From contig NZ_WQNH01000002.1 of NCBI RefSeq assembly GCF_009812055.1, positions 1-64,000 of the forward strand: DNA of 64,000 bases, in the 5' to 3' direction. Below the pieces are notes generated by a model. The model was not told the origin of the DNA. It ran no database searches and was given only the letters and a program-made list of their open reading frames with translations. Position 1 is the stretch's first letter, and every line of letters begins with the position of its first letter. The DNA comes from Chelativorans xinjiangensis (GTDB taxonomy: Bacteria; Pseudomonadota; Alphaproteobacteria; Rhizobiales; Rhizobiaceae). Shown piece by piece: positions 1 through 64,000 of the stretch. A program made the position numbers and the translations under genes.

Positions 1-39
1 TGCTTGTCTTATGACTTTTTCCGCCGAACGGGCGAATAA

Positions 40-205
40 GGGACCGCTGGGAGAGGGTAGCCGCCCTCCCTCAGCGGCGAGGGTCGGATCGTTGAAATGC
101 GGACCGTTCGACGGGTCGAGCTAGAGTGAGATCGCCCTCGTCTTTCCCTTGAGGCCTGAACGGATACCCGCAGTTCGGCTGCGGACGACAAGCACAGGAC
201 AAGCG
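40..205 (+). ncRNA. Candidate IS110 bridge RNA in transposase leader
   Basis: In IS110-group elements the non-coding region upstream of the transposase encodes a bridge RNA that pairs with target and donor DNA (established for IS621). Here the leader has clear structure. A 14-bp stem with one mismatch and one wobble pairs 44-57 with 64-77 around a 6-nt loop. CGAGGG at 78-83 can pair with CCCTCG at 135-140, enclosing a 51-nt loop. GCAG/CTGC at 170-182 closes a TTCGG loop. The arrangement of a 5' stem-loop followed by a large internal loop resembles bridge RNA architecture. The exact ends and guide loops are inferred, not shown. Confidence 0.4.
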
Positions 206-209
206 AAAG

Positions 210-1157
210 ATGACCAATGATACCATCGGCGTCGACATCTCGAAAGACCATCTCGACGCCCACCGCGTGAGCGACGGCGCAAGCCGGCGTTTTGCCAATG
301 ACAGCGCCGGACATCAGGCCTTTGTGGATTGGCAGGGCGGCCTCGAAGGCGTTCATGGCGTGCGCGCCGTCTACGAGCCGACGGGCCCCTATCACAGGGC
401 CTTCGAGCGCAGGTTGGCGGCGGCGGGCTTCGCGCTGGTCAAGGTCAACCCGCGCCAGGCAAGACGCTTCGCCGAAGCCACGGGCACGCTCGCCAAGACC
501 GACCGGCTGGACGCCGCCATGCTGGCCCGCATGGGCGCCCTGCTTGACCTTGAGGCACGGCCGGTGCGCAGTCCGGTCCTCAGCGATCTCAAGGACCTGC
601 ACATGGCCCGCCAGGCGCTGGTGAAGAACCGCACAGCGGCGAAGAACAGGGCAAAGAACCTGACCCTTCCCATCCTCAAACGCCACAACGCCGAGCAGCT
701 CAGGCAGATCGAGCGCCAGATGGCGGCGATCGACAAGGAGATCATGGCGCTCATCCGGGCCGACCCGGACCTCGCCCGCCGCTTCGCCATCCTCGTCTCG
801 ATCCCGGGCATCTCGGCAATCACCGCCTTCGCCCTTCTCATCGACATGCCCGAACTCGGCACGCTCTCAAATGGTCAGGCAGCTTCACTCGCCGGTCTTG
901 CTCCCATCGCACGACAGTCCGGGACATGGACCGGCCGCGCCTTCATCCGCGGCGGCCGGGCCAATGTCCGCCAGGCGCTCTACATGCCCGCCCTCGTCGC
1001 CATGCGCTTCAATCCGGACCTCAAGGCAAAATACGACCAGCTCAAAGCGGCCGGCAAAGCCCAAAAAGTCGCCATCACAGCAATCATGCGAAAGCTCGTC
1101 CTGCTCGCAAACGCCCTGCTCAGAGACAGCCGAAAATGGACGCCTGCCCTTCCTTGA
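210..1157 (+). CDS. IS110 family transposase (recombinase)
   Basis: A 315-residue protein with the two-domain IS110 layout. The N-terminal RuvC-like DEDD domain shows D9 (GVDISKD), E56 (YEPTGPY) and D98/D101 (KTDRLD). The C-terminal Transposase_20 domain (about 190-280) holds the PGIS motif and APIARQSGTWTGR, whose serine (S237) aligns with the catalytic serine of IS621. These four acidic positions and the serine keep nearly the same spacing as in IS621, so the enzyme looks intact. It would catalyse RNA-guided excision and insertion through a circular intermediate. The last 23 codons lie in an 88-bp unit that is duplicated directly downstream. A long antisense frame across the gene has no recognisable product. 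Confidence 0.93.
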   Translation: MTNDTIGVDISKDHLDAHRVSDGASRRFANDSAGHQAFVDWQGGLEGVHGVRAVYEPTGPYHRAFERRLAAAGFALVKVNPRQARRFAEATGTLAKTDRLDAAMLARMGALLDLEARPVRSPVLSDLKDLHMARQALVKNRTAAKNRAKNLTLPILKRHNAEQLRQIERQMAAIDKEIMALIRADPDLARRFAILVSIPGISAITAFALLIDMPELGTLSNGQAASLAGLAPIARQSGTWTGRAFIRGGRANVRQALYMPALVAMRFNPDLKAKYDQLKAAGKAQKVAITAIMRKLVLLANALLRDSRKWTPALP

Positions 1158-1264
1158 CCAACACGGATACTCTAGACGAAAGCTCGTCCTGCTCGCAAAC
1201 GCCCTGCTCAGAGACAGCCGAAAATGGACGCCTGCCCTTCCTTGACCAACACGGATACTCTAGA
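1089..1264 (+). repeat. 88-bp perfect tandem duplication at IS right end
   Basis: Bases 1089-1176 are repeated without change at 1177-1264. Each unit contains the last 69 bases of the transposase gene, its stop codon and 19 further bases ending in TCTAGA. The second copy is therefore an untranslated remnant of the transposase 3' end. Each copy carries TTGACC (1154-1159 and 1242-1247), which resembles a -35 box close to the element end. Confidence 0.95.
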
Positions 1265-1344
1265 AAGTCAGCCCACAAGCTACTGATCTAGTGGGGCGAT
1301 TTGTCCCGACAGATGGGTACCATCTGTCAGGATCGCACCACTAG
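1265..1344. repeat. Partial REP-like element, right half
   Basis: This segment matches the right two thirds of the composite repeat at 26487-26607, including the palindrome GACAGATGG-GTAC-CATCTGTC around 1308-1330 and the terminal CACTAG. The left hairpin of the element is missing, which fits interruption by the IS110 element. The final CTAG overlaps the stop codon of rne. Confidence 0.8.
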
Positions 1345-3941
1345 AAGAAGCTCCTCCGCTGCCACCACCCCGTCTTGCGGGGCGCGTCCTTGCCCGTCTC
1401 TTCCGTCGAGGACACCACCGGCTCCTGGCTTTCCTGAGATGGCTCGGCGGCCTTGCGACGGGAACGGCGCGGTTTCTTGGCAGGCTCCTCGGCATCGGCC
1501 TGGCCGTTGGCCTCGGGAGCCGCTGCAGCGGTATCCGCCTGCGGGGCAGGTTCGGCAGCCGGTACCGTCTCCGCTTCGTCCTCCACCTTCTGCTTGGTGC
1601 GGCGCTGGCGCGGCTTCTTGGCCGGCTTCTCCTCGGCCACCTCCTCGCTTACCTCGGCTTGCGGGGAGGCCGCGGCTGCGACGGCGCCGGACTGAGCTTC
1701 CACGGGTTCGGCAGCGGGTTCGGCCGATGCAGTGTCGGCTTCCTCCGCCGCCGCTTCACCGGGTTCCTGCGCTTCGCGGCGGCGGCGTCCGCCTCGCTTG
1801 CCGCGGTGCCGCTTCTTGCGCTCCCCTTCGCCGTCCTCGTCCGTCGGCTCTTGCACCGCGCCATCCGGAGTTTCCTCCGGCTCCGCGCTTGTGCTCGCCT
1901 CCGCAACTGTCTCGGCGACCGGCTCTTCCCCGCCGCGGTCGCGGCCGCCACGCCGCCGGCGCCTGCGTTTGCGCTTGCGCGCCGGCGCATCGCCTTCCTC
2001 GCTGGCGGCGGAGGGCCGCTCCTCGGTCTCTTCAGGCTCCTCGCTCTCCTCCTCCACGTCCATCTCCTCAGGCTCCAGAACTGGAGGCGGCACGACGTTC
2101 AGATCCGGCAGGATCGGGCGCGTGGCGGCTTGTCCCTTGACGATCGCGTAGTGCTGGCCACCCAGTTCCTCGTCGGTTTCGACGGTGATCGTCACGCCGA
2201 AGCGGTTTTCCAGCTCGATCAGGTTGGAACGCTTGTGGTTGAGAAGGTAGAGCGCCGTGGAAGACGGCGTGCGCACGGTGATGTCGTTGCGCGCATCCTT
2301 CAGGAGAAACTCCTCGATGGAGCGCACCACCAGAAGCGCGACCGAGGATTCGGAGCGCACATGGCCGGTGCCGCCACAGTGAGGGCAGGGCTGCATGGTG
2401 CTTTCCAGCACGCTGGCCCGGATGCGCTGGCGCGACATTTCCAGGAGGCCGAAATGCGAGATGCGGCCCACCTGAATGCGGGCGCGGTCGTTCTTCAGGC
2501 ACTCCTTGAGGCGTTTTTCCACCGCGCGGTTGTTGCGGTTCTCCTCCATGTCGATGAAGTCGATGACGATGAGGCCCGCAAGGTCGCGCAGGCGCAGCTG
2601 GCGCGCCACCTCTTCGGCGGCCTCCAGATTCGTCTGCAGCGCGGTGTCCTCGATGGAGTGCTCCTTGGTGGAGCGGCCCGAGTTGACGTCGATGGCGACC
2701 AGCGCTTCGGTCTGGTTGATGATGACGTAGCCGCCGGATTTCAGCGTCACCTGAGGCTGCAGCATCTTGTCGAGCTGCCCTTCGATGCCGTTGCGGGCGA
2801 AGATGGGAACCGTGTCGCGATAGGGCTGCACCACCTTGGCGTGGCTCGGCATCAGCATGCGCATGAAGTCCTTGGCCTCGCGATAGCCCTCCTCGCCGGA
2901 AACCAGGATCTCGTCGATGTCCTTGTTATAGAGGTCGCGCACGGAGCGCTTGATGAGGCTTCCCTCCTCGTAGACGAGGGCAGGGGCGATGGACTCCAGC
3001 GTCAGGCTGCGCACCTTTTCCCAAAGGCGCATGAGATAGTCGTAATCGCGCTTGACCTCCGCCTTTGTGCGGTTGGCGCCGGCGGTGCGCAGGATGACGC
3101 CCATGCCCTCCGGCACCTCGAGGTTCTTCACCACGTCCTTCAGGCGCTTGCGGTCCTGCGCATTGGTGATCTTGCGCGAGATGCCGCCGCCGCGTGCCGT
3201 ATTGGGCATCAGCACGGAATAGCGGCCGGCCAGCGACAGATAGGTGGTGAGTGCCGCTCCCTTGTTGCCGCGCTCTTCCTTGACCACCTGCACGAGCAGT
3301 ATCTGCCGCCGCTTGATGACTTCCTGGATCTTGTAGTTCCGGCGCACCGGGCGCCGGCGGTTCTGCGCCTCGTCGATCGCGTCCTCGGCGCCGACCGTGT
3401 CGACCTCCTCGTCGTCGTTCGTCTCATCGTGGCCGTTGGCGGACGGCGGCACCTCTTCCGAGATCGCCTCGCCCTGCACGGCTTCGGCCTGGGCCGGAAC
3501 GTCGGCGGCAGCTTCCACCTCTTCCGCTGAGGCAGGCCCATTGTCCTGCGCCTCCGCCTTGGTGCCGCGACGGCCGCTGCGGCGGCGTTTCTTGCCGCGG
3601 CCGCTGGAAGCCTGGGCTTCCTTTTCCTCGGCTTCGTCGTCGGCCTTGGCCTCGTCGGCCTCCGCCTTCAGCAACGCCTGCCGGTCGGCAACCGGAATCT
3701 GGTAGTAGTCGGGATGTATCTCGCTGAAAGCGAGGAAGCCGTGGCGGTTTCCGCCATATTCGACGAACGCAGCCTGGAGCGAGGGTTCGACGCGGGTGAC
3801 CCGCGCCAGATAGATGTTTCCTCGAAGCTGCTTCTTGTCCTGTGATTCGAAATCGAACTCTTCGATACGGCTACCGCGTACGACGACGACGCGCGTTTCC
3901 TCCTGATGGGAGGCGTCTATCAGCATCTTGTTGTTGGGCAT
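1341..3941 (-). CDS. rne: Ribonuclease E
   Basis: Endoribonuclease that initiates mRNA decay and processes rRNA and tRNA precursors; it scaffolds the degradosome. From the ATG at 3941 (MPNNKMLIDAS) it is 866 residues, with GGGGA upstream; a GTG at 3962 is a less likely start. An S1-like region (about 30-90) is followed by an acidic and basic insertion (about 90-205) common in alphaproteobacterial homologues. The catalytic core contains AIDVNSGR and IVIDFIDME, whose aspartates bind magnesium. CPHCGGTG is the zinc-link that joins protomers. The last 250 residues are low-complexity, Glu/Ala-rich with Arg-rich patches, as expected for the RNA-binding and partner-binding tail. The stop codon lies in a repeat edge. 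Confidence 0.96.
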   Translation of the reverse strand: MPNNKMLIDASHQEETRVVVVRGSRIEEFDFESQDKKQLRGNIYLARVTRVEPSLQAAFVEYGGNRHGFLAFSEIHPDYYQIPVADRQALLKAEADEAKADDEAEEKEAQASSGRGKKRRRSGRRGTKAEAQDNGPASAEEVEAAADVPAQAEAVQGEAISEEVPPSANGHDETNDDEEVDTVGAEDAIDEAQNRRRPVRRNYKIQEVIKRRQILLVQVVKEERGNKGAALTTYLSLAGRYSVLMPNTARGGGISRKITNAQDRKRLKDVVKNLEVPEGMGVILRTAGANRTKAEVKRDYDYLMRLWEKVRSLTLESIAPALVYEEGSLIKRSVRDLYNKDIDEILVSGEEGYREAKDFMRMLMPSHAKVVQPYRDTVPIFARNGIEGQLDKMLQPQVTLKSGGYVIINQTEALVAIDVNSGRSTKEHSIEDTALQTNLEAAEEVARQLRLRDLAGLIVIDFIDMEENRNNRAVEKRLKECLKNDRARIQVGRISHFGLLEMSRQRIRASVLESTMQPCPHCGGTGHVRSESSVALLVVRSIEEFLLKDARNDITVRTPSSTALYLLNHKRSNLIELENRFGVTITVETDEELGGQHYAIVKGQAATRPILPDLNVVPPPVLEPEEMDVEEESEEPEETEERPSAASEEGDAPARKRKRRRRRRGGRDRGGEEPVAETVAEASTSAEPEETPDGAVQEPTDEDGEGERKKRHRGKRGGRRRREAQEPGEAAAEEADTASAEPAAEPVEAQSGAVAAAASPQAEVSEEVAEEKPAKKPRQRRTKQKVEDEAETVPAAEPAPQADTAAAAPEANGQADAEEPAKKPRRSRRKAAEPSQESQEPVVSSTEETGKDAPRKTGWWQRRSFF

Positions 3942-4533
3942 AAAGTCTTGTCTCCCCGACACGATCCGGTTGCCGGGCGGGAGGGTAATGCCTTGGTGCC
4001 GCGCCGCATCGGATTGTCATGCCGGATAATTTGAGGGCTGCCGGCCCTGGCCTCCAAGCGACAGGAAGCCCGGCCGCCGCATCCTCGCTGCGGGAGATTC
4101 GGGGACAATTCCTGAGTGCGCTTAAAGCCATCGCATTGCCTGGCAGCACCGTTTCAACCAGGATCCGACTATCGGACCCGCTACTTTGCTCTGTTTCAAG
4201 AGCCGGCGCAGGATCTCGTCCCGGCCGTTTTCCTCACGTTAAGGGTTTCGGCATCGCCGCAAACACCTTGAAGAAATCCTTTTGAACCATCGTCTTCGCC
4301 CGCGTCGCGTCGGCTTCCGAAGCATTTGCCGGGAGCCCGCGCCTCTGGTGCCAAACGGCATCCGGAGACGGGCACTGTGACGGTTCAATGCCGCTTTTAT
4401 GATTTGACACGAACCATGGCAACCCTGATTCCTTCGTCGGAAGATCATGCCGACGTTGCCTTGAAGCGGTCGAAAGGTTGGGGTAACCGCGCCCTGGCAA
4501 CCGTGATCAAGGGGGCTCAAGGCAGGAGTGCGC
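3942..4533. other. Divergent intergenic region between rne and amidase gene
   Basis: About 590 bases without a convincing gene. It must hold the promoter and leader of rne (reading left) and the promoter of the amidase gene (reading right). A TTGACA hexamer occurs on the plus strand at 4404-4409, but no good -10 box follows at the usual distance. RNase E genes commonly have long autoregulatory leaders, so a long 5' UTR is plausible. Short frames here have no recognisable product. Confidence 0.5.
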
Positions 4534-5814
4534 GTGTCGAACCGGCAGAACGCAGGGCGGATCGGATGGCTCCGCTTCCCTTCATATAAGGGCGGCGGGG
4601 CCAAGTTGCCACCTATGTGGCTGCTGATGCGCCTCGCGCTGGCGCTTTTCGCTGCCTTTGTGCTGGCCGATTCGGCGGCGGCAGAGGAAAATCAGCAGCC
4701 CTTCAGCGCCTATGAGTACAAGATGGCGGGCGACCAGCAGCGCACGCGCATCGTGATGCACTTCGACCGCGAACCGGACGTCAACTGGTTCCTCCTGCGC
4801 GCGCCGCACCGGCTTGTCGTCGACCTGCCGGAGACGAAATTCGCCATCGACGAGGCGGAGCTCGCCCCGCGCGGTCTCGTGGCCAAAGTGCGCTACGGCA
4901 AGATGGGCGATGGTCATTCGCGCATGATCTTCACTCTGGAAGGCTCTTTCCTGCTCGACAATCTCGCCGTGCTCAAGAACGAAACCTCGCATGGCTACCG
5001 GCTTATCGTCGACCTGGTCTCGGCCTCGGAGGAAGCCTTCGAGACGGCGATGCGCGAGCGAATCACCGCCGCACCCGATGCCGGCACGGCTACCGGCACG
5101 CCAAGACCGCGACGTGACGACGACCGCTTCACCGTTGCGATCGACCCGGGGCACGGCGGCATCGACGCCGGCGCCAACGGCGCCAACGGCACCTTGGAGA
5201 AAACGATCACGCTGGCCTTCGGCCTGGAGCTCAAGAACAAGCTCGAGGAGACGGGGGAGTACAATGTCGTTTTGACGCGCGACACGGACATCTTCCTGCG
5301 CCTCGACGAGCGCGTGCGCATTGCTCGCGAGAACGATGCCGATCTCCTGATTTCCATCCACGCCGATTCGATCCGGCTGCGCGGCTTCGGCGGCGCCACC
5401 GTCTACACCCTGTCGGACAAGGCCTCGGATGCGGAAGCGGCGGCAACGGCGGCGCGCGAGAATTTCTCGGACGCGCTCGCCGGTATCGTGATGAAGGAGG
5501 AAAAGGACGATGTTACCGACATCCTCGCCGACCTGATTCGGCGCGAAACACATGCCTTCTCCATTCACTTCGCCCGCTCGCTGATCGGAGAGCTGACGGA
5601 CACGGTCAACCTGGTCAACAACCCGTTGCGTTCGGCCGGGTTCCGCGTCCTTCGCGCGCCGGACATGCCTTCGGTGCTGCTGGAACTTGGTTATCTGACC
5701 AACCCGAAGGAAGAGGAGCAGATGCGCGACGCGGACTGGCGCGCGAGGGCGGCGGCCAACATCGTCGACGCAGTCGCCGTCTTTGCGGCGGTCAAAGCCA
5801 AGGCCGGAGGGTAG
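4534..5814 (+). CDS. amiC: N-acetylmuramoyl-L-alanine amidase (AmiC type)
   Basis: Periplasmic zinc amidase that removes stem peptides from peptidoglycan during cell separation. An AMIN domain (about residues 55-150) is followed by an Amidase_3 domain (about 195-420). Zinc and catalytic residues are visible: H in DPGHGGIDAG, E in GTLEKTI, H in ISIHADS, and the glutamate in LLELGYLTN. A hydrophobic segment (MRLALALFAAFVLADSAAA) acts as signal or anchor. GTG 4534 is chosen because GGCAGGAG lies 5 bases upstream; ATG 4615 or 4627, directly before the signal segment, are real alternatives. The gene is followed by the PBP1A gene, so synthesis and hydrolysis of the wall are linked here. Confidence 0.93.
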   Translation: MSNRQNAGRIGWLRFPSYKGGGAKLPPMWLLMRLALALFAAFVLADSAAAEENQQPFSAYEYKMAGDQQRTRIVMHFDREPDVNWFLLRAPHRLVVDLPETKFAIDEAELAPRGLVAKVRYGKMGDGHSRMIFTLEGSFLLDNLAVLKNETSHGYRLIVDLVSASEEAFETAMRERITAAPDAGTATGTPRPRRDDDRFTVAIDPGHGGIDAGANGANGTLEKTITLAFGLELKNKLEETGEYNVVLTRDTDIFLRLDERVRIARENDADLLISIHADSIRLRGFGGATVYTLSDKASDAEAAATAARENFSDALAGIVMKEEKDDVTDILADLIRRETHAFSIHFARSLIGELTDTVNLVNNPLRSAGFRVLRAPDMPSVLLELGYLTNPKEEEQMRDADWRARAAANIVDAVAVFAAVKAKAGG

Positions 5815-6021
5815 CGGACACGGCGCAAGCGTGGCAAAGACACCACGCCGGCTGCTTTTTTGCCGAGAACCGGCGTTTTGATTTTGCGATCGCCCAATTT
5901 TACCCACAAGAGGCGGGCAGAGACGAGAAATGGTGATACTTTTCCTCTCCGAGACAGTGACGCAGTCATTGCAGGGGCGGAGGTGTTTGGGTCGGACCTA
6001 TTCGGCCACACTGGAGCGGGC

Positions 6022-8475
6022 ATGGTACGTCTTCTAGGATATTTCTTCGGCATCGGCGTGGTTCTGGCGCTGCTGGCGGCGGCCGGCGTCGCCATCTATG
6101 TGGGCGACATCACCAAGGACCTTCCCGACTACGAGGTGCTGGCGCGCTACGAACCGCCGGTCACGACGCGGATTCATTCTTCCGATGGCGCGCTGATGGC
6201 GGAATTTGCCCGTGAGCGGCGCCTTTATCTGCCCATCCAGGCCGTTCCCGACCGGGTGAAGGCGGCTTTCCTTTCGGCCGAGGACAAGAATTTCTACAAG
6301 CATCCCGGCATCGACCCGATCGGCCTTACGCGCGCCATCGCCACCAATATCCAGAATATCGGCTCGGGGCGCCGCCCCGTCGGCGCCTCGACCATCACCC
6401 AGCAGGTGGCCAAGAACTTCCTTCTGACGTCGGACCAGACCGTCGAGCGCAAGATCCGCGAGATGATTCTCGCCTTCCGCATCGAGCAGGCCTACTCCAA
6501 GGACCGCATTTTCGAGCTTTATCTGAACGAAATCTTCCTCGGCCTCGGCTCCTATGGCATCGCCGGCGCCGCACTCACCTACTACGACAAGTCGGTCAGC
6601 GAACTGACCATTGCCGAGGCGGCATATCTCGCCGCGCTGCCCAAGGGGCCGTCCAACTATCATCCGTTCCGCAACACGGAGCGCGCCATCGAGCGCCGGA
6701 ACTGGGTGATCGATCAGATGCGGGAGAATGGCTACATCACCGCGGAAGAGGCCGAGAAGGCCAAGGCGACGGACCTTGACGTCAAGCCGCGCCAGCGAGG
6801 CAGCTACCTCTTCGCCGCCGACTACTTCACCGAAGAAGCGCGGCGCGAGATCATTGCCCGCTACGGCGAGGACGCGCTCTACGAGGGCGGGCTTTCCGTG
6901 CGTACGACGCTCGACCCCGAGCTCCAGCTTTACGCCCGCAAGGCGCTGCAGAACGGCCTCATGCGTTACGACACGCTGCGCGGCTTCCGCGGCCCGGTCG
7001 ACCATATCGACATCTCCGGCGACTGGGGCGCGCCGTTGGGCGAGATGAAGTCGCTGAGCGACGTCCCCGAGTGGCGCCTGGCCGTAGTGATCGAGGCTTC
7101 CGACAGCGCAGTAACGGTCGGCCTGAAGCCCGGCCGCGAGGTCTCCGGCGCACTGTCCAAGGAGCGCGAGACCGGCACGATCGAGCTCGAGGACATGACG
7201 TGGGCGCTGCGCCACGTTGTGGATGGCACGCGGGTCAAGGCGAGTTCACCCGCCGAGGTGTTGCAACCCGGCGATGTCGTCTATGTCGAGCCGAAAGGCG
7301 GAGACGAGCCCGGCTGGATGCTGCGGCAGGTCCCGGAGATCGGCGGCGCGGTTGTTGCCATGGACCCGCATACCGGCCGTGTGCTGGCCTTGGCCGGCGG
7401 CTTCTCCTTCGCGGCATCGGAGTTCAATCGCGCCACCCAGGCGCAGCGCCAGCCGGGCTCCGCCTTCAAGCCGATCATCTATGCCGCAGCGCTCGACAAT
7501 GGCTATACGCCGGCCTCGGTGGTGCTCGACGCGCCCATCACCATCCAGATCGGCAACGAGATCTGGGAGCCGAAGAACTATGGCGGCAAGTTCGCCGGGC
7601 CGTCGACCCTGCGCGCCGGCATCGAGCGCTCGCGCAACCTGATGACGGTGCGGCTGGCCAACGACATGGGCATGAACCTGGTGGCCGAATATGCCGAGCG
7701 CTTCGGCCTCTACGATAAGATGCCGCAGCATCTGGCCATGTCGCTCGGCTCCGGCGAGACCACGGTGATGCGCATGGTCTCGGCCTATGCGGTGATGGCC
7801 AACGGCGGCAAATATATCGAGCCGTCGCTGATCGACCGCATTCAGGACCGCTACGGCAAGACCGTCTACAAGCATGACCGCCGCGAGTGCGACGGCTGTA
7901 ATGCCGAGACTTGGGACGGGCAGGCGGAGCCGGAACTTGCCGACAACCGCGAGCAGGTGCTCGATCCCATGACGGCCTACCAGATCACCTCCATGATGGA
8001 GGGCGTGGTCACGCGCGGCACGGCGACGACCGTTTCCGAGCTCGGCTATCCCATCGCCGGCAAGACCGGCACCACCAATGACGAGAAGGACGCCTGGTTC
8101 ATCGGCTTCACTCCCGATCTCGTGGTCGGTGTCTTCATGGGCTACGACCAGCCGCGCCCGATGGGCAAGGGCTCGACCGGCGGTGGCCTGGCCGCGCCGA
8201 TCTTCAAGGAGTTCATGGCCTCCGCGCTCAAGGATGCCCGCAAGGTGGAATTCCGCGTTCCCGAAGGCATGAAGGTCATTCCCATCGACCGCAAGACCGG
8301 CATGCGCGCCCAGGCCGGGCAACCGGGCGTCATCATGGAGGCCTTCAAGCCGGGCACCGGTCCTGCCGATACCTATTGGGTCATCGACATGGAGGGTGCC
8401 GGCGGTGGACCTGCCAGAACCACCTCTCCCCAGGCAAACCGCGCCATCAATACAGGGGCCGGCGGGCTCTTCTGA
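6022..8475 (+). CDS. mrcA: Penicillin-binding protein 1A
   Basis: Bifunctional class A PBP of 817 residues that polymerises glycan strands and cross-links peptides at the inner membrane. ATG 6022 has GGAG nearby and starts a membrane anchor (LLGYFFGIGVVLALLAAAGVA). The glycosyltransferase domain (about 50-230) contains EDKNFYKHPG with the catalytic glutamate, plus STITQQVAKN. The transpeptidase domain (about 470-740) has SAFK (nucleophile), SRN and KTGTTND. Its length and motif order are normal. It lies 207 bases after the amidase gene on the same strand. Confidence 0.96.
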   Translation: MVRLLGYFFGIGVVLALLAAAGVAIYVGDITKDLPDYEVLARYEPPVTTRIHSSDGALMAEFARERRLYLPIQAVPDRVKAAFLSAEDKNFYKHPGIDPIGLTRAIATNIQNIGSGRRPVGASTITQQVAKNFLLTSDQTVERKIREMILAFRIEQAYSKDRIFELYLNEIFLGLGSYGIAGAALTYYDKSVSELTIAEAAYLAALPKGPSNYHPFRNTERAIERRNWVIDQMRENGYITAEEAEKAKATDLDVKPRQRGSYLFAADYFTEEARREIIARYGEDALYEGGLSVRTTLDPELQLYARKALQNGLMRYDTLRGFRGPVDHIDISGDWGAPLGEMKSLSDVPEWRLAVVIEASDSAVTVGLKPGREVSGALSKERETGTIELEDMTWALRHVVDGTRVKASSPAEVLQPGDVVYVEPKGGDEPGWMLRQVPEIGGAVVAMDPHTGRVLALAGGFSFAASEFNRATQAQRQPGSAFKPIIYAAALDNGYTPASVVLDAPITIQIGNEIWEPKNYGGKFAGPSTLRAGIERSRNLMTVRLANDMGMNLVAEYAERFGLYDKMPQHLAMSLGSGETTVMRMVSAYAVMANGGKYIEPSLIDRIQDRYGKTVYKHDRRECDGCNAETWDGQAEPELADNREQVLDPMTAYQITSMMEGVVTRGTATTVSELGYPIAGKTGTTNDEKDAWFIGFTPDLVVGVFMGYDQPRPMGKGSTGGGLAAPIFKEFMASALKDARKVEFRVPEGMKVIPIDRKTGMRAQAGQPGVIMEAFKPGTGPADTYWVIDMEGAGGGPARTTSPQANRAINTGAGGLF

Positions 8476-8607
8476 CGCAAAACACCAGCCCTCACGGCCG
8501 TTGGCGGCGGCGCGCTCGATGGGCGCGGCCGTCGGCGCTTTACAGCCCGCGCCCGCGCCCATAAGTTCCGCTCCGATTCAAAGATCACTTCCAGGAAAGA
8601 AGAAAGC

Positions 8608-9736
8608 ATGCGTACCGAAACGGCAAATCTGGTCGACGAAATCAGGCAGGCCATAAGCCTGCTGAGGAGGTATCTTTGACTGGGACGAGGCGGTAAAGCG
8701 GCTCGACTATCTCAACACGCGCGCCGAGGAAGCCGACCTGTGGAACGATCCGCAGGAAGCCCAGAAGCTGATGCGCGAACGCCAGTCCCTGGAAGAAAAT
8801 ATCAATGCTATAAACGGGTTGTCGCAATCTCTTGACGACAACATCGAGCTGATCGAGCTCGGCGAGGAAGAGGGCGACCAGGCGGTCGTTGAAGAGGCGG
8901 AAACGGCCATTCGCTCGCTGCGCGGGGAAATCTCGGCGCGGCAGATGGAGACGCTGCTTTCCGGCGAGGCGGACGGCAACGACACCTATCTGGAGGTGCA
9001 CGCCGGCGCCGGCGGCACGGAAAGCCAGGACTGGGCGTCGATGCTTTTGCGCATGTACACGCGCTGGGCCGAACGCCGGAAGATGAAGGTCGAGGTCCTG
9101 GAGGTCCACGGCGGCGAGGAGGCGGGTATCAAATCCGCCACCATCCTGGTGAAGGGCCGCAACGCCTATGGCTGGCTGAAAACCGAATCGGGCGTGCACC
9201 GCCTGGTGCGCATCTCGCCTTTCGACAGCAACGCCCGCCGTCACACTTCGTTCGCCAGCGTGTGGGTCTATCCGATGATCGACGAATCGATCGAGATCGA
9301 CGTCTCCGAATCCGATGTGCGTATCGACACCTACCGCGCCTCAGGCGCCGGCGGCCAGCATGTCAACACCACCGATTCGGCCGTCCGCATCACGCACCTG
9401 CCTACCGGCATCGTGGTGCAGTGCCAGAAGGAGCGCTCGCAGCACAAGAACAGGGCCACCGCCTGGGATATGCTGCGCGCGCGCCTTTACGAGGAGGAGC
9501 TGAAAAGGCGCGAGGAGGCAGCGAGCGCTACCGAGGCCTCCAAGAGCGAGATCGGCTGGGGCCACCAGATCCGCTCCTATGTGCTGCAGCCCTACCAGCT
9601 CGTGAAGGACCTGCGCACCGGCACGGAAAGCACCAATCCGCAAGAAGTGCTCGATGGCGATCTCGACGGGTTCATGAAGGCTTCGCTGTCCCAGCGCGTC
9701 AGCGGCGAGGCTGGGGAGATCGCCGACCTTGAGTAG
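8608..9736 (+). CDS. prfB: Peptide chain release factor 2 (programmed +1 frameshift)
   Basis: Recognises UGA and UAA stop codons and releases the nascent peptide. Translation starts at ATG 8608, runs 23 codons ([12 protein letters not shown]...RRYL), meets an in-frame TGA at 8677-8679 and continues in the +1 frame from GAC 8678. The product is about 375 residues. RF2 hallmarks are the SPF stop-recognition motif (VRISPFDSN) and GGQ (SGAGGQHVN), which triggers hydrolysis. Without the shift both parts look broken, but this is the classical autoregulated prfB arrangement, so the gene is intact. Confidence 0.96.
8661..8680 (+). promoter_or_regulatory. prfB: prfB +1 programmed frameshift site
   Basis: The site reads GAGGAGG, TAT, CTT, TGA, C. 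The internal Shine-Dalgarno-like GAGGAGG (8664-8670) sits three bases before the CTT slippery codon (8674-8676), followed by TGA and a C, a weak termination context. This matches the canonical prfB site. Low RF2 slows termination at UGA, favours the shift and raises RF2 synthesis. Confidence 0.95.
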
Positions 9737-9845
9737 CGCCAGCGATGAAGGCATGAAACCAAAATTGCATTTGGATGATGCGGGCGACGCGGTAGCGCGG
9801 TATAGAGCCGGATAACGTCGATGGTGGGGTGCCGAACAGCATCAC

Positions 9846-9899
9846 GTGGTCTGACCCAAACGGATGGTACCCATCCGTTTGGAAAAATCGCACCACTAG
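9846..9899. repeat. Partial REP-like element, left hairpin
   Basis: The perfect palindrome 9856-9882 (CCAAACGGATGG-TAC-CCATCCGTTTGG) is followed by the terminal CGCACCACTAG. Compared with 26487-26607, the middle and the right hairpin are missing. It lies between prfB and glmS, just upstream of the glmS translation start region. Confidence 0.85.
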
Positions 9900-9935
9900 G
9901 ACACAAACGCGTCCGAAAGAGGAGGCGGGGAAGAA

Positions 9936-11759
9936 ATGTGTGGAATCGTTGGCATCGTGGGGCACACGCCGGTCGCGCCCCTGATCGTTGATGCGCTGAA
10001 GCGGCTGGAATACCGCGGCTACGATTCGGCGGGCGTGGCGACCATCGAAGACGGCCGGCTCGACCGTAGGCGGGCGGAAGGCAAGCTGGTCAATCTGGAA
10101 AAGCTGCTTAACGGGGAGCCGCTCGGCGGGCTGATCGGCATCGGCCACACGCGCTGGGCCACCCATGGCGTTCCCAACGAGACCAACGCCCACCCGCATT
10201 TTTCCGAGGACGTCGCGATCGTCCACAACGGCATCATCGAGAATTTCGCCGAGTTGCGCGGTGAGCTCGAGGCCGAAGGCTTTCACTTCACCTCCCAGAC
10301 CGACACGGAGGTGGTTGCACACCTGGTAGCGCGCGAGATGCGGCGGGGAGGCAGTCCGCAGGAGGCGGCCTTTGCCGCCTTGAAGCGCCTGAATGGCGCC
10401 TTTGCTCTGGCCATCATGTTCCGTGGCGACGAGGATCTGATCGTCGGCGCGCGCAACGGTCCGCCGCTGGCTGTCGGTCATGGCGACGGCGAGATGTATC
10501 TCGGCTCCGATGCCATAGCACTCGCGCCTTTCACCGATTCCATCACCTATCTGGAAGACGGCGACTGGGTGGTGGTGCGGCGCTCCGGCATGGAAATCTT
10601 CAACATGTCCGGCAGCAAGGTCGAACGCCTGCGCCAGCAGTCGATCGGCACAAGCCTTCTGGTCGACAAGGGCAACCACCGCCACTTCATGGAGAAGGAA
10701 ATCCATGAGCAGCCGGAGGTGATCGCGCACACGCTGGCGCATTACCTGGATTTCGCCGGCGGCGGTGTAAAGGCCTTCGCCACGCCCATCGACTTCGCCA
10801 GGATCGACCGTCTGGCCATCTCGGCCTGCGGCACGGCTTATCTCGCCGGCCTCGTCGGCAAGTACTGGTTCGAACGCTACGCGCGCCTGCCGGTGGACAT
10901 CGACATCGCCTCCGAGTTCCGCTACCGCGAAATGCCGCTGTCGAAAGCGAGCGCGGCGCTTTTCGTCTCGCAGTCGGGCGAAACCGCCGACACGCTGGCC
11001 TCGCTGCGCTATTGCCGTAGGGAGGGCGTGCCGATCGCGACGATCGTCAATGTGCGCGATTCCACCATGGCGCGCGAGAGCGACGGTATTTTCCCGACCC
11101 TTGCCGGGCCGGAGATCGGCGTCGCCTCGACGAAGGCCTTCACCTGCCAGCTTTCTATCTTCGCCGCCCTCGCCGTGCGTGCAGGGCTGGAGCGGGGAAC
11201 GCTTTCACCGGAGGAGGCCAGAGGCCTCATACGCGCGCTGTCGGAAACGCCGCGGTATGCCGCGCAAGCGCTCAAGCTCGAAGAGCGTATCGAGAAGGTG
11301 GCGCGCGAACTCTCGCAGGTGCGCCATGTGCTTTATCTCGGCCGCGATACCAACTATCCGCTGGCCATGGAGGGGGCACTGAAGCTCAAGGAGCTTTCCT
11401 ACATTCACGCCGAGGGCTATGCGGCGGGCGAACTGAAGCACGGGCCGATCGCCCTTATCGACAAGCAGATGCCGGTGATCGTCGTCGCTCCGTGCGACCG
11501 CATCTTCGAGAAGACGGTTTCCAACATGCAGGAGGTGGCCGCGCGCGGCGGGCGCATCGTCCTGATCACGGACGAGGAGGGGGCGGCCCGCGCCTCCCTC
11601 GACAGTTTCGAGACCATCATCATGCCGACGGTGCCGGAACTTATCGCGCCGATCGTCTATGCGCTGCCGGTGCAGATGCTGGCCTACCACACAGCCGTAG
11701 CCATGGGCACGGATGTTGACCAGCCGCGCAACCTTGCCAAGTCGGTGACGGTGGAATAG
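9936..11759 (+). CDS. glmS: Glutamine-fructose-6-phosphate aminotransferase
   Basis: Makes glucosamine-6-phosphate from fructose-6-phosphate and glutamine, the first step to UDP-GlcNAc for peptidoglycan and lipid A. The 607-residue length is normal. MCGIVGIVG exposes the catalytic Cys after Met removal. EYRGYDSAG and GHTRWATHG belong to the glutaminase domain. Two SIS domains follow (about 285-425 and 455-595), with SQSGETADT and the conserved end DQPRNLAKSVTVE. AGGAGG lies about 10 bases upstream. The glmU gene that often precedes glmS in relatives is absent here. Confidence 0.97.
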   Translation: MCGIVGIVGHTPVAPLIVDALKRLEYRGYDSAGVATIEDGRLDRRRAEGKLVNLEKLLNGEPLGGLIGIGHTRWATHGVPNETNAHPHFSEDVAIVHNGIIENFAELRGELEAEGFHFTSQTDTEVVAHLVAREMRRGGSPQEAAFAALKRLNGAFALAIMFRGDEDLIVGARNGPPLAVGHGDGEMYLGSDAIALAPFTDSITYLEDGDWVVVRRSGMEIFNMSGSKVERLRQQSIGTSLLVDKGNHRHFMEKEIHEQPEVIAHTLAHYLDFAGGGVKAFATPIDFARIDRLAISACGTAYLAGLVGKYWFERYARLPVDIDIASEFRYREMPLSKASAALFVSQSGETADTLASLRYCRREGVPIATIVNVRDSTMARESDGIFPTLAGPEIGVASTKAFTCQLSIFAALAVRAGLERGTLSPEEARGLIRALSETPRYAAQALKLEERIEKVARELSQVRHVLYLGRDTNYPLAMEGALKLKELSYIHAEGYAAGELKHGPIALIDKQMPVIVVAPCDRIFEKTVSNMQEVAARGGRIVLITDEEGAARASLDSFETIIMPTVPELIAPIVYALPVQMLAYHTAVAMGTDVDQPRNLAKSVTVE

Positions 11760-11857
11760 GAAGCGCAAACTGTCTGGACGAGAGTAGTCTTCCTCGGGTA
11801 GTCTCCGCCAGTGCCGCACCTTCCCTTCCAATCACTCGTCGTTCGAGGTCCTGCCCG

Positions 11858-12559
11858 GTGATTACCCGCGTGCGCAACTACTTTTTGACGGGCTTCGTCG
11901 TCACCGCGCCGCTGGCGATCACGGCGTATCTCGCCTGGTCCTTCGTCGGCTGGGTGGATTCCTGGGTGAAGCCCCTTATCCCCGCCCGCTACAATCCCGA
12001 CAGCTATCTGCCCTTTGCCGTGCCGGGCTTCGGGCTGATCGTCGCGTTGGCGCTCATCACGCTTGTCGGTTTCCTGACCGCCAACATCATCGGCCGCACC
12101 ATCGTCTCCTACGGAGAATATTTCCTCGGCCGCATGCCGCTCGTGCGCAACATCTACCGGGCGCTGAAGCAGATTTTGGAAACGGTGTTTTCCGAGCGCG
12201 CCCAGACCTTCAAGAAGGTCGGCCTCGTCGAATATCCGCGCAAGGGTCTATGGGCGCTGGTGTTCGTCGCAACGGAGGCGCGCGGCGAGGTGCGGCACCT
12301 CACCAATGGCGACGACAGCCCGACCATCGCCGTTTTCCTGCCGACGACGCCCAACCCCACCTCCGGCTATCTTCTTTACGTGCCGAAGGACGACATCATC
12401 GAATTGGAGATGTCGGTGGAGGACGGCGCGAAGCTGGTGATCTCGGCCGGTCTCGTCGCCCCCGAATACCAGGCGCAGACCAAGGCGCTGGCGGAGGAGG
12501 CGCTGGCCGCTCAGCCGGCGCGCAAGAGGCGCACCGCCTCGTCCTTGCCGAAAAGATAG
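11858..12559 (+). CDS. DUF502 family inner-membrane protein
   Basis: A 233-residue protein from GTG 11858. It has two membrane helices (about 8-30 and 52-78, LIVALALITLVGFLTANIIG) and a soluble C-terminal part. RMPLVRNIYRALKQ and the stretch around VFVATEARGEV are typical of DUF502 proteins. Function is not established. In rhizobia the gene is regularly found between glmS and recG, as here. Its last 49 bases overlap the 3' end of recG on the other strand. Confidence 0.85.
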   Translation: MITRVRNYFLTGFVVTAPLAITAYLAWSFVGWVDSWVKPLIPARYNPDSYLPFAVPGFGLIVALALITLVGFLTANIIGRTIVSYGEYFLGRMPLVRNIYRALKQILETVFSERAQTFKKVGLVEYPRKGLWALVFVATEARGEVRHLTNGDDSPTIAVFLPTTPNPTSGYLLYVPKDDIIELEMSVEDGAKLVISAGLVAPEYQAQTKALAEEALAAQPARKRRTASSLPKR

Positions 12560-14619
12560 AGCAGCACCCGCAGCGCCTTGCCACGCTCGGAAGCCAGCTC
12601 CGGATCGCGCGAAAGCACCAGCCGCGCGTCGTCGCGCGCCGTCGCCAGAAGCTCGGCATGGAACTCCAGGCGCGCCACCTGGAAACCCGGGGAACCGGAT
12701 TGCCGCGTGCCCAGAAGGTCGCCTTCGCCGCGCAACCGCAGATCTTCCTCGGCAATGAGAAAGCCGTCCTCCGTCTCCCGCAGAATGGCGAGCCGGCGCT
12801 TGGCGGTCTCGCTGAGCGGCGGCTTGTAGAGGAGCACGCAGGAGGACGGCTTTTCGCCGCGCCCGACGCGGCCGCGCAGCTGATGAATCTGTGCGAGGCC
12901 AAAGCGTTCGGCGTGCTCGATGACGATGATGGTGGCGTCGGGCACGTCGACACCCACCTCGACCACCGTGGTGCCGACGAGAATGCGCGTGTCGCCTTCC
13001 CTGAAGGCGCGCATGGCTTCGTCCTTCTCACGCGCTCCCAAACGGCCGTGGACGAGGCCCACCGCCTCACCAAAGGTGCGCTTTAGGGCTGTGAAGCGGT
13101 CTTCGGCGGAAGTGAGCTCCACGGCGTCGGACTCTTCCACCAACGGGCATATCCAATAGACCTTCTGGCCCTCCGCGATGGCGCTCCGCAATCGCTCCAC
13201 CAATTCGTCCAGCCGGTCCGTCGGCATGGTAACCGTGCGGATGGGTTTGCGGCCGGCGGGTTTTTCCGTGAGGCGGGAGACGTCCATGTCGCCGAACGCC
13301 GAAAGCACCAGCGTGCGCGGGATGGGGGTCGCCGTCATCACCAGCATGTCCGGCGCGTCTCCCTTGGCGCTGATGGCGAGCCGCTGGTGGACGCCGAAGC
13401 GGTGCTGCTCGTCGATCACCGCTAAGACGAGGTCGCGGAAGCGCACCGTTTCCTGGAACAGCGCATGCGTGCCGACGACGAAGGCGATCTCGCCCGAGGC
13501 AAGGCCGTCGAGCACGGCCTGCCTCTCGCGGCCTTTCTCGCGGCCGGTCAGGAGCGCGACCTTCAGCCCGGCCGCCTCGGCCAGCGGTGTGATGGTCGCA
13601 AAGTGCTGGCGGGCGAGCAGCTCCGTCGGCGCCATCAGCGCCGACTGGCCGCCGGCCTCGGCCGCCCGCGCCATGGCGATGAGGGCGACCACGGTCTTGC
13701 CGGCGCCGACGTCGCCCTGAAGCAGACGCAGCATGCGCTGCTCACGCGCCAGGTCGGCATGGATGTCGGCGACCGCCTGTTCCTGGGACGGGGTGAGCGT
13801 ATAGGGCAGGGCCGCTTTGATGCGCGCGGTGATCGCGCCGTCGCCGGTGAGCGGCCTGCCGGCGAGCTTGTGCGTGCGGGCGCGCACCAGCGCCAGCGAG
13901 AGCTGGCTGGCCAGGAACTCGTCGTAGGCGATGCGGCGCCAGGGCGGGCCCTCTGGCGAGATGTTGTCGATGCGTTGCGGGTTGTGCAGGGTCTCCAGCG
14001 CCGCACCGAGCGACGGCAGGCCGAGGCGCTCCCGCAGCGACGGGTCCTGCCATTCCGGCAGGTCCGGCAGGCGGGCAAGCGCTCTGCCAATGGCGCGGCG
14101 CAAGACCTTGGCCGACAGTCCCGCCGTGAGCGGGTAGACCGGCTCCAGCGGGGGCAGGGCCTCGGCCTCCGCCGCCGGCACGATATAATCCGGGTGGACC
14201 ATGGAAGGCCGGCCGTTGAACCATTCCATGCGGCCGGAGACCAGCACCTCCGCGCCCACCGGTAGCTGCCGCTCCAGATAGGCCTGGTGAGCGTGGAAGA
14301 AGGTGAGCGCGATCTCTCCCGTATCGTCGAAGGCGAAGACGCGGTAGGGCACGTTCTTCTTGCCGCGCGGGGCGGGCTGGTGGCGGTCGACCGTGAGCGC
14401 CAGCGTGACGACCGCCCCCTGCGGCGCAAGAGCAACGCCTGGCCTGTTCGTGCGGTCGATAAGCGAATGCGGCAGTACGAACAAAAGGTCGCCGACGCGC
14501 AACGGACGCGCGGTAAGATCGGCCGGCACGACATTGGCGATGAGGCCGGCGACCTTGTCGCCGACGCCTTCCAGGCTCGTTGCCGGCGCGAACAGCGGAT
14601 CGAGAAGCGAGGGGCGCAT
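12511..14619 (-). CDS. recG: ATP-dependent DNA helicase RecG
   Basis: Branch-migration helicase that remodels stalled forks, R-loops and Holliday junctions. Starting at ATG 14619 (MRPSLLDPLF) it is 702 residues, a normal length; the open frame continues far upstream only because it mirrors mfd. The N-terminal wedge/OB domain (about 1-250) is followed by helicase motifs: GDVGAGKTVVAL (Walker A), VIDEQHRFG (DEQH box), TATPIPRT (motif III) and QLRGRVGRG (motif VI). It is transcribed away from sdhE and converges on the DUF502 gene, overlapping it by 49 bases. Confidence 0.96.
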   Translation of the reverse strand: MRPSLLDPLFAPATSLEGVGDKVAGLIANVVPADLTARPLRVGDLLFVLPHSLIDRTNRPGVALAPQGAVVTLALTVDRHQPAPRGKKNVPYRVFAFDDTGEIALTFFHAHQAYLERQLPVGAEVLVSGRMEWFNGRPSMVHPDYIVPAAEAEALPPLEPVYPLTAGLSAKVLRRAIGRALARLPDLPEWQDPSLRERLGLPSLGAALETLHNPQRIDNISPEGPPWRRIAYDEFLASQLSLALVRARTHKLAGRPLTGDGAITARIKAALPYTLTPSQEQAVADIHADLAREQRMLRLLQGDVGAGKTVVALIAMARAAEAGGQSALMAPTELLARQHFATITPLAEAAGLKVALLTGREKGRERQAVLDGLASGEIAFVVGTHALFQETVRFRDLVLAVIDEQHRFGVHQRLAISAKGDAPDMLVMTATPIPRTLVLSAFGDMDVSRLTEKPAGRKPIRTVTMPTDRLDELVERLRSAIAEGQKVYWICPLVEESDAVELTSAEDRFTALKRTFGEAVGLVHGRLGAREKDEAMRAFREGDTRILVGTTVVEVGVDVPDATIIVIEHAERFGLAQIHQLRGRVGRGEKPSSCVLLYKPPLSETAKRRLAILRETEDGFLIAEEDLRLRGEGDLLGTRQSGSPGFQVARLEFHAELLATARDDARLVLSRDPELASERGKALRVLLYLFGKDEAVRLLRAG

Positions 14620-14711
14620 GAATGTCAGCTTATGGAACAAAAGGAGCTGTGCAAGGCTGACAGCGCCGTTGTCACACGCTATATGCGCCTCGCAGACCGA
14701 AAGGCACGACG

Positions 14712-15005
14712 ATGACCGGAACCACCCGCTCCAGCGCCGACCTCGAGCCACGCAGGCGCCGCGCGCTCGTTCGCGCATGGCGGCGCGGCATGCGCGAGAT
14801 GGATCTGGTGCTGGGCGGCTTCGCCGACCGGCACATCGGCGCGCTGTCGGACGCCGAGCTTGAGGCGTTCGAGGCGCTTCTGGAGGTTCCGGACAACACG
14901 CTGCTGCCCTGGGTGACGGGGGAGAAGACCGTGCCCACGCCTTACGACACCGAGCTTTTCGCGCGGCTGCGTGCCTCCTGCGCGGTCCCCCCGCCCACCA
15001 CCTGA
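14712..15005 (+). CDS. sdhE: FAD assembly factor SdhE
   Basis: A 97-residue protein of the SdhE/Sdh5 family, which promotes covalent attachment of FAD to succinate dehydrogenase subunit A. The diagnostic RGxxExD-like motif is RRGMREMD, followed by LVLGGFAD. Helical segments such as LSDAELEAFEALLEVPDNTLLPWVTG are typical, with the conserved end of the family (about residues 60-75). It lies 13 bases before mfd on the same strand and is likely co-transcribed with it. Confidence 0.92.
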   Translation: MTGTTRSSADLEPRRRRALVRAWRRGMREMDLVLGGFADRHIGALSDAELEAFEALLEVPDNTLLPWVTGEKTVPTPYDTELFARLRASCAVPPPTT

Positions 15006-15018
15006 TACGGCGCGAAAA

Positions 15019-18000
15019 ATGACAGACCTGATCGATCCCATCGGCGTTGCCCGCGGCCGAAACGGTCCCCTGACCGTCGACGGCGTTGCCGACGGCTTTG
15101 AAGCTTTCGCGCTGGCGCAGATATCGGCCGAGATCGCCCCTGAAGGGCCGCTCGTCTTCGTGCTGCGCGACGGGCAGCGCTTGCCGGCGGTCGCCGAGGC
15201 GCTGCGCTTTGCCGCCCCCGGCCTGCCGCTGCTCGAGCTGCCGGCCTGGGACTGCCTGCCCTATGACCGCGTCTCGCCAGGCACGGACACCGCCGCGCGC
15301 CGGCTCGATGCGCTGGCGGCCATGGCCGCGCTCAGGCAAAAGCCGCACCGCGCCGTGGTGCTGGTCAGCGCCAACGCGCTTTTGCAGCGCATGCCGCCGG
15401 CCGAGCACATTGAGGCGCAGGGGTTTCGTGCCAGGCCCGGCAACCAGGTGGACATGGAGGTGCTGATCGGGCGGCTCGAAAAGGGCGGCTTCGAGCGCGT
15501 GCCGACGGTGCGCGATGTCGGCCAGTTCGCCGTGCGCGGCGGCATCCTTGATCTCTTCGCGCCGGGCTGGGAGGAGGCGCTCAGGCTCGATTTCTTCGGC
15601 GATACGCTGGAATCGGTGCGCGCCTTCGACGTGGCGAGCCAGCGCACCACGGGGCAGCGCAACGGTATGTCGCTGCAGGCGATGAGCGAGGTGACGCTGA
15701 CGGCCGAGACCATCAGCCGCTTCCGCCGCAACTATATCGAGGCCTTCGGCGCGCCCTCGCGCGACGACGCGCTTTATGCCGCCGTTTCCGAGGGCCGGCG
15801 CTTTGCCGGGATGGAGCACTGGCTGCCGCTCTTCCACGACCGGCTGGAGACCCTGTTCGACTATCTGCCGGAGGCGCCGGTCGTCTTCGACCATCTGGCG
15901 AAAGAGGCGCTCGGCGAGCGCCACGCGCTGATCCTCGACCACTACGAGGCGCGCCTGCGGCAAGCCTCGGGGGAGGGACTTGGCGAGGCGGTGCCCTATA
16001 AGCCGGTGGAGCCGCAAAGGCTCTATCTCGACACCGAGGAGGTGGCGCAGGGATCGCGAGAGCGCGGCCTTATCCGCCTCACTCCGTTTGCCACGCCCGA
16101 TGAGGGAAGCGGCATCGTCAAGCATGCGGGCTCGCATGCCGGGCACAACTTCGCCGAGGAGCGCGCCGACCCCAACGCCAATGTGTTCGACCATGTGGTG
16201 AAGCACATCGGCGGCCTGAGGGCAGGGGGCAAGCATGTGCTGATCGCCGGCTGGAGCGAGGGCTCGGCGGAGAGGCTCGGCCAGATCCTCGCCGAGCACG
16301 GGCTGGGCAACGTCGTCCGCGTCGACAACCTGAGCGGGCTTGCCGGGCTGCGCGAGGGGCAGGCGGGGCTCGGCGTCCTGCCGTTGGAGACGGGTTTCGA
16401 GACGCAGCGCTTCGCCGTCGTCGCCGAGCAGGATATTCTGGGCGACCGCCTCGTGCGGCGCTCCACCCGCCGCAAGAAGGCGGCCGACTTCATCTCCGAG
16501 GTCAACGCGCTTTCGGCGGGCGACATTGTCGTTCACGCCGACCACGGCATAGGCCGCTTCATCGGTCTCAGGACTATTCTAGCGGCAGGCGCCCCGCACG
16601 AATGCCTGGAACTGCGCTATGCGGGCGAGGACCGGCTGTTCCTGCCGGTCGAGAATATCGAACTTCTGTCGCGCTACGGCTCCGACGCGGCGGAGACGGT
16701 GCTCGACAAGCTGGGCGGCGTCGCCTGGCAGTCGCGCAAGGCGAAGCTCAAGAAGCGCCTGCTCGAGATGGCGGGCCAGCTCATCCAGCTTGCCGCCGAG
16801 CGGCAGATGCGGCCGGGCGCCAAACTCCTGCCGCCGGACGGGCTTTACGGCGAGTTCGCCGCCCGCTTCCCCTATGACGAGACCGACGATCAGCAGGGCG
16901 CCATCGATGCCATCCTGGAGGACCTGAGCTCCGGCAGGCCGATGGACCGGCTGGTGTGCGGCGATGTCGGCTTCGGCAAGACCGAAGTCGCGCTGAGGGC
17001 AGCGTTCATTGCCGCGATGGAGGGGTTCCAGGTGGCCGTGGTCGTGCCGACGACGCTTTTGGCGCGCCAGCACTACAAGACCTTCCGCGAACGCTTCGCC
17101 GGGCTGCCGGTGCGCGTGCGGCAAGCTTCGCGGCTGGTCGGCTCGAAGGAGCTGGCGGAGACCAAGAAAGGCATTGCCGACGGTACGGTGGACATCGTGG
17201 TGGGCACGCACGCGCTGCTCGGCGCCTCGGTCAGCTTCAAGAACCTCGGCCTTCTCATCGTCGACGAGGAGCAGCATTTCGGCGTCAAGCACAAGGAGCG
17301 GCTGAAGGAGCTGAAGTCGGACGTGCACGTGCTGACACTGTCGGCAACGCCCATCCCGCGCACCTTGCAGCTTGCGCTGACGGGGGTGCGCGAACTTTCG
17401 CTGATCGCCACGCCGCCGGTCGACCGCATGGCCGTGCGCACCTTCATCTCGCCCTTCGATCCGCTGGTCATCCGCGAGACGCTTTTGCGCGAACGCTATC
17501 GCGGCGGGCAGAGCTTCTACGTGGTGCCGCGCATCTCAGACCTTGCGGAGGTGCGCGAGTTCCTGGCCGCCGAGGTGCCGGAACTGAAGGTGGCGACCGC
17601 CCATGGGCAGCTTGCGCCGGGCGAACTCGACGACATCATGAACGCCTTCTACGACGGGCAGTACGACGTGCTTCTGTCCACCACCATCGTCGAATCCGGG
17701 CTCGACATCCCGACCGCCAACACGCTGATCGTCCACCGTTCCGACATGTTCGGCCTGGCGCAGCTCTATCAGCTGCGCGGCCGCGTCGGCCGCTCCAAGG
17801 TGCGCGCCTATGCGCTGTTCACGCTGCCGGCCAACAAGACGCTGACGCCGACGGCGGAGCGGCGGCTGAAGGTGCTTCAGTCGCTCGACACGCTGGGCGC
17901 CGGCTTCCAGCTCGCCAGCCACGACCTCGACATCCGCGGCGCCGGCAACCTTCTGGGCGAGGAGCAGTCGGGGCACATCAAGGAGGTGGGTTACGAGCTC

Positions 18001-18525
18001 TACCAGCAGATGCTGGAGGAGGCGGTGGCCGAACTGCGCGGCACGGGCGAGGCGGCCGACACCGGCTGGTCGCCGCAGATCACCGTCGGCACGGCGGTCA
18101 TGATCCCCGAACACTACGTGCCCGACCTGCAGCTTCGCCTCGGGCTCTACCGGCGGCTCGGCGAATTGGAGACGCCGGAGGAGATCGACGGTTTCGGCGC
18201 CGAACTGATCGACCGCTTCGGGACGCTGCCGGAAGAGGTGCAGCACCTCCTGAAGATCGTCTTCATCAAGGCGCTGTGCCGGCGCGCCAATGTGGAAAAG
18301 CTCGATGCCGGGCCGAAGGGCGTGGTCATCGCCTTCCGCAACCAGAATTTCGCCGAGCCGACCGAACTGGTGCGCTTCATCGGCGAGCAGGGGCAGCTTG
18401 CCAAGATCCGGCCGGACCAGAGCGTGCTCTTCGTGCGCGACTGGCCGACGGCGGCAAAGCGGCTCGCCGGGGCGGCGACGATCATGACACAGCTCGTGCG
18501 GCTGGCGGAGAAGAAGGCGGCTTGA
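15019..18525 (+). CDS. mfd: Transcription-repair coupling factor
   Basis: DNA translocase that removes stalled RNA polymerase at lesions and recruits UvrA. The 1168 residues from ATG 15019 (MTDLIDPIG) match the usual length. The UvrB-like N-terminal part contains PAWDCLPYDRVSPG. A CarD-like RNA polymerase interaction domain starts near residue 490 (GDIVVHADHGIGRFIG). Helicase motifs are GDVGFGKTEVALR, VDEEQHFGVKHK, LSATPIPRTL and QLRGRVGRS. A C-terminal TRCF domain closes the protein. It follows sdhE closely. No clear terminator was found downstream; repeats begin within 60 bases. Confidence 0.97.
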   Translation: MTDLIDPIGVARGRNGPLTVDGVADGFEAFALAQISAEIAPEGPLVFVLRDGQRLPAVAEALRFAAPGLPLLELPAWDCLPYDRVSPGTDTAARRLDALAAMAALRQKPHRAVVLVSANALLQRMPPAEHIEAQGFRARPGNQVDMEVLIGRLEKGGFERVPTVRDVGQFAVRGGILDLFAPGWEEALRLDFFGDTLESVRAFDVASQRTTGQRNGMSLQAMSEVTLTAETISRFRRNYIEAFGAPSRDDALYAAVSEGRRFAGMEHWLPLFHDRLETLFDYLPEAPVVFDHLAKEALGERHALILDHYEARLRQASGEGLGEAVPYKPVEPQRLYLDTEEVAQGSRERGLIRLTPFATPDEGSGIVKHAGSHAGHNFAEERADPNANVFDHVVKHIGGLRAGGKHVLIAGWSEGSAERLGQILAEHGLGNVVRVDNLSGLAGLREGQAGLGVLPLETGFETQRFAVVAEQDILGDRLVRRSTRRKKAADFISEVNALSAGDIVVHADHGIGRFIGLRTILAAGAPHECLELRYAGEDRLFLPVENIELLSRYGSDAAETVLDKLGGVAWQSRKAKLKKRLLEMAGQLIQLAAERQMRPGAKLLPPDGLYGEFAARFPYDETDDQQGAIDAILEDLSSGRPMDRLVCGDVGFGKTEVALRAAFIAAMEGFQVAVVVPTTLLARQHYKTFRERFAGLPVRVRQASRLVGSKELAETKKGIADGTVDIVVGTHALLGASVSFKNLGLLIVDEEQHFGVKHKERLKELKSDVHVLTLSATPIPRTLQLALTGVRELSLIATPPVDRMAVRTFISPFDPLVIRETLLRERYRGGQSFYVVPRISDLAEVREFLAAEVPELKVATAHGQLAPGELDDIMNAFYDGQYDVLLSTTIVESGLDIPTANTLIVHRSDMFGLAQLYQLRGRVGRSKVRAYALFTLPANKTLTPTAERRLKVLQSLDTLGAGFQLASHDLDIRGAGNLLGEEQSGHIKEVGYELYQQMLEEAVAELRGTGEAADTGWSPQITVGTAVMIPEHYVPDLQLRLGLYRRLGELETPEEIDGFGAELIDRFGTLPEEVQHLLKIVFIKALCRRANVEKLDAGPKGVVIAFRNQNFAEPTELVRFIGEQGQLAKIRPDQSVLFVRDWPTAAKRLAGAATIMTQLVRLAEKKAA

Positions 18526-18944
18526 GCAACGGCGGGAGTGTTTGCCGACCTTTTCAGCGCTCGCCGCAACGACCTTGCCCCTTGAGGGTGGGGCTATCGC
18601 ATGGACGGAGTCTTTGTTCGGCTTCGCCGGACCCCCACCCTCAATCCCTCCCCTCAAGGGGGAGGGAAGCCCGGTCGAGCACGACATGATCCCCTCCCCC
18701 TTGCGGGGAGGGTTAGGGGTGGGGGTGGACGCGCTCGCGTGCCGTCGATTGGTGATTGGCCTGTCCCCGCCGCCAGGGATGCGCCGGCGCGCGTCGCCAC
18801 GACCCCCAACCCCTTACCCCTCCCCATCCTGAGCTTGTCGAAGGGGGGAGGGGAGGCGCGAGCGTTGGGCCTTTCCTGGCGAAGGACGTGCCTATCCGTT
18901 GCCGCGCTTCATCCGAAGCCGGGCTATGTCAAAGAACGTGGGAA

Positions 18945-19002
18945 GCGGGGCGCGTTGTCCGAGCCACTCAATTTTTTTTTAGGCGCGTCCAACGCGCCCC
19001 GC
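18945..19002. repeat. Inverted repeat with T-rich loop
   Basis: GCGGGGCGCGTT (18945-18956) is the exact reverse complement of AACGCGCCCCGC (18991-19002). The loop contains nine or more T residues and a second nested stem GGCGCG/CGCGCC. It may be part of a larger conserved intergenic element or an RNA structure. It is not a standard terminator, because the T run lies inside the loop. Confidence 0.6.
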
Positions 19003-19483
19003 CGGAGTCTGTCCCGACAGTTGGCCGATCACTCGGGCTCCCCGTCCTTCCCGGCTGCACCCAATTGGGGGCTTTGCCGGGCCGGACGAGAAGCCCTGGC
19101 GGCTTCTCCGCAATGCCGGCAACGCTGTCACCCAGCGCTCCCGGCACCGCCGGCCTGTCGCGGGCCCTCAGGCCTCCGGGTGCCGAGCCCGAAGGGAGAG
19201 GTCTCCGCCGCTCTCCCGAACACCCGGTGCGCATCCGGTTCCCGTAAGAGCGATGGGGAGGATTGTACGGGCGGCTTGGGCAGGGGGGAGTATTTTCCTG
19301 CGAAAAAAGTTGGAGAAATTATTCCGAAGCGAGGGAAACCAATGGGTTGGTGGGGAAGAAAAAATCTTTGTCGCCACATTTTATCCCCGCGCAGGCAAGG
19401 CACTGCCGGCTGAGGTGAAGGGCGCCCGCCGCCTTTCCAACGCGCGTCATCCCACCCGCGCGCGTCATCCCCACCCGCGCGCG

Positions 19484-19620
19484 TCATCCCGGAAAGCCGA
19501 AGGCTTGTCCGGGACCCATTCCGTGACTCGTCCACCCTCCGGCGCGCTTCGCCGGAGCTTCAGCGAGGTGAGAATGGGTCCCGGACAGTCTCCGCTTCGC
19601 TCCGACTTCCGGGATGACGC
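19484..19620. repeat. Long hairpin repeat (CGTCATCCCGG family), copy 1
   Basis: The outer arms CGTCATCCCGGAA and TTCCGGGATGACG are reverse complements; inner parts GTCCGGGACCCATTC and GAATGGGTCCCGGAC also pair. A second copy of the same design lies at 33841-33948. It resembles the REP-type hairpins that are frequent in rhizobial intergenic DNA. Confidence 0.8.
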
Positions 19621-19732
19621 GCGCGCGGGTGGGGTGGGGTGGGGATGGGCACGTAGTACGCGCATGTCGTCGCGGCGGGGATGACGCGCGGGTGGTGGGT
19701 TTCCTTGAAATGCCGGTGCCCCTTCGCGCCCC

Positions 19733-19786
19733 GTGTGGGGGAGATGTCCGGCCCTTCGACAAAGCGCAGGACAGAGGGGGGCGTGA
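19733..19786. repeat. Single arm of the GGGAGATGTCCGG repeat family
   Basis: The segment GTGTGGGGGAGATGTCCGG, followed by CCCTTCGACAAAGCGCAGGA and CAGAGGGGGGCG, is nearly identical to the right arm of the inverted pair at 23398-23582. Here it occurs alone. Confidence 0.7.
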
Positions 19787-19806
19787 AGGGGCTGCGGGCT
19801 TGGCCG

Positions 19807-19863
19807 CTAGACCAGTTCATCGTTTCATGGACGGAAAACCGATTTTCTAGCTTTTCCCGGAAT
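19807..19863. repeat. Fragment of CTAGACCAGTTCATCG mosaic repeat
   Basis: The left palindrome arm (CTAGACCAGTTCATCG) is joined directly to the distal part (GGACGGAAAACCGATTTTC, then CTTTTCCCGGAAT), with the middle missing. The distal end overlaps the last codons and the stop codon (19847-19849) of the FrnE-like gene. Confidence 0.75.
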
Positions 19864-20530
19864 CCAGCTCACCGCGTGCCTTGGCCTCGGAAACCTTGCC
19901 GATCGCGTCAGCCAGCGTCTCCGGCGGCTGCGCGCCCATGAGGGCGTAGCGGCCTTCGAGGAGGAAGCAGGGGACGCCGGTTACGCCCATGCGGGAGGCG
20001 GTGGCGATCTCGGCTTCGACTTCCGTGCGGTCGGCGGGCGTGGGGAGCAACGTCTCGACCAGCGCGGCGTCCATGCCCGCCTCGCGCGCGGCCTCCAGAA
20101 GCACCGCGTGATCGCCGATATTGGCTCCTTCCTCAAAATAGAGGCGGAAGAGCCGGCGCACGATCTGGTTCTGCACATCTTCGCCGGCGGTCGCCGCCCA
20201 GCGGACGAGGCGGTGGGCGTCGAGCGTGTTGGGCGAGACCTTTATCGCCGCGAAGTCAAAGGCGATGCCGGCCGCCGCGCCGATTTCCCTGAGGCGGTCG
20301 TGCATGGCCTCGATGCGGGCCGGATCGCCGAATTTGTTGATGAGGTAATCCTGCCGGTCGCGGCCTTCGGGCGGGATGGTCGGGTCGAGCTGATAGGGGC
20401 GCCAGCGGACCGACACGCTGACCCCTTGCAGCCGGTCGAGCGCGGCTTGCAGGTTGCGCTGGCCGACATAACACCACGGGCAGACGACGTCGGAGACAAC
20501 GTCGACGGCGATATCACTCGTCTCACTCAT
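19847..20530 (-). CDS. DsbA family oxidoreductase (FrnE-like)
   Basis: A 227-residue thioredoxin-fold protein of the FrnE/2-hydroxychromene-2-carboxylate isomerase type. VVCPWCYVG supplies the CxxC active site near residue 17, and TGVPCFLLEG contains the cis-proline. A helical insertion (about 60-160) is typical. No signal peptide is seen, so it is probably cytoplasmic. ATG 20530 (MSETSDIAV) is the sensible start. It begins 10 bases after the YejA-like gene and is likely co-transcribed. The C-terminal GKS and stop codon come from the edge of a mosaic repeat. Confidence 0.9.
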   Translation of the reverse strand: MSETSDIAVDVVSDVVCPWCYVGQRNLQAALDRLQGVSVSVRWRPYQLDPTIPPEGRDRQDYLINKFGDPARIEAMHDRLREIGAAAGIAFDFAAIKVSPNTLDAHRLVRWAATAGEDVQNQIVRRLFRLYFEEGANIGDHAVLLEAAREAGMDAALVETLLPTPADRTEVEAEIATASRMGVTGVPCFLLEGRYALMGAQPPETLADAIGKVSEAKARGELDSGKS

Positions 20531-20540
20531 GTTCGTCGGC

Positions 20541-22376
20541 CTATTCCGGTTTGCGCCACCAGGCGAAAAGGTCATAGCCATTGTTCGGCGCCGTTTCGGG
20601 ATGTTCCAGATAATTCCAGTAGGCGATCCACTTGTCGGTGTAGTGCTGCATGGGCACCATATAGGCGCCGGAAATGAGCAGGCGGTCGAGGGCGCGCACG
20701 GCGGCGATATAGGTTTCCTCGTCGCCCGCGTTCAGCATGGCCTTGATCATCGCATCCACCGCCGGATCGGCGACGCCGGCAAGGTTGAACGAACCTTCGG
20801 CATCGGCGGAGGATGAGCCCCAGCGGCCGATCTGCTCGATGCCCGGCGACAGCGAGCCGGAAAAGCCGACCCCGGAGATGATCATGTCGAAATCGAAGGT
20901 CTGCTTGCGCTGCTGGATCTGCGAATCGTCGAGCATGCGCAGCGATACCTCGATGCCCAACCGGCCGAGCGTGCGCTGGAACACGGCGGCGAAGCGCTCC
21001 TGCTCGGCGGAGACGATGAGGATTTCGAAGGAAAGCGGCGCGCCGTCCGCATTCCTCAGGACGCCGCCTTCCAGCCTGTAGCCGGCTTCCTGCAGCATGC
21101 CCAGCGCTTGGCGCATGGTATCGCGGTCGATCCCGGCTGCATCGTCCGCGCCCTTGCCGTAGGTGCCGTCCATCACCGCCGGCAAGACCTTGTCGGCATA
21201 GGGTTCGAGCAGGTCCTTCTCGACGCCGTTCGCCGGATTGCCCAGTGCCGAAAGCTGCGAGCCCTGCCAGTAGCTCAGCGTGCGCCGATACTCGCCGTCG
21301 AACATGTTGGTATTGACCCAGCCGAAATCATAGAGCATCGACAGCGCCCGCCGGACGGCGGGATCGGCGAATTTCCCGCGCCGCGTGTTGAAGACGAAGC
21401 CGGTGACGACCGGCGGGATCCTCGTTTCGAAGGACTTGACGACGACAGCGCCGCTGGCGGCGGCGGGAAAGTCGAAATCGCGATCGATCCGGCTTGGCTC
21501 GAGGCCGGTATACTGGGCACCGGCATAGGCCGAGCACAGCCCTTTCTTGAAGGCCTCGAACTGGGCGTTGCCGTTGAGGAAATAATCGATGTCGATGCGG
21601 TCGTAGTTGGCGAAGCCGCGCATCGAGGGCACGTCCTTGCCCCAATAGTCGGGGTTGCGCTGAAAGACGATGCGCTCGCCGGGCTTTACCGTTTCGATGG
21701 TGTAGGGGCCGCTGCCGATCACCGGCTCGAGCGTCGCCTGGTCGAAGGTCTCGCGGTCGAAAGCATGCGCCGGGGCGACCGGCGTCAAGGCGACGATGAG
21801 CGGAAACTCGCGGTCGGCCTCTTCGTTGAAGGTGAAGCGCACGCTGCGCTCGCCGGTCTTCTCGATCTTCTCGATGCGGGCCATGCGGTCGCTGTAGGGC
21901 GGGCGGCCTTTCTCGGCGAAGGTCTCGTAGGTGAAGATCACGTCCTCGGGCGTCACCGGCTGGCCGTCGGACCATTTGGCATCCGGGTTCAGATAAAATT
22001 CCGCATAGGTGCGCTCGTCGTCCATCTCGACGGATTCGGCCAAAAGCCCGTAGAGCGAGAAGGGCTCGGCATCGCTGCGGCGCATCAGCGGCTCGAAGAC
22101 GAGATTGCCGAAGATGGAATCGATGACGCCGCGCGCCGTGGTGCGCATGCTCTTGAGGATGAAGGGGTTGAGATTGTCGAAGGAGCCGACCACGCAATAG
22201 GTGATCGCGCCGCCCTTCGGCGCTTGCGGGTTGGCATAGGGAAAATGCGTGAAATCGGTGGGAAGCGCCGGCTCGCCGTTCATGGCGATGCCGTGGGCGG
22301 GGGCCTCCTCGGCATGCGCGGCACCGCTGAGCGCCAGGACGGTGACGAGCGCCGGGATCAGATTTGCGCGAAACAT
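20541..22376 (-). CDS. ABC transporter substrate-binding protein, YejA-like
   Basis: A 611-residue periplasmic binding protein of SBP family 5 (peptides, microcin C type). The N-terminus MFRANLIPALVTVLALSGAAHA is a signal peptide, giving start ATG 22376. HGIAMNGEPALPTDFTHFPY and the stretch after NPQAPKGG are typical of YejA. Later features include GSGPYTIETVKPGERI and NPDYWGKDVP. No permease or ATPase genes of this system lie nearby, so its partner transporter must be encoded elsewhere. It is divergent from the IalB-like gene across a 266-base spacer. Confidence 0.9.
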   Translation of the reverse strand: MFRANLIPALVTVLALSGAAHAEEAPAHGIAMNGEPALPTDFTHFPYANPQAPKGGAITYCVVGSFDNLNPFILKSMRTTARGVIDSIFGNLVFEPLMRRSDAEPFSLYGLLAESVEMDDERTYAEFYLNPDAKWSDGQPVTPEDVIFTYETFAEKGRPPYSDRMARIEKIEKTGERSVRFTFNEEADREFPLIVALTPVAPAHAFDRETFDQATLEPVIGSGPYTIETVKPGERIVFQRNPDYWGKDVPSMRGFANYDRIDIDYFLNGNAQFEAFKKGLCSAYAGAQYTGLEPSRIDRDFDFPAAASGAVVVKSFETRIPPVVTGFVFNTRRGKFADPAVRRALSMLYDFGWVNTNMFDGEYRRTLSYWQGSQLSALGNPANGVEKDLLEPYADKVLPAVMDGTYGKGADDAAGIDRDTMRQALGMLQEAGYRLEGGVLRNADGAPLSFEILIVSAEQERFAAVFQRTLGRLGIEVSLRMLDDSQIQQRKQTFDFDMIISGVGFSGSLSPGIEQIGRWGSSSADAEGSFNLAGVADPAVDAMIKAMLNAGDEETYIAAVRALDRLLISGAYMVPMQHYTDKWIAYWNYLEHPETAPNNGYDLFAWWRKPE

Positions 22377-22479
22377 CGTCAAAACCTCGTTCTGGGAATA
22401 TGGATCGACTCGATTGCCGGAGCCGGCGCATCCTCGCGCCGAGGATGCCGTTTGTCCACGCCGGTAAGCGGATTCGCCG

Positions 22480-22500
22480 ATGATATCGCCAATGATATCG
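22480..22500. promoter_or_regulatory. Direct repeat ATGATATCG x2, possible operator
   Basis: ATGATATCG occurs at 22480-22488 and again at 22492-22500, a 12-base period. GATATC is itself palindromic. The pair lies in the spacer between the divergent YejA-like and IalB-like genes, where a shared regulator site would be expected. No known consensus is matched. Confidence 0.3.
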
Positions 22501-22642
22501 ATTGCAGGCAAGAGCGAAGCACTGGATTCGCCGGCACAGGCGTTGTAACAGGCGGGCAGGCCTTGCTGTCGCCGCATTCGGCCAACAGTTACGGTAACCA
22601 GCGCAGCCCGACGGCTGTAAATTCGAAAGGAACGGGAAAACG

Positions 22643-23272
22643 ATGATGAGCCTGAAAGCGAGAGCGAGCTGCTTGGCGGCCGCTTTTTCCGGTACGCTCG
22701 GTCTGGCCGCCGTCGGCTACGGCAGCGCCGCATTCGCCCAGCAGGAGCCGCCCCAGGGCTGGTTCAAGGCTTGCACCAAGCAGGAGGAAGTGGATGTCTG
22801 CAACGTGCAGTTCATGCTGCGCGCGAACTCCGGCCAGCTTCTGACGAGCGTGAACCTGATCGAGGTCACGGGAAAGGTGAACCGGCGCGTGCTGCAGATC
22901 GCCGTGCCGACAGGCCGCCTCGTCCCGCCCGGCGTCGGTCTTCAGATCGATGCCGGCAACACACAGAAGGTCGACTATGCCATTTGCGTGCCGGACCGCT
23001 GCGTGGCCGAGGCCCAGCTGACCGACGAAATGGTCAATTCCTTCAAGCGCGGCTCCGAATTGACCCTGACCTCCGTCAACTTCCAGAACCAGCCGAACCC
23101 GGTCAAGGTGACCCTGCAGGGCTTCACCGGCGCCTATGACGGCGAGCCGCTGGAGCAGAGCGACCTCGACGAGCGGCAGAAGAAGCTCGAAGAGTTCGTC
23201 AGCAAGAACAACGAGGAGTTCGCCGAGAGGCTCAAGAAGGCCCAGGAGAACGCCAAGCAGCAGTCGCAGTAG
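22643..23272 (+). CDS. Invasion-associated locus B (IalB) family protein
   Basis: A 209-residue exported protein. The signal peptide runs to about residue 33 (GSAAFAQQ). The mature part contains [19 protein letters not shown], the IalB-family start with paired cysteines, then [11 protein letters not shown]. The last 35 residues form a charged, coiled-coil-like tail ([19 protein letters not shown]). IalB proteins are named from Bartonella, but are common in free-living rhizobia, where their role is unclear. Either ATG 22643 or ATG 22646 may start it. A strong terminator follows. Confidence 0.88.
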
Positions 23273-23296
23273 GGCGATTTTCTCATCGAATGAGAG

Positions 23297-23329
23297 CAGG
23301 GCCCTCGGGGCCCTGTTTTCGTTTGTTTC
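23297..23329 (+). terminator. Rho-independent terminator after IalB gene
   Basis: An 8-bp GC-rich stem (CAGGGCCC at 23297-23304 with GGGCCCTG at 23308-23315) is followed by TTTTCGTTTGTTT. It lies 24 bases after the stop codon. Confidence 0.88.
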
Positions 23330-23397
23330 CTGGGTGCTGGCGCCGACGCGAGGCGGCTCTGGGCCGTATCATTCCGCTCTCCTGGCGCCGCGCCCTG

Positions 23398-23582
23398 TCG
23401 CGCCCCCCTCTGTCCTGCCGGACATCTCCCCCACACGGGGGGAGATTGGCCGTCGCGGACGGCTTCGCCAATCGCCAGCGTTACAGGAAAGGCGCCGGAG
23501 CAAGCGGCAAGGCAATCTCCCCCCGTGTGGGGGAGATGTCCGGCCCCTTCGACAAGCTCAGGACAGAGGGGGGCGCGACGGG
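23398..23582. repeat. Inverted-pair repeat (GGGAGATGTCCGG family)
   Basis: The left arm (23398-23450) and right arm (23511-23582) are inverted copies containing CGCGCCCCCCTCTGTC, GCCGGACATCTCCCCC and ACACGGGGGGAGATTG in one orientation and their complements in the other. The right arm also has the CTTCGACAAGCTCAGG insert. The 60-base centre is unrelated to the arms. The architecture is that of a small MITE-like or paired REP element. It fills most of the gap between the IalB-like gene and hspQ. Confidence 0.8.
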
Positions 23583-23601
23583 GCGCCGACCGCGAATGAG
23601 C

Positions 23602-23934
23602 CTAATGATGCTGCCGGGTGCGCGGCTCGTAGCGGCCGTCGGCGGTCTCGACGAAGAGCTCGGCAAGCTGGGGATGGCGGACCGGCTCGCCCGACTCGTC
23701 TTCAAGGAGGTTCTGTTCGGAAACGTAGGCGACGTATTCCGTCTCCTCGTTCTCGGCGAGGAGATGGTAGAACGGCTGGTTCCTGGCCGGCCGCACCTCG
23801 GCGGGAATGGCTTCGTACCACTCCTCGGTGTTGGCGAATTCCGGGTCGACGTCGAAGATGACGCCGCGAAAGGGAAATAGCCGGTGGCGAACCACCTGGC
23901 CTATTGAAAACTTCGCTGTCTTTATGTTCTGCAT
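23602..23934 (-). CDS. hspQ: Heat shock protein HspQ
   Basis: A 110-residue protein of the HspQ/YccV hemimethylated-DNA-binding fold. Recognisable stretches are [32 protein letters not shown] and [13 protein letters not shown], then [11 protein letters not shown]. In enterobacteria HspQ is a heat-shock protein and Lon protease enhancer; its role in alphaproteobacteria is less studied. It is transcribed divergently from the AEC transporter gene. Confidence 0.93.
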
Positions 23935-23952
23935 TTCATTCAGCCTTTGCCC

Positions 23953-23982
23953 CTATGTGGCGCAGCTTCAGGCACAATTCAA
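23953..23982 (-). promoter_or_regulatory. Possible heat-shock type promoter of hspQ
   Basis: On the minus strand a TTGAAT hexamer (complement of 23977-23982) is followed after 16 bases by CCACATAG (complement of 23953-23960), about 20 bases before the hspQ start codon. This loosely resembles an RpoH-dependent promoter (CTTGAA and CCCCAT). The match is partial and the leader would be short. Confidence 0.25.
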
Positions 23983-24039
23983 TCCCGTACCCGTTTCCGG
24001 GGCCGCACCGCACCGATAGGCGGAAAAAAAGGGGCTTCC

Positions 24040-25002
24040 ATGGCACATGTTGCTGGTCTCGTCCTGCCGTTTTTCGGCCTGATCTTCATCGGCTATGTTG
24101 CCGCCAGGCTCATCCGCCAGCCGATCGAGGCGCTTGGATGGATGAACATCTTCGTCGTCTACGTGGCCTTGCCGGCGCTTTTCTTCCAGCTGATCGCCGA
24201 GACGCCGGTCGAGCGTCTCACCGAGTGGCGGTACGTTGCCGGCGTGGTGCTGGCCACGTACACGGTGTTCTCGATCATGTTCCTCGTATCGGTCGCAGCG
24301 AGCCGCGGGGCGATTGCGGAGGGCACGATCAAGGGACTGGCGGCCTCCTACGGCAATATCGGCTATATGGGGCCGGGCCTGGTGCTGCTCGCCTTCGGGC
24401 CGGAGGCGGCCGTGCCCGTGGCGCTCATCTTTTCCTTCGAGAATATCGTTCACTTCACCGTCGCGCCGATGATGATGGCGATCGCCGGCGGCCAGAAGGA
24501 GGGTATGCGCAAGCTCGTCCTCGGCGTGATCAGGAGCATCGTGCTGCATCCCTTCATTCTCGCCACCGCGGCAGGTGTCGCGGCGGCATTCTTCGATTTG
24601 CAACCGCCGCTGCCGCTCGACCGCCTGCTTGAATACCTGGCGGGCGCGGCAGCCCCTTGCGCGCTCTTCGCGATGGGCGTGACGCTGGCGCTGAGGCCGA
24701 TCCGGCGCGTGCCGCGCGAACTCGGCGCCATCAGCCTCTTGAAGCTCGTCGTTCATCCGCTGCTTTGCTATGTCCTGCTCAGCCTCATCGGCGACTTCCC
24801 GGAGACCTGGCTTTACACCGCCGTCCTCATGGCGGCGCTGCCGACGGCGACCAATGTCTACGTCATCGCCCAGCATTACGGGGTGTGGGTGGAGCGCGCC
24901 TCGGCGAGCGTGCTCATAACGACGGGCCTTTCGGTGCTCACCGTTACCGGGCTGCTTTATGCGATCACCAACGGCTATATTCCGCCCGACCTTTTTCCCT
25001 AG
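24040..25002 (+). CDS. AEC family transporter (auxin efflux carrier type)
   Basis: A 320-residue integral membrane protein with about ten hydrophobic segments in two five-helix halves. Markers of the family include NIFVVYVALPALFFQLIAET, YGNIGYMGPGLVLLAFG and MGVTLALRPIRRVPRE, then AALPTATNVYVIAQHYG. Such proteins export or take up organic acids or related solutes; the substrate cannot be told from sequence. ATG 24040 (MAHVAGLVLP) is the best start. The stop codon TAG (25000-25002) is part of the CTAG edge of a mosaic repeat. Confidence 0.9.
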   Translation: MAHVAGLVLPFFGLIFIGYVAARLIRQPIEALGWMNIFVVYVALPALFFQLIAETPVERLTEWRYVAGVVLATYTVFSIMFLVSVAASRGAIAEGTIKGLAASYGNIGYMGPGLVLLAFGPEAAVPVALIFSFENIVHFTVAPMMMAIAGGQKEGMRKLVLGVIRSIVLHPFILATAAGVAAAFFDLQPPLPLDRLLEYLAGAAAPCALFAMGVTLALRPIRRVPRELGAISLLKLVVHPLLCYVLLSLIGDFPETWLYTAVLMAALPTATNVYVIAQHYGVWVERASASVLITTGLSVLTVTGLLYAITNGYIPPDLFP

Positions 25003-25105
25003 ACCAGTTCATCGTTTCACGGAATCGATGAACTGGTCTAACTCTTTGTTTTGTCGCAATTTCGGACGGAAAACCAGTTTCCACTTTTCCTGGAATTGCT
25101 CTAAC
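24999..25105. repeat. CTAGACCAGTTCATCG mosaic repeat, full copy
   Basis: A palindrome (AGACCAGTTCATCG at 25001-25014 with CGATGAACTGGTCT about 25025-25039) is followed by TCGCAATTTCGGACGGAAAA, then CCAGTTTCCACTTTTCC and TGGAATTGCTCT. It lies between the convergent AEC transporter and UbiH-like genes and may serve as a bidirectional 3' end. Related copies are at 19807, 32538 and 37259. Confidence 0.85.
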
Positions 25106-25116
25106 AACCCCCTGCC

Positions 25117-26334
25117 TCAGGCGCGGCGTCCGGCCGACAGAAGCGCGGAAAAGCCGCTGCCGGGGCGCATGCCCTCGCGCATGAAGAAGCCGCGCAGGAA
25201 GGGCGCGCTGCCGAGGAGGCCGAGACCTGCGCTTCTGGCAAGCTGGGCGGGAATGAGGGAGGAGAGCAGCGAGGCGTTGAAGAGGTTGACGGCGCTCGAG
25301 CGCGCCAGGATATCGGGGCGGCGGCGCATGTCGTAGAGGGCGAGGGCGGCGAGCGCGCCGGGATCGGCCGGGTGCGTTTTCACCACCCCGGCAAGGTCCA
25401 CGACGTCGCGGATGCTGAGATTGAGGCCTTGCGCGGTGATCGGCGGGAAGACGTGGGCGGCCTCGCCGACAAGGGCGATGCGCCTTGCCGCAAAGCGCGC
25501 CGGCAGGGCGGAGGAGAGGGGATAGACCTGGCGGCCGGGCTCCACCGTCACCTTGCCGAGGAAGGACTGCAGGCGCCTCTCCAGGCGCTCGGACAGCGCC
25601 GCCTCGTCGAGGGCCGCCAGTTCCTCGGCCTCTTCGGGCCGCGTCACCCAGACGAGGCTCGAGCGGAAGCCGCCGGGGAGCGGCACCTGCGTGCACGGGC
25701 CGTGCTCGGTGTGGAACTCGGTCGAGGTGAATTCGTGATGCCGTGCATGGCCGAAATTGAGCACCAGCGCGCTCTGCGGCAGGCGCCGCGTGTGGGCGGA
25801 GATGCCGGCGGCCGCGCGGGCGGGGGAGTTGCGCCCGTCGGCGGCGACGACAAGCGCGGCGTTGACGCTCGTGCCGTCGGCGAGCCGCGCGGAGACGGTT
25901 TGCGGACCGGGCCGCCATTCCTCCACCAGGCTCTCGTGCCAGGAGATGCGGGTGTTCCCGCGCGCCGCGTCGGCCAGCGCCGCGTTGAGACGGGCGTTGG
26001 GGATGTTGAGGCCGAACGCCTCCTCGCCGATCTCGGCGGCGCGGAAGGTGACGGTCGGGCTGCGGATCAGCCTTTGCGTGGCGTCGACCACGCGCATGGT
26101 GGCAAGGGGGGCGGCATCTTCGCGCAGCATATCGCCGAGACCGAGCCCCTCTAGGAACTCCACCGCCGGGCGCATCAGCGCCGTCGTGCGCTGGTCCGTC
26201 AGGACGGGCGGCGGGCCCGCCAGCACAACGTGCTGGTCGAGCGCGGCAAGCGCCAGGGCCGCGGCAAGGCCCGCCGGGCCGGTGCCCGCCACAAGTATCG
26301 TCCCGTCCCGCTCGTCGTTCGCATCCTTGCTCAA
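25117..26334 (-). CDS. UbiH/UbiF family FAD-dependent hydroxylase
   Basis: A 405-residue flavoprotein monooxygenase that probably hydroxylates the ring in ubiquinone biosynthesis. VAGTGPAGLAAALAL is the FAD-binding GxGxxG motif near residue 16. VVAADGRNSPAR is the DG motif, and IALVGEAAHVFPPITAQGLN is the second FAD motif (GEAAH instead of the usual GDAAH). NLSIRDVVDLA is typical for Coq6/UbiH-type enzymes. Which ring position is modified cannot be told. The gene converges on the AEC transporter gene. Confidence 0.9.
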   Translation of the reverse strand: MSKDANDERDGTILVAGTGPAGLAAALALAALDQHVVLAGPPPVLTDQRTTALMRPAVEFLEGLGLGDMLREDAAPLATMRVVDATQRLIRSPTVTFRAAEIGEEAFGLNIPNARLNAALADAARGNTRISWHESLVEEWRPGPQTVSARLADGTSVNAALVVAADGRNSPARAAAGISAHTRRLPQSALVLNFGHARHHEFTSTEFHTEHGPCTQVPLPGGFRSSLVWVTRPEEAEELAALDEAALSERLERRLQSFLGKVTVEPGRQVYPLSSALPARFAARRIALVGEAAHVFPPITAQGLNLSIRDVVDLAGVVKTHPADPGALAALALYDMRRRPDILARSSAVNLFNASLLSSLIPAQLARSAGLGLLGSAPFLRGFFMREGMRPGSGFSALLSAGRRA

Positions 26335-26486
26335 CAGGGGCTTTCCTCTCGATGATCCGTCCGCACATATAAGACAGGCACGGGAAGACGATCAACGTGC
26401 GAAGGCGCCGCAGCCGCTGCGGCCGTGGCATTTGGTTTTCCACACGGTTTGCCGGCATGATACTGCATGCGGCGGCATGAGCCGTG

Positions 26487-26607
26487 CTAGTGGTCTGCCC
26501 CAAACAGATGGTACCCATCCGTTTGGAAAAGCCGGCCCACAAGCTATTAATCTGGTGGGGCGATTTGTCCTGACAGATGGGTACCATCTGTCAGGATCGC
26601 GCCACTA
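26487..26607. repeat. Complete composite REP-like element with two hairpins
   Basis: The 121-bp element begins and ends in CTAG. The left hairpin centres on CAGATGGTACCCATCCG, the right one on CTGACAGATGG-GTAC-CATCTGTCAG (26570-26594). A linker CCCACAAGCTATTAATCTGG joins them. Partial copies lie at 1265-1344 (right part) and 9846-9899 (left part). Confidence 0.88.
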
Positions 26608-26670
26608 GTGCGTTTGCCAGACGGCGAAACTTGCGCCGGAAAGGGGCAGAGGATGACCGGGCACGGCTTT

Positions 26671-26775
26671 GCCATTCAAGGATGGGCCATTCAAGGACGG
26701 GCCATTCAAGGACGGGCCATTCAGGGACGGGCCATTCAGGGACGGGCCATTCAGGGACGGGCCATTCAGGGACGG
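26671..26775 (+). repeat. Seven-unit 15-bp tandem repeat
   Basis: Seven head-to-tail units of GCCATTCARGGAYGG. The first three have AAGG and the last four AGGG; the first unit has GATGG. Since 15 is a multiple of three, all frames stay open and would encode pentapeptide repeats such as GHSGT in the pcs frame. It lies just upstream of the pcs start. Confidence 0.95.
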
Positions 26776-26822
26776 TCGGCGAGGGCGACGCGCACATGCG
26801 CTCGCCCGGATGGGCGCCGGCC

Positions 26823-27572
26823 ATGAAGAAGCCCGCCATGAGGAAGCCCGCCATGAGGAAGAAAGTAACGGCGCCGCAGGCGAAGGCCTTTTCCGTCCAT
26901 CTTTTGACCGCCTCCGGCTCGTTCCTCGCCTTCCTGTCGCTGGTGGCGGCGAGCGAGGAGCGCTGGACGGCGATGTTCTGGTGGCTGGGGCTGGCGCTTC
27001 TGGTCGACGGCATCGACGGGCCGATCGCCCGCAAGCTCGAGGTCAAGGACGTGCTGCCGACCTGGTCCGGCGACATGCTGGACAACATCATCGACTACGT
27101 GACCTACGTCCTCATCCCGGCCTTCGCGCTCTACCAGAGCGGCTTCATGGGCGAGGGGCTTTCCTTCCTGTCGGCCGCCATCATCGTGGTGTCGAGCGCC
27201 ATCTACTATGCCGACACGGGCATCAAGACGACGGAGAACTTCTTCAAGGGCTTTCCGGTCGTCTGGAACATGATCGTCTTCACTCTGTTCGTCATCGGAA
27301 CGGGCGAATATCTTTCCTTTGCGGTGGTGGTGGTGTCGGCGGTGCTGACCTTCGTGCCGATCCACTTCCTGCATCCGGTGCGGGTGCGGCGGCTCAGGCC
27401 GCTGAACCTCGGCATCTTCCTGGCCTGGTGCGCCTTCGGCGCCGCCGCCCTGTTGCAGGACATGCAGGCCACCCTCATCGTGAAGGTCGGTATCGGACTG
27501 ACGGGCATCTATCTCTACGTCATCGGCGCGGTGATGCAGGCAATGCCGCAGCTTGGAAAAAAGGAGGCTTGA
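26823..27572 (+). CDS. pcs: Phosphatidylcholine synthase
   Basis: Condenses CDP-diacylglycerol with choline to phosphatidylcholine, a route typical of rhizobia and other host-associated alphaproteobacteria. The CDP-alcohol phosphatidyltransferase signature is LVDGIDGPIAR, then SGDMLDNIIDYVTYV. Several membrane helices follow, and FLHPVRVRRLRPLNLG is characteristic of Pcs. From ATG 26823 it is 249 residues. Three in-frame ATGs lie in a second 15-bp repeat (26823, 26838, 26853; MKKPA, MRKPA, MRKKV), and none has a strong ribosome site; ATG 26796 is also possible. It ends two bases before the quinone oxidoreductase gene. Confidence 0.92.
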   Translation: MKKPAMRKPAMRKKVTAPQAKAFSVHLLTASGSFLAFLSLVAASEERWTAMFWWLGLALLVDGIDGPIARKLEVKDVLPTWSGDMLDNIIDYVTYVLIPAFALYQSGFMGEGLSFLSAAIIVVSSAIYYADTGIKTTENFFKGFPVVWNMIVFTLFVIGTGEYLSFAVVVVSAVLTFVPIHFLHPVRVRRLRPLNLGIFLAWCAFGAAALLQDMQATLIVKVGIGLTGIYLYVIGAVMQAMPQLGKKEA

Positions 27573-27574
27573 CG

Positions 27575-28546
27575 ATGGTTAAGGCAATCCGTGTGCATGA
27601 GACGGGCGGGCCGCAGGTTCTGCGCTTCGAGGACTACGATCCCGGAAAACCGGGCGCCGGCGAGGTGCTGATCGAGCACAAGGCGATCGGCCTCAACTTC
27701 ATCGACATCTACTTCCGCACCGGGCTCTACAAGGCGGAAACGCCCTTCGTTCCCGGCGGGGAGGGGGCGGGCGTGGTGATCGAGACGGGCGAGGGCGTCG
27801 ACGATCTGAAGCCGGGAGACCGCGTCGCCTACTTAACGAGGGGCGGCGGCTATGCGGAGCGGCGGCTGATGCCGGCCGACCGGCTGGTGCGTGTGCCCGA
27901 CGGCATCTCCGACGAGCAGGCGGCGGCGATGATGCTGAAGGGCATGACCGCGTGGTATCTCCTGCGCCGCACCTACAAGGTCGGGGCCGGCGACACGATC
28001 CTCTACCACGCGGCGGCCGGTGGCGTCGGGCTCTTCCTCGGCCAGTGGGCCAAGCATCTGGGCGCGACGGTCATCGGCACGGCGAGCTCGCATGAAAAAG
28101 CGGAGCTTGCGCGCGCCCACGGCTTCGACCATGTGATCGATTATACGAAAGAGGATTTCGTGGCGGCCGTGCGGGAGATCACCGATGGGCGCATGTGCGA
28201 CGTCGTCTACGATTCGGTCGGCAAGGACACGTTTCCCGCCTCCCTCGATTGCCTGAGGCCGCTCGGCATGTTCGTCAGCTTCGGCCAGTCCTCCGGTCCC
28301 ATTCCCCCTTTCGACATCGCTCTTTTAGGCCAGAAAGGCTCGCTCTTCGCCACGCGGCCAAGCATCTTCAACTACGTCGCGGCAAAGAAGGATCTTAAGG
28401 ATGCGGCCGGCGAGCTGTTTTCAGTCGTCGGCTCGGGCGCGGTGAAGGTGACGATCAACCAGCGCTACAAGCTGTCGGAGGCGGCACTGGCGCATGAAGA
28501 CCTGGAGGGGCGGCGCACGACGGGCGCGAGCGTGCTTGTACCTTAA
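27575..28546 (+). CDS. NADPH:quinone oxidoreductase (Qor type)
   Basis: A 323-residue zinc-independent MDR-family oxidoreductase. The N-terminal GroES-like part has GLNFIDIYFRTGLY. The Rossmann domain has AAAGGVGLFLGQWAKHLGA for NADPH binding, followed by YDSVGKDTFPASL. The zinc ligands of alcohol dehydrogenases are absent. It probably reduces quinones or enones. ATG 27575 follows the pcs stop by two bases, with AAGGAGG upstream inside pcs, so translation is probably coupled. Confidence 0.92.
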   Translation: MVKAIRVHETGGPQVLRFEDYDPGKPGAGEVLIEHKAIGLNFIDIYFRTGLYKAETPFVPGGEGAGVVIETGEGVDDLKPGDRVAYLTRGGGYAERRLMPADRLVRVPDGISDEQAAAMMLKGMTAWYLLRRTYKVGAGDTILYHAAAGGVGLFLGQWAKHLGATVIGTASSHEKAELARAHGFDHVIDYTKEDFVAAVREITDGRMCDVVYDSVGKDTFPASLDCLRPLGMFVSFGQSSGPIPPFDIALLGQKGSLFATRPSIFNYVAAKKDLKDAAGELFSVVGSGAVKVTINQRYKLSEAALAHEDLEGRRTTGASVLVP

Positions 28547-28949
28547 GGGAGGGAGCTGGCGCCTAGCGCCCTCGTGGTTCGACAAGCTCACCATGAGGGC
28601 TACTGAAACCTCCTCACCATTGAGGACTACTGCAGCCTACTCACCATTGAGGGCTATTGCTGCCTCCTCACCACGCTACTGCAGCCTCGGCGCGCTTCGG
28701 TGCTGAAGCCGAGTGGCTGCCAATACAGGCATACACGCTGACTTGGCCACAAGCGGCGAGGTTCAGCAGCCCTCATGGTGAGCTTGTCGAACCACGAGGG
28801 CGCTTGGCGCCAGCAGCGCCGCAGCTGTAAGCGATGCCATGAGGTGTGGAAAAACTTGAAGCTGTTTCAATCGGGCCAAGCCTATTGCAACGCAATCTTG
28901 CGCGCCTACGATGGCTGTGGGAACTAAGAACAAAATAATGAACGGCTGA
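28547..28949. other. Intergenic region before BMP transporter
   Basis: About 400 bases filled mainly by an inverted-arm repeat (28563-28804). The remaining part before the ATPase gene carries ATTGC-AAC-GCAAT (about 28873-28885), a short dyad that could bind a regulator of the transport operon. No gene is seen. Confidence 0.6.
28563..28804. repeat. Inverted-arm repeat (GTGGTTCGACAAGCTCACC family), copy 1
   Basis: The left arm CCCTCGTGGTTCGACAAGCT, continuing CACCATGAGGGCT, and the right arm AGCCCTCATGGTGAGC, continuing TTGTCGAACCACGAGGG, are reverse complements. The centre contains degenerate CTCACCATTGAGG units (about 28612, 28637 and 28668). A second copy, with shared central words ACAAGCGGCGAGG and CACA.GC, is at 59256-59424. 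Confidence 0.88.
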
Positions 28950-30527
28950 ATGGGAGGTGTTGTGTCGGCAACACGCGAGAACCGGGCCGGCAACCTGCTC
29001 GACGTCCGGGGCCTGACGAAGCTCTTCGGATCGCTGAAGGCGTGCGACGGTATCGATCTGACGATCGACCGCGGCGAGATTCATGCGCTTCTGGGCGAGA
29101 ACGGGGCCGGCAAGTCCACCTTCGTGAAAATGCTGTTCGGTGCGCTGGAGCCGGCGGCGGGCACCATCCGGTGGAAGGGCGAAGAGGTGAGGATCGCCAG
29201 CCCGGGCGACGCGCGCAAGCTCGGCATCGGCATGGTGTTCCAGCACTTTTCGCTGTTCGACGCCCTGACGGCGGCGGAGAACATCATGCTGTCGCTGGAC
29301 GATCCGGCGCCCGCGGGCGCCGTTGCGGCCCGCGCGCGCGAGCTTTCCGAGGCCTACGGCCTGCCGCTCGATCCGAACGCGCATGTCGGCGATCTTTCCG
29401 TGGGCGAGCGGCAGCGCATCGAGATCATCCGCTGCCTCCTGCAGAACCCGGAGCTCATCATCCTCGACGAGCCAACGTCGGTGCTGACGCCGCAGGAGGC
29501 GGACAGGCTGTTCGACACGCTTGCGAGGCTGAAGGCAGAGGGGCGCTCCATCCTCTACATCTCGCACCGGCTCGAGGAGGTGAAGCGCATCTGCGACCGG
29601 GCGACGGTGCTGCGCCAGGGCCGGGTGATCGCCCATTGCGACCCGCGCCGCGAGACCGCCTCCTCGCTGGCGCGCATGATGGTGGGCGACGAGGTGCAGG
29701 CCGTCGTGCGCGAGAAGCCTTCGGCTGCGCGCGAGGCGCTCCTGGAAGTGCGGGCACTGAGCCGCAAGGCCGGCCATCCCTTTGCCGTCTCGCTTTCCGA
29801 TATCGATCTTGCCGTGCATGCGGGAGAGGTGCTCGGGATCGCCGGCGTGGCCGGCAACGGGCAGGGCGAGTTCTTCGAGGCGGTTTCCGGCGAGGTGCTG
29901 CAGGAAAAGGCCGACGCCGTGCGCATCCGCGGCAAGGATGCCGGAAGGCAGGACATTTCCGGCCGCCGGCTGATGGGAGCGGCCTTCGTGCCGGAGGAGC
30001 GCCTCGGCCACGCCGCCGCCCCGCTGATGACGCTTTCCCAAAACCTTCTGCTCTCGCGCTGCCGCACGGACGCCCGCGCCTTCCTGTCGCGCCTGGGCAT
30101 CATTCGACAAGGCGCGGTGGCCAAGGCCGCCAAGCGCATCGCCGATGCGATGGACGTGCGCAAGGCCGGCGAGGACCCGGAAGCGGCAGCGCTTTCGGGC
30201 GGCAACCTGCAGAAATTCGTCATCGGGCGCGAGCTCGACCGCGCGCCCATGGTCATGGTCGTCAACCAGCCGACCTGGGGGGTGGACGCCGGGGCGGCGG
30301 CGCGCATCCGCCAGGCGCTCATCGACCTTTCGAAGGGCGGCTCGGCGGTCCTCGTCATCAGCCAGGACCTCGATGAGCTGTTCGAGATCTGCGATGCTAT
30401 CGCCGTCATGCATCACGGGCGGCTTTCGGCGCCCATTCCGATAGGCGAGGCGACCTATGAGAAGGTGGGGCTGCTGATGGGCGGCGCGAGGCCGGAGGCC
30501 GCCGAGCCGATGCTGGAGGCGGTGTGA
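28950..30527 (+). CDS. BMP/nucleoside ABC transporter, ATP-binding protein
   Basis: A 525-residue protein with two ABC domains (sugar/nucleoside importer type, as NupA or YufO). The first domain has GENGAGKSTF (Walker A), LSVGERQRIEI (signature) and LIILDEPTSVLTP (Walker B). The second has GVAGNGQGEFFEAVSG, a degenerate Walker A, and LSGGNLQKFVIGREL. Degeneracy in the second half is usual in this family. It energises import of purine nucleosides or related ligands. GTG 28962 is an alternative start, as GGAGG precedes it by four bases. It overlaps the permease gene (TGATG). Confidence 0.93.
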   Translation: MGGVVSATRENRAGNLLDVRGLTKLFGSLKACDGIDLTIDRGEIHALLGENGAGKSTFVKMLFGALEPAAGTIRWKGEEVRIASPGDARKLGIGMVFQHFSLFDALTAAENIMLSLDDPAPAGAVAARARELSEAYGLPLDPNAHVGDLSVGERQRIEIIRCLLQNPELIILDEPTSVLTPQEADRLFDTLARLKAEGRSILYISHRLEEVKRICDRATVLRQGRVIAHCDPRRETASSLARMMVGDEVQAVVREKPSAAREALLEVRALSRKAGHPFAVSLSDIDLAVHAGEVLGIAGVAGNGQGEFFEAVSGEVLQEKADAVRIRGKDAGRQDISGRRLMGAAFVPEERLGHAAAPLMTLSQNLLLSRCRTDARAFLSRLGIIRQGAVAKAAKRIADAMDVRKAGEDPEAAALSGGNLQKFVIGRELDRAPMVMVVNQPTWGVDAGAAARIRQALIDLSKGGSAVLVISQDLDELFEICDAIAVMHHGRLSAPIPIGEATYEKVGLLMGGARPEAAEPMLEAV

Positions 30528-31633
30528 TGCGCGTCGAACTCGTCAAGCGGCCGCAGCAGTCGGCGCTCTTCAGCGCGCTTTCGCCCTTCATCGCGCTGCT
30601 TCTCACGCTTTTGGCCGGCGCCGTCATGTTCCTGTTCCTCGGCAAGAATCCGGCCGATGCGCTGTACTATTTCTTCATCGAGCCGCTTCTGGAGACGTGG
30701 TCGCTGCACGAGCTGGCGGTCAAGGCGGCACCGTTGATCCTGATCGGGGTGGGGCTTTCCATCTGCTACCTCTCCAACAACTGGAACATCGGCGCGGAGG
30801 GCCAGTTCATCATCGGCGCCATCGCCGGCTCCATCCTGCCGGTCGCCTTTCCCGGCTTCCAATCGCCGATCGTGCTGCCGTTGATGCTCCTGATGGGGAT
30901 CGTCGGCGGGGCCGCCTATGCCGGCATACCGGCATGGCTCAAGGCACGCTTCGGCACCAACGAGATCCTCACCAGCCTGATGCTGGTCTATGTGGCGCAG
31001 CTTTTCCTCGACTGGCTGGTGCGCGGGCCGTGGCGCAACCCGGAAGGCTTCAACTTTCCCGAGACGCGCAATTTCCACGCTTACGCCGTCCTGCCGGAGA
31101 TCTGGCCGGCCTCGGGCCGCGCCCACTGGGGCTTCGTCTTCGCGATCCTCGCGGCACTCGTGCTGTGGTTCGTCCTGTCGCGCACGTTGAAGGGGTTCGA
31201 GGTGAAGCTGATCGGCCAGAGCCCGCGCGCGGGGCGGTTTGCCGGATTCTCGCGGTCGCGCATGATCATCTTCGCCTTCCTGGTCTCCGGCGCGCTCGCC
31301 GGGCTTGCCGGCATCAGCGAGGTTTCCGGCGCCATCGGCCAGCTGCGCCCGGCGATCTCGCCGGGCTACGGCTTCACGGCGATCATCGTCGCCTTCCTGG
31401 GACGGCTGAACCCGCTCGGCATCATCGCGGCCGGCCTTGTGCTGGCGCTGTCCTATCTGGGCGGCGAGGCGGCGCAGATTTCCATCGGCGTGTCCGACAA
31501 GGTGGCGCGCGCCTTCCAGGGCATGCTTTTGTTCTTCGTGCTCGCCTGCGACACGCTCATCCACTATCGCATCCGCATTTCCCGCCGCGTGGTGGCGGCG
31601 AAGCCGATAAAGGCGCCGGCCGGCCATGCTTGA
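30527..31633 (+). CDS. BMP/nucleoside ABC transporter permease 1
   Basis: A 368-residue inner-membrane permease of the BPD_transp_2 family with about nine hydrophobic segments. Recognisable parts are ICYLSNNWNIGAEGQFIIGA, ARFGTNEILTSLMLVYVA and GLAGISEVSGAIGQL, then SPGYGFTAIIVAFLGRLNP. It pairs with the following permease. ATG 30527 shares its A with the stop codon of the ATPase gene, so translation is coupled. Confidence 0.94.
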   Translation: MRVELVKRPQQSALFSALSPFIALLLTLLAGAVMFLFLGKNPADALYYFFIEPLLETWSLHELAVKAAPLILIGVGLSICYLSNNWNIGAEGQFIIGAIAGSILPVAFPGFQSPIVLPLMLLMGIVGGAAYAGIPAWLKARFGTNEILTSLMLVYVAQLFLDWLVRGPWRNPEGFNFPETRNFHAYAVLPEIWPASGRAHWGFVFAILAALVLWFVLSRTLKGFEVKLIGQSPRAGRFAGFSRSRMIIFAFLVSGALAGLAGISEVSGAIGQLRPAISPGYGFTAIIVAFLGRLNPLGIIAAGLVLALSYLGGEAAQISIGVSDKVARAFQGMLLFFVLACDTLIHYRIRISRRVVAAKPIKAPAGHA

Positions 31634-32540
31634 ATCGATCCTGATCACCATCGCGACAGCCGCCACACCGCTTCTCATCGCCGCCATGGGCGAACTGGTC
31701 GTGGAACGCTCCGGCGTGCTCAATCTCGGTGTCGAGGGCATGATGATCATGGGTGCGATCACCGGCTTTGCCGTGGCGCTCACCACCGGCTCGGTCTGGC
31801 TCGGCGTGTTCGCGGCGATCTTGGTGGGGGCGGCCTTCGCGCTCATCTTCGGCTTCCTCACGCTTTCGCTCGTCACCAACCAGGTGGCGACGGGCCTGGC
31901 GCTGACGCTGTTCGGTCTCGGATTGTCGGGCATGCTGGGGGAGGGGTTCGTCGGCCGGCCGGGCTTGCGGCTCGGCCGCATCGACATCCCCTTCCTTTCC
32001 GATCTGCCGTTCGTCGGGCGGCTCCTGTTCGGCCAGGACCCGCTTTTCTACCTCTCGCTTCTCCTGACGGCGGCGGTCGCCTATTTCCTCTTCGCCACGC
32101 GCGCCGGGCTGATGCTGCGGGCGGTCGGCGACAACCACACGTCGGCCCATGCGCAAGGCATCAACGTCGTCGCCGTGCGCTATCTGGCGGTGATGTTCGG
32201 CGGGGCGTGCGCGGGTCTTGCCGGCGCCTATCTGTCGCTCGTCTATACGCCGCAGTGGGTGGAGAACATGACCGCGGGGCGCGGCTGGATCGCGCTGGCG
32301 CTGGTGGTCTTCGCTTCGTGGCGGCCATGGCGGGTGGTGGCCGGCGCCTATCTTTTCGGCGGCGTGACTATCGGCCAGCTGCATGCCCAGGCGCTGGGCG
32401 TGGCCATCCCATCGCAGCTATTATCTTCGCTTCCCTATCTGGCGACGATTGCCGTTCTTGTCATAATCTCACGCAACCGGAGACTGACCATGATGAACAC
32501 GCCGGCATCGCTGGGGCGCCCATTCGTGCCGGAACGCTAA
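31626..32540 (+). CDS. BMP/nucleoside ABC transporter permease 2
   Basis: A 304-residue permease, shorter than its partner, with about eight hydrophobic segments. ERSGVLNLGVEGMMIMGAI is the family signature, and later NHTSAHAQGINVVAVRYLAV. It overlaps the first permease gene by 8 bases. The stop codon TAA (32538-32540) adjoins the outer edge of a mosaic repeat, and the last residues (GRPFVPER) follow normal coding sequence. Confidence 0.94.
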   Translation: MLESILITIATAATPLLIAAMGELVVERSGVLNLGVEGMMIMGAITGFAVALTTGSVWLGVFAAILVGAAFALIFGFLTLSLVTNQVATGLALTLFGLGLSGMLGEGFVGRPGLRLGRIDIPFLSDLPFVGRLLFGQDPLFYLSLLLTAAVAYFLFATRAGLMLRAVGDNHTSAHAQGINVVAVRYLAVMFGGACAGLAGAYLSLVYTPQWVENMTAGRGWIALALVVFASWRPWRVVAGAYLFGGVTIGQLHAQALGVAIPSQLLSSLPYLATIAVLVIISRNRRLTMMNTPASLGRPFVPER

Positions 32541-32644
32541 AGCAATTCCAGGAAAAGTGGATACCGGTTTTCCGTCCGGAATTGCGAAGAGACAAAGAGT
32601 TGGAGCGGATCATCGATTCCGTGAAGCGATGATCCGCTCTAGAA
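32538..32644. repeat. Mosaic repeat, inverted copy with alternative stem
   Basis: In inverse orientation to the copy at 24999: AAAGCAATTCCAGGAAAAGT, then ACCGGTTTTCCGTCCGGAAT and TGCGA, then a palindrome GAGCGGATCATCG/CGATGATCCGCTC. The stem sequence differs from AGACCAGTTCATCG of the other copies, yet both arms changed together. It separates the permease genes from the binding-protein gene. Confidence 0.85.
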
Positions 32645-32684
32645 ACGGAAAGGCGCCACAGGCAACAGGAAGAGGACAACCCGA

Positions 32685-33770
32685 ATGAGAACGAAAAAGA
32701 CATTTCTGGCACTGACGGCCGCCGCCGCGTTGGGGCTTGCGGCCGCCGGCGCGGCCGAGGCGCAGGACGACCCGACGAAGGCCTGCTTCATCTATGTCGG
32801 GCCGATCGGCGATTTCGGCTGGAGCTACCAGCATCACCAGGGCCTGCTGCAGGTCGAGGAGGAGCTGGGAGACGCGGTCGAGACGGCATATCTTGAAAGC
32901 GTGCCGGAGGGCGCGGACGCGGAGCGCGCCATCGAGCGCTTCGCGCGCTCGGGCTGCGACATCATCTTCACCACCTCCTTCGGCTATATGGACCCCACCA
33001 ACAAGGTGGCGGCGAAGTTTCCCGATGTGAAGTTCGAGCATGCGACCGGCTACAAGCGCGAGCATCCGAACGTCGCCACCTACAATTCGCGCTTCCACGA
33101 GGGCCGCTACATCCAGGGCGTGATCGCCGCCAGAATGTCGGAGGCGGGCGTTGCCGGCTACATCGGCTCCTTCCCGATCCCCGAGGTGGTGATGGGCATC
33201 AACGCCTTCGTGCTCGGCGCGCAGTCGGTGAACCCGGACTTCAAGGTGAAGGTGGTGTGGGCCAACACCTGGTTCGACCCAGGCAAGGAAGCCGACGCCG
33301 CCAAGGCGCTGATCGACCAGGGTGTCGACATCATGACCCAGCACACCGATTCCACCGCGCCGATGCAGGTCGCCGCCGAGCGCGGCATCAAAGCCTTCGG
33401 CCAGGCCTCCGACATGATCGAATTCGGCCCCGAGACCCAGCTGACGGCCATCGTCGACGACTGGGGCCCGTACTATGTCGAGCGCGTGAAGGCGGTGCGT
33501 GAGGGAACGTGGGAGCAGATCGACATCTGGGCAGGGCTTGCCGAGGGCCACGTCGTGATGGCGCCCTACACCAACATGCCCGACGACGTGAAGGCGCTGG
33601 CCGAGGAAACCGAGGAGAAGATCCGCTCCGGCGCGTTCAACCCCTTCACCGGCCCCATCAACAAGCAGGACGGCACGCCCTGGCTCGCCGAAGGCAAGGT
33701 CGCCGACGACGGGACGCTGCTCGGCATGAACTTCTATGTCGAGGGCGTGGACGACCAATTGCCGAACTGA
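32685..33770 (+). CDS. BMP family ABC transporter substrate-binding protein
   Basis: A 361-residue periplasmic protein of the Bmp/PnrA family. The signal peptide ends at about residue 26 (GAAEAQ|DD). The fold markers are IYVGPIGDFGWSYQHHQGL, TTSFGYMDPTNKVAAKFPD, GRYIQGVIAARMS and NTWFDPGKEADAAKALIDQG, then GVDIMTQHTDSTAP. Known members bind purine nucleosides; the ligand here is inferred from family. It is the last gene of the transporter group and is separated from the permeases by a repeat, so it may also have its own promoter. A terminator follows. Confidence 0.94.
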   Translation: MRTKKTFLALTAAAALGLAAAGAAEAQDDPTKACFIYVGPIGDFGWSYQHHQGLLQVEEELGDAVETAYLESVPEGADAERAIERFARSGCDIIFTTSFGYMDPTNKVAAKFPDVKFEHATGYKREHPNVATYNSRFHEGRYIQGVIAARMSEAGVAGYIGSFPIPEVVMGINAFVLGAQSVNPDFKVKVVWANTWFDPGKEADAAKALIDQGVDIMTQHTDSTAPMQVAAERGIKAFGQASDMIEFGPETQLTAIVDDWGPYYVERVKAVREGTWEQIDIWAGLAEGHVVMAPYTNMPDDVKALAEETEEKIRSGAFNPFTGPINKQDGTPWLAEGKVADDGTLLGMNFYVEGVDDQLPN

Positions 33771-33798
33771 CGGTTCGCGCTGCAGAGAGCGACGGGGA

Positions 33799-33826
33799 AG
33801 GGCGGTCCCGCGGGGCCGCCCTTTTT
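33799..33826 (+). terminator. Rho-independent terminator after BMP protein gene
   Basis: The stem AGGGCGG(T)CCC pairs with GGG(G)CCGCCCT, followed by TTTTT. It starts 29 bases after the stop codon. Confidence 0.88.
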
Positions 33827-33840
33827 CATGCCTCCACCCT

Positions 33841-33948
33841 CGTCATCCCGGAAGTCGGAGCGAAGCGGAGGCTGTCCGGGACCCATTCCGGAAGGTGGAC
33901 GAGTCACGGAATGGGTCCCGGACAAGCCTTCGGCTTTCCGGGATGACG
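33841..33948. repeat. Long hairpin repeat (CGTCATCCCGG family), copy 2
   Basis: CGTCATCCCGGAAGTCGG on the left pairs with the distal CTTTCCGGGATGACG; the inner TGTCCGGGACCCATTCCG pairs with CGGAATGGGTCCCGGACA. It shares the design and most of the sequence with 19484-19620. Confidence 0.85.
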
Positions 33949-34041
33949 CCGCGGGTGGGTGGATGGGTATGACATCCTCCTGACAGATAGTTGTCAGGAG
34001 CGCTTTGATAGGATGCAGTCATCCAACGAAGGGAGAAGAAG

Positions 34042-34689
34042 ATGCTCAAGTTCTACCACGCGCCATGGTCCCGCTCCTCCACCGTCTTCTGGCTGCTCGA
34101 GGAACTGGGGGTCGACTACGAGATGGAACTGGTCGATATCCGCGGCGAGGGCGGCGCTCCCGAGGAATACAGGAAAATCCAGCCCAACAAGAAAGTCCCG
34201 GCGATCGAGCATGATGGCACCGTCGTCACGGAGCGGGCGGCGATCACCATCTATCTGGGCGACACGTTTCCCGAGAAGGGCCTTGCGCCGGCTGTGGGCG
34301 ATCCGGACCGCGCGGCCTATCTCAGCACGCTCGTCTACCACGACGCGGTGTTCGATCCCGTCGTCTGCGCCAAGGTGCACGGGCTCTCCTATGTCAGCAA
34401 CGACTATCCGTTCGGGCTCTACGACGACATGGTGGCCAATCTGGAACGCAAGCTGTCGAACCAGCCGTGGGCGGCGGGCGAGCGCTTCACGCTGGCCGAC
34501 GTGATCCTCGGCGGCGGCATCAACTACGTCATGAACATGCTGAAGGCGCTGCCGGAACGGCCGGTCTTCCGCGACTACGTGGCACGGACGACGGACCGCC
34601 CGGCCTACAGGTCGAGCGCCGAGAGGGACGCGGCCATGGCGGCGCAGATCCCGTTCTTCCAGAAGATGATGGCGGGCGGAAAAGCGTAA
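34042..34689 (+). CDS. Glutathione S-transferase family protein
   Basis: A 215-residue cytosolic protein. The N-terminal thioredoxin-like domain has MLKFYHAPWSRSSTVFWLLE (a serine-type glutathione-activating position) and KVPAIEHDGTVVTERAAI, where the PAI and ERAAI residues contact glutathione. The C-terminal helical domain has LSNQPWAAGERFTLADVILG. The substrate is unknown. AAGGGAGAAG lies about 8 bases before ATG 34042. It converges with the small lipoprotein gene. Confidence 0.92.
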   Translation: MLKFYHAPWSRSSTVFWLLEELGVDYEMELVDIRGEGGAPEEYRKIQPNKKVPAIEHDGTVVTERAAITIYLGDTFPEKGLAPAVGDPDRAAYLSTLVYHDAVFDPVVCAKVHGLSYVSNDYPFGLYDDMVANLERKLSNQPWAAGERFTLADVILGGGINYVMNMLKALPERPVFRDYVARTTDRPAYRSSAERDAAMAAQIPFFQKMMAGGKA

Positions 34690-34713
34690 GCCTCGGCGCC
34701 TGGCCTCGCCCCC

Positions 34714-34977
34714 TCAGTCGCGCTTCCTGACGACGACCGGGCGGTAGATCACCGTCGGCCGCTGCCAAAGGTCCATCTCGATCCTGCGCGCCCGCCACTC
34801 GGCCCGGCGGTCGAGGTCGATGCGCTGCAGGCATTCGGCGAAAGCGTTGGTGCCGGAGGTAAAGCCATAGGAGCGGCACTTCGCCTCGTCGGCGGCGCGC
34901 TGCTCTTCAGGGGTCAGGGTGGCGCATCCCGAAAGAAGCGCAAGGGCGCCAAAGGCGAGTACCAACCGCGAATACAT
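34714..34977 (-). CDS. Small putative lipoprotein
   Basis: An 87-residue protein starting MYSRLVLAFGALALLSGCATL. The lipobox LLSGC predicts lipidation of C18. The mature part (CRSYGFTSGTNAFAECLQRI) resembles short envelope proteins that are common in rhizobia and have no known function. The end is basic (RPVVVRKRD). The function is unknown. Confidence 0.8.
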   Translation of the reverse strand: MYSRLVLAFGALALLSGCATLTPEEQRAADEAKCRSYGFTSGTNAFAECLQRIDLDRRAEWRARRIEMDLWQRPTVIYRPVVVRKRD

Positions 34978-35151
34978 CCAATAACTCTCCGACAATAACC
35001 GGAGCCCGTGCCATGCCACCGCAACGGGGCGCATTTTAGGCAGGTTTCGCGGCCCGCTCTATACGGCAGAGCGGCCGTCACCGGAAGCCGAAAAGCATAA
35101 GTTGACGAGCCCGTGACCTTTTGCAGCGCGGTTGCGCGCGCTCCCGTGACC

Positions 35152-35466
35152 TTATTGGATAATGTGGACGATCTCCCGGGTCTGCGGTTCGACGAGGACG
35201 GTCCGGTTGTCCACGACGACGTAGCGATATTCCACTTCAGCTTCCGGAACCTCCACGGGATAGAGTTCGACGGTTTCCGGCAGCGTGGCGCCCACTTCTA
35301 TCGTCACGTTGGGCGGTGGTGCGACGGGCTGCACCTCCTGGGTCGTCACATACTCACGGATCACCGTCTCCTGCTCCGGCGAAATCACGACGTCCTGCGC
35401 CGATACCGCACCGGCACCCGCTGCGAACAAGAGGCCGGACAGAGCGATGGTTGTCAGCGTTTTCAT
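35152..35466 (-). CDS. DUF1236 domain-containing exported protein
   Basis: A 104-residue protein with a signal peptide MKTLTTIALSGLLFAAGAGAVSAQ. The mature part contains VISPEQETVIREYVTTQ and VGATLPETVELYPVEVPE, then YRYVVVDNRTVLVEPQTREI, which is the DUF1236 pattern. The function is not established; the family is periplasmic and widespread in rhizobia. ATG 35466 is chosen because it begins the signal peptide. Confidence 0.85.
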   Translation of the reverse strand: MKTLTTIALSGLLFAAGAGAVSAQDVVISPEQETVIREYVTTQEVQPVAPPPNVTIEVGATLPETVELYPVEVPEAEVEYRYVVVDNRTVLVEPQTREIVHIIQ

Positions 35467-35623
35467 GTCTGCTTGTCTCCGTTGTGCTCGTGACGACCCA
35501 AACTTTTGAGTTCGGAACTCGTTCCCTCCAGTGGAACGGAGCACGCAGGGCTTCAGCGGCCTCGACAGAGATTCAAGTGAGAGCCAATCAGGTGCGATAA
35601 ACATTTAAAATCAGAAAGATAAA

Positions 35624-35713
35624 TGGCGGAGGGAGTGGGATTCGAACCCACGGTGGGCTTGCACCCACGCCGGTTTTCAAGACCGGTGCCTTAAACCGCT
35701 CGGCCATCCCTCC
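35624..35713 (-). tRNA. tRNA-Ser(UGA)
   Basis: Read on the minus strand, the sequence starts GGAGGGATGGCCGAGCGGTT and ends in CTCCCTCC plus GCCA, so the CCA end is encoded. The acceptor stem pairs perfectly. The anticodon loop CTTGAAA holds TGA, the variable arm is long as in class II tRNAs, and the T-loop reads GGTTCGAATCC. No integrase gene or att duplication is seen next to it. Confidence 0.97.
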
Positions 35714-35970
35714 GGTGCGTTTCGTGTAGGCGTGAAATTCCGTTATTTCAAGCGCCGGCAGGCGTGCGGGGCGTGTTGGTATCGGGAGAAGTATATGTCA
35801 TACTTATTTTTGCCGTTTTCCTGCCACATGTGATTCACATCTCGCTAATGATTTCTTGCGCATGAGTGGGGTTACCTGCGGCAGGGGCGTGCGTGGTTTT
35901 TGGCCAGCGGTTTGGCCGGCGTGAAGGCGGTTGACGGTAAAAAGCAAATAATTGCCAGGGGAAGGCATTT

Positions 35971-37170
35971 ATGGGAATACGAAATAAGGGGGCAGGGGCG
36001 TCGGTGCATTGGGGAACGGTCAGCGTTGGCGCGCTGGCGGTGCTTGTCTCGGCCTGTAGCAGCCAGACGCCGAAGGCCGCGCTCAAGGATACCGGCAGCA
36101 AGGAATATTTCGCCGAATCCGAATATGGCGTGAAGGCAAGTCCGCGCGTGGCCTATGGCGCGTCCGGCCTGAAGCGCGGCGGCGGGCGTTATCACGTCGG
36201 CAAGCCCTACAGCGTGAAGGGCAAGTGGTACCGCCCCAAGGAAGAGCCCGATTACGTCGCCCAGGGCGCGGCCTCCTGGTACGGCGAGGCGTTCCACGGC
36301 CGGCTGACCGCCAACGGCGAAGTCTACGACATGACCAATCTGACGGCGGCGCACCCGACCATGCCGCTGCCGAGCTACGCCCGCGTCACCAACCTGAAGA
36401 ACGGCAGTTCCGTCCTCGTGCGCGTCAACGACCGCGGCCCCTTCGCCGGCGGTCGCGTCATCGACCTGTCGAAGCGGGCGGCCGAGATGCTGGACTACAA
36501 GCATTCGGGCGTGGCCAAGGTGCGCGTGGAATATGTCGGCCCGGCGCCGCTGCACGGCCAGGACGACAGCTACCTCATGGCCTCGTACCGGCCGGGCGGC
36601 CGTGCCCCCGATCCTTCGAATGGCCTGCCTTCCGGCGTGATGATCGCCATGAACGGGCCGACGCCCTCGCAGCCGGTGCCCGGCATGGTGACCGCCTTTG
36701 CCAGCCAGCCGGCCCTCGCCGCGACGGCGCGCGGCATCGAGCTGCCGGCGGTCGGGCCGATCGTGCCGGACAGGCCGCAAGCGGCGCCCGGCCTGCCGCC
36801 CGCCACCGAGGCGCTCGCACTTCTGTCCTATGCGGACCAGCGGGTGCAGGCCGCCTCGCAGGCTTTCGACGCCATCCTCGAGCCTGAATTCGACGGCGAG
36901 GCGCTCGCGGCATGGTGGGGGCGGAAACAAGGGAACCGGCCGCAGGAGACCGCCGTCGTCAATCTCGGCACCTGGGCTTCGCGCCGTGAGGCGGAGGGCG
37001 TGGTCGATGCGCTTTCGGAGCATGGGCGGATCCGCGCCGAGGAGGCGGAGAGGGAGGGAGCCACGTTCTACGCGCTCTCGCTGGTGCCCGGCGGCGATGC
37101 CGATCTGAACGAGGTCCTCCGCGCCGCGTGGGCGGCGGGGGCCGTCGATGCCTTTACCGTCCGCGACTGA
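35971..37170 (+). CDS. rlpA: RlpA family septal lytic transglycosylase with SPOR domain
   Basis: A 399-residue outer-membrane lipoprotein. The N-terminus ends in LVSAC, a lipobox with C29. The double-psi beta-barrel (about 90-190) contains GAASWYGEAFHGRLTANGE, DMTNLTAAHPTMPLPSYARV and VRVNDRGPFAGGRVIDLS, including the RGPF motif with the catalytic aspartate upstream. The C-terminal 75 residues (VVNLGTWASRREAEGV...) look like a SPOR domain, which binds denuded glycan at the septum. It leads a cell-wall pair with dacA. Confidence 0.93.
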   Translation: MGIRNKGAGASVHWGTVSVGALAVLVSACSSQTPKAALKDTGSKEYFAESEYGVKASPRVAYGASGLKRGGGRYHVGKPYSVKGKWYRPKEEPDYVAQGAASWYGEAFHGRLTANGEVYDMTNLTAAHPTMPLPSYARVTNLKNGSSVLVRVNDRGPFAGGRVIDLSKRAAEMLDYKHSGVAKVRVEYVGPAPLHGQDDSYLMASYRPGGRAPDPSNGLPSGVMIAMNGPTPSQPVPGMVTAFASQPALAATARGIELPAVGPIVPDRPQAAPGLPPATEALALLSYADQRVQAASQAFDAILEPEFDGEALAAWWGRKQGNRPQETAVVNLGTWASRREAEGVVDALSEHGRIRAEEAEREGATFYALSLVPGGDADLNEVLRAAWAAGAVDAFTVRD

Positions 37171-37258
37171 CCGCCCGCCAGGCCGGTCGTCGCTTCTCCG
37201 CCGCCGGTACGGTTGGATCGGCAGTCCATCGCGCCTATAAGCCTATTGGGGGCCTTTG

Positions 37259-37345
37259 GACCAGTTCGATGAACTGGTCTAACGCGTTGATTGTCGCAAT
37301 TTCGGACGGAAAGCCGGGTTTCCACTTTTCCTGGAATTGCTTCTA
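37259..37345. repeat. CTAGACCAG mosaic repeat, short-stem copy
   Basis: GACCAGTTCGATGAACTGGTC (short palindrome without the usual loop), then TCGCAATTTCGGACGGAAAG and CCACTTTTCCTGGAATTGCT, ending TTCTAG. The spacer inside the palindrome seen in the 24999 copy is deleted. It lies between rlpA and dacA, just upstream of the dacA ribosome site. Confidence 0.85.
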
Positions 37346-37372
37346 GCGAGGGTCGACTGGCGGGAGGATGAC

Positions 37373-38530
37373 GTGTTTCGATCGGTCGCGACGGCAACAG
37401 CGTTGCTTCTTGCCATCCTCGTGCTTGCGGGGCTTGTCAGGGCGGAGCCCTACGAATCCAAGGCGCCCCGGGCCTTCATGGTCGACGCCGAGACGGGCGC
37501 CGTCCTTTATTCGAGGAATGCCGACGAGCCTTTTCCGCCCGCCTCGCTGGCCAAGCTGATGACGATGGAAGTCGTCTTCGACGCGCTGAAGAACGGGCGG
37601 GTTGCGCTCGATGAAACGTTCTTCGTGAGCGAATATGCCTGGCGCACGGGCGGCGCGCCCTCGGGTACGGCGACGATGTTCGCCGCTGTAAAGTCTTCGG
37701 TACCGCTGGAAGCCTTGATCAAGGGCGCCATCGTGCAGTCGGCCAACGATGCCTGCATCATCATCGCCGAGGGGATGGCGGGATCGGAGGAGAATTTCGC
37801 TCAGACGATGACGGAGCGGGCACGCGCGGTCGGCCTCGAAGAATCGACCTTCGTCAACCCGACCGGCCTGCCGGCCGAGGGCCAAAAGGTGACGGCGCGC
37901 GAGATGACGCTGCTGGCGCGGCACCTGTGGCGTGAATATCCCGAATACTATGGATATTTCTCGCAACCCGACTTCGAGTGGAACGGCATCTTCCAGCGCA
38001 ACCGCAACCCGCTCCTGCCGCTGGAGATCGGCGCCGACGGGCTGGGGACCGGTTTTGCGGAGGCATCCGGCTACGCCATCACCGCATCGGCGACGCGCCA
38101 GCGGCGGCGTGTGTTCGTCACGCTCGGCGGGCTGACGAGTGAGGACGAGCGGGTGGAGGAGGCGCGCAAGATCATCGACTGGGGCATGCGCGCCTTTGCA
38201 AAGCGCGCGCTTTTCGCCGCCGGCGAGGCCATCGGCGAGGTGCGTGTGTATGGCGGCGAGAAGAGCCGCCTGGCGGTGCGGGCGGCGGAGAGCCTCTCCG
38301 TCCTCGTGCCGCTCGGCGAACCCGGGCGCCTGTCGGCGCGCATCGTCTATCAGGGGCCGGTGCCGGCACCGGTCGAGGAGGGGGCCGAGGTCGGGACGTT
38401 GCAGATTTGGCTCGGCGACACGCTGAGCCAGGAAGCGCCGCTCTATGCCGCCGAATCGGTGGCGAAAGGCACGCTGCGCCAACGGGCCGTCGGCGCCATG
38501 GGTGAGCTTCTGATTGGCTGGATGCGTTGA
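37373..38530 (+). CDS. dacA: D-alanyl-D-alanine carboxypeptidase (PBP5/6 type)
   Basis: A 385-residue peptidase S11 family protein. GTG 37373 has GGGAGGA just upstream and begins the signal peptide ([20 protein letters not shown]). [11 protein letters not shown] supplies the SxxK nucleophile (in the first 75 residues) and QSANDA the SxN motif. The third motif, normally KTG, reads [15 protein letters not shown] here, so the lysine is replaced by glycine. A C-terminal domain of about 95 residues follows. The protein may still bind peptidoglycan, but catalysis is uncertain. Confidence 0.9.
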
Positions 38531-38642
38531 CTTCGGTCCCGAAGGGTATGGCAACGACGCGTTGCGTTTCCGCTTTTCGCATGGTTTCAACAGAAAGTTG
38601 GACCTTCAACTTTTGGGTGACTATGAAGGGCCGACAAAGCCG

Positions 38643-39335
38643 ATGCAGGACGGGAAGCGATTGCCGCGCGGGTTCTTCATAACGTTCGAGGGGGGTGAGG
38701 GTGCGGGCAAGTCCACGCATATCCGGCTCCTTGCCGAGCATCTCGCCGAGGAGGGCCGCGAGGTGCTGGTGACGCGCGAGCCAGGCGGCTCTCCGGGGGC
38801 GGAAGCCGTGCGCCACGTGCTCTTGTCGGGTGCGGCAGAGCCCTTCGGGCCAACGCTGGAGGCAATCCTCTTCGCCGCCGCACGGCTCGACCATGTGGAG
38901 CAGGTCATCCGGCCGGGTATCGCCCGCGGCGCCGTAGTGCTTTGCGACCGCTTCGTCGATTCCTCGCGCGTCTATCAGGGCGTGACCGGCGGGCTCGATG
39001 CCGACTTCATGGCGACGCTGGAGCGCGTGACGGTGAACGGGGTGATGCCGGACCTGACGATCATCCTCGATATCGACCCGGAGGAGGGCCTGCGCCGCGC
39101 AACGGAGCGGCGCGGCGGGGAGGGCGCCGACCGGTTCGAGAAGGAGACCCTGCAGATCCACCGCCGGCGGCGCAAGGCCTTCCTCGATATCGCCAAGAAG
39201 GAGCCGCAACGCTGCGTCGTCATCGACGCAGCGGCGCCGCGCGCCGAGGTCGCCGCGGCGGTGGCGCGGGCGGTCGACAAGGCGATGCCGAAGGAGACGA
39301 GAGACGAGGCGAAGCACGGGGCGGGCGATGTTTGA
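38643..39335 (+). CDS. tmk: Thymidylate kinase
   Basis: Phosphorylates dTMP to dTDP. The 230 residues include [12 protein letters not shown] (P-loop), [15 protein letters not shown] (the DR/TREPGG motif), [16 protein letters not shown] and the lid region [14 protein letters not shown] 38643 ([17 protein letters not shown]) is preferred over longer frames starting inside dacA. It overlaps holB by 8 bases, as in most rhizobia. Confidence 0.95.
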
Positions 39336-40392
39336 GCGTACGGCACCGGAACAGCACGATACGCTGCCGGATATCCCGGAGTCGGCGGAAAACCCGCTGC
39401 TCGTCGGCCACGAGGAAGCGCGCGCCATGCTCGCCGGCGCCCATCGCGCAGGCAAGCTGCACCATGCGCTGCTTCTCGCCGGGCCGCGCGGAACGGGCAA
39501 GGCGACGCTCGCCTTCCACCTGGCGCACCATCTCTTCACCCACCCGAAAAGCGAAGAAGCGCCGGGAAGCTTTGGAGAAGCGGACGCGGGCTCTCAGGCA
39601 TTTCGGCTTGCAGCGCAGGGCGCGCATCCGGGCCTCCTGCATCTGACGCGGCCCTACGGGGAGCGGGAGAAGAAGTTCAAGACCGTGATCACGGTGGACG
39701 AGATCCGCCGTGTCAGCCGTTTCCTTTCCATGACGGCGTCGGACGGGGGCTATCGTGTCGTCATCGTCGATCCGGCCGACGACATGAACACCAGTGCCGC
39801 CAACGCGCTTCTGAAGAACCTGGAGGAGCCGCCGTCGCGCACGCTGTTCGTGCTGATCGCCCATTCGCCCGGCCGGCTCTTGCCGACCATCCGCTCGCGC
39901 TGCCAGGTCATTAAACTTCAGCCCTTGGGGGCAGGGCCGCTGGAGGACCTCCTGCTGCGCCTCGGCGCGGACCTGCCCGAGAGCGCGGAGGAAAGGCGCC
40001 TGCTCGTCGAGCGCGCCGGCGGCAGCGTGCGCAACGCAATTCTGCTCACCCAGTTCGGCGGGCTGGAGATTGCGCAAGCCATCGAGCGGGTTGCCGGCGG
40101 GCGCCGTTTCGACGTCACGGAGACCTACCGGCTGGCCGAGGCGGTGGCGGCAAGGGACGCGCAGGTGCAGTTCGACATCTTCAACCGATCAGTGCTTGGC
40201 CGCGTGGCCGGGGCCGCGGCGCGCGCGGCTGAGGCCGGCGACGTGGAACAGGCAGCGCGGCTGGCGGCTTCCTGGGAGGAGATGGCCGAGACCGTGCGCC
40301 AAGCGGAGATCTTCAATCTCGAGCGCAAGCAGCACGTTGTGGGCCTGATGCGGCGGCTTCACGAGGCCGAACACGAAATGCCCGCCAACTGA
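39328..40392 (+). CDS. holB: DNA polymerase III subunit delta'
   Basis: A 354-residue clamp-loader subunit. Walker A is [39 protein letters not shown] and [15 protein letters not shown] belong to the sensor regions, with SRC (IRSRCQVI) as arginine motif. The alphaproteobacterial form has an extra segment before the Walker B region, seen here at residues 75-120. It begins within the tmk stop region and is followed by metG. Confidence 0.93.
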
Positions 40393-40471
40393 AGCGCTTC
40401 CATGCATGGCGTTCGCCGCCGCGATGCGCTATCTGGGCGCGAGCCAATATCGATCCTGGACATCTTCCCAT

Positions 40472-42031
40472 ATGACGCGTGAGACCTTCTACATAACGAC
40501 GGCGATTTCCTATCCCAACGGCAGCCCGCATATCGGCCATGCCTACGAGCTGATCGCGACGGACGCGCTGGCGCGCTTCCAGCGCTGCGACGGCAAGGAC
40601 GTCATGTTCCTCACCGGCACCGACGAACACGGCATCAAGATGCTGCAGACGGCACGCAAGGAAGGCATTTCGGCGCGTGAGCTGGCGAACCGCAACACGC
40701 CGGAATTCCAGCGCATGGCGAAGGCGCTGAATGCCTCCAACGACGATTTCATCCGCACCACGGAAGAGCGCCACCGCATCGCCAGCCAGGCGATCTGGAA
40801 GGCGATGGCGGACAACGGCGACATCTATCTCGGCAGCTATTCCGGCTGGTATTCGGTGCGCGACGAGGCCTATTACGGCGAGGAAGAGACGGAAGTGCGC
40901 GAGGACGGCGTGCGCTACGGCCCTCAAGGGACGCCCGTGGAGTGGGTCGAGGAGGAAAGCTATTTCTTCCGTCTCTCGGCCTATCAGGAGCCGCTCCTGA
41001 AGCTCTACGAGGAGCATCCGGGCTTCATCGGCCCAGTCGAGCGGAAGAACGAGATCGCAAGCTTCGTGCGCTCTGGCCTGCGCGACCTTTCCATCTCGCG
41101 CACCACCTTCGACTGGGGCGTGCCGGTGCCGGGCGACGAAAGGCACGTGATGTATGTGTGGGTCGACGCGCTGACCAACTACATCACCGCCGCCGGCTAC
41201 CCCGACCAAGAGGCCGAGCGCTGGCGCTACTGGCCGGCCGACGTGCACGTGATCGGCAAGGACATCACGCGCTTCCACGCCATCTACTGGCCGGCCTTCC
41301 TGATGTCGGCAGGCATGCCGCTGCCCAAGCGCATCTTCAGCCACGGCTTCCTGTTCAACCGCGGGGAGAAGATGTCGAAGTCGGTCGGCAACGTCATCGA
41401 TCCTTTCGCGCTCATCGAGCATTACGGGCTCGACCAGGTACGCTATTTCTTCCTGCGCGAGGTGCCCTTCGGCCAGGACGGCAGCTACAGCCACGACGCC
41501 ATCGTCAACCGCACCAATGCCGACCTTGCCAACGACCTCGGCAATCTGGCGCAGCGCTCGCTGTCGATGATCGCCAAGAACTGCGATGGCAAGGTGCCGG
41601 AGCGCGGCGCGCTGGCCGAGGCCGACGCAACCATCCTCGACCGGGCGGAGAAAGCGCTTGAGACGGCCCGCGAGGCGATGGGCCGGCAGGCGATCCACGC
41701 CGCACTCGCGGCCGTGTTCGAGGTGGTGGCGGAGGCGAACCGCTATTTCGCCGGCCAAGAACCCTGGGCGCTGCGCAAGAGCGACCCGGCGCGCATGGAG
41801 ACGGTGCTCTATACCACCGCGGAGGTGCTGCGCCGCGTGGGCATCCTGTGCCAGCCCTACATTCCGGCCTCGGCGGAAAAGCTTCTCGACCTTCTCGCCG
41901 TGCCGGCGGACAAGCGGCTCTTTGCCGATATTGGGGAAGCTGGCGCGCTCCAGCCCGGAACGCCGCTGCCGGCGCCGCAGCCGGTCTTCCCGCGCTATGT
42001 GGAGGCCGAGGACAAAGGGCAGGGGGCTTAG
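40472..42031 (+). CDS. metG: Methionyl-tRNA synthetase
   Basis: A 519-residue class I synthetase. [14 protein letters not shown] holds the HIGH motif and [16 protein letters not shown] the KMSKS loop. [16 protein letters not shown] follows, and the zinc-knuckle cysteines found in E. coli MetG are absent, as in the MetG2 form common in alphaproteobacteria. No C-terminal dimerisation (EMAP-like) domain is present. ATG 40472 ([12 protein letters not shown]) is preferred over ATG 40406. Confidence 0.95.
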
Positions 42032-42035
42032 CGCC

Positions 42036-42830
42036 ATGCTGATCGACAGCCATTGCCATCTCGACTTCCCCGATTTCGAAGCAGAGCGGGACGATGTGGT
42101 GGCGCGCGCCGGGGCGGCGGGGGTAGGCCTCATGGTCACCATCTCCACGCGCGTTGCGAAGTTCGACGGCGTCAAGGCCATCGCCGAGCGCTACGACAAT
42201 GTCTTCTGCACCGTCGGCACGCATCCGCACAACGCGGGCGAGGAAACCGACGTGACGGCGGACCTGATCGTCGCGCTTTGCGAGCATCCGAAAGTGGTCG
42301 GCATCGGCGAGGCTGGCCTCGACTACTTTTACGACAAGGCGCCGCGCGACCTGCAGGCCAAGGGCTTTCGCACCCATATCGAGGCAGCGCGGCGCACGGG
42401 CCTGCCGCTCGTCATCCACGCGCGCGAGGCCGACGACGACATCGCGGCGATCCTCAGGGACGAGGCAGGGAAGGGGGCCTTCCCCTTCATCCTGCACTGC
42501 TTCTCCTCCGGGCCGGCTCTGGCGCGCACCGGCGTTGCACTGGGCGGCTATATCTCCTTCTCCGGCATCCTGACGTTCAAGAAGTCCGAAGCGCTGCGCG
42601 AGATCGCCAGAAGCGTGCCGCGCGACCGGCTTCTGGTGGAGACGGACGCGCCGTATCTGGCGCCGGTGCCATTCCGCGGCAAGCGCAACGAGCCGGCCTA
42701 TGTGGCGCACACGGCGGCGGTGCTGGCCGAGACGGCGGGCGTTTCCGCCGAGGAGATGGCGGCACTCACGACGGAGAACTTCTTCCGTCTCTTCGCCAAG
42801 GTGCCGCGCCCGGCCGGGAAAGGCGCGTAG
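42036..42830 (+). CDS. TatD family metal-dependent deoxyribonuclease
   Basis: A 264-residue TIM-barrel hydrolase. Metal ligands are visible in DSHCHLDFP, GIGEAGLDYFY, HAREADDD, LHCFSSGP and LVETDAPYLAPVP. TatD enzymes are 3'-5' exonucleases linked to DNA repair and quality control. The gene starts 4 bases after metG and ends 2 bases before the MBL gene, a tight operon. Confidence 0.93.
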   Translation: MLIDSHCHLDFPDFEAERDDVVARAGAAGVGLMVTISTRVAKFDGVKAIAERYDNVFCTVGTHPHNAGEETDVTADLIVALCEHPKVVGIGEAGLDYFYDKAPRDLQAKGFRTHIEAARRTGLPLVIHAREADDDIAAILRDEAGKGAFPFILHCFSSGPALARTGVALGGYISFSGILTFKKSEALREIARSVPRDRLLVETDAPYLAPVPFRGKRNEPAYVAHTAAVLAETAGVSAEEMAALTTENFFRLFAKVPRPAGKGA

Positions 42831-42832
42831 CC

Positions 42833-43651
42833 TTGGGGGACCGGCTGCGGCTCACCATTCTCGGCTGTGCGTCCTCGCCTGGCGTGCCGCGGATCAACGG
42901 CGACTGGGGCGCCTGCGATCCCTCGAACCCGCGCAACCGGCGTTTGCGGGCCGCCGCCCTGGTGGAGCGCATCAAGCCTGACGGGCGCGCCACGCGCATT
43001 GCCATCGACACGGGGCCGGATTTCCGCGAGCAGATGATCGCAGCAAAGGTGCCGCGCCTCGACGGCGTCGTCTACAGCCACCCGCACGCCGACCATATCC
43101 ACGGCATCGACGACCTGCGCGGCTACGTGCAGGTGCAGGGCCGCCGCATCGACATCCATGCAGACCGGCCGACCATGGAGCGCCTGCGCGGCGCCTTCGC
43201 CTATTGCTTCGAGACGCCGCCGGGAAGCAGCTATCCGCCGATCGTGACGCCGCACCTCATCCGCCACGAGGAGCCTTTCACGATCACCGGCGAGGGCGGA
43301 GCGCTGACCTTCACGCCGCTGCCGCAGATCCACGGCGATATCCGCTCGCTCGGCTTCCGCGTCGGTTCGTTCGCCTATTGTTCCGATGTGAGCGACTACC
43401 CGCCGGAGACCGTGCCGCTGTTGGCCGACCTTGAGGTGCTGGTGATCGACGCGCTGCAGCACCGGCCGCACCCCAGCCACTTTTCCCTCGGGCAAGCGCT
43501 GGAATGGATCGAGCGGCTGAAGCCGAAGCGCGCCATCCTGACACACATGCATACACCGCTCGACTACGAGGCCGTACGGCGGGAGGCGCCGGACCACGTG
43601 GAGCCGGCCTATGATGGAATGGTGGTTGAGGAAGATATTTCAGGCGATTGA
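42833..43651 (+). CDS. MBL fold metallo-hydrolase (PhnP-like)
   Basis: A 272-residue metallo-beta-lactamase fold protein. SHPHADHIHGIDDLRG is the HxHxDH metal motif; PLPQIHGDIRSLGFR and AYCSDVSDYPPE provide further ligands, and ILTHMHTPLDYE closes the site. It resembles PhnP-type phosphodiesterases but is the version always found after tatD in rhizobia; the substrate is unknown. No ATG fits; TTG 42833, two bases after the tatD stop, is the likely start. Confidence 0.9.
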   Translation: MGDRLRLTILGCASSPGVPRINGDWGACDPSNPRNRRLRAAALVERIKPDGRATRIAIDTGPDFREQMIAAKVPRLDGVVYSHPHADHIHGIDDLRGYVQVQGRRIDIHADRPTMERLRGAFAYCFETPPGSSYPPIVTPHLIRHEEPFTITGEGGALTFTPLPQIHGDIRSLGFRVGSFAYCSDVSDYPPETVPLLADLEVLVIDALQHRPHPSHFSLGQALEWIERLKPKRAILTHMHTPLDYEAVRREAPDHVEPAYDGMVVEEDISGD

Positions 43652-43668
43652 AATAACGAGGGTTTTCG

Positions 43669-44139
43669 ATGTCGAAGAGCGTCAATCGGGTGGCTGCGGC
43701 GGCGGCGGAAGCCGGCCTTGAGATCGAAATCAGGCGCATGGGAGAATCGACCCGCACCGCCGAGGAAGCGGCAACGCAATGCGGCTGTGCGGTCGACCAG
43801 ATCGTCAAGTCGCTGATCTTTGCCGGCGAGATGTCCGGAAAGCTCTATCTGTTCCTGGTGTCCGGCGGCCATCACCTCGATCTGGGAAAAGCCGGCCGGC
43901 TTGCCGGCGAGAACCTGACACGCGCCGATCCGCGCAAGGTGCGCGAGGAAACCGGCTTCGCCATCGGCGGCGTTTCGCCGCTCGGCCATCCGGCGAGCGT
44001 GCGCCGCTACGCCGATGAGACGCTGCTGGGCTTCACGACCGTCTGGGCGGCGGCCGGGGCGCACGACGCCGTCTTTGCAGCCGAGCCCAAGGCGCTGGTG
44101 GCCTCGGCGCGCGCCGAGGTGGCTGATATCGTGGCGTGA
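43669..44139 (+). CDS. YbaK/EbsC family aminoacyl-tRNA deacylase
   Basis: A 156-residue protein with the YbaK/ProX editing fold. Markers are RTAEEAATQCGCAVDQIVKS, then LIFAGEMSGKLYLFLVSG, GFAIGGVSPLGHP and the conserved lysines. Such proteins hydrolyse mischarged tRNAs, often Cys-tRNA(Pro) or Ala-tRNA(Pro). The exact tRNA cannot be read from sequence. It follows the MBL gene by 17 bases. Confidence 0.9.
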   Translation: MSKSVNRVAAAAAEAGLEIEIRRMGESTRTAEEAATQCGCAVDQIVKSLIFAGEMSGKLYLFLVSGGHHLDLGKAGRLAGENLTRADPRKVREETGFAIGGVSPLGHPASVRRYADETLLGFTTVWAAAGAHDAVFAAEPKALVASARAEVADIVA

Positions 44140-44356
44140 CGAGACGCTCGAGCCGTATTCTTGGGCTTGATCCGAGGACCCATCAACACCACCGCAGCGC
44201 TCAATCCTAGCACCGCTGGCCCTAGCACCGCTGGCCTAGCACGCTAGTTCCATAATCTATCTTATGCGATAATGCTGTATCGGCGGGTGGGTTCAAGTTT
44301 GAAGTGCGACTCCGGAGCGATGTCAGCGGCGATGGTCCCCTCGACGAGAACTCACA
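44140..44356. other. Intergenic region with short tandem repeat
   Basis: It contains an exact 15-bp tandem duplication CCTAGCACCGCTGGC (44206-44220 and 44221-44235) followed by CTAGCACGCTAG, a small dyad. A fragment GGCTTGATCCGAGGACCCAT (about 44164-44183) resembles the tails of long-hairpin repeats. No gene is seen. Confidence 0.6.
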
Positions 44357-44596
44357 CTATTCGCGCTTGTCGATCTTGCTTGCTCTTGCTTCCGCACTTC
44401 GTTGCGGAATGCAGAAGACTTTCGGATAGGTGTCTGCCATGACCAATCCGGATCGGGCGGCGTAAAGCAAACCCTCACGGAGGCAGCCAGCGAGATCAGG
44501 CTTCGGATCGGGGGCGTAGAAGCCGTGAATTGCGGTGCTTCGCTGGCAGTCGGGTGCTGCGACAGCCAGAGCACAAACCAACACAAGAACATCCAT
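44357..44596 (-). CDS. Small exported protein of unknown function
   Basis: A 79-residue protein starting MDVLVLVCALAVAAPDCQRS at ATG 44596, with GGGGGCG about 8 bases upstream. A short hydrophobic N-terminus is followed by four or more cysteines (APDCQRS, LAGCLREG, KVFCIPQ). It resembles short cysteine-bearing hypothetical proteins found widely in rhizobia and phages. No function can be given, and an unexpressed remnant is possible. Its surroundings are repeat-rich and locally AT-richer than the neighbours. Confidence 0.55.
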   Translation of the reverse strand: MDVLVLVCALAVAAPDCQRSTAIHGFYAPDPKPDLAGCLREGLLYAARSGLVMADTYPKVFCIPQRSAEARASKIDKRE

Positions 44597-44840
44597 TGAC
44601 GCGCCCCCTTTTCTCACGCCGTAGAAGAAGAACATCTCATGGCCTGGCTGTTTGCACACCTCACCAATTTGGGCGAGATATTATTTGAAACATAAGCCTC
44701 TTGGCTCGATCTACGACCGCGCGCTCGATCCGGACCGAACGGAGGATGGTCCCTCACGCTCACCGCGCGGTAATCGAACCGCTTGAGAATACGGCCGATG
44801 CGCGCTACGGCTTCGCCGCCAGTGAACGGAGCCGCCGCCC

Positions 44841-45653
44841 ATGAAGCCGTCCAAGGACATCTCCCGCCTGATCGAGATCATGGCTGCGCTGCGCGACCCG
44901 GAGACGGGTTGCCCGTGGGACGTGAAGCAGGATTTCTCGACCATTGCGCCCTACACGATCGAGGAAGCCTACGAGGTGCTCGATGCGATCCAGCGCGGCG
45001 ACATGCACGACCTGCGCGAGGAGTTGGGCGACCTTCTGCTTCAGGTGGTTTTCCATGCGCGGATGGCGGAGGAAGCCGGTACCTTCGATTTCGGCGATGT
45101 GGTCGAGGCGATCACCACCAAGATGATCCGCCGCCACCCCCATGTCTTCGGCGACGAGGACGCGCGCGAGGCAGGCATGGCCAAGGGTATGTGGGAGCGC
45201 ATCAAGGCGGAGGAAAAGGCGGAGCGCCGGGCGGAGCGTAACGATGCCGGCGACGAGCGCGCGGGCTATCTCGACGACGTGACGGTCGCCCTGCCCGCGC
45301 TGACGCGCGCCCTGAAGCTGCAGGAAAAAGCCGCCCGCGTCGGCTTCGACTGGGGTGCGCCGCGGCCGATCCTCGACAAGATCGAGGAGGAGATCGGCGA
45401 ACTGCGTGAGGCCATGGACGAAGGGCGGCGCGAGGCGGTGGCGGAGGAATTCGGCGACCTCCTGTTCGCGCTGGTCAATCTCGGGCGCCATATGGGGCTT
45501 GATCCGGAAGCGGCGCTGCGCGGCACCAACGAAAAATTCCGCCACCGCTTCCATGCCGTGGAACGCGGGCTGGAGGCCGATGGAAAGACGCTTGGCGCGG
45601 CTTCGCTGGAAGAGATGGAGGGTCTTTGGCAGCGCGCGAAGAGGGGAAGGTAG
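44841..45653 (+). CDS. mazG: Nucleoside triphosphate pyrophosphohydrolase MazG
   Basis: A 270-residue protein that hydrolyses (d)NTPs to monophosphates and may lower ppGpp under starvation. Two MazG modules are present: GCPWDVKQDFSTIAPYTIEE and LREELGDLLLQVVFHARMAE (EExxE-type metal site) in the first, and KIEEEIGELREAMDEG with VAEEFGDLLFALVNLGRH in the second. Length and motifs match E. coli MazG. It converges on hflX. Confidence 0.94.
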   Translation: MKPSKDISRLIEIMAALRDPETGCPWDVKQDFSTIAPYTIEEAYEVLDAIQRGDMHDLREELGDLLLQVVFHARMAEEAGTFDFGDVVEAITTKMIRRHPHVFGDEDAREAGMAKGMWERIKAEEKAERRAERNDAGDERAGYLDDVTVALPALTRALKLQEKAARVGFDWGAPRPILDKIEEEIGELREAMDEGRREAVAEEFGDLLFALVNLGRHMGLDPEAALRGTNEKFRHRFHAVERGLEADGKTLGAASLEEMEGLWQRAKRGR

Positions 45654-45733
45654 CGCGTTGGGAACCTGCTGTCGGAGAGCGTTCGGAAACGCCTCCACGA
45701 AGCATACTGCCAAACCCCATTAAAACCCCTACC

Positions 45734-47110
45734 CTACCCCCTGTTATTGCTCGATAATCTCCGCCTTATCTCGTCGCGCGCCGCGTCGGTGGCGCGGAGG
45801 CGGATGGTGATGCTGCCGTCTTCGTGATTCTCGCGGTCGGTGACCTCGCCATGCCGGTACACCCAGTCCATGAGCGCCATCTGGTCCGGCGAAAGGGTGA
45901 CGGACGTCTCCGCGACACGGCCGGCGACGCGCTCTTCGATCAGCGCCATGAGGTCGTCGATCCCCTCCCCGGTCACCGCGGAGATGGCAACCGGCGGCGA
46001 CCTGTTGGCTTCGTCCCTGAAGAGCCTTTCGCGATCGCTTTCGCCGAGGCGGTCGATCTTGTTCCACACCTCGATGATGTGGCTGGTATCGGCGGCATCG
46101 ACGCCGAGGCTCGCCAGCACGTCCTCCACATCGGTGGCGTGGGCGGCAGTGTCGGGGTCCGAGATGTCGCGCAGGTGGATGACGAGATCGGCCTCCACCA
46201 CCTCTTCGAGCGTGGCACGGAAGGCGGCGACAAGATGGGTCGGCAGGTCGGAGATGAAGCCGACCGTGTCGGACAGGATGACGACCGTGCCGTGCGGGAA
46301 CCGCACGCGCCTCAGCGTCGGGTCGAGCGTGGCGAACAGCATGTCCTCGGCCATGACGGAGGCGCCCGTCAGCCGGTTGAAGAGCGTCGACTTGCCGGCA
46401 TTGGTGTAGCCGACGATGGCGACCACCGGGAACGGCACCTTGCGGCGCTTGGCCCGGTGCAGGTCGCGCGTGCGCCGCACGGTCTCCAGCTCCCGCTTGA
46501 TGCGGATGATGCGCTCCTGCAGAAGCCTGCGGTCAGCCTCGATCTGCGTCTCGCCGGGGCCGCCCATGAAGCCGCCGCCGCCGCGCTGGCGTTCAAGGTG
46601 CGTCCAGCTTCTGACGAGCCGGCCGCGCTGATATTCGAGGTGCGCGAGATCGACCTGCAGCCGGCCTTCCTTGGTGCGGGCGCGGCGACCGAAGATTTCC
46701 AGGATGAGGCCGGTGCGGTCGAGCACCTTGGCCTTGAGCTCGCGCTCGAGGTTGCGCTGCTGCACGGGGGAAAGCTGGTGATCGACGACGACCAGCTCGG
46801 CCTCGCGCTCGGCGACGATGCCGGCGAGCGCGCTCACCTTGCCGGCGCCGATCAGCGTCGCCGGGCGCGGCGCCGAGACGGGAAACGTCTCGCTGTGGAC
46901 AATTTCGAGGTCGATCGCCTCGGCAAGGCCCACCGCCTCTTCAAGCCTTGCCTGCGGCGACAGGGACATGCGCGCACGCGCACCCCCCTCCTCGCCTTGC
47001 GCGCGAGCGGAGGTCAGCACCGGCGTTACGACGACGGCCTTCGTGATCTCGCCGGCGAACGCGCCGTCGTCGGCGCGCGGATCGCCGGCAGCCTTCGGTT
47101 TATCTGCCAA
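45734..47110 (-). CDS. hflX: Ribosome-associated GTPase HflX
   Basis: A 458-residue GTPase that splits stalled ribosomes. The N-terminal HflX domain has TLIGAGKVSALAGIVAE and VVDHQLSPVQQRNLER. GGGGFMGGPGETQIEADRR links to the G domain, with GYTNAGKSTLFN (G1), DTVGFISDLP (G3) and NKID (G4). TTG 47110 directly follows the hfq stop codon and is the likely start; the first ATG (46969) would remove conserved sequence. It is translationally linked with hfq. Confidence 0.94.
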   Translation of the reverse strand: MADKPKAAGDPRADDGAFAGEITKAVVVTPVLTSARAQGEEGGARARMSLSPQARLEEAVGLAEAIDLEIVHSETFPVSAPRPATLIGAGKVSALAGIVAEREAELVVVDHQLSPVQQRNLERELKAKVLDRTGLILEIFGRRARTKEGRLQVDLAHLEYQRGRLVRSWTHLERQRGGGGFMGGPGETQIEADRRLLQERIIRIKRELETVRRTRDLHRAKRRKVPFPVVAIVGYTNAGKSTLFNRLTGASVMAEDMLFATLDPTLRRVRFPHGTVVILSDTVGFISDLPTHLVAAFRATLEEVVEADLVIHLRDISDPDTAAHATDVEDVLASLGVDAADTSHIIEVWNKIDRLGESDRERLFRDEANRSPPVAISAVTGEGIDDLMALIEERVAGRVAETSVTLSPDQMALMDWVYRHGEVTDRENHEDGSITIRLRATDAARDEIRRRLSSNNRG

Positions 47111-47359
47111 TCAGCCTTCCCGACTGTTTTCCTCGGCATCGAACAACTGCACCGGCTGGCTCGGCATGATCGTGGAGATGGCATGCTTGTAGACGAGCTG
47201 CGAGTGGCCGTCGCGGCGCAGAAGAACACAGAAATTGTCGAATGAGGTTACCACGCCGGTCAATTTCACGCCGTTGATCAGGAAGATCGTCAGCGGGTTC
47301 TTGCTCTTGCGAACGGTGTTCAGGAACAGGTCCTGCAGATTTTGCGAACGTTCCGCCAT
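47111..47359 (-). CDS. hfq: RNA chaperone Hfq
   Basis: An 82-residue Sm-like hexamer subunit that pairs small RNAs with mRNAs. [20 protein letters not shown] leads into the Sm1 motif ([19 protein letters not shown]) and the Sm2 motif (YKHAISTI). The short C-terminal tail is typical of alphaproteobacteria. In rhizobia Hfq also affects nitrogen fixation control. It is co-transcribed with hflX. Confidence 0.97.
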
Positions 47360-47492
47360 TGTTTTTTTCTTTCACCATCCCTGCGCATTGCGCGGCAGTA
47401 GCGCAAATGTCACCCCGCCCTGTCAAGCGCGGCGACTGCCCTCCTGCCACGCTCCCGCCAGCACCGTCACCTTAAGCCGACTGCCCGAGTGG

Positions 47493-48359
47493 TTAACAGG
47501 CAGGACTTTTTTCCGCAACGTCAAAAAACGAGTGCCGCAGAGACAGGGTGAGCGAGCCGGGGTGGCCGTTGGCCACCGGTCGGCCATCGATTTCCACAAC
47601 CGGCATGACGACCGTCGAAGCGGCGGTGATGAAGGCCTCGCGCGCCGATTGCGCCTCCTCCACGGAAAACGCCCTTTCCTCGACCGTGAGGCCCATTTTC
47701 GCGGCCAGGTCGAGCACGGTCGCCCGCGTGATGCCGCGCAGTATGCCGAAATCGGCCGGCCGTGTCACCAGCTTGCCATCGGCGGTGACGATCCAGGCAT
47801 TGGTGGCGGCCCCCTCCTTCACCATGCCGTCGGTGTCGAGGAACCAGGCTTCCGCCGCACCCGCCTCGCGCGCCTTCTGCCGCGCCAGCACGTTGGGCAG
47901 GAGCCCCACCGTCTTGATGTCGACGCGCTCCCAGCGGTTTTCCGGCACGGTGATGACTTTGACGCCCTTTTCCGCGCGCTTCGCAGCCGCCTTCGGGTCA
48001 AGGCGCTTGGCGGTCACGACGACGGCCGGTCTCGTATCTAGCGCCGGGAAGACGTGATCGCGCGGGGCCACGCCGCGGGTGACCTGGAGATAGACCAGCC
48101 CGTTCCTTACGCCGTTGCGGCGGATCACCTCGCGCATGACGATCTCCAGCGCCTTGCGATGCATCGGCCAATCGATGGAAAGCTCGGAGAGCGAACGGCC
48201 AAGCCGGTCGAGATGGCGGGTCATGTCGATGACATAGCCGCGCGCCACCTCGCAGACCTCGTAGACGCCGTCGGCGAACTGGTAGCCCCGGTCCTCGATA
48301 TGCACTCCAGCCTCGGCATGGCGGACGTAGCGGCCGTTCACATAGGCAATGCGCGGCAT
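47493..48359 (-). CDS. D-amino-acid transaminase (class IV aminotransferase)
   Basis: A 288-residue PLP enzyme of fold type IV. EDRGYQFADGVYEVCEV is the family start, R in VTRGVAPRDH and the PLP lysine in RVDIKTVGLLPNVLA are visible, and EAWFLDTDGMVKEGAATNAW closes the site. It probably interconverts D-alanine and D-glutamate for peptidoglycan. The gene regularly sits between trkA and hfq in relatives. GAGGGGAG lies just upstream of ATG 48359. Confidence 0.92.
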   Translation of the reverse strand: MPRIAYVNGRYVRHAEAGVHIEDRGYQFADGVYEVCEVARGYVIDMTRHLDRLGRSLSELSIDWPMHRKALEIVMREVIRRNGVRNGLVYLQVTRGVAPRDHVFPALDTRPAVVVTAKRLDPKAAAKRAEKGVKVITVPENRWERVDIKTVGLLPNVLARQKAREAGAAEAWFLDTDGMVKEGAATNAWIVTADGKLVTRPADFGILRGITRATVLDLAAKMGLTVEERAFSVEEAQSAREAFITAASTVVMPVVEIDGRPVANGHPGSLTLSLRHSFFDVAEKSPAC

Positions 48360-48403
48360 GGTTCTCCCCTCAAAAAAATGAAGTTCCTGCGAATCGGGCG
48401 GTC

Positions 48404-49780
48404 TCAGAAAAATTCCAGGCTGACGCGAAAGAGCTGCTCGACCTGGCGCACCGCACTCTCCAGCGCGAAGATGACGACCCGGTCCTTCGGCTTGATACGC
48501 AGTGAACCACTCGGCTTGAGGACCGTGCCGTCGCGATAGACGGCGCCGATGCGCATCCCGTCCGGCAGTTCCTGCTCGCTGAGCGGCGGGCCGACCAGCG
48601 GCGAGGTCTCCAGGGCCTCGGCCTCGAGGATCTCGGCTGCCCCCTTCTGGACGTTGTGGACGGCACGGATGCGGCCGCGGCGCACGTGCTGCAGAACCTT
48701 GGAGATGGTCACAGCGCGCGGGTTCACATGGGCATCGATGCCCAGCGTCTTGGCGAATTCGTGATAGGTGGGGTTGTTGATGAGCACCAGGTTCGACTTG
48801 CAGCCGAGCCGCTTGGCGATCACGCTCGAAAGGATGTTGACCTGATCATCGTTGGTGAGGGCCACCATCAGGTCTGCATGGTCGATGTCAGCCTCCAGAA
48901 GCAGCTTCTGCTCGAGCGCGCTGCCGTTGAGCACGACCGTGCGGCGCAAATCGTCGGCGATGGCGACGGCGCGCTCGCGGTTGCTCTCGATGATCTTCAC
49001 CTTGGTGCGGCTGCGCTTGCGCTCCAGCGAGCGGGCGACGTAGCGACCGATATTGCCGCCGCCGGCAATGACGATGCGGGTGGCCTCGGCCTCCTCATGC
49101 CCGAACAGGCCCAAGGTGCGGCGGACCTGGTCCTTTGTGGTGACGACATAGGCCATGTCGCCGGCCATCAGCTGATCGCCGGAATGCGGGACGAACAGGT
49201 TGCCGTTGCGCGACACGCCCACCACGGTAGAGGGCAGATCGGGGAAAAGCTCGGTCAGCTGCGCCAGCGGCGTGTTGATGACCGGGCACTCCTCCTGGCA
49301 TTCGATCGCCACCATGGCCACGCGCCCGTCGGCGAAGGCCACCACGTCGGTGGCGCCGGGAAGAGCGATGCGCCTGAGCACCATTTCGCCCACCTCGAGT
49401 TCCGGCGAGATGATGACGTCGATCGGCAGGTGATCGCGCGAGAAAAGGTCCATGTAGTGGGACTGCAGATAGGACTGCGAGCGGATGCGCGCGACCTTGG
49501 TCGGCACGTTGAAGAGCGAGTGCGCAACCTGGCAGGCCACCATGTTGACCTCGTCGTAGAGCGTGACGGCGATGATCATGTCGGCCTGCTGGGCGCCGGC
49601 GGCTTCCAAGACCTCCGGATGCGCGCCATGGCCGACGAAGCCGCGCACATCGAGCGCGTCGCGCACGCCGCGGATGAGCTCGGCCGAGGTGTCGATGACC
49701 GAGACGTCGTTTTGCTCCGCCGCCAGCCGCTCGGCAATGCCATAGCCGACCTGGCCGGCGCCGCAGATGATGACCTTCAT
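48404..49780 (-). CDS. trkA: Trk system potassium uptake protein TrkA
   Basis: A 458-residue cytoplasmic regulator of K+ uptake. It contains two RCK_N/RCK_C repeats: GAGQVGYGIAERLAAEQNDV (NAD-binding) with ELEVGEMVLRRIALPGATDV, and IAGGGNIGRYVARSLERKRS with LPDGMRIGAVYRDGTVL. The TrkH/TrkG membrane partner is not in this window. It lies downstream of ntrYX, as in many rhizobia. Confidence 0.95.
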   Translation of the reverse strand: MKVIICGAGQVGYGIAERLAAEQNDVSVIDTSAELIRGVRDALDVRGFVGHGAHPEVLEAAGAQQADMIIAVTLYDEVNMVACQVAHSLFNVPTKVARIRSQSYLQSHYMDLFSRDHLPIDVIISPELEVGEMVLRRIALPGATDVVAFADGRVAMVAIECQEECPVINTPLAQLTELFPDLPSTVVGVSRNGNLFVPHSGDQLMAGDMAYVVTTKDQVRRTLGLFGHEEAEATRIVIAGGGNIGRYVARSLERKRSRTKVKIIESNRERAVAIADDLRRTVVLNGSALEQKLLLEADIDHADLMVALTNDDQVNILSSVIAKRLGCKSNLVLINNPTYHEFAKTLGIDAHVNPRAVTISKVLQHVRRGRIRAVHNVQKGAAEILEAEALETSPLVGPPLSEQELPDGMRIGAVYRDGTVLKPSGSLRIKPKDRVVIFALESAVRQVEQLFRVSLEFF

Positions 49781-49798
49781 GGGTTCATTGCCTTGTCA

Positions 49799-49935
49799 TG
49801 AGTGAGTAGTGAGTAGTGAATAGTGAGTAGAGAACCCACGCCGCGCTTGTCACCGGCTGCCATTCGCTATCTCGCCACTCTTTTCTATTCACTACTCACT
49901 ACTCACTACTCACTATTCACCACTCACTATTCACT
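49799..49935. repeat. Inverted arrays of a TCACTAC/TCACTAT heptamer-like repeat
   Basis: On the left (49799-49831) the motif GTGAGTAGTGA is iterated; on the right (49885-49935) the complementary CACTACTCACTACTCAC pattern is iterated with CACTATTCAC variants. The two arrays can fold into a long hairpin with a 53-base loop. They lie between the ntrX stop and the trkA start. Confidence 0.9.
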
Positions 49936-49942
49936 GCTCCCC

Positions 49943-51304
49943 CTACACCCCAAGCGACTTCAGCTTCCTGTGCAGCGCCGAGCGCTCCATGCCGATGAAC
50001 TCGGCGGTGCGCGAGATGTTGCCGCCGAATCGGTTGATCTGCGCCAGAAGGTACTCCTTCTCGAAGAGTTCGCGCGCCTCGCGCAGCGGCAGTGCCATGA
50101 TATGCTGGTCGCCTTGTGTCGGCACACGCGGCATGACGTCGCCGATCTCGGCGGGCAACAGGTCGGCGGTTATCGGCGCGTCGCCGTCGTCGCCGCGCGT
50201 CAGGATCAGAAGCCGCTCGACGTTGTTGCGCAGTTGGCGAACATTGCCCGGCCAGTCGTGCGCCTGCAGAACGGCCAGCGCGTCCTCGCCGAGGCGGCGC
50301 GGCTTGATGCCCACCTGAGTGACGATCTGCTGCATGAAATGCTCGATCAGGACCGGGATATCCTCGCGCCGCTCCGACAGCGGTGGAACCGCGACCGGCA
50401 CAACGGCCAGGCGGTGGTAGAGATCCTCGCGGAAGCGGCCCTCGGCGATCAAGGCCTCCAGGTTCCGCGCCGTGGAGGAGACGATGCGTACGTCGACCTT
50501 GACCCGCTTGGTGCCGCCTACCCGCTCGAACTGCTGATCCACCAGAACGCGCAGGATCTTGGCTTGCGTCTCGCTCGGCATGTCGGCGACTTCGTCGAGG
50601 AAGAGCGTGCCGCGATGGGCCTCCTCCAGGGCGCCCACCTTGCGCTCGCTGCCATTTGATTCGGTGCCGAACAGCTCGATCTCCATGCGCTCGGGCGTGA
50701 TCGAGGCGGCGTTCACGGAAACGAAGGGACCGGTGCTGCGGCTGGAAACGGCATGGATGGCACGCGCGGCCAGCTCCTTGCCGGAACCCGACGGGCCGAT
50801 CAGCATGATGCGACTGTTGCTGGGGGCGATGCGCTCGATCGTCTGACGCAGGTGGTTGATCGCCGGCGAGTTGCCGACGAGGTCGAAGCTCTCGCCGCTG
50901 CGCTTCTTCAGGTCCAGGACCTCGCGCTTGAGCTTGGACGTCTCCAGCGCCCGCTCGCAGATGAGGATCAGCCGGTCGGCCTTGAAGGGCTTTTCGATGA
51001 AATCATAGGCGCCGCGCTTGATGGCCGACACCGCCGTCTCGATGGTGCCGTGGCCGGAGATCATCACCACCGGCAAATCGGGATGCATCTCCTTGATCTT
51101 GTCGAGCAGCGCCAGCCCGTCGAGGGTGGAGCCCTGCAGCCAGATATCGAGCAGCACCAGCCGCGGCACGCGCTCGGTGATGGCCGCCAAGGCGCCATCG
51201 CTGTCGCCGGCGGTGCGCGCCTCGTGCCCCTCGTCGCTCAAGATGCCGGCGACAAGCTCGCGGATATCTTCCTCGTCGTCGATGACCAGTATGTCAGACG
51301 CCAT
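49943..51304 (-). CDS. ntrX: Response regulator NtrX
   Basis: A 453-residue NtrC-family regulator partnered with NtrY. The receiver domain has ILVIDDEEDI and LVLLDIWLQGS (phospho-aspartate). The AAA+ domain has GPSGSGKELAAR (Walker A) and GTLFLDEVADM (Walker B), but the GAFTGA sigma-54 contact loop is replaced by GTESNGSERKVGALEE. The C-terminal Fis-type helix-turn-helix is GGNISRTAEFIGMERSALHR. NtrX in alphaproteobacteria commonly lacks GAFTGA and acts on sigma-70-type promoters. It overlaps ntrY by 11 bases. Confidence 0.95.
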   Translation of the reverse strand: MASDILVIDDEEDIRELVAGILSDEGHEARTAGDSDGALAAITERVPRLVLLDIWLQGSTLDGLALLDKIKEMHPDLPVVMISGHGTIETAVSAIKRGAYDFIEKPFKADRLILICERALETSKLKREVLDLKKRSGESFDLVGNSPAINHLRQTIERIAPSNSRIMLIGPSGSGKELAARAIHAVSSRSTGPFVSVNAASITPERMEIELFGTESNGSERKVGALEEAHRGTLFLDEVADMPSETQAKILRVLVDQQFERVGGTKRVKVDVRIVSSTARNLEALIAEGRFREDLYHRLAVVPVAVPPLSERREDIPVLIEHFMQQIVTQVGIKPRRLGEDALAVLQAHDWPGNVRQLRNNVERLLILTRGDDGDAPITADLLPAEIGDVMPRVPTQGDQHIMALPLREARELFEKEYLLAQINRFGGNISRTAEFIGMERSALHRKLKSLGV

Positions 51305-53582
51305 TATCGACCTTTTCCGTCTCTCCAGCAGAATTGCCCGCCCCTTCCCCGGAAGCGCCGCCGGCCGGTGCACCCGGCAGGATCATGCGGATCATCGCCC
51401 CTACACCACCATGGAAGTTCGCCGGCGCGTCGTTGAGCTCCAGCCGCCCCCCATGGTCTTCGATTATCTTCTTGACGATGGCAAGGCCAAGGCCGGTGCC
51501 TTTCTCGCGCGTCGTCATGTACGGCTCGAGCAGCCGCTGGCGGTTTTCCCGCGGCAGGCCCTTGCCGTTGTCGATAACCGCCACCTCGATGGTCTTGCCC
51601 ACCTGCCGTGCGACTATGCGGATCACACCCTGGCGCTCGCCTTCCTCGCGGATCGCAGCGTCGATGGCCTCCGACGCGTTCTTGATGACGTTGCCGAAGG
51701 CCTGGCTCATCAGGCGCGTGTCGAAACGGCCGATCAACGGCTTCTCGCCCAGCGCCCGTTCGACCCTGATGTCGGAGCGGCTGACCTCGACCAGGAAGGA
51801 CGCCTCGCGCAGCGGCTCGCGCAGGTCGAGCCGCTGGATGTCGGGCTTGGGCATGCGCGCGAAGGTGGAGAACTCGTCCACCATGCGGCCGATGTCTCCC
51901 ACCTGGCGGATGATCGTGTCCGTGCACTGGTCGAAGACCTCGCGGTCCTCGGTGATGACCTTGCCGTATCGCCGGCGGATGCGCTCGGCCGAAAGCTGGA
52001 TCGGCGTGAGCGGGTTCTTGATCTCATGGGCGATGCGCCGGGCAACATCCGCCCAGGCCGAAGAGCGCTGCGCCTGCACGAGGTCGGTGATGTCGTCGAC
52101 GGTGACGACGTAGGAGCGCTCGTCCGTCTCGCCGACGCTTTCCTCGGTGGTGATCTGAACGTTGAACGTGCGCTCCGCGCCGGCGCGGTAGAAGGTGAGC
52201 TGGTGGCGATAGACCTGGCGGCCGGACGTCCGCCCCATCTCGAACACGCGGCCGATCTGCGGCAGGACGGCGGAGAGATTCTGCCCCACGGCCCGGTCGG
52301 TGGAAATGGCCAGCATGGTTTCGGCCGAGCGGTTGACCATGGAGACCGTGCCCCGGGCGTCGACGCCTATAACACCCGCCGTGACGCCCGAAAGCACCGC
52401 CTCGGTGAAGCGGCGGCGCTCGTCGATGACGTCACGCGCGGAGATGAGCTCGTCGCGCTGGGTCTTGAGCTGCAGGGTCATCTTGTTGAAGGTGTCGCCC
52501 AGCGAGGCTACGTCGCCGTCCGAGGGACGGACGGGCACCGCCACGTCGAGATTGCCGGTCGAGACCGCGCCCGCCGCACCGATAAGCTGACGGATCGGCC
52601 GCACCAGCCGGTCGGCCACGGCGATGCCCGTCCAGATTGCCGCCAGCACGATGGCCAGCGTGACGACGAGGTAGAGCAGCGCGAAGGCGACCTGGGTGTT
52701 GATGCGGTTTTCCTCCAGCGAGCGGTACTCGCCGGTGTTCTCCGCGACGATGCGCTGCGCCTTGATGACCTGGGGGTCGAGCTCGCGCAGGGCGTAGAGA
52801 TAGACGTCGGGGATCTCGCGCAGCTTGACGATTGCCGCGATCAGGTTGCCCGGCGGCAGGTCGAACAGCACCGGCCGCCCTTCGGCAGCCCGCTGCAAGG
52901 CGCCGTCGGGCGGAGCGGGAATCTCGATCGGCTCGGGCATGTCCGCGCCCATGATGACCTCCTCGTCCTCCCGCATGAGAACCGCGTGGGCAAGGCCGCG
53001 GACCACCGCCTGCTGGGTGAGGCGCTGGCGGAAGCCGATCCGGTCGAGATTGTAGAGGGAGCGGAGACGGTCGAGGTCGATCGCCATGGAGAGTGTCGTG
53101 CCCTGCAGATTACGGGCGTGATCGGATACGTAGGCCTCGGCGATGGACAGGGACGACTGCACGATGACACGGGTCCGCAGCTCGAACCAGCGGTCGAGGC
53201 CGACATCGAGCGTGATGGAAGCGACGATGGCGACGAGGATTGCGGGTATCGCCGCAACAAGCGAGAACATGGCGACGATGCGCACGTGCAGCCTGGATGC
53301 CGCCTTGCCTCCCTTGCGCGCCGTATAGATGCGGTGCGCCTCGCGTCCAATCAGCGCCAGAAGCAGGAGGACGAATGCGGCGTTGATGCCGATCAGCGCC
53401 AGCGTGGTGCCGGCATCGGGAGTGAACGGGGTGAGCCCCAGGAGAACGGCAAACGAGATGGCCGCCGTCACCAGCGCACCCGCAGCCGCCAGAATGCCCG
53501 GCAGCGCCATCAGGCGGCGGCCGTCATTCGGCGCGGAACGGTAAACCGGTTCTCCGGCCATGGCAGATGCCTGCGTACTCAT
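51294..53582 (-). CDS. ntrY: Sensor histidine kinase NtrY
   Basis: A 762-residue membrane kinase. Three N-terminal membrane helices (about 27-48, 58-80, 100-125) precede a periplasmic sensor region, a fourth helix (about 305-330) and HAMP. A PAS domain follows, then HisKA with [20 protein letters not shown] (phosphorylated His) and HATPase with NVIKNASEAID, DNGKG and GTGLGLAIVKK. NtrYX is linked to nitrogen and redox control in rhizobia and Brucella. ATG 53582 is used. Confidence 0.95.
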   Translation of the reverse strand: MSTQASAMAGEPVYRSAPNDGRRLMALPGILAAAGALVTAAISFAVLLGLTPFTPDAGTTLALIGINAAFVLLLLALIGREAHRIYTARKGGKAASRLHVRIVAMFSLVAAIPAILVAIVASITLDVGLDRWFELRTRVIVQSSLSIAEAYVSDHARNLQGTTLSMAIDLDRLRSLYNLDRIGFRQRLTQQAVVRGLAHAVLMREDEEVIMGADMPEPIEIPAPPDGALQRAAEGRPVLFDLPPGNLIAAIVKLREIPDVYLYALRELDPQVIKAQRIVAENTGEYRSLEENRINTQVAFALLYLVVTLAIVLAAIWTGIAVADRLVRPIRQLIGAAGAVSTGNLDVAVPVRPSDGDVASLGDTFNKMTLQLKTQRDELISARDVIDERRRFTEAVLSGVTAGVIGVDARGTVSMVNRSAETMLAISTDRAVGQNLSAVLPQIGRVFEMGRTSGRQVYRHQLTFYRAGAERTFNVQITTEESVGETDERSYVVTVDDITDLVQAQRSSAWADVARRIAHEIKNPLTPIQLSAERIRRRYGKVITEDREVFDQCTDTIIRQVGDIGRMVDEFSTFARMPKPDIQRLDLREPLREASFLVEVSRSDIRVERALGEKPLIGRFDTRLMSQAFGNVIKNASEAIDAAIREEGERQGVIRIVARQVGKTIEVAVIDNGKGLPRENRQRLLEPYMTTREKGTGLGLAIVKKIIEDHGGRLELNDAPANFHGGVGAMIRMILPGAPAGGASGEGAGNSAGETEKVDNGV

Positions 53583-53691
53583 CGATGCTCAACTCGGTGG
53601 CGCCAATGCCCAACGATCCATTGCGTTGCAGGTATGCAACGCAATGTGGCGACTTTGCAACGCCTACCTTCTCCAGGCCGAAGAAGGAAAA

Positions 53692-55169
<1,478 letters not shown>

Positions 55170-55173
<4 letters not shown>

Positions 55174-56315
55174 GCCTTCGGTCCTGTTTTCTGCCGCCCG
55201 CCCCGTTCGCCGGCCTCTGCGCGCCAGGCCGGCATGAGGATGCGGAAGGTGGTGCCGCGCGAGGAGGAATCGCACTCGATGACGCCGCCATGGGCGCCGA
55301 CGATCTTGGCTACCAGCGCCAGCCCTAGGCCGGAGCCGTTCTGCTTGGTGGTGATGAAGGGGTCGAAGATGATCGACCGGATGTCTTCGGAAACCCCGGG
55401 GCCGTTGTCGTGGACGCAGAACTCCATCGGCAACGACACGCGCTCGCGCGTGCCGGGCACGGAAAAGCGGATGCCGGGGCGAAAGGCGGTGGAAAGCTTT
55501 ATCTCGCCACCGCTTGTGTTTCCAATGGCTTCCGCCGCGTTCTTGATAAGGTTCAGGAAGACCTGGACGAGCTGGTCGCGGTTGGCGAGGACCGGCGGCA
55601 GCGAGGGATCGTAGTCCTCGACGATGGATATATGGCGGGCAAACCCGTTCTGGGCGAGCGCCTTCACATGATCGAGGATGACATGGATGTTGGCCGGCTC
55701 GCGGTTCACCGGCCGCTCGTCGGAAAAGACCTCCATGCGGTCGACCAGGGCGACGATCCGGTCCGTTTCCTCGGTGATCAGGCGGGCGAGCGCACGGTCT
55801 TCGTCTGAGACCACGTTTTCCAGAAGCTGTGCCGCACCGCGGATGCCCGACAGCGGGTTCTTGATCTCATGCGCCAGCATCGCTGCAAGCCCCGTCACCG
55901 AGCGGGCCGCACCCCGGTGGGTCATCTGCCGGTCGATCTTTTCCGCCATCGAGCGTTCCTGGAACATGATGACGACGAAGCCCGGCAACTCCGAGACCGG
56001 GGCGACGTAGATGTCGACGATCTTGTCCGAGCCGAGGCGCGGCGAGGAGATATCGACGCGGTACTCGTTGACCGGTGCGCGGCGCTCGCGCACCTGGTCC
56101 ACCAAGGTCAACAGCGGACTGCCGAAGGGCACGAAGTCCGAGAGCCGGTTGCGCGCCAGCATCGTCGCGCTCAGGCGGAAGAAGTCTTCGGCCTCGGCGT
56201 TGACGAATGGGATGAAGCCGTCGTCGTCGACCATGACGACGGGATGGCCGATGGCGTTGATCGCCAATTGCGCCACGTTCACGATGCTGCTGTCGGACAA
56301 GATATCGGTGCTCAT
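55170..56315 (-). CDS. ntrB: Nitrogen sensor kinase/phosphatase NtrB
   Basis: A 381-residue soluble kinase that controls NtrC in response to the PII protein GlnB. An N-terminal PAS domain (about 15-110) is followed by HisKA ([20 protein letters not shown]) and HATPase ([30 protein letters not shown]). It starts inside the dusB stop codon (ATGA overlap), continuing the operon dusB-ntrB-ntrC. Confidence 0.97.
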
Positions 56316-57379
56316 GCGACCATCCTTTGAGGAGACGCGGGTCTTTGCGGAAATGCGGACATTCGCGAAGCGGCGGGCCCGGCGAACGCGACCGCCAGGT
56401 GGTTGAGCACCTTGGCAGGCTCCGTTTCCGTCATGATCGCCGGCCGCAGCGATGCCGCGGCTTCACCGCCATGGCGCTCCAGGTACCAGCCCAGATGCTT
56501 GCGGGCATGGCGCACGCCCTGCTGAAGCCCGTAATGGGCGAGCATGTCTTCATAGTGTACCGCAACGTAGCCGGCCATTTCGGCCGCATCGCGCGGCACG
56601 CCCGGGGCTTGCGCGCCGGCTGCGAAGTGGGCGAGCGCGCCTGCCGTCCACGGCGCACCGTAATGCGCCCTGCCGATCATGACGGCGTTCGCGCCCGACT
56701 GCGCCAGCATGGCGGCCGCCTCGGCCGGTCCGTCGCCGTCGCCGTTCGCGACGACCGGGATCGATACCGCCTGCCCGACGCGCGCGATCGCCCGCCAATC
56801 CGCCCTGCCCTTATAGAACTGACAGCGCGTGCGCCCGTGTATGGTCACCATGGCGATACCCGCTTCTTCGGCATGCCGCGCGATGGCGGGCGCATTGAGG
56901 CAATCCTCGTCCCAGCCGAGGCGCATCTTCAGCGTCACCGGGACGCGTACCGCCTTCACCACCGCCTCGATCAGCGACAATGCATGATCGGGCTCGCGCA
57001 TCAGCGCCGAGCCCGAATAGCCACCCGTCACCTTCTTGGCCGGACATCCCATGTTGATGTCGACGATGTCGGCACCCTCGCCCGCGGCAATGCGCGCGGC
57101 TTCCGCCATCCAGCGCGCCTCGCGGCCGGCGATCTGCACCATGTGGACGTCGATCTCCGGCCGGCGGCGGATGCGGCGGGCGCTCTCCGCCCTACCCTTC
57201 GCCAATTCGCCGCTGGCAACCATCTCGGAGACGACGAGGCCGGCGCCGTGACGATGCGCGCGCAGGCGGAACGGCAAATCCGTGACACCCGACATGGGCG
57301 CCAGGAAGACCCGGTTGCGCAGCGCCACCGCTCCGACCCGCAGAGGGCATGCAAGCATCTCGACAGGATTTTTGCTCAA
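56312..57379 (-). CDS. dusB: tRNA-dihydrouridine synthase DusB (NifR3)
   Basis: Flavoenzyme that reduces uridine to dihydrouridine in t[17 protein letters not shown] starts the TIM barrel, and [20 protein letters not shown] holds the catalytic cysteine. [15 protein letters not shown] and VVANGDG follow. The first codon is TTG 57379; ATG 57358 (MLACPLRVG) is equally possible. It heads the dusB-ntrB-ntrC operon, the original nifR3-ntr arrangement of rhizobia. Confidence 0.95.
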
Positions 57380-57502
57380 AAAGCATGCACCTTCGTTGTT
57401 TGCCTAATTCTTAGCCACAAACCGTTCGGTGCGCAACGGGTTTGGCAGCGCCTTAGCAGAAATCCGTTGGCATTTCACGATTGCCGTGATTATCCCTCCC
57501 GC

Positions 57503-58729
57503 ATGAACGCGCTTCTTGAACAGGGCAAGGCGGCGGCCAAGCGTCGGATTGCCGCGGTGATCGTCGCCGCGGGCCGTGGCGAGCGTGCCGGGCAGAACGG
57601 CAACGGGCCGAAGCAATACCGCCCCATCGGCGGCAAGTCGGTGATCCGGTACACGCTGGAAACCTTTGCCGCGCACGAGCGGATCGACACCATCGCCGTG
57701 GCGATCCACCCCGAGGACAGCACGCTGTTCGCGGCCGCCTGCGAGGGCATCGACGGCGATATCCGCACCATCCATGGCGGCTCGTCGCGGCAGGAATCGA
57801 CGCGCCTTGCGCTCGCCGCCCTTGCCGAACTGAAGCCGGATATCGTCCTGATCCACGACGGCGTGCGGCCTTTCATCGACGGCGCCCTCATCGACCGCGT
57901 CATCGACGCCGTGGCCGACGGGACGGGCGCGCTTCCGGCCGTCGCCATTTCCGACACGCTGAAGCGGAGCGGCGCCGACATGCTGGTTAAGGGCACGGTG
58001 CCGCGGGCCGACCTCTTCGCCGCGCAGACGCCGCAGGGCTTTTCCTTCCTGACGATCCTTGCCGCCCACGAGAAGGCGCTCAAGGAAGGACGCCTCGATT
58101 TCACCGACGATGCGGCGATCGCCGAATGGGCCGGCATTCCGGTGCGGCTCGTGGAAGGATCGCCCGACAACACGAAGCTCACCTGGGCGCGCGACATGGC
58201 GCTTGCCGACCAGCGGCTGAGCGCGGTGCGGATGCCCGACGTGCGTACGGGAAACGGCTATGACGTGCACGCCTTCGGCAAGGGCGACCGGGTGTGGCTC
58301 TGCGGCGTCGAGATCGCCCATGAGAAGGCGTTGCAGGGGCACTCCGACGCCGATGTCGGCCTGCATGCGCTCACCGATGCGCTGCTTGCCACCTGCGGCG
58401 CCGGTGACATCGGTACCCATTTCCCGCCCTCCGACCCACAATGGAAGGGCGCGCGCTCGCGCCTCTTCGTCGAGCATGCGGTGAAGCTCGTGCGGGCGCG
58501 CGGCGGGCGCATCGCCAATGCCGATATCACGCTGATCTGCGAGGCGCCGCGCATCGGGCCGCACCGGGAGGCGATGGTGGCGGAACTTTCCGATATGCTG
58601 CGGATTGCGCCCGAGCGCGTTTCCGTCAAGGCGACGACCAACGAGAAGCTGGGCTTCGTCGGCCGCGAGGAAGGCATCGCGGCCATTGCGACGGCGACAG
58701 TCGTCTACCCCGATTTTCTGCCGGAGTGA
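57503..58729 (+). CDS. ispDF: Bifunctional IspD/IspF enzyme
   Basis: A 408-residue fusion carrying two steps of the MEP isoprenoid pathway. The IspD half (about 18-240) converts MEP to CDP-ME and contains [25 protein letters not shown] and HDGVRPFID. The IspF half (about 248-408) makes the cyclodiphosphate and has [26 protein letters not shown] and [16 protein letters not shown]. Such fusions are common in alphaproteobacteria. It is divergent from dusB with a 123-base spacer. Confidence 0.97.
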
Positions 58730-58736
58730 GGGCTTC

Positions 58737-59231
58737 ATGAGCGACGTCGAGATGCTGGCGAAAAGGGTGTTGCAGGCTTGCGAGGAGCGCGGCTTGAAGC
58801 TCGCCACGGCCGAATCCTGCACCGGCGGCATGATCGCCGCCGCCATTACCGATCTCGCCGGCGCCTCGAACGTGCTGGAGCGCGGGTTCGTCACCTATTC
58901 CAACGAGGCGAAGGTGGAGATGCTGGGGGTTTCGCCGCAGACGCTGGGGACCCGCGGGGCGGTGTCGGAGGAGACGGCGCTGGAGATGGCGGCCGGCGCG
59001 CTTGCCCATTCGCGCGCCGACATCGCCGTCTCGGTGACGGGTGTCGCGGGGCCCGGCGGCGGCACGGCGGAGAAACCGGTTGGCCTCGTCTGGTTCGGGC
59101 TCGCCGTGAAAGGAAAGGAGCCGCGTGCGCAAAAGCGTCTGTTTACCGGCACGCGGGGCCAGGTACGCAGCGAGAGCGTGGCGACGGCGCTTTCGCTCAT
59201 GCTGGAAGTATCGCAGGAACGAGCGCCGTGA
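58737..59231 (+). CDS. CinA family nicotinamide-nucleotide amidohydrolase
   Basis: A 164-residue stand-alone CinA C-terminal domain (PncC type), which deamidates nicotinamide mononucleotide. TAESCTGGMIAAAIT is the conserved serine motif, with GFVTYSNEAKVEMLGV and VTGVAGPGGGTAEKPVGLV. The N-terminal MoCF-like domain of long CinA proteins is missing. The gene follows ispDF by 7 bases. Confidence 0.92.
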   Translation: MSDVEMLAKRVLQACEERGLKLATAESCTGGMIAAAITDLAGASNVLERGFVTYSNEAKVEMLGVSPQTLGTRGAVSEETALEMAAGALAHSRADIAVSVTGVAGPGGGTAEKPVGLVWFGLAVKGKEPRAQKRLFTGTRGQVRSESVATALSLMLEVSQERAP

Positions 59232-59255
59232 AACCCGAGCCTCTCATGTTGAGCT

Positions 59256-59424
59256 GAGCGCCCTCGTGGTTCGACAAGCTCACCATGAGGGCTACTGGGG
59301 CGTCGGGCGCGTTTCGATGCTGAGGGGCCGAGCGGTTGTCGCACGGGAATACGCACAGGCTTCAACACAAGCGGCGAGGCTCAAGTAGCCCTCATGGTGA
59401 GCTTGTCGAACCACGAGGGCGCTA
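59256..59424. repeat. Inverted-arm repeat (GTGGTTCGACAAGCTCACC family), copy 2
   Basis: The arms GCGCCCTCGTGGTTCGACAA and TTGTCGAACCACGAGGGCGC, with CACCATGAGGGCTACT and AGTAGCCCTCATGGTG between, are inverted. The 93-base centre includes ACAAGCGGCGAGG, also in the copy at 28563-28804. The right edge GCGCTA overlaps the stop codon of the coq10-like gene. Confidence 0.88.
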
Positions 59425-59883
59425 GGCGACGCTTCCTTTCCCGTAGACGGCGTCCGCCCGCCGCTCGAAAGCTTCGGAAAACATGCGGAAGGCGCGGTCG
59501 AACATGGCGCCCATCAGCATGCCGAGCATGCGGCTCTTGAACTCGTATTCGATGAAGAAGTGCACGTCCGTCTGGCTTTCGCCCTCCGGATCGAAGCGCC
59601 AGCGGTTCTGCAGGAAGCGGAACGGGCCGTCGATATAACGCACGTCGATAATGCGTTCCTGCGGTTTCAGGACCACCTGGCTGGTGAAGGTCTCGCGGAT
59701 GGCCTTGTAGCCCACCGTCATGTCGGCGAGCAGGATCGTCACGCCGTCGCGCTCCTTGCGCGAGCGCACGTTGAGCGCCTCGCACATGGGCACGAATTGC
59801 GGATAGGCCTCGATGTCCGCCACCAGGGCGAACATCTGCTCGGGCGGGTGGTTCACCCGGCGGACCGTCTCGTGTTTGGGCAT
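59422..59883 (-). CDS. Coenzyme Q-binding protein COQ10/RatA family
   Basis: A 153-residue START-like (polyketide cyclase fold) protein. RVNHPPEQMFALVADIEAYP, FVPMCEALNV and TFTSQVVLKP are typical. In alphaproteobacteria and mitochondria it supports ubiquinone transport and respiration. It follows lipA by 8 bases. The stop codon is at the edge of an inverted-arm repeat. Confidence 0.9.
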   Translation of the reverse strand: MPKHETVRRVNHPPEQMFALVADIEAYPQFVPMCEALNVRSRKERDGVTILLADMTVGYKAIRETFTSQVVLKPQERIIDVRYIDGPFRFLQNRWRFDPEGESQTDVHFFIEYEFKSRMLGMLMGAMFDRAFRMFSEAFERRADAVYGKGSVA

Positions 59884-59891
59884 CGGAAGCT

Positions 59892-60866
59892 TTACGCCGT
59901 CCTGGCCGCCGAAAGCCGCGCCTCACGCGCCGCCCTGAGGCGGGTGAAGTCGTCGCCGGCATGGTGCGAGGAGCGCGTCAGCGGGCTCGAGGAGACCATC
60001 AGGAAGCCCTTGGTGTAGGCGATGGTCTCGTAGGACTTGAATTCCTCGGGCGTGACGAACTTCTTCACCGGATGGTGCTTTCGCGTCGGCTGCAGGTACT
60101 GGCCGATGGTGATGAAGTCGACATCCGCCGAGCGCAGGTCGTCCATGAGCTGCAGCACCTCGTTGCGCTCTTCGCCGAGCCCCACCATGATGCCGGACTT
60201 GGTGAACATCGACGGGTCCAGCTCCTTCACCCGCTGCAGGAGGCGGATGGAGTGGAAATAGCGGGCGCCGGGGCGCACGGTGAGGTACTTCGACGGCACG
60301 GTCTCCAGATTGTGGTTGAAGACGTCGGGCCTGGCCGCCACGACCATCTCCAAAGCACCGTCCTTGCGCAGAAAATCGGGGGTGAGGATCTCGATGGTCG
60401 TTTCCGGCGAGACCTTGCGTATGGCGTGGATGACGTCGACGAAATGCTGTGCGCCGCCGTCCTTCAGGTCGTCCCGGTCGACCGAGGTGATCACCACGTG
60501 GGTCAACCCCATCTCGCGCACGGCCTTGGCGACGTTTGCCGGCTCATTCGGGTCGAGCGGGCCGGGAATGCCGGTCGCCACGTTGCAGAAGGCGCATGCG
60601 CGGGTGCAGATCTCGCCCATGATCATGAAGGTGGCGTGCTTCTTGTCCCAGCACTCGCCGATATTGGGGCAGCCGGCTTCCTCGCAGACCGTGACGAGGT
60701 TGTTCGACTTCACGATCTCGCGCGTTTCCAGATAGCCCTTCGAGGTGGGCGCCTTGACGCGGATCCACTCGGGCTTCCTGAGCACCTCCTGGTCGGGCCG
60801 GTGCGCCTTTTCCGGATGGCGCGGGCGCGGCTTCGCGGAGACGGTGTCGAGAACGGTAACCATCAT
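59892..60866 (-). CDS. lipA: Lipoyl synthase
   Basis: A 324-residue radical SAM enzyme that inserts two sulfurs into octanoylated lipoyl domains. The auxiliary cluster motif is [13 protein letters not shown] (CxxxxCxxxxxC) and the radical SAM motif is CTRACAFCN (CxxxCxxC). A conserved serine-containing C-terminal region follows. It supplies the cofactor for the pyruvate dehydrogenase complex, whose E3 subunit gene (lpdA) lies just upstream in the same direction. Confidence 0.96.
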
Positions 60867-60934
60867 TTCCTCTGTTTCTTCAATTCGCCGGCCTGGTTGC
60901 GCCTTTTACACATATAGAGATTGCCGCCGGCGGC

Positions 60935-60966
60935 AAAAGCCCGCCTGCCCATCGGCAGGCGGGCTT
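60935..60966 (-). terminator. Rho-independent terminator after GlsB-like gene
   Basis: On the minus strand AAGCCCGCCTGCC pairs with GGCAGGCGGGCTT, with a short GATG loop and a T run (complement of AAAA at 60935). It follows the stop codon at 60980 by about 14 bases. Confidence 0.88.
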
Positions 60967-60979
60967 GTCGATGATCGGC

Positions 60980-61237
60980 TTATCGTCCTCCGCGAATCAG
61001 CCGATAAAGCCAGATCAGGAGGCAGGCACCGATAACGGCGACGACGAGCTGGCCGATGATGCCGCCGAAGGTGGCACCCATGAGTGCAATCAAAATCGCG
61101 TTGAGGACGACAGCGCCGACCACACCGAGGACGATGTTAAGCAGAAGGCCGTGCCCGGCGGCCTTCATGATCTTCTCGGCGAGCCAACCGGCTATGCCGC
61201 CGATGACAATCGTCAAAATCCAACCTACACCCTCCAT
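60980..61237 (-). CDS. GlsB/YeaQ/YmgE family stress membrane protein
   Basis: An 85-residue protein of the transglycosylase-associated family with three hydrophobic segments: WILTIVIGGIAGWLAEKIM, LLLNIVLGVVGAVVLNAILI and GQLVVAVIGACLLIWLY. The glycine-rich GxxxG spacing is typical. It is induced by stress in relatives, but its role is unknown. Alone in its transcription unit, with its own terminator. Confidence 0.88.
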   Translation of the reverse strand: MEGVGWILTIVIGGIAGWLAEKIMKAAGHGLLLNIVLGVVGAVVLNAILIALMGATFGGIIGQLVVAVIGACLLIWLYRLIRGGR

Positions 61238-61318
61238 TCGAAGTCTCCTGCTTTGGTTGCGGATCGGTACAAACTATACGCGACAATCCTGCACCGGTTA
61301 CCGCCGGCGCAAGGCACT

Positions 61319-62782
61319 TCAAGCATTCAGCGTCCGCCCGTAAGCGTCGAGAACGCTCTCTTTCATCATCTCCGAAAGCGTGGGATGTGGGAAGATGGTG
61401 TGCATAAGTTCCTCTTCCGTGGTTTCCAGGTTCATAGCGATGACGAAACCCTGGATGAGCTCCGTCACCTCGGCGCCGATCATGTGCGCGCCTAGAAGTT
61501 CGCCGGTTTTCTTGTCGAGGATCGTCTTGACGAAGCCCTGGTCTTCGCTGAGCGCAATGGCCTTGCCGTTGGCGGCGAACTGGAAGCGGCCGACGCGGAT
61601 GTCGCGGCCTTCTTCCTTGGCCTTCTCTTCCGTCAGCCCGACAGAGGCGACCTGCGGCTGGCAATAGGTGCAGCCGGGAACCCGGTTCTTGTCGAGTGCG
61701 TGCACGCCGGGCACGCCGGCGATCTTCTCCACGCACACGACGCCCTCGTGCTCGGCCTTGTGGGCGAGCATGGGCGGGCCGGCGACATCGCCGATGGCGT
61801 AGATGCCGGGAACGTTGGTGTGCCCGTAGCCGTCGACGATGACCATGCCGCGCTCAGTCTTCACGCCGGCAGATTCAAGACCGAGGTTCTCGATATTGCC
61901 CTGCACGCCAACGGCCGAGACGAGACGCTCGGCGGCGATCTTCTCCACCTTGCCGTCCTTCATCTCGACATGAGCCGTGACCTTGCCCGACCCCTTCTCC
62001 ACCTTCGTGACCTTGGCCTCGACATGGAACTTTATGCCCTGCTTCTCGAGCTGCCGCTTGGCGAACTTGGAGATTTCCGCGTCCTCCACGGGCAGGATCT
62101 GCGGCAGGAGCTCGACCACCGTCACTTCCGAGCCCATGGTGCGGTAGAAGCTTGCGAACTCGATGCCGATGGCGCCCGAGCCCATGACGATGAGCGATTT
62201 GGGGATTTCCTTCGGCACCATCGCCTCGAAATAGGTCCAGATCAGCTTGCCGTCGGGCTCGACACCCGGCAGGACGCGCGGGCGTGCGCCGGTGGCCAGA
62301 ATGATGTGTTTTGCCTTGTAGGTCCCCTCGCCCAGCGTGGCCTTCGGGGCTGCCGGTTGCGGCTCCATCGGCTTCTTCGCCGGCTTGGAGACGACGACTT
62401 CGCCCGGCTGTGACCCTGTGGAGGCCTTGGCGATCTTCGCCTCGCCCCAGATGACGTCGACCTTGTTCTTCTTCATGAGGAAGCCCACGCCGCCGTTGAG
62501 CCGGGTGGAGACCTTGCGCGAGCGGTCGACGACGGCAGCGGCATCCACGGAGACCTTGCCGTCTACCTTCAGCCCGTAATCCTTGGCATTTTCGACATAG
62601 TGCAGGATTTCGGCCGAGCGCAGGAGCGCCTTTGTGGGGATGCAGCCCCAGTTGAGGCAGATACCACCCAGATGCTCGCGCTCTACGATGGCCGTCTTGA
62701 ATCCAAGTTGCGCCGAGCGCACGGCCGTGACGTAGCCGCCCGGACCGGAGCCTATGATGATGACGTCGTAGGTTTCAGCCAC
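61319..62782 (-). CDS. lpdA: Dihydrolipoyl dehydrogenase (E3)
   Basis: A 487-residue flavoprotein that reoxidises dihydrolipoamide in 2-oxo acid dehydrogenase complexes. GSGPGGYVTAVRSAQLG binds FAD, CLNWGCIPTKALL is the redox disulfide (CxxxxC), GSGAIGIEFASFYRTMG binds NAD, and HAHPT-type C-terminal residues read HTIFPHPTLSE. An Ala/Pro/Lys-rich insertion (about 128-150) is typical of the rhizobial pyruvate-dehydrogenase form. The E1 and E2 genes probably lie beyond the window end. Confidence 0.96.
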   Translation of the reverse strand: MAETYDVIIIGSGPGGYVTAVRSAQLGFKTAIVEREHLGGICLNWGCIPTKALLRSAEILHYVENAKDYGLKVDGKVSVDAAAVVDRSRKVSTRLNGGVGFLMKKNKVDVIWGEAKIAKASTGSQPGEVVVSKPAKKPMEPQPAAPKATLGEGTYKAKHIILATGARPRVLPGVEPDGKLIWTYFEAMVPKEIPKSLIVMGSGAIGIEFASFYRTMGSEVTVVELLPQILPVEDAEISKFAKRQLEKQGIKFHVEAKVTKVEKGSGKVTAHVEMKDGKVEKIAAERLVSAVGVQGNIENLGLESAGVKTERGMVIVDGYGHTNVPGIYAIGDVAGPPMLAHKAEHEGVVCVEKIAGVPGVHALDKNRVPGCTYCQPQVASVGLTEEKAKEEGRDIRVGRFQFAANGKAIALSEDQGFVKTILDKKTGELLGAHMIGAEVTELIQGFVIAMNLETTEEELMHTIFPHPTLSEMMKESVLDAYGRTLNA

Positions 62783-62833
62783 GGCTCAATTTCTCCTTCA
62801 TTCAAATCACGCGCCCGGCCCTATCGCCGGTTC

Positions 62834-63391
62834 TCAGGTGTTGCCTGCTGCACGCAGGCCGAAGGCCACCAGCAGCAGGAAAACGCCGTTCGACAAAAGT
62901 TCGACGGCCAAGAGGATGCCGAGCACGGCGGAGGCCGACCACGGCATGTCGGCCAGGATCATGCCGCCCAGCACCAGGGACAGGAGACCCGAGACGAACA
63001 CCCAGACCCAGCCGGGGATCGGCCTCAACGCATAGGCGTACATCAGCTTCACGACGCCCAGGACGATGAAGATGATGGCGACCAGGACCGTGAGCGAGAT
63101 GATGCCTTCCATCGGCCGGAAGAGCAGCGAGATGCCTATGGCGAGCGCCAGCGCTCCGAGCAGCAGCGACCACAGGAAGATCGGCCAGCTCCCGCGACGC
63201 AGCCTGAAGGCCTGGATGACCTGCAGCACCCCGAACAGCGTGAACGCCCATGCGGCCAAAAGAGCCGCCGTCATGGTCGCGGCGAACGGATTGGCGAGCG
63301 CAACGATACCGCCGATGAGCGAGATGGCGCCGAGAACGGCAAGCCACACCCAGGAAGACCGCAACTGTCTATGCTCTACGGAATTGGCCAT
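62834..63391 (-). CDS. HdeD family acid-resistance membrane protein
   Basis: A 185-residue protein with six hydrophobic segments (such as WVWLAVLGAISLIGGIVALA and SWPIFLWSLLLGALALAIGI), the DUF308/HdeD pattern. A role in acid or high-density stress is known for E. coli HdeD; here it is inferred. ATG 63391 (MANSVEHRQ) has GGAGGG at a suitable distance; ATG 63397 is too close to it. Confidence 0.88.
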   Translation of the reverse strand: MANSVEHRQLRSSWVWLAVLGAISLIGGIVALANPFAATMTAALLAAWAFTLFGVLQVIQAFRLRRGSWPIFLWSLLLGALALAIGISLLFRPMEGIISLTVLVAIIFIVLGVVKLMYAYALRPIPGWVWVFVSGLLSLVLGGMILADMPWSASAVLGILLAVELLSNGVFLLLVAFGLRAAGNT

Positions 63392-63407
63392 TGTCATCCC
63401 TCCTTGA

Positions 63408-64000
63408 TCAAAGGCCGAATAATCGGCGGACCGCCGGTTCCAGCCCGTCGCCGATGGCGCGGGTGTTCCCGGCGTCCAGATGCACGCCGTCCAGAGACGT
63501 CGTGCGGGCGACCGAGCCGGCATCGAAGAAGGCGCAGCCGCTATCCTCGGCAAGCTGCGCGTAGAGCGGGGCCAGCTTCTTCGATTCGGCGATGCCGCCC
63601 TCGAACATGGCGGCGAAGTCGGCATTGTCGGTGTCGCAGAGCGGCGGCGGCGCGACGAGCAGGACGGCCGGCGCCTTCCAGTCGAAGGGGTAGTCATGGC
63701 GGCGGATGATGTCGATCAGCCGCCTCATGCCCTGCTTGGCGCCGACGGCGCGGCCGCAGATCACCGGTTTCATGTCGTTCGTGCCGAGCATGATGATGAC
63801 GAGGTCGAGCGGCGCGTGGGTGGACAGAAGCGTGGGCAGGATGCGCGCACCGTTCCGGTCGGCGCCGGAAAGCCAGTCGTCATAGGCCGTGGTACGGCCG
63901 CCAAGCCCCTCGGGGATCACCCGCGCCGCCTCACCCAGGCGGGCCTGAAGCGCCGACGGCCAGCGGTCCTCGTATATATGCCGGTCCTCGGCCTCCGCGT
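63408..64000 (-). CDS. SGNH/GDSL hydrolase (5' end outside window)
   Basis: The frame is open to the right edge, so the N-terminus and the GDSL serine block are missing. IIMLGTNDMKPVICG is block III (GTND), and TTSLDGVHLDAGNTRAIGDG carries the catalytic DxxH. The C-terminal 197 residues visible belong to an arylesterase-like SGNH enzyme. It sits upstream of the HdeD-like and lpdA genes on the same strand. Confidence 0.85.
   Translation of the reverse strand, partial: AEAEDRHIYEDRWPSALQARLGEAARVIPEGLGGRTTAYDDWLSGADRNGARILPTLLSTHAPLDLVIIMLGTNDMKPVICGRAVGAKQGMRRLIDIIRRHDYPFDWKAPAVLLVAPPPLCDTDNADFAAMFEGGIAESKKLAPLYAQLAEDSGCAFFDAGSVARTTSLDGVHLDAGNTRAIGDGLEPAVRRLFGL

What the first reader, a model, noticed from the sequence alone, without database searches (positions are those of the whole stretch)
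40..205. Structured leader of the IS110 element fits a bridge RNA
Seen in sequence: a 14-bp hairpin (44-57/64-77), a closing stem CGAGGG/CCCTCG around a 51-nt loop (78-140), and a small GCAG/CTGC hairpin (170-182), all within the 209 bases before the transposase. Known: IS110-group recombinases use a bridge RNA made from exactly this region, with a 5' stem-loop followed by target- and donor-binding loops. The transposase keeps D9/E56/D98/D101 and S237, almost the same spacing as IS621. Inference: this is an intact, programmable RNA-guided recombinase of a subfamily whose guide loops have not been read.
Basis: partly seen in the sequence, partly recalled or inferred. Interest (0 to 1): 0.62.

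Follow-up and report, generated by a model that had tools for sequence, protein, structure and literature searches.

The report
Guide RNA of an IS110 element

Summary
The finding holds. Window 3-1171 is an IS110-group element, assembled as the consensus of at least seven copies (seven right junctions). Its leader encodes a predicted bridge RNA with all four guides readable. Target guides GAAATGC (94-100) and GCTAGAG (120-126) match the flanks of the copies...TGCT|CTAG (one of three left flanks only 4/7). Donor guides CGGATAC (161-167) and GACAAG (187-192) match the element's own ends.

In 40 aligned leaders, 17 of 24 pairs show compensatory changes. A model from 24 relatives of at most about 67% protein identity finds window 40-165 at E=2.7e-24. 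Guides follow insertion sites across homologues: 0 of 20,000 re-pairings did as well on either side. The 'handshake' base covaries with the target. The joined ends would form a promoter, TTGACC-17-TATGAC, with that spacing in 47 of 49 rows.

Expression, recombination and reprogrammability were not tested. Anatomy matches IS621. The one difference noted in the guide scheme: the base facing the second core T in the left target guide is not conserved (T in 11 of 31). It is a new member of a known kind. The 88-bp duplication at 1089-1264 is probably an assembly seam.

The parts
1..2 (+). Last two bases of the left target (TG) flanking the element; the contig starts here, so the rest of this copy's left flank is missing
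   Evidence: Left flanks of three other copies end in TG before the core CT
3..1171 (+). IS110-group element as assembled, from left core CT (3-4) to right core CT (1170-1171, repeated at 1258-1259); collapsed consensus of at least 7 copies
   Evidence: Boundaries from 3 left and 7 right junctions in the same genome and from homologues
3..12 (+). Left end (core CT + right-donor sequence): CTTGTCTTAT
   Evidence: Near-invariant (90% or more) in homologue leaders (C3-T12)
10..15 (+). Predicted -10 element TATGAC of the promoter formed when right and left ends join
   Evidence: 17-nt spacing to TTGACC in the modelled junction; same spacing in 47 of 49 rows; no shuffled control was run
22..203 (+). 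Predicted bridge RNA (start inferred from the -10 position; 3' end inferred)
   Evidence: Covariance model hit 40-165 at E 2.7e-24; exact ends are inference
44..77 (+). 5' stem-loop of the bridge RNA
   Evidence: Helix 1: 5 of 5 counted pairs with double-sided changes
78..140 (+). Target-binding loop with closing stem CGAGGG/CCCTCG and inner GATC/GATC stem
   Evidence: Helices 2 and 3; inner stem switches to GACC/GGTC in 3 homologues
94..100 (+). Left target guide GAAATGC
   Evidence: 6/7, 6/7 and 4/7 to the three left flanks; covaries with flanks in homologues
120..126 (+). Right target guide GCTAGAG, complementary to core CT + CTAGC
   Evidence: Right flanks of 7 copies read CTCTAG (5 CTCTAGC, 2 CTCTAGA); covaries in homologues
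127..128 (+). Handshake guide of the target loop (TG), can pair with donor A and T just left of the core
   Evidence: T127 nearly invariant; donor ...GGATA|CT; role by analogy with IS621
155..203 (+). Donor-binding loop with inner hairpin CCGCAG/CTGCGG (168-184)
   Evidence: Helices 5-6; donor guides below. Outer limits of the loop are inference
161..167 (+). Left donor guide CGGATAC, identical to the right end of the element up to the first core base
   Evidence: Right end ...ACACGGATACT
187..192 (+). Right donor guide GACAAG, reverse complement of the left end CTTGTC
   Evidence: the second GACAAG at 198-203 is not conserved in distant homologues
193..193 (+). Handshake guide of the donor loop (C), can pair with target G just left of the core
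   Evidence: 41 of 45 homologue rows Watson-Crick, with compensatory changes
210..1157 (+). DEDD recombinase, 315 aa (D9, E56, D98, D101, S237)
   Evidence: PF01548 and PF02371; IS621 5e-33, ISCro4 1.9e-33; residues
1154..1159 (+). Predicted -35 element TTGACC of the junction promoter, overlapping the recombinase stop codon
1165..1171 (+). Right end: left-donor GGATA + core CT (first copy of the 88-bp repeat)
1253..1259 (+). Right end: GGATA + core CT (second copy), followed by the real right flank CTAG
1089..1264 (+). Perfect 2 x 88-bp duplication of the 3' end, probably an assembly seam
   Evidence: six other contigs end within 0-3 bases of the same point of the unit

Best explanation
Window 3-1171 is an IS110-group insertion sequence. 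Its left non-coding end encodes an IS621-type bridge RNA. The element is inferred to leave as a circle; joining the right and left ends would build a promoter (TTGACC-17-TATGAC) that transcribes the leader. The RNA folds into a 5' stem-loop, a target-binding loop and a donor-binding loop. The target loop pairs with ...GAAATG-CT-CTAGC...-like sites in the genome. The donor loop pairs with the element's joined ends, ...CGGATA-CT-TGTC.... The recombinase (DEDD plus serine) then exchanges strands at the CT core, putting the element into sites of the type TG-CT-CTAG, many of which lie at the ends of dispersed repeats. Shown here by computation: the fold, the guides, the element ends, the sites and their covariation. 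Inferred from IS621: circle formation, transcription, RNA binding and catalysis.
For: Own copies: left flanks ...TG|CT in 3 of 3, right flanks CT|CTAG in 7 of 7; guide words at 94, 120, 161 and 187. The three words CGGATAC, CTAGAG and GACAAG, chosen after reading the sequence, occur together in 3 of 100,000 Markov-random leaders. Structure covariation: 17 of 24 pairs, 0 of 500 shuffles. Covariance model built without relatives above about 67% identity: window hit 103 bits; the only other window hit up to E 1 has E 0.3. Left guide-flank match 5.58 of 7 against 3.98 for permuted pairs, 0 of 20,000 (36 distinct pairs). Right guide-flank 4.05 of 5 against 1.68, 0 of 20,000 (19 distinct pairs). Handshake pairing 38 of 42 against 32.8 expected, p 0.0004. 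Junction promoter spacing in 47 of 49 rows. Plasmid loci read later: CTAG opposite right guide GCTAGAG in 8 of 8; left guide 6/7 or 7/7 in 6 of 8, counted by eye. Solved relatives IS621 and ISCro4.
Against: No RNA or recombination data. No Rfam match; whether Rfam holds a bridge-RNA family was not checked. The single-sequence fold is only mildly significant. The window's left target guide matches one of three own left flanks at only 4/7. Of the 36 distinct left pairs, 7 match at only 4 of 7, which is about the permuted level. Homologues L030 and L031 have right flanks that do not fit their right guide (0/5 for L030; L031 flank). Two S. medicae plasmid loci, and L072 (5/7), fit less well on the left. 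Four of 45 rows lack the handshake pair. The guide base facing the second core T is T in only 11 of 31 scored homologues, unlike IS621. The permutations remove repeated guides and targets but do not otherwise correct for relatedness.
Confidence: 0.95

Rival explanations
1. The leader is a cis-acting structure (attenuator, or a shield against read-through transcription) that controls recombinase translation and does not guide recombination.
For: A strong 5' hairpin and further stems sit directly upstream of the start codon. A small RNA that modulates recombinase expression has been proposed for ISPpu9 (cited in PMC11208160 section 5).
Against: Regulation does not explain loop sequences that change with the insertion-site flanks between homologues or that match the element's ends. 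A second, regulatory role is not excluded.
Confidence: 0.03
2. The stems and guide matches are chance in a G+C-rich leader.
For: Fold z-score only -2.2; guide words are short, 6-7 nt.
Against: 0 of 500 shuffles for covariation; 0 of 20,000 permutations for guide-flank matches on each side; three words together in 3 of 100,000 random leaders.
Confidence: 0.01
3. The bridge RNA is real, but this element is a dead or assembly-damaged copy.
For: The contig starts at the element's left end and the 3' end is duplicated (88 bp), so the copy shown is an assembly product.
Against: The open reading frame and catalytic residues are intact. Seven right junctions with different flanks share 99-100% identical ends, pointing to recent movement of the family in this genome.
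Confidence: 0.1

Closest known systems
IS621 (E. coli; bridge RNA, Durrant et al. 2024, Hiraizumi et al. 2024)
   Same: Recombinase domains and DEDD+S residues; bridge RNA in the left end; 5' stem-loop then target then donor loop; 5' guides pair with the bottom strand and 3' guides with the top strand; CT core in target and donor; handshake guides; junction promoter; insertion in dispersed repeats (IS621: REP).
   Different: Different target and donor sequences. The left target guide does not pair with the second core T here, and that base is not conserved in relatives. The right target guide can pair over 7 nt (4 in the IS621 structure).
ISCro4 transposase (PDB 9t56)
   Same: Best sequence match among solved structures, E 1.9e-33 over residues 6-306.
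   Different: Its bridge RNA was not compared here.
ISEc21 / seekRNA of IS110 and IS1111 elements (Siddiquee et al. 2024)
   Same: Guide RNA from the non-coding region upstream of tnp in IS110-type elements, with short matches to both target strands; natural reprogramming is reported there too (passages).
   Different: That paper reports 70-100 nt RNAs; the RNA here is only predicted, at about 180 nt.
ISRm19 (IS110 family, S. meliloti)
   Same: IS110-family element inserted in REP repeats, 4 of 4 copies (PMC1525189 passages).
   Different: Sequence relation to this element was not tested.

Membership tests
IS110 family, IS110 group | DEDD RuvC-like domain PF01548 plus PF02371 domain | tested here: met
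   Both above curated cut-offs
IS110 family, IS110 group | Catalytic D, E, D, D and serine | tested here: met
   D9, E56, D98, D101, S237, aligned with ISCro4
IS110 family, IS110 group | Long non-coding region upstream of tnp, short right end | tested here: met
   205 nt from left core to start codon, 12 nt between stop codon and right core
IS110 family, IS110 group | Absence of the long subterminal inverted repeats of IS1111 | not tested
   No dedicated repeat search of the ends was run
[quoted passage not shown]
   model of the 5' stem-loop and target loop region
Bridge RNA (IS621 type) | First loop complementary to both strands of the target, covarying with it | tested here: met
Bridge RNA (IS621 type) | Second loop complementary to the element's ends (donor) | tested here: met
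   CGGATAC and GACAAG; ends differ and guides follow in L116 (both donor guides) and C13 (left donor guide), read by eye
Bridge RNA (IS621 type) | Right target and right donor guides pair with both core bases | tested here: met
   GCTAGAG and GACAAG both end in AG, the complement of CT
Bridge RNA (IS621 type) | Left target guide pairs with both core bases (an IS621 detail, not taken here as defining) | tested here: not met
   Window G101 faces the core T; T in 11 of 31 homologues. The left donor guide also stops at the first core base (C168 faces T), as in the IS621 structure
Bridge RNA (IS621 type) | Promoter reconstituted at the RE-LE junction | tested here: met
   Sequence only: TTGACC-17-TATGAC, spacing in 47 of 49 rows
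Bridge RNA (IS621 type) | RNA is expressed, bound by the recombinase and required for recombination | not testable with these tools
   Needs RNA sequencing and recombination assays

The most novel reading that the evidence does not exclude
This mainly alphaproteobacterial clade is a variant in which the left target guide stops one base short of the IS621 scheme, so that the second core T is read only by the right guides and the protein. In it, one recombinase type has been retargeted in nature dozens of times, handshake base included, giving a ready natural training set for guide rules outside IS621.
Probability: 0.3. Interest if true: 0.5.

Novelty: new member of a known kind. Interest (0 to 1): 0.36.

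Why it matters
It gives a fully annotated predicted bridge RNA (four guides, both handshake positions, junction promoter) for an IS110 element whose closest relatives here are from Rhizobiales. It comes with 36 distinct natural left guide-flank pairs and 19 right ones. Anyone wanting a bridge recombinase that works in Rhizobiales could start from these coordinates. It also adds natural support for the handshake-pairing idea.

Tried and rejected
Single-sequence folding was tried as proof of structure and set aside as weak (z -2.2). Rfam found nothing. The sigma-70 scan of the linear window 1-1300 found no promoter, which fits a promoter formed only at the joined ends. The RNAalifold pairing of columns 4-8 with 216-220 is the left end pairing with the right donor guide; I left it out of the counted structure, together with 172-173/179-180, which never vary. 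The second GACAAG (198-203) was considered as the right donor guide and rejected because it is not kept in distant homologues.

Script errors found and mended: one search used wrong left ends for L060 and L082 (redone). Searches took a wrong donor-guide match for L085 (redone: 41 instead of 40 of 45, and 38 instead of 37 of 42). One search's count of the base facing the core T (11 of 34) was redone with a stricter register (11 of 31). One search also used wrong left ends for L060 and L082; these are its two exceptions.

Rows dropped: of 51 aligned leaders, the left test used 44 (out: window, L116, L129, L032, L037, L071, L035) and 36 after removing repeated guides or targets. The right test used 37 (out: window, L116, L129, L071, and ten with no right end found or too little flank), then 19. 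One search has 49 rows including near-identical copies. The handshake test used 45 rows, or 42 after collapsing near-identical ones; its four misfits are L030, L042, L044 and L072. The plasmid search listed 15 of 2845 records; I fetched 8 (H1, H2, H4, H6, H7, H8, H11, H15). Of 64 TGCTCTAG sites only the first 30 were read.

Papers: of PMC11208160 I read the abstract and sections 5, 6, 7, 8 and 12; of PMC11208158 the abstract and sections 7, 8 and 11; of PMC1525189 and PMC11187229 only found passages; of all others only search listings. Paper searches listed no paper whose title or abstract start describes this clade's bridge RNA, but only an open library is searched and no supplements were read.

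Full report
What is there. The window begins at the first base of a contig (C31), two bases before the left core of an IS110-group element. A 315-aa open reading frame (210-1157) matches PF01548 and PF02371 and the solved IS621 and ISCro4 transposases. D9, E56, D98, D101 and S237 are in place. Only one full copy was found in the genome, most likely because the assembler collapsed the repeats: three contig ends carry its left end and six others its right end.

Element ends. In the three left junctions the element is preceded by AAAATG, GAATTG and ATCATG, each followed by CTTGTCTTAT. In the seven right junctions, window included, GGATACT is followed by CTAG: five CTAGC and two CTAGA. The core is therefore CT, the target is ...TG-CT-CTAG..., and the joined ends are ...CGGATA-CT-TGTC....

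Empty sites. TGCTCTAG occurs 64 times in the genome, against 717 for the reversed control word, so the motif is rare rather than enriched. Of the first 30 read, 18 lie at the end of two related dispersed repeats: 12 have GGAAT or GGAAC before TGCTCTAG and 6 have GGGATCA. One of the three observed left flanks is of the first type (...TTTCCCTGGAATTGCT). A second (C85) shares only the last bases GGGATCA and otherwise lies in a different palindromic repeat.

Guides. The leader holds GAAATGC (94-100), GCTAGAG (120-126), CGGATAC (161-167) and GACAAG (187-192 and 198-203). This is the layout described for IS621: the 5' guide of each loop pairs with the bottom strand and the 3' guide with the top strand (PMC11208160 sections 6-7). 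The three words CGGATAC, CTAGAG and GACAAG occur together in 3 of 100,000 Markov-random leaders; they were chosen after reading the sequence.

Structure. Forty leaders (48-100% protein identity; by record title nearly all Alphaproteobacteria) were aligned. RNAalifold gives the outer part of the 5' stem, the target-loop stems and the donor hairpin, with 18 of 31 pairs changed on both sides in some sequence. Counting 24 of these pairs gives 96.4% of cells paired and 17 pairs with double changes, with no shuffle (0 of 500) as good. Sliding the partners by 1-3 columns drops pairing to 32-59%. A covariance model of the 5' stem-loop and target-loop region, built from 24 relatives of at most about 67% identity, finds window 40-165 at 103 bits, E 2.7e-24. 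The only other window hit up to E 1 has E 0.3. The model also reaches the more distant element L116 (E 9e-9) and the genome's own paralogue on C13 (E 3e-4).

Guides follow targets. Among 44 homologues with both parts readable, the six left-flank bases plus the first core base match the homologue's own left guide at 5.59 of 7, against 4.03 when pairs are shuffled. With 36 distinct pairs it is 5.58 against 3.98; 7 of these 36 match at only 4 of 7. None of 20,000 shuffles reached either observed value. On the right side, in fixed register, 37 homologues give 4.22 of 5 against 2.20, and 19 distinct pairs give 4.05 against 1.68; again 0 of 20,000. Examples are right flank ACCGC with guide GCGGT (L049), CACCC with GGGTG (L059) and TCTGA with TCAGA (L056). 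The shuffles do not correct for relatedness beyond removing repeated guides and targets.

Plasmid loci. Eight loci were read afterwards. Eight of eight have the right guide GCTAGAG and CTAG on the right. Six of eight match the left guide at 6/7 or 7/7, counted by eye. Two of these are 7/7 with the window's own guide GAAATGC (the same site in two strains). Two S. medicae loci match poorly on the left.

Handshake. In IS621 the bases after each right guide pair with the opposite DNA after strand exchange (PMC11208158 section 11). Here the base after GACAAG is C193 and the target base before the core is G. In 45 homologue rows this pair is G-C 36 times, T-A 4 times (three of these rows are near-identical elements) and C-G once, with 4 misfits. 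On 42 rows, 38 pair against 32.8 expected (p 0.0004), and 3 compensated non-G pairs occur against 0.21 expected (p 0.0002). In the target loop, T127 is nearly invariant and faces the conserved donor A before the core.

Promoter. Joining right and left ends in a script gives TTGACC-17 nt-TATGAC for the window, and the same 17-nt spacing in 47 of 49 rows (no shuffled control). The -35 overlaps the stop codon. IS621 likewise rebuilds a promoter on circularisation (PMC11208160 section 5). The linear window shows no such promoter.

Differences from IS621. Durrant et al. state that every guide pairing includes the core. In the IS621 structure the left target guide covers both core bases and the left donor guide only the first. 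Here both left guides stop at the first core base: window G101 and C168 face the core T. Among 31 homologues scored in register, the base facing the target core T is T in 11. The structure paper says that the second core T is read by the protein backbone and that non-CT cores can work. That fits the TT left cores seen in L055, L057 and L115.

Distant relatives, read by eye. L116 has ends CAGATG|CT and CT|TGCATG with guides ACAGATG and CATGCAAG. The C13 paralogue has right end ACAGTCG|CT with guide ACAGTCGCT. Donor guides therefore also change with the ends.

Caveats. No expression or activity was tested. The element shown is a consensus and its left flank is missing. The 88-bp duplication at its 3' end sits where six other contigs end, to within 0-3 bases. 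The C13 paralogue has similar 78- and 89-bp duplications, so these are most likely assembly seams.

Verdict. This is a well-supported bridge RNA of an IS110-group element, a new member of a known kind.

Noticed in passing
window 1089-1264: Perfect tandem 2 x 88 bp of the element's 3' end, at the point of the unit where contigs C66, C79, C49, C27, C114 and C81 end (within 0-3 bases); probably an assembly seam.
   Followed up: partly
L028 (own genome C13), 681-835 and 1820-1998: A second IS110 element (40% protein identity) with its own readable left donor guide, bracketed by 78- and 89-bp perfect duplications like the one in the window.
   Followed up: partly
window 1264-1344: Palindromic dispersed repeat with at least 30 other copies in the genome (only 40 of 209 candidates were scored), directly right of the insertion and beside an 873-aa frame resembling RNase E (name recalled, not searched).
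   Followed up: no
L149, L152, L157: Another multi-copy element in the same genome ends at the same TGCTCTAG motif (...ATTAAACAGGACG|TGCTCTAG); CTAG may be shared by unrelated elements.
   Followed up: no
L030 and L031, right flanks: Right flanks after the core begin TGT, as the element's own left end does, and do not fit their right target guide; perhaps a rearranged or donor-donor junction.
   Followed up: no
L039 1040-1165, minus strand: A second bridge-RNA copy on the opposite strand next to a partial recombinase copy.
   Followed up: no
L055, L057, L115 left junctions: Natural TT instead of CT at the left core while the right core is CT, suggesting that the first core base on the left comes from the target.
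   Followed up: no
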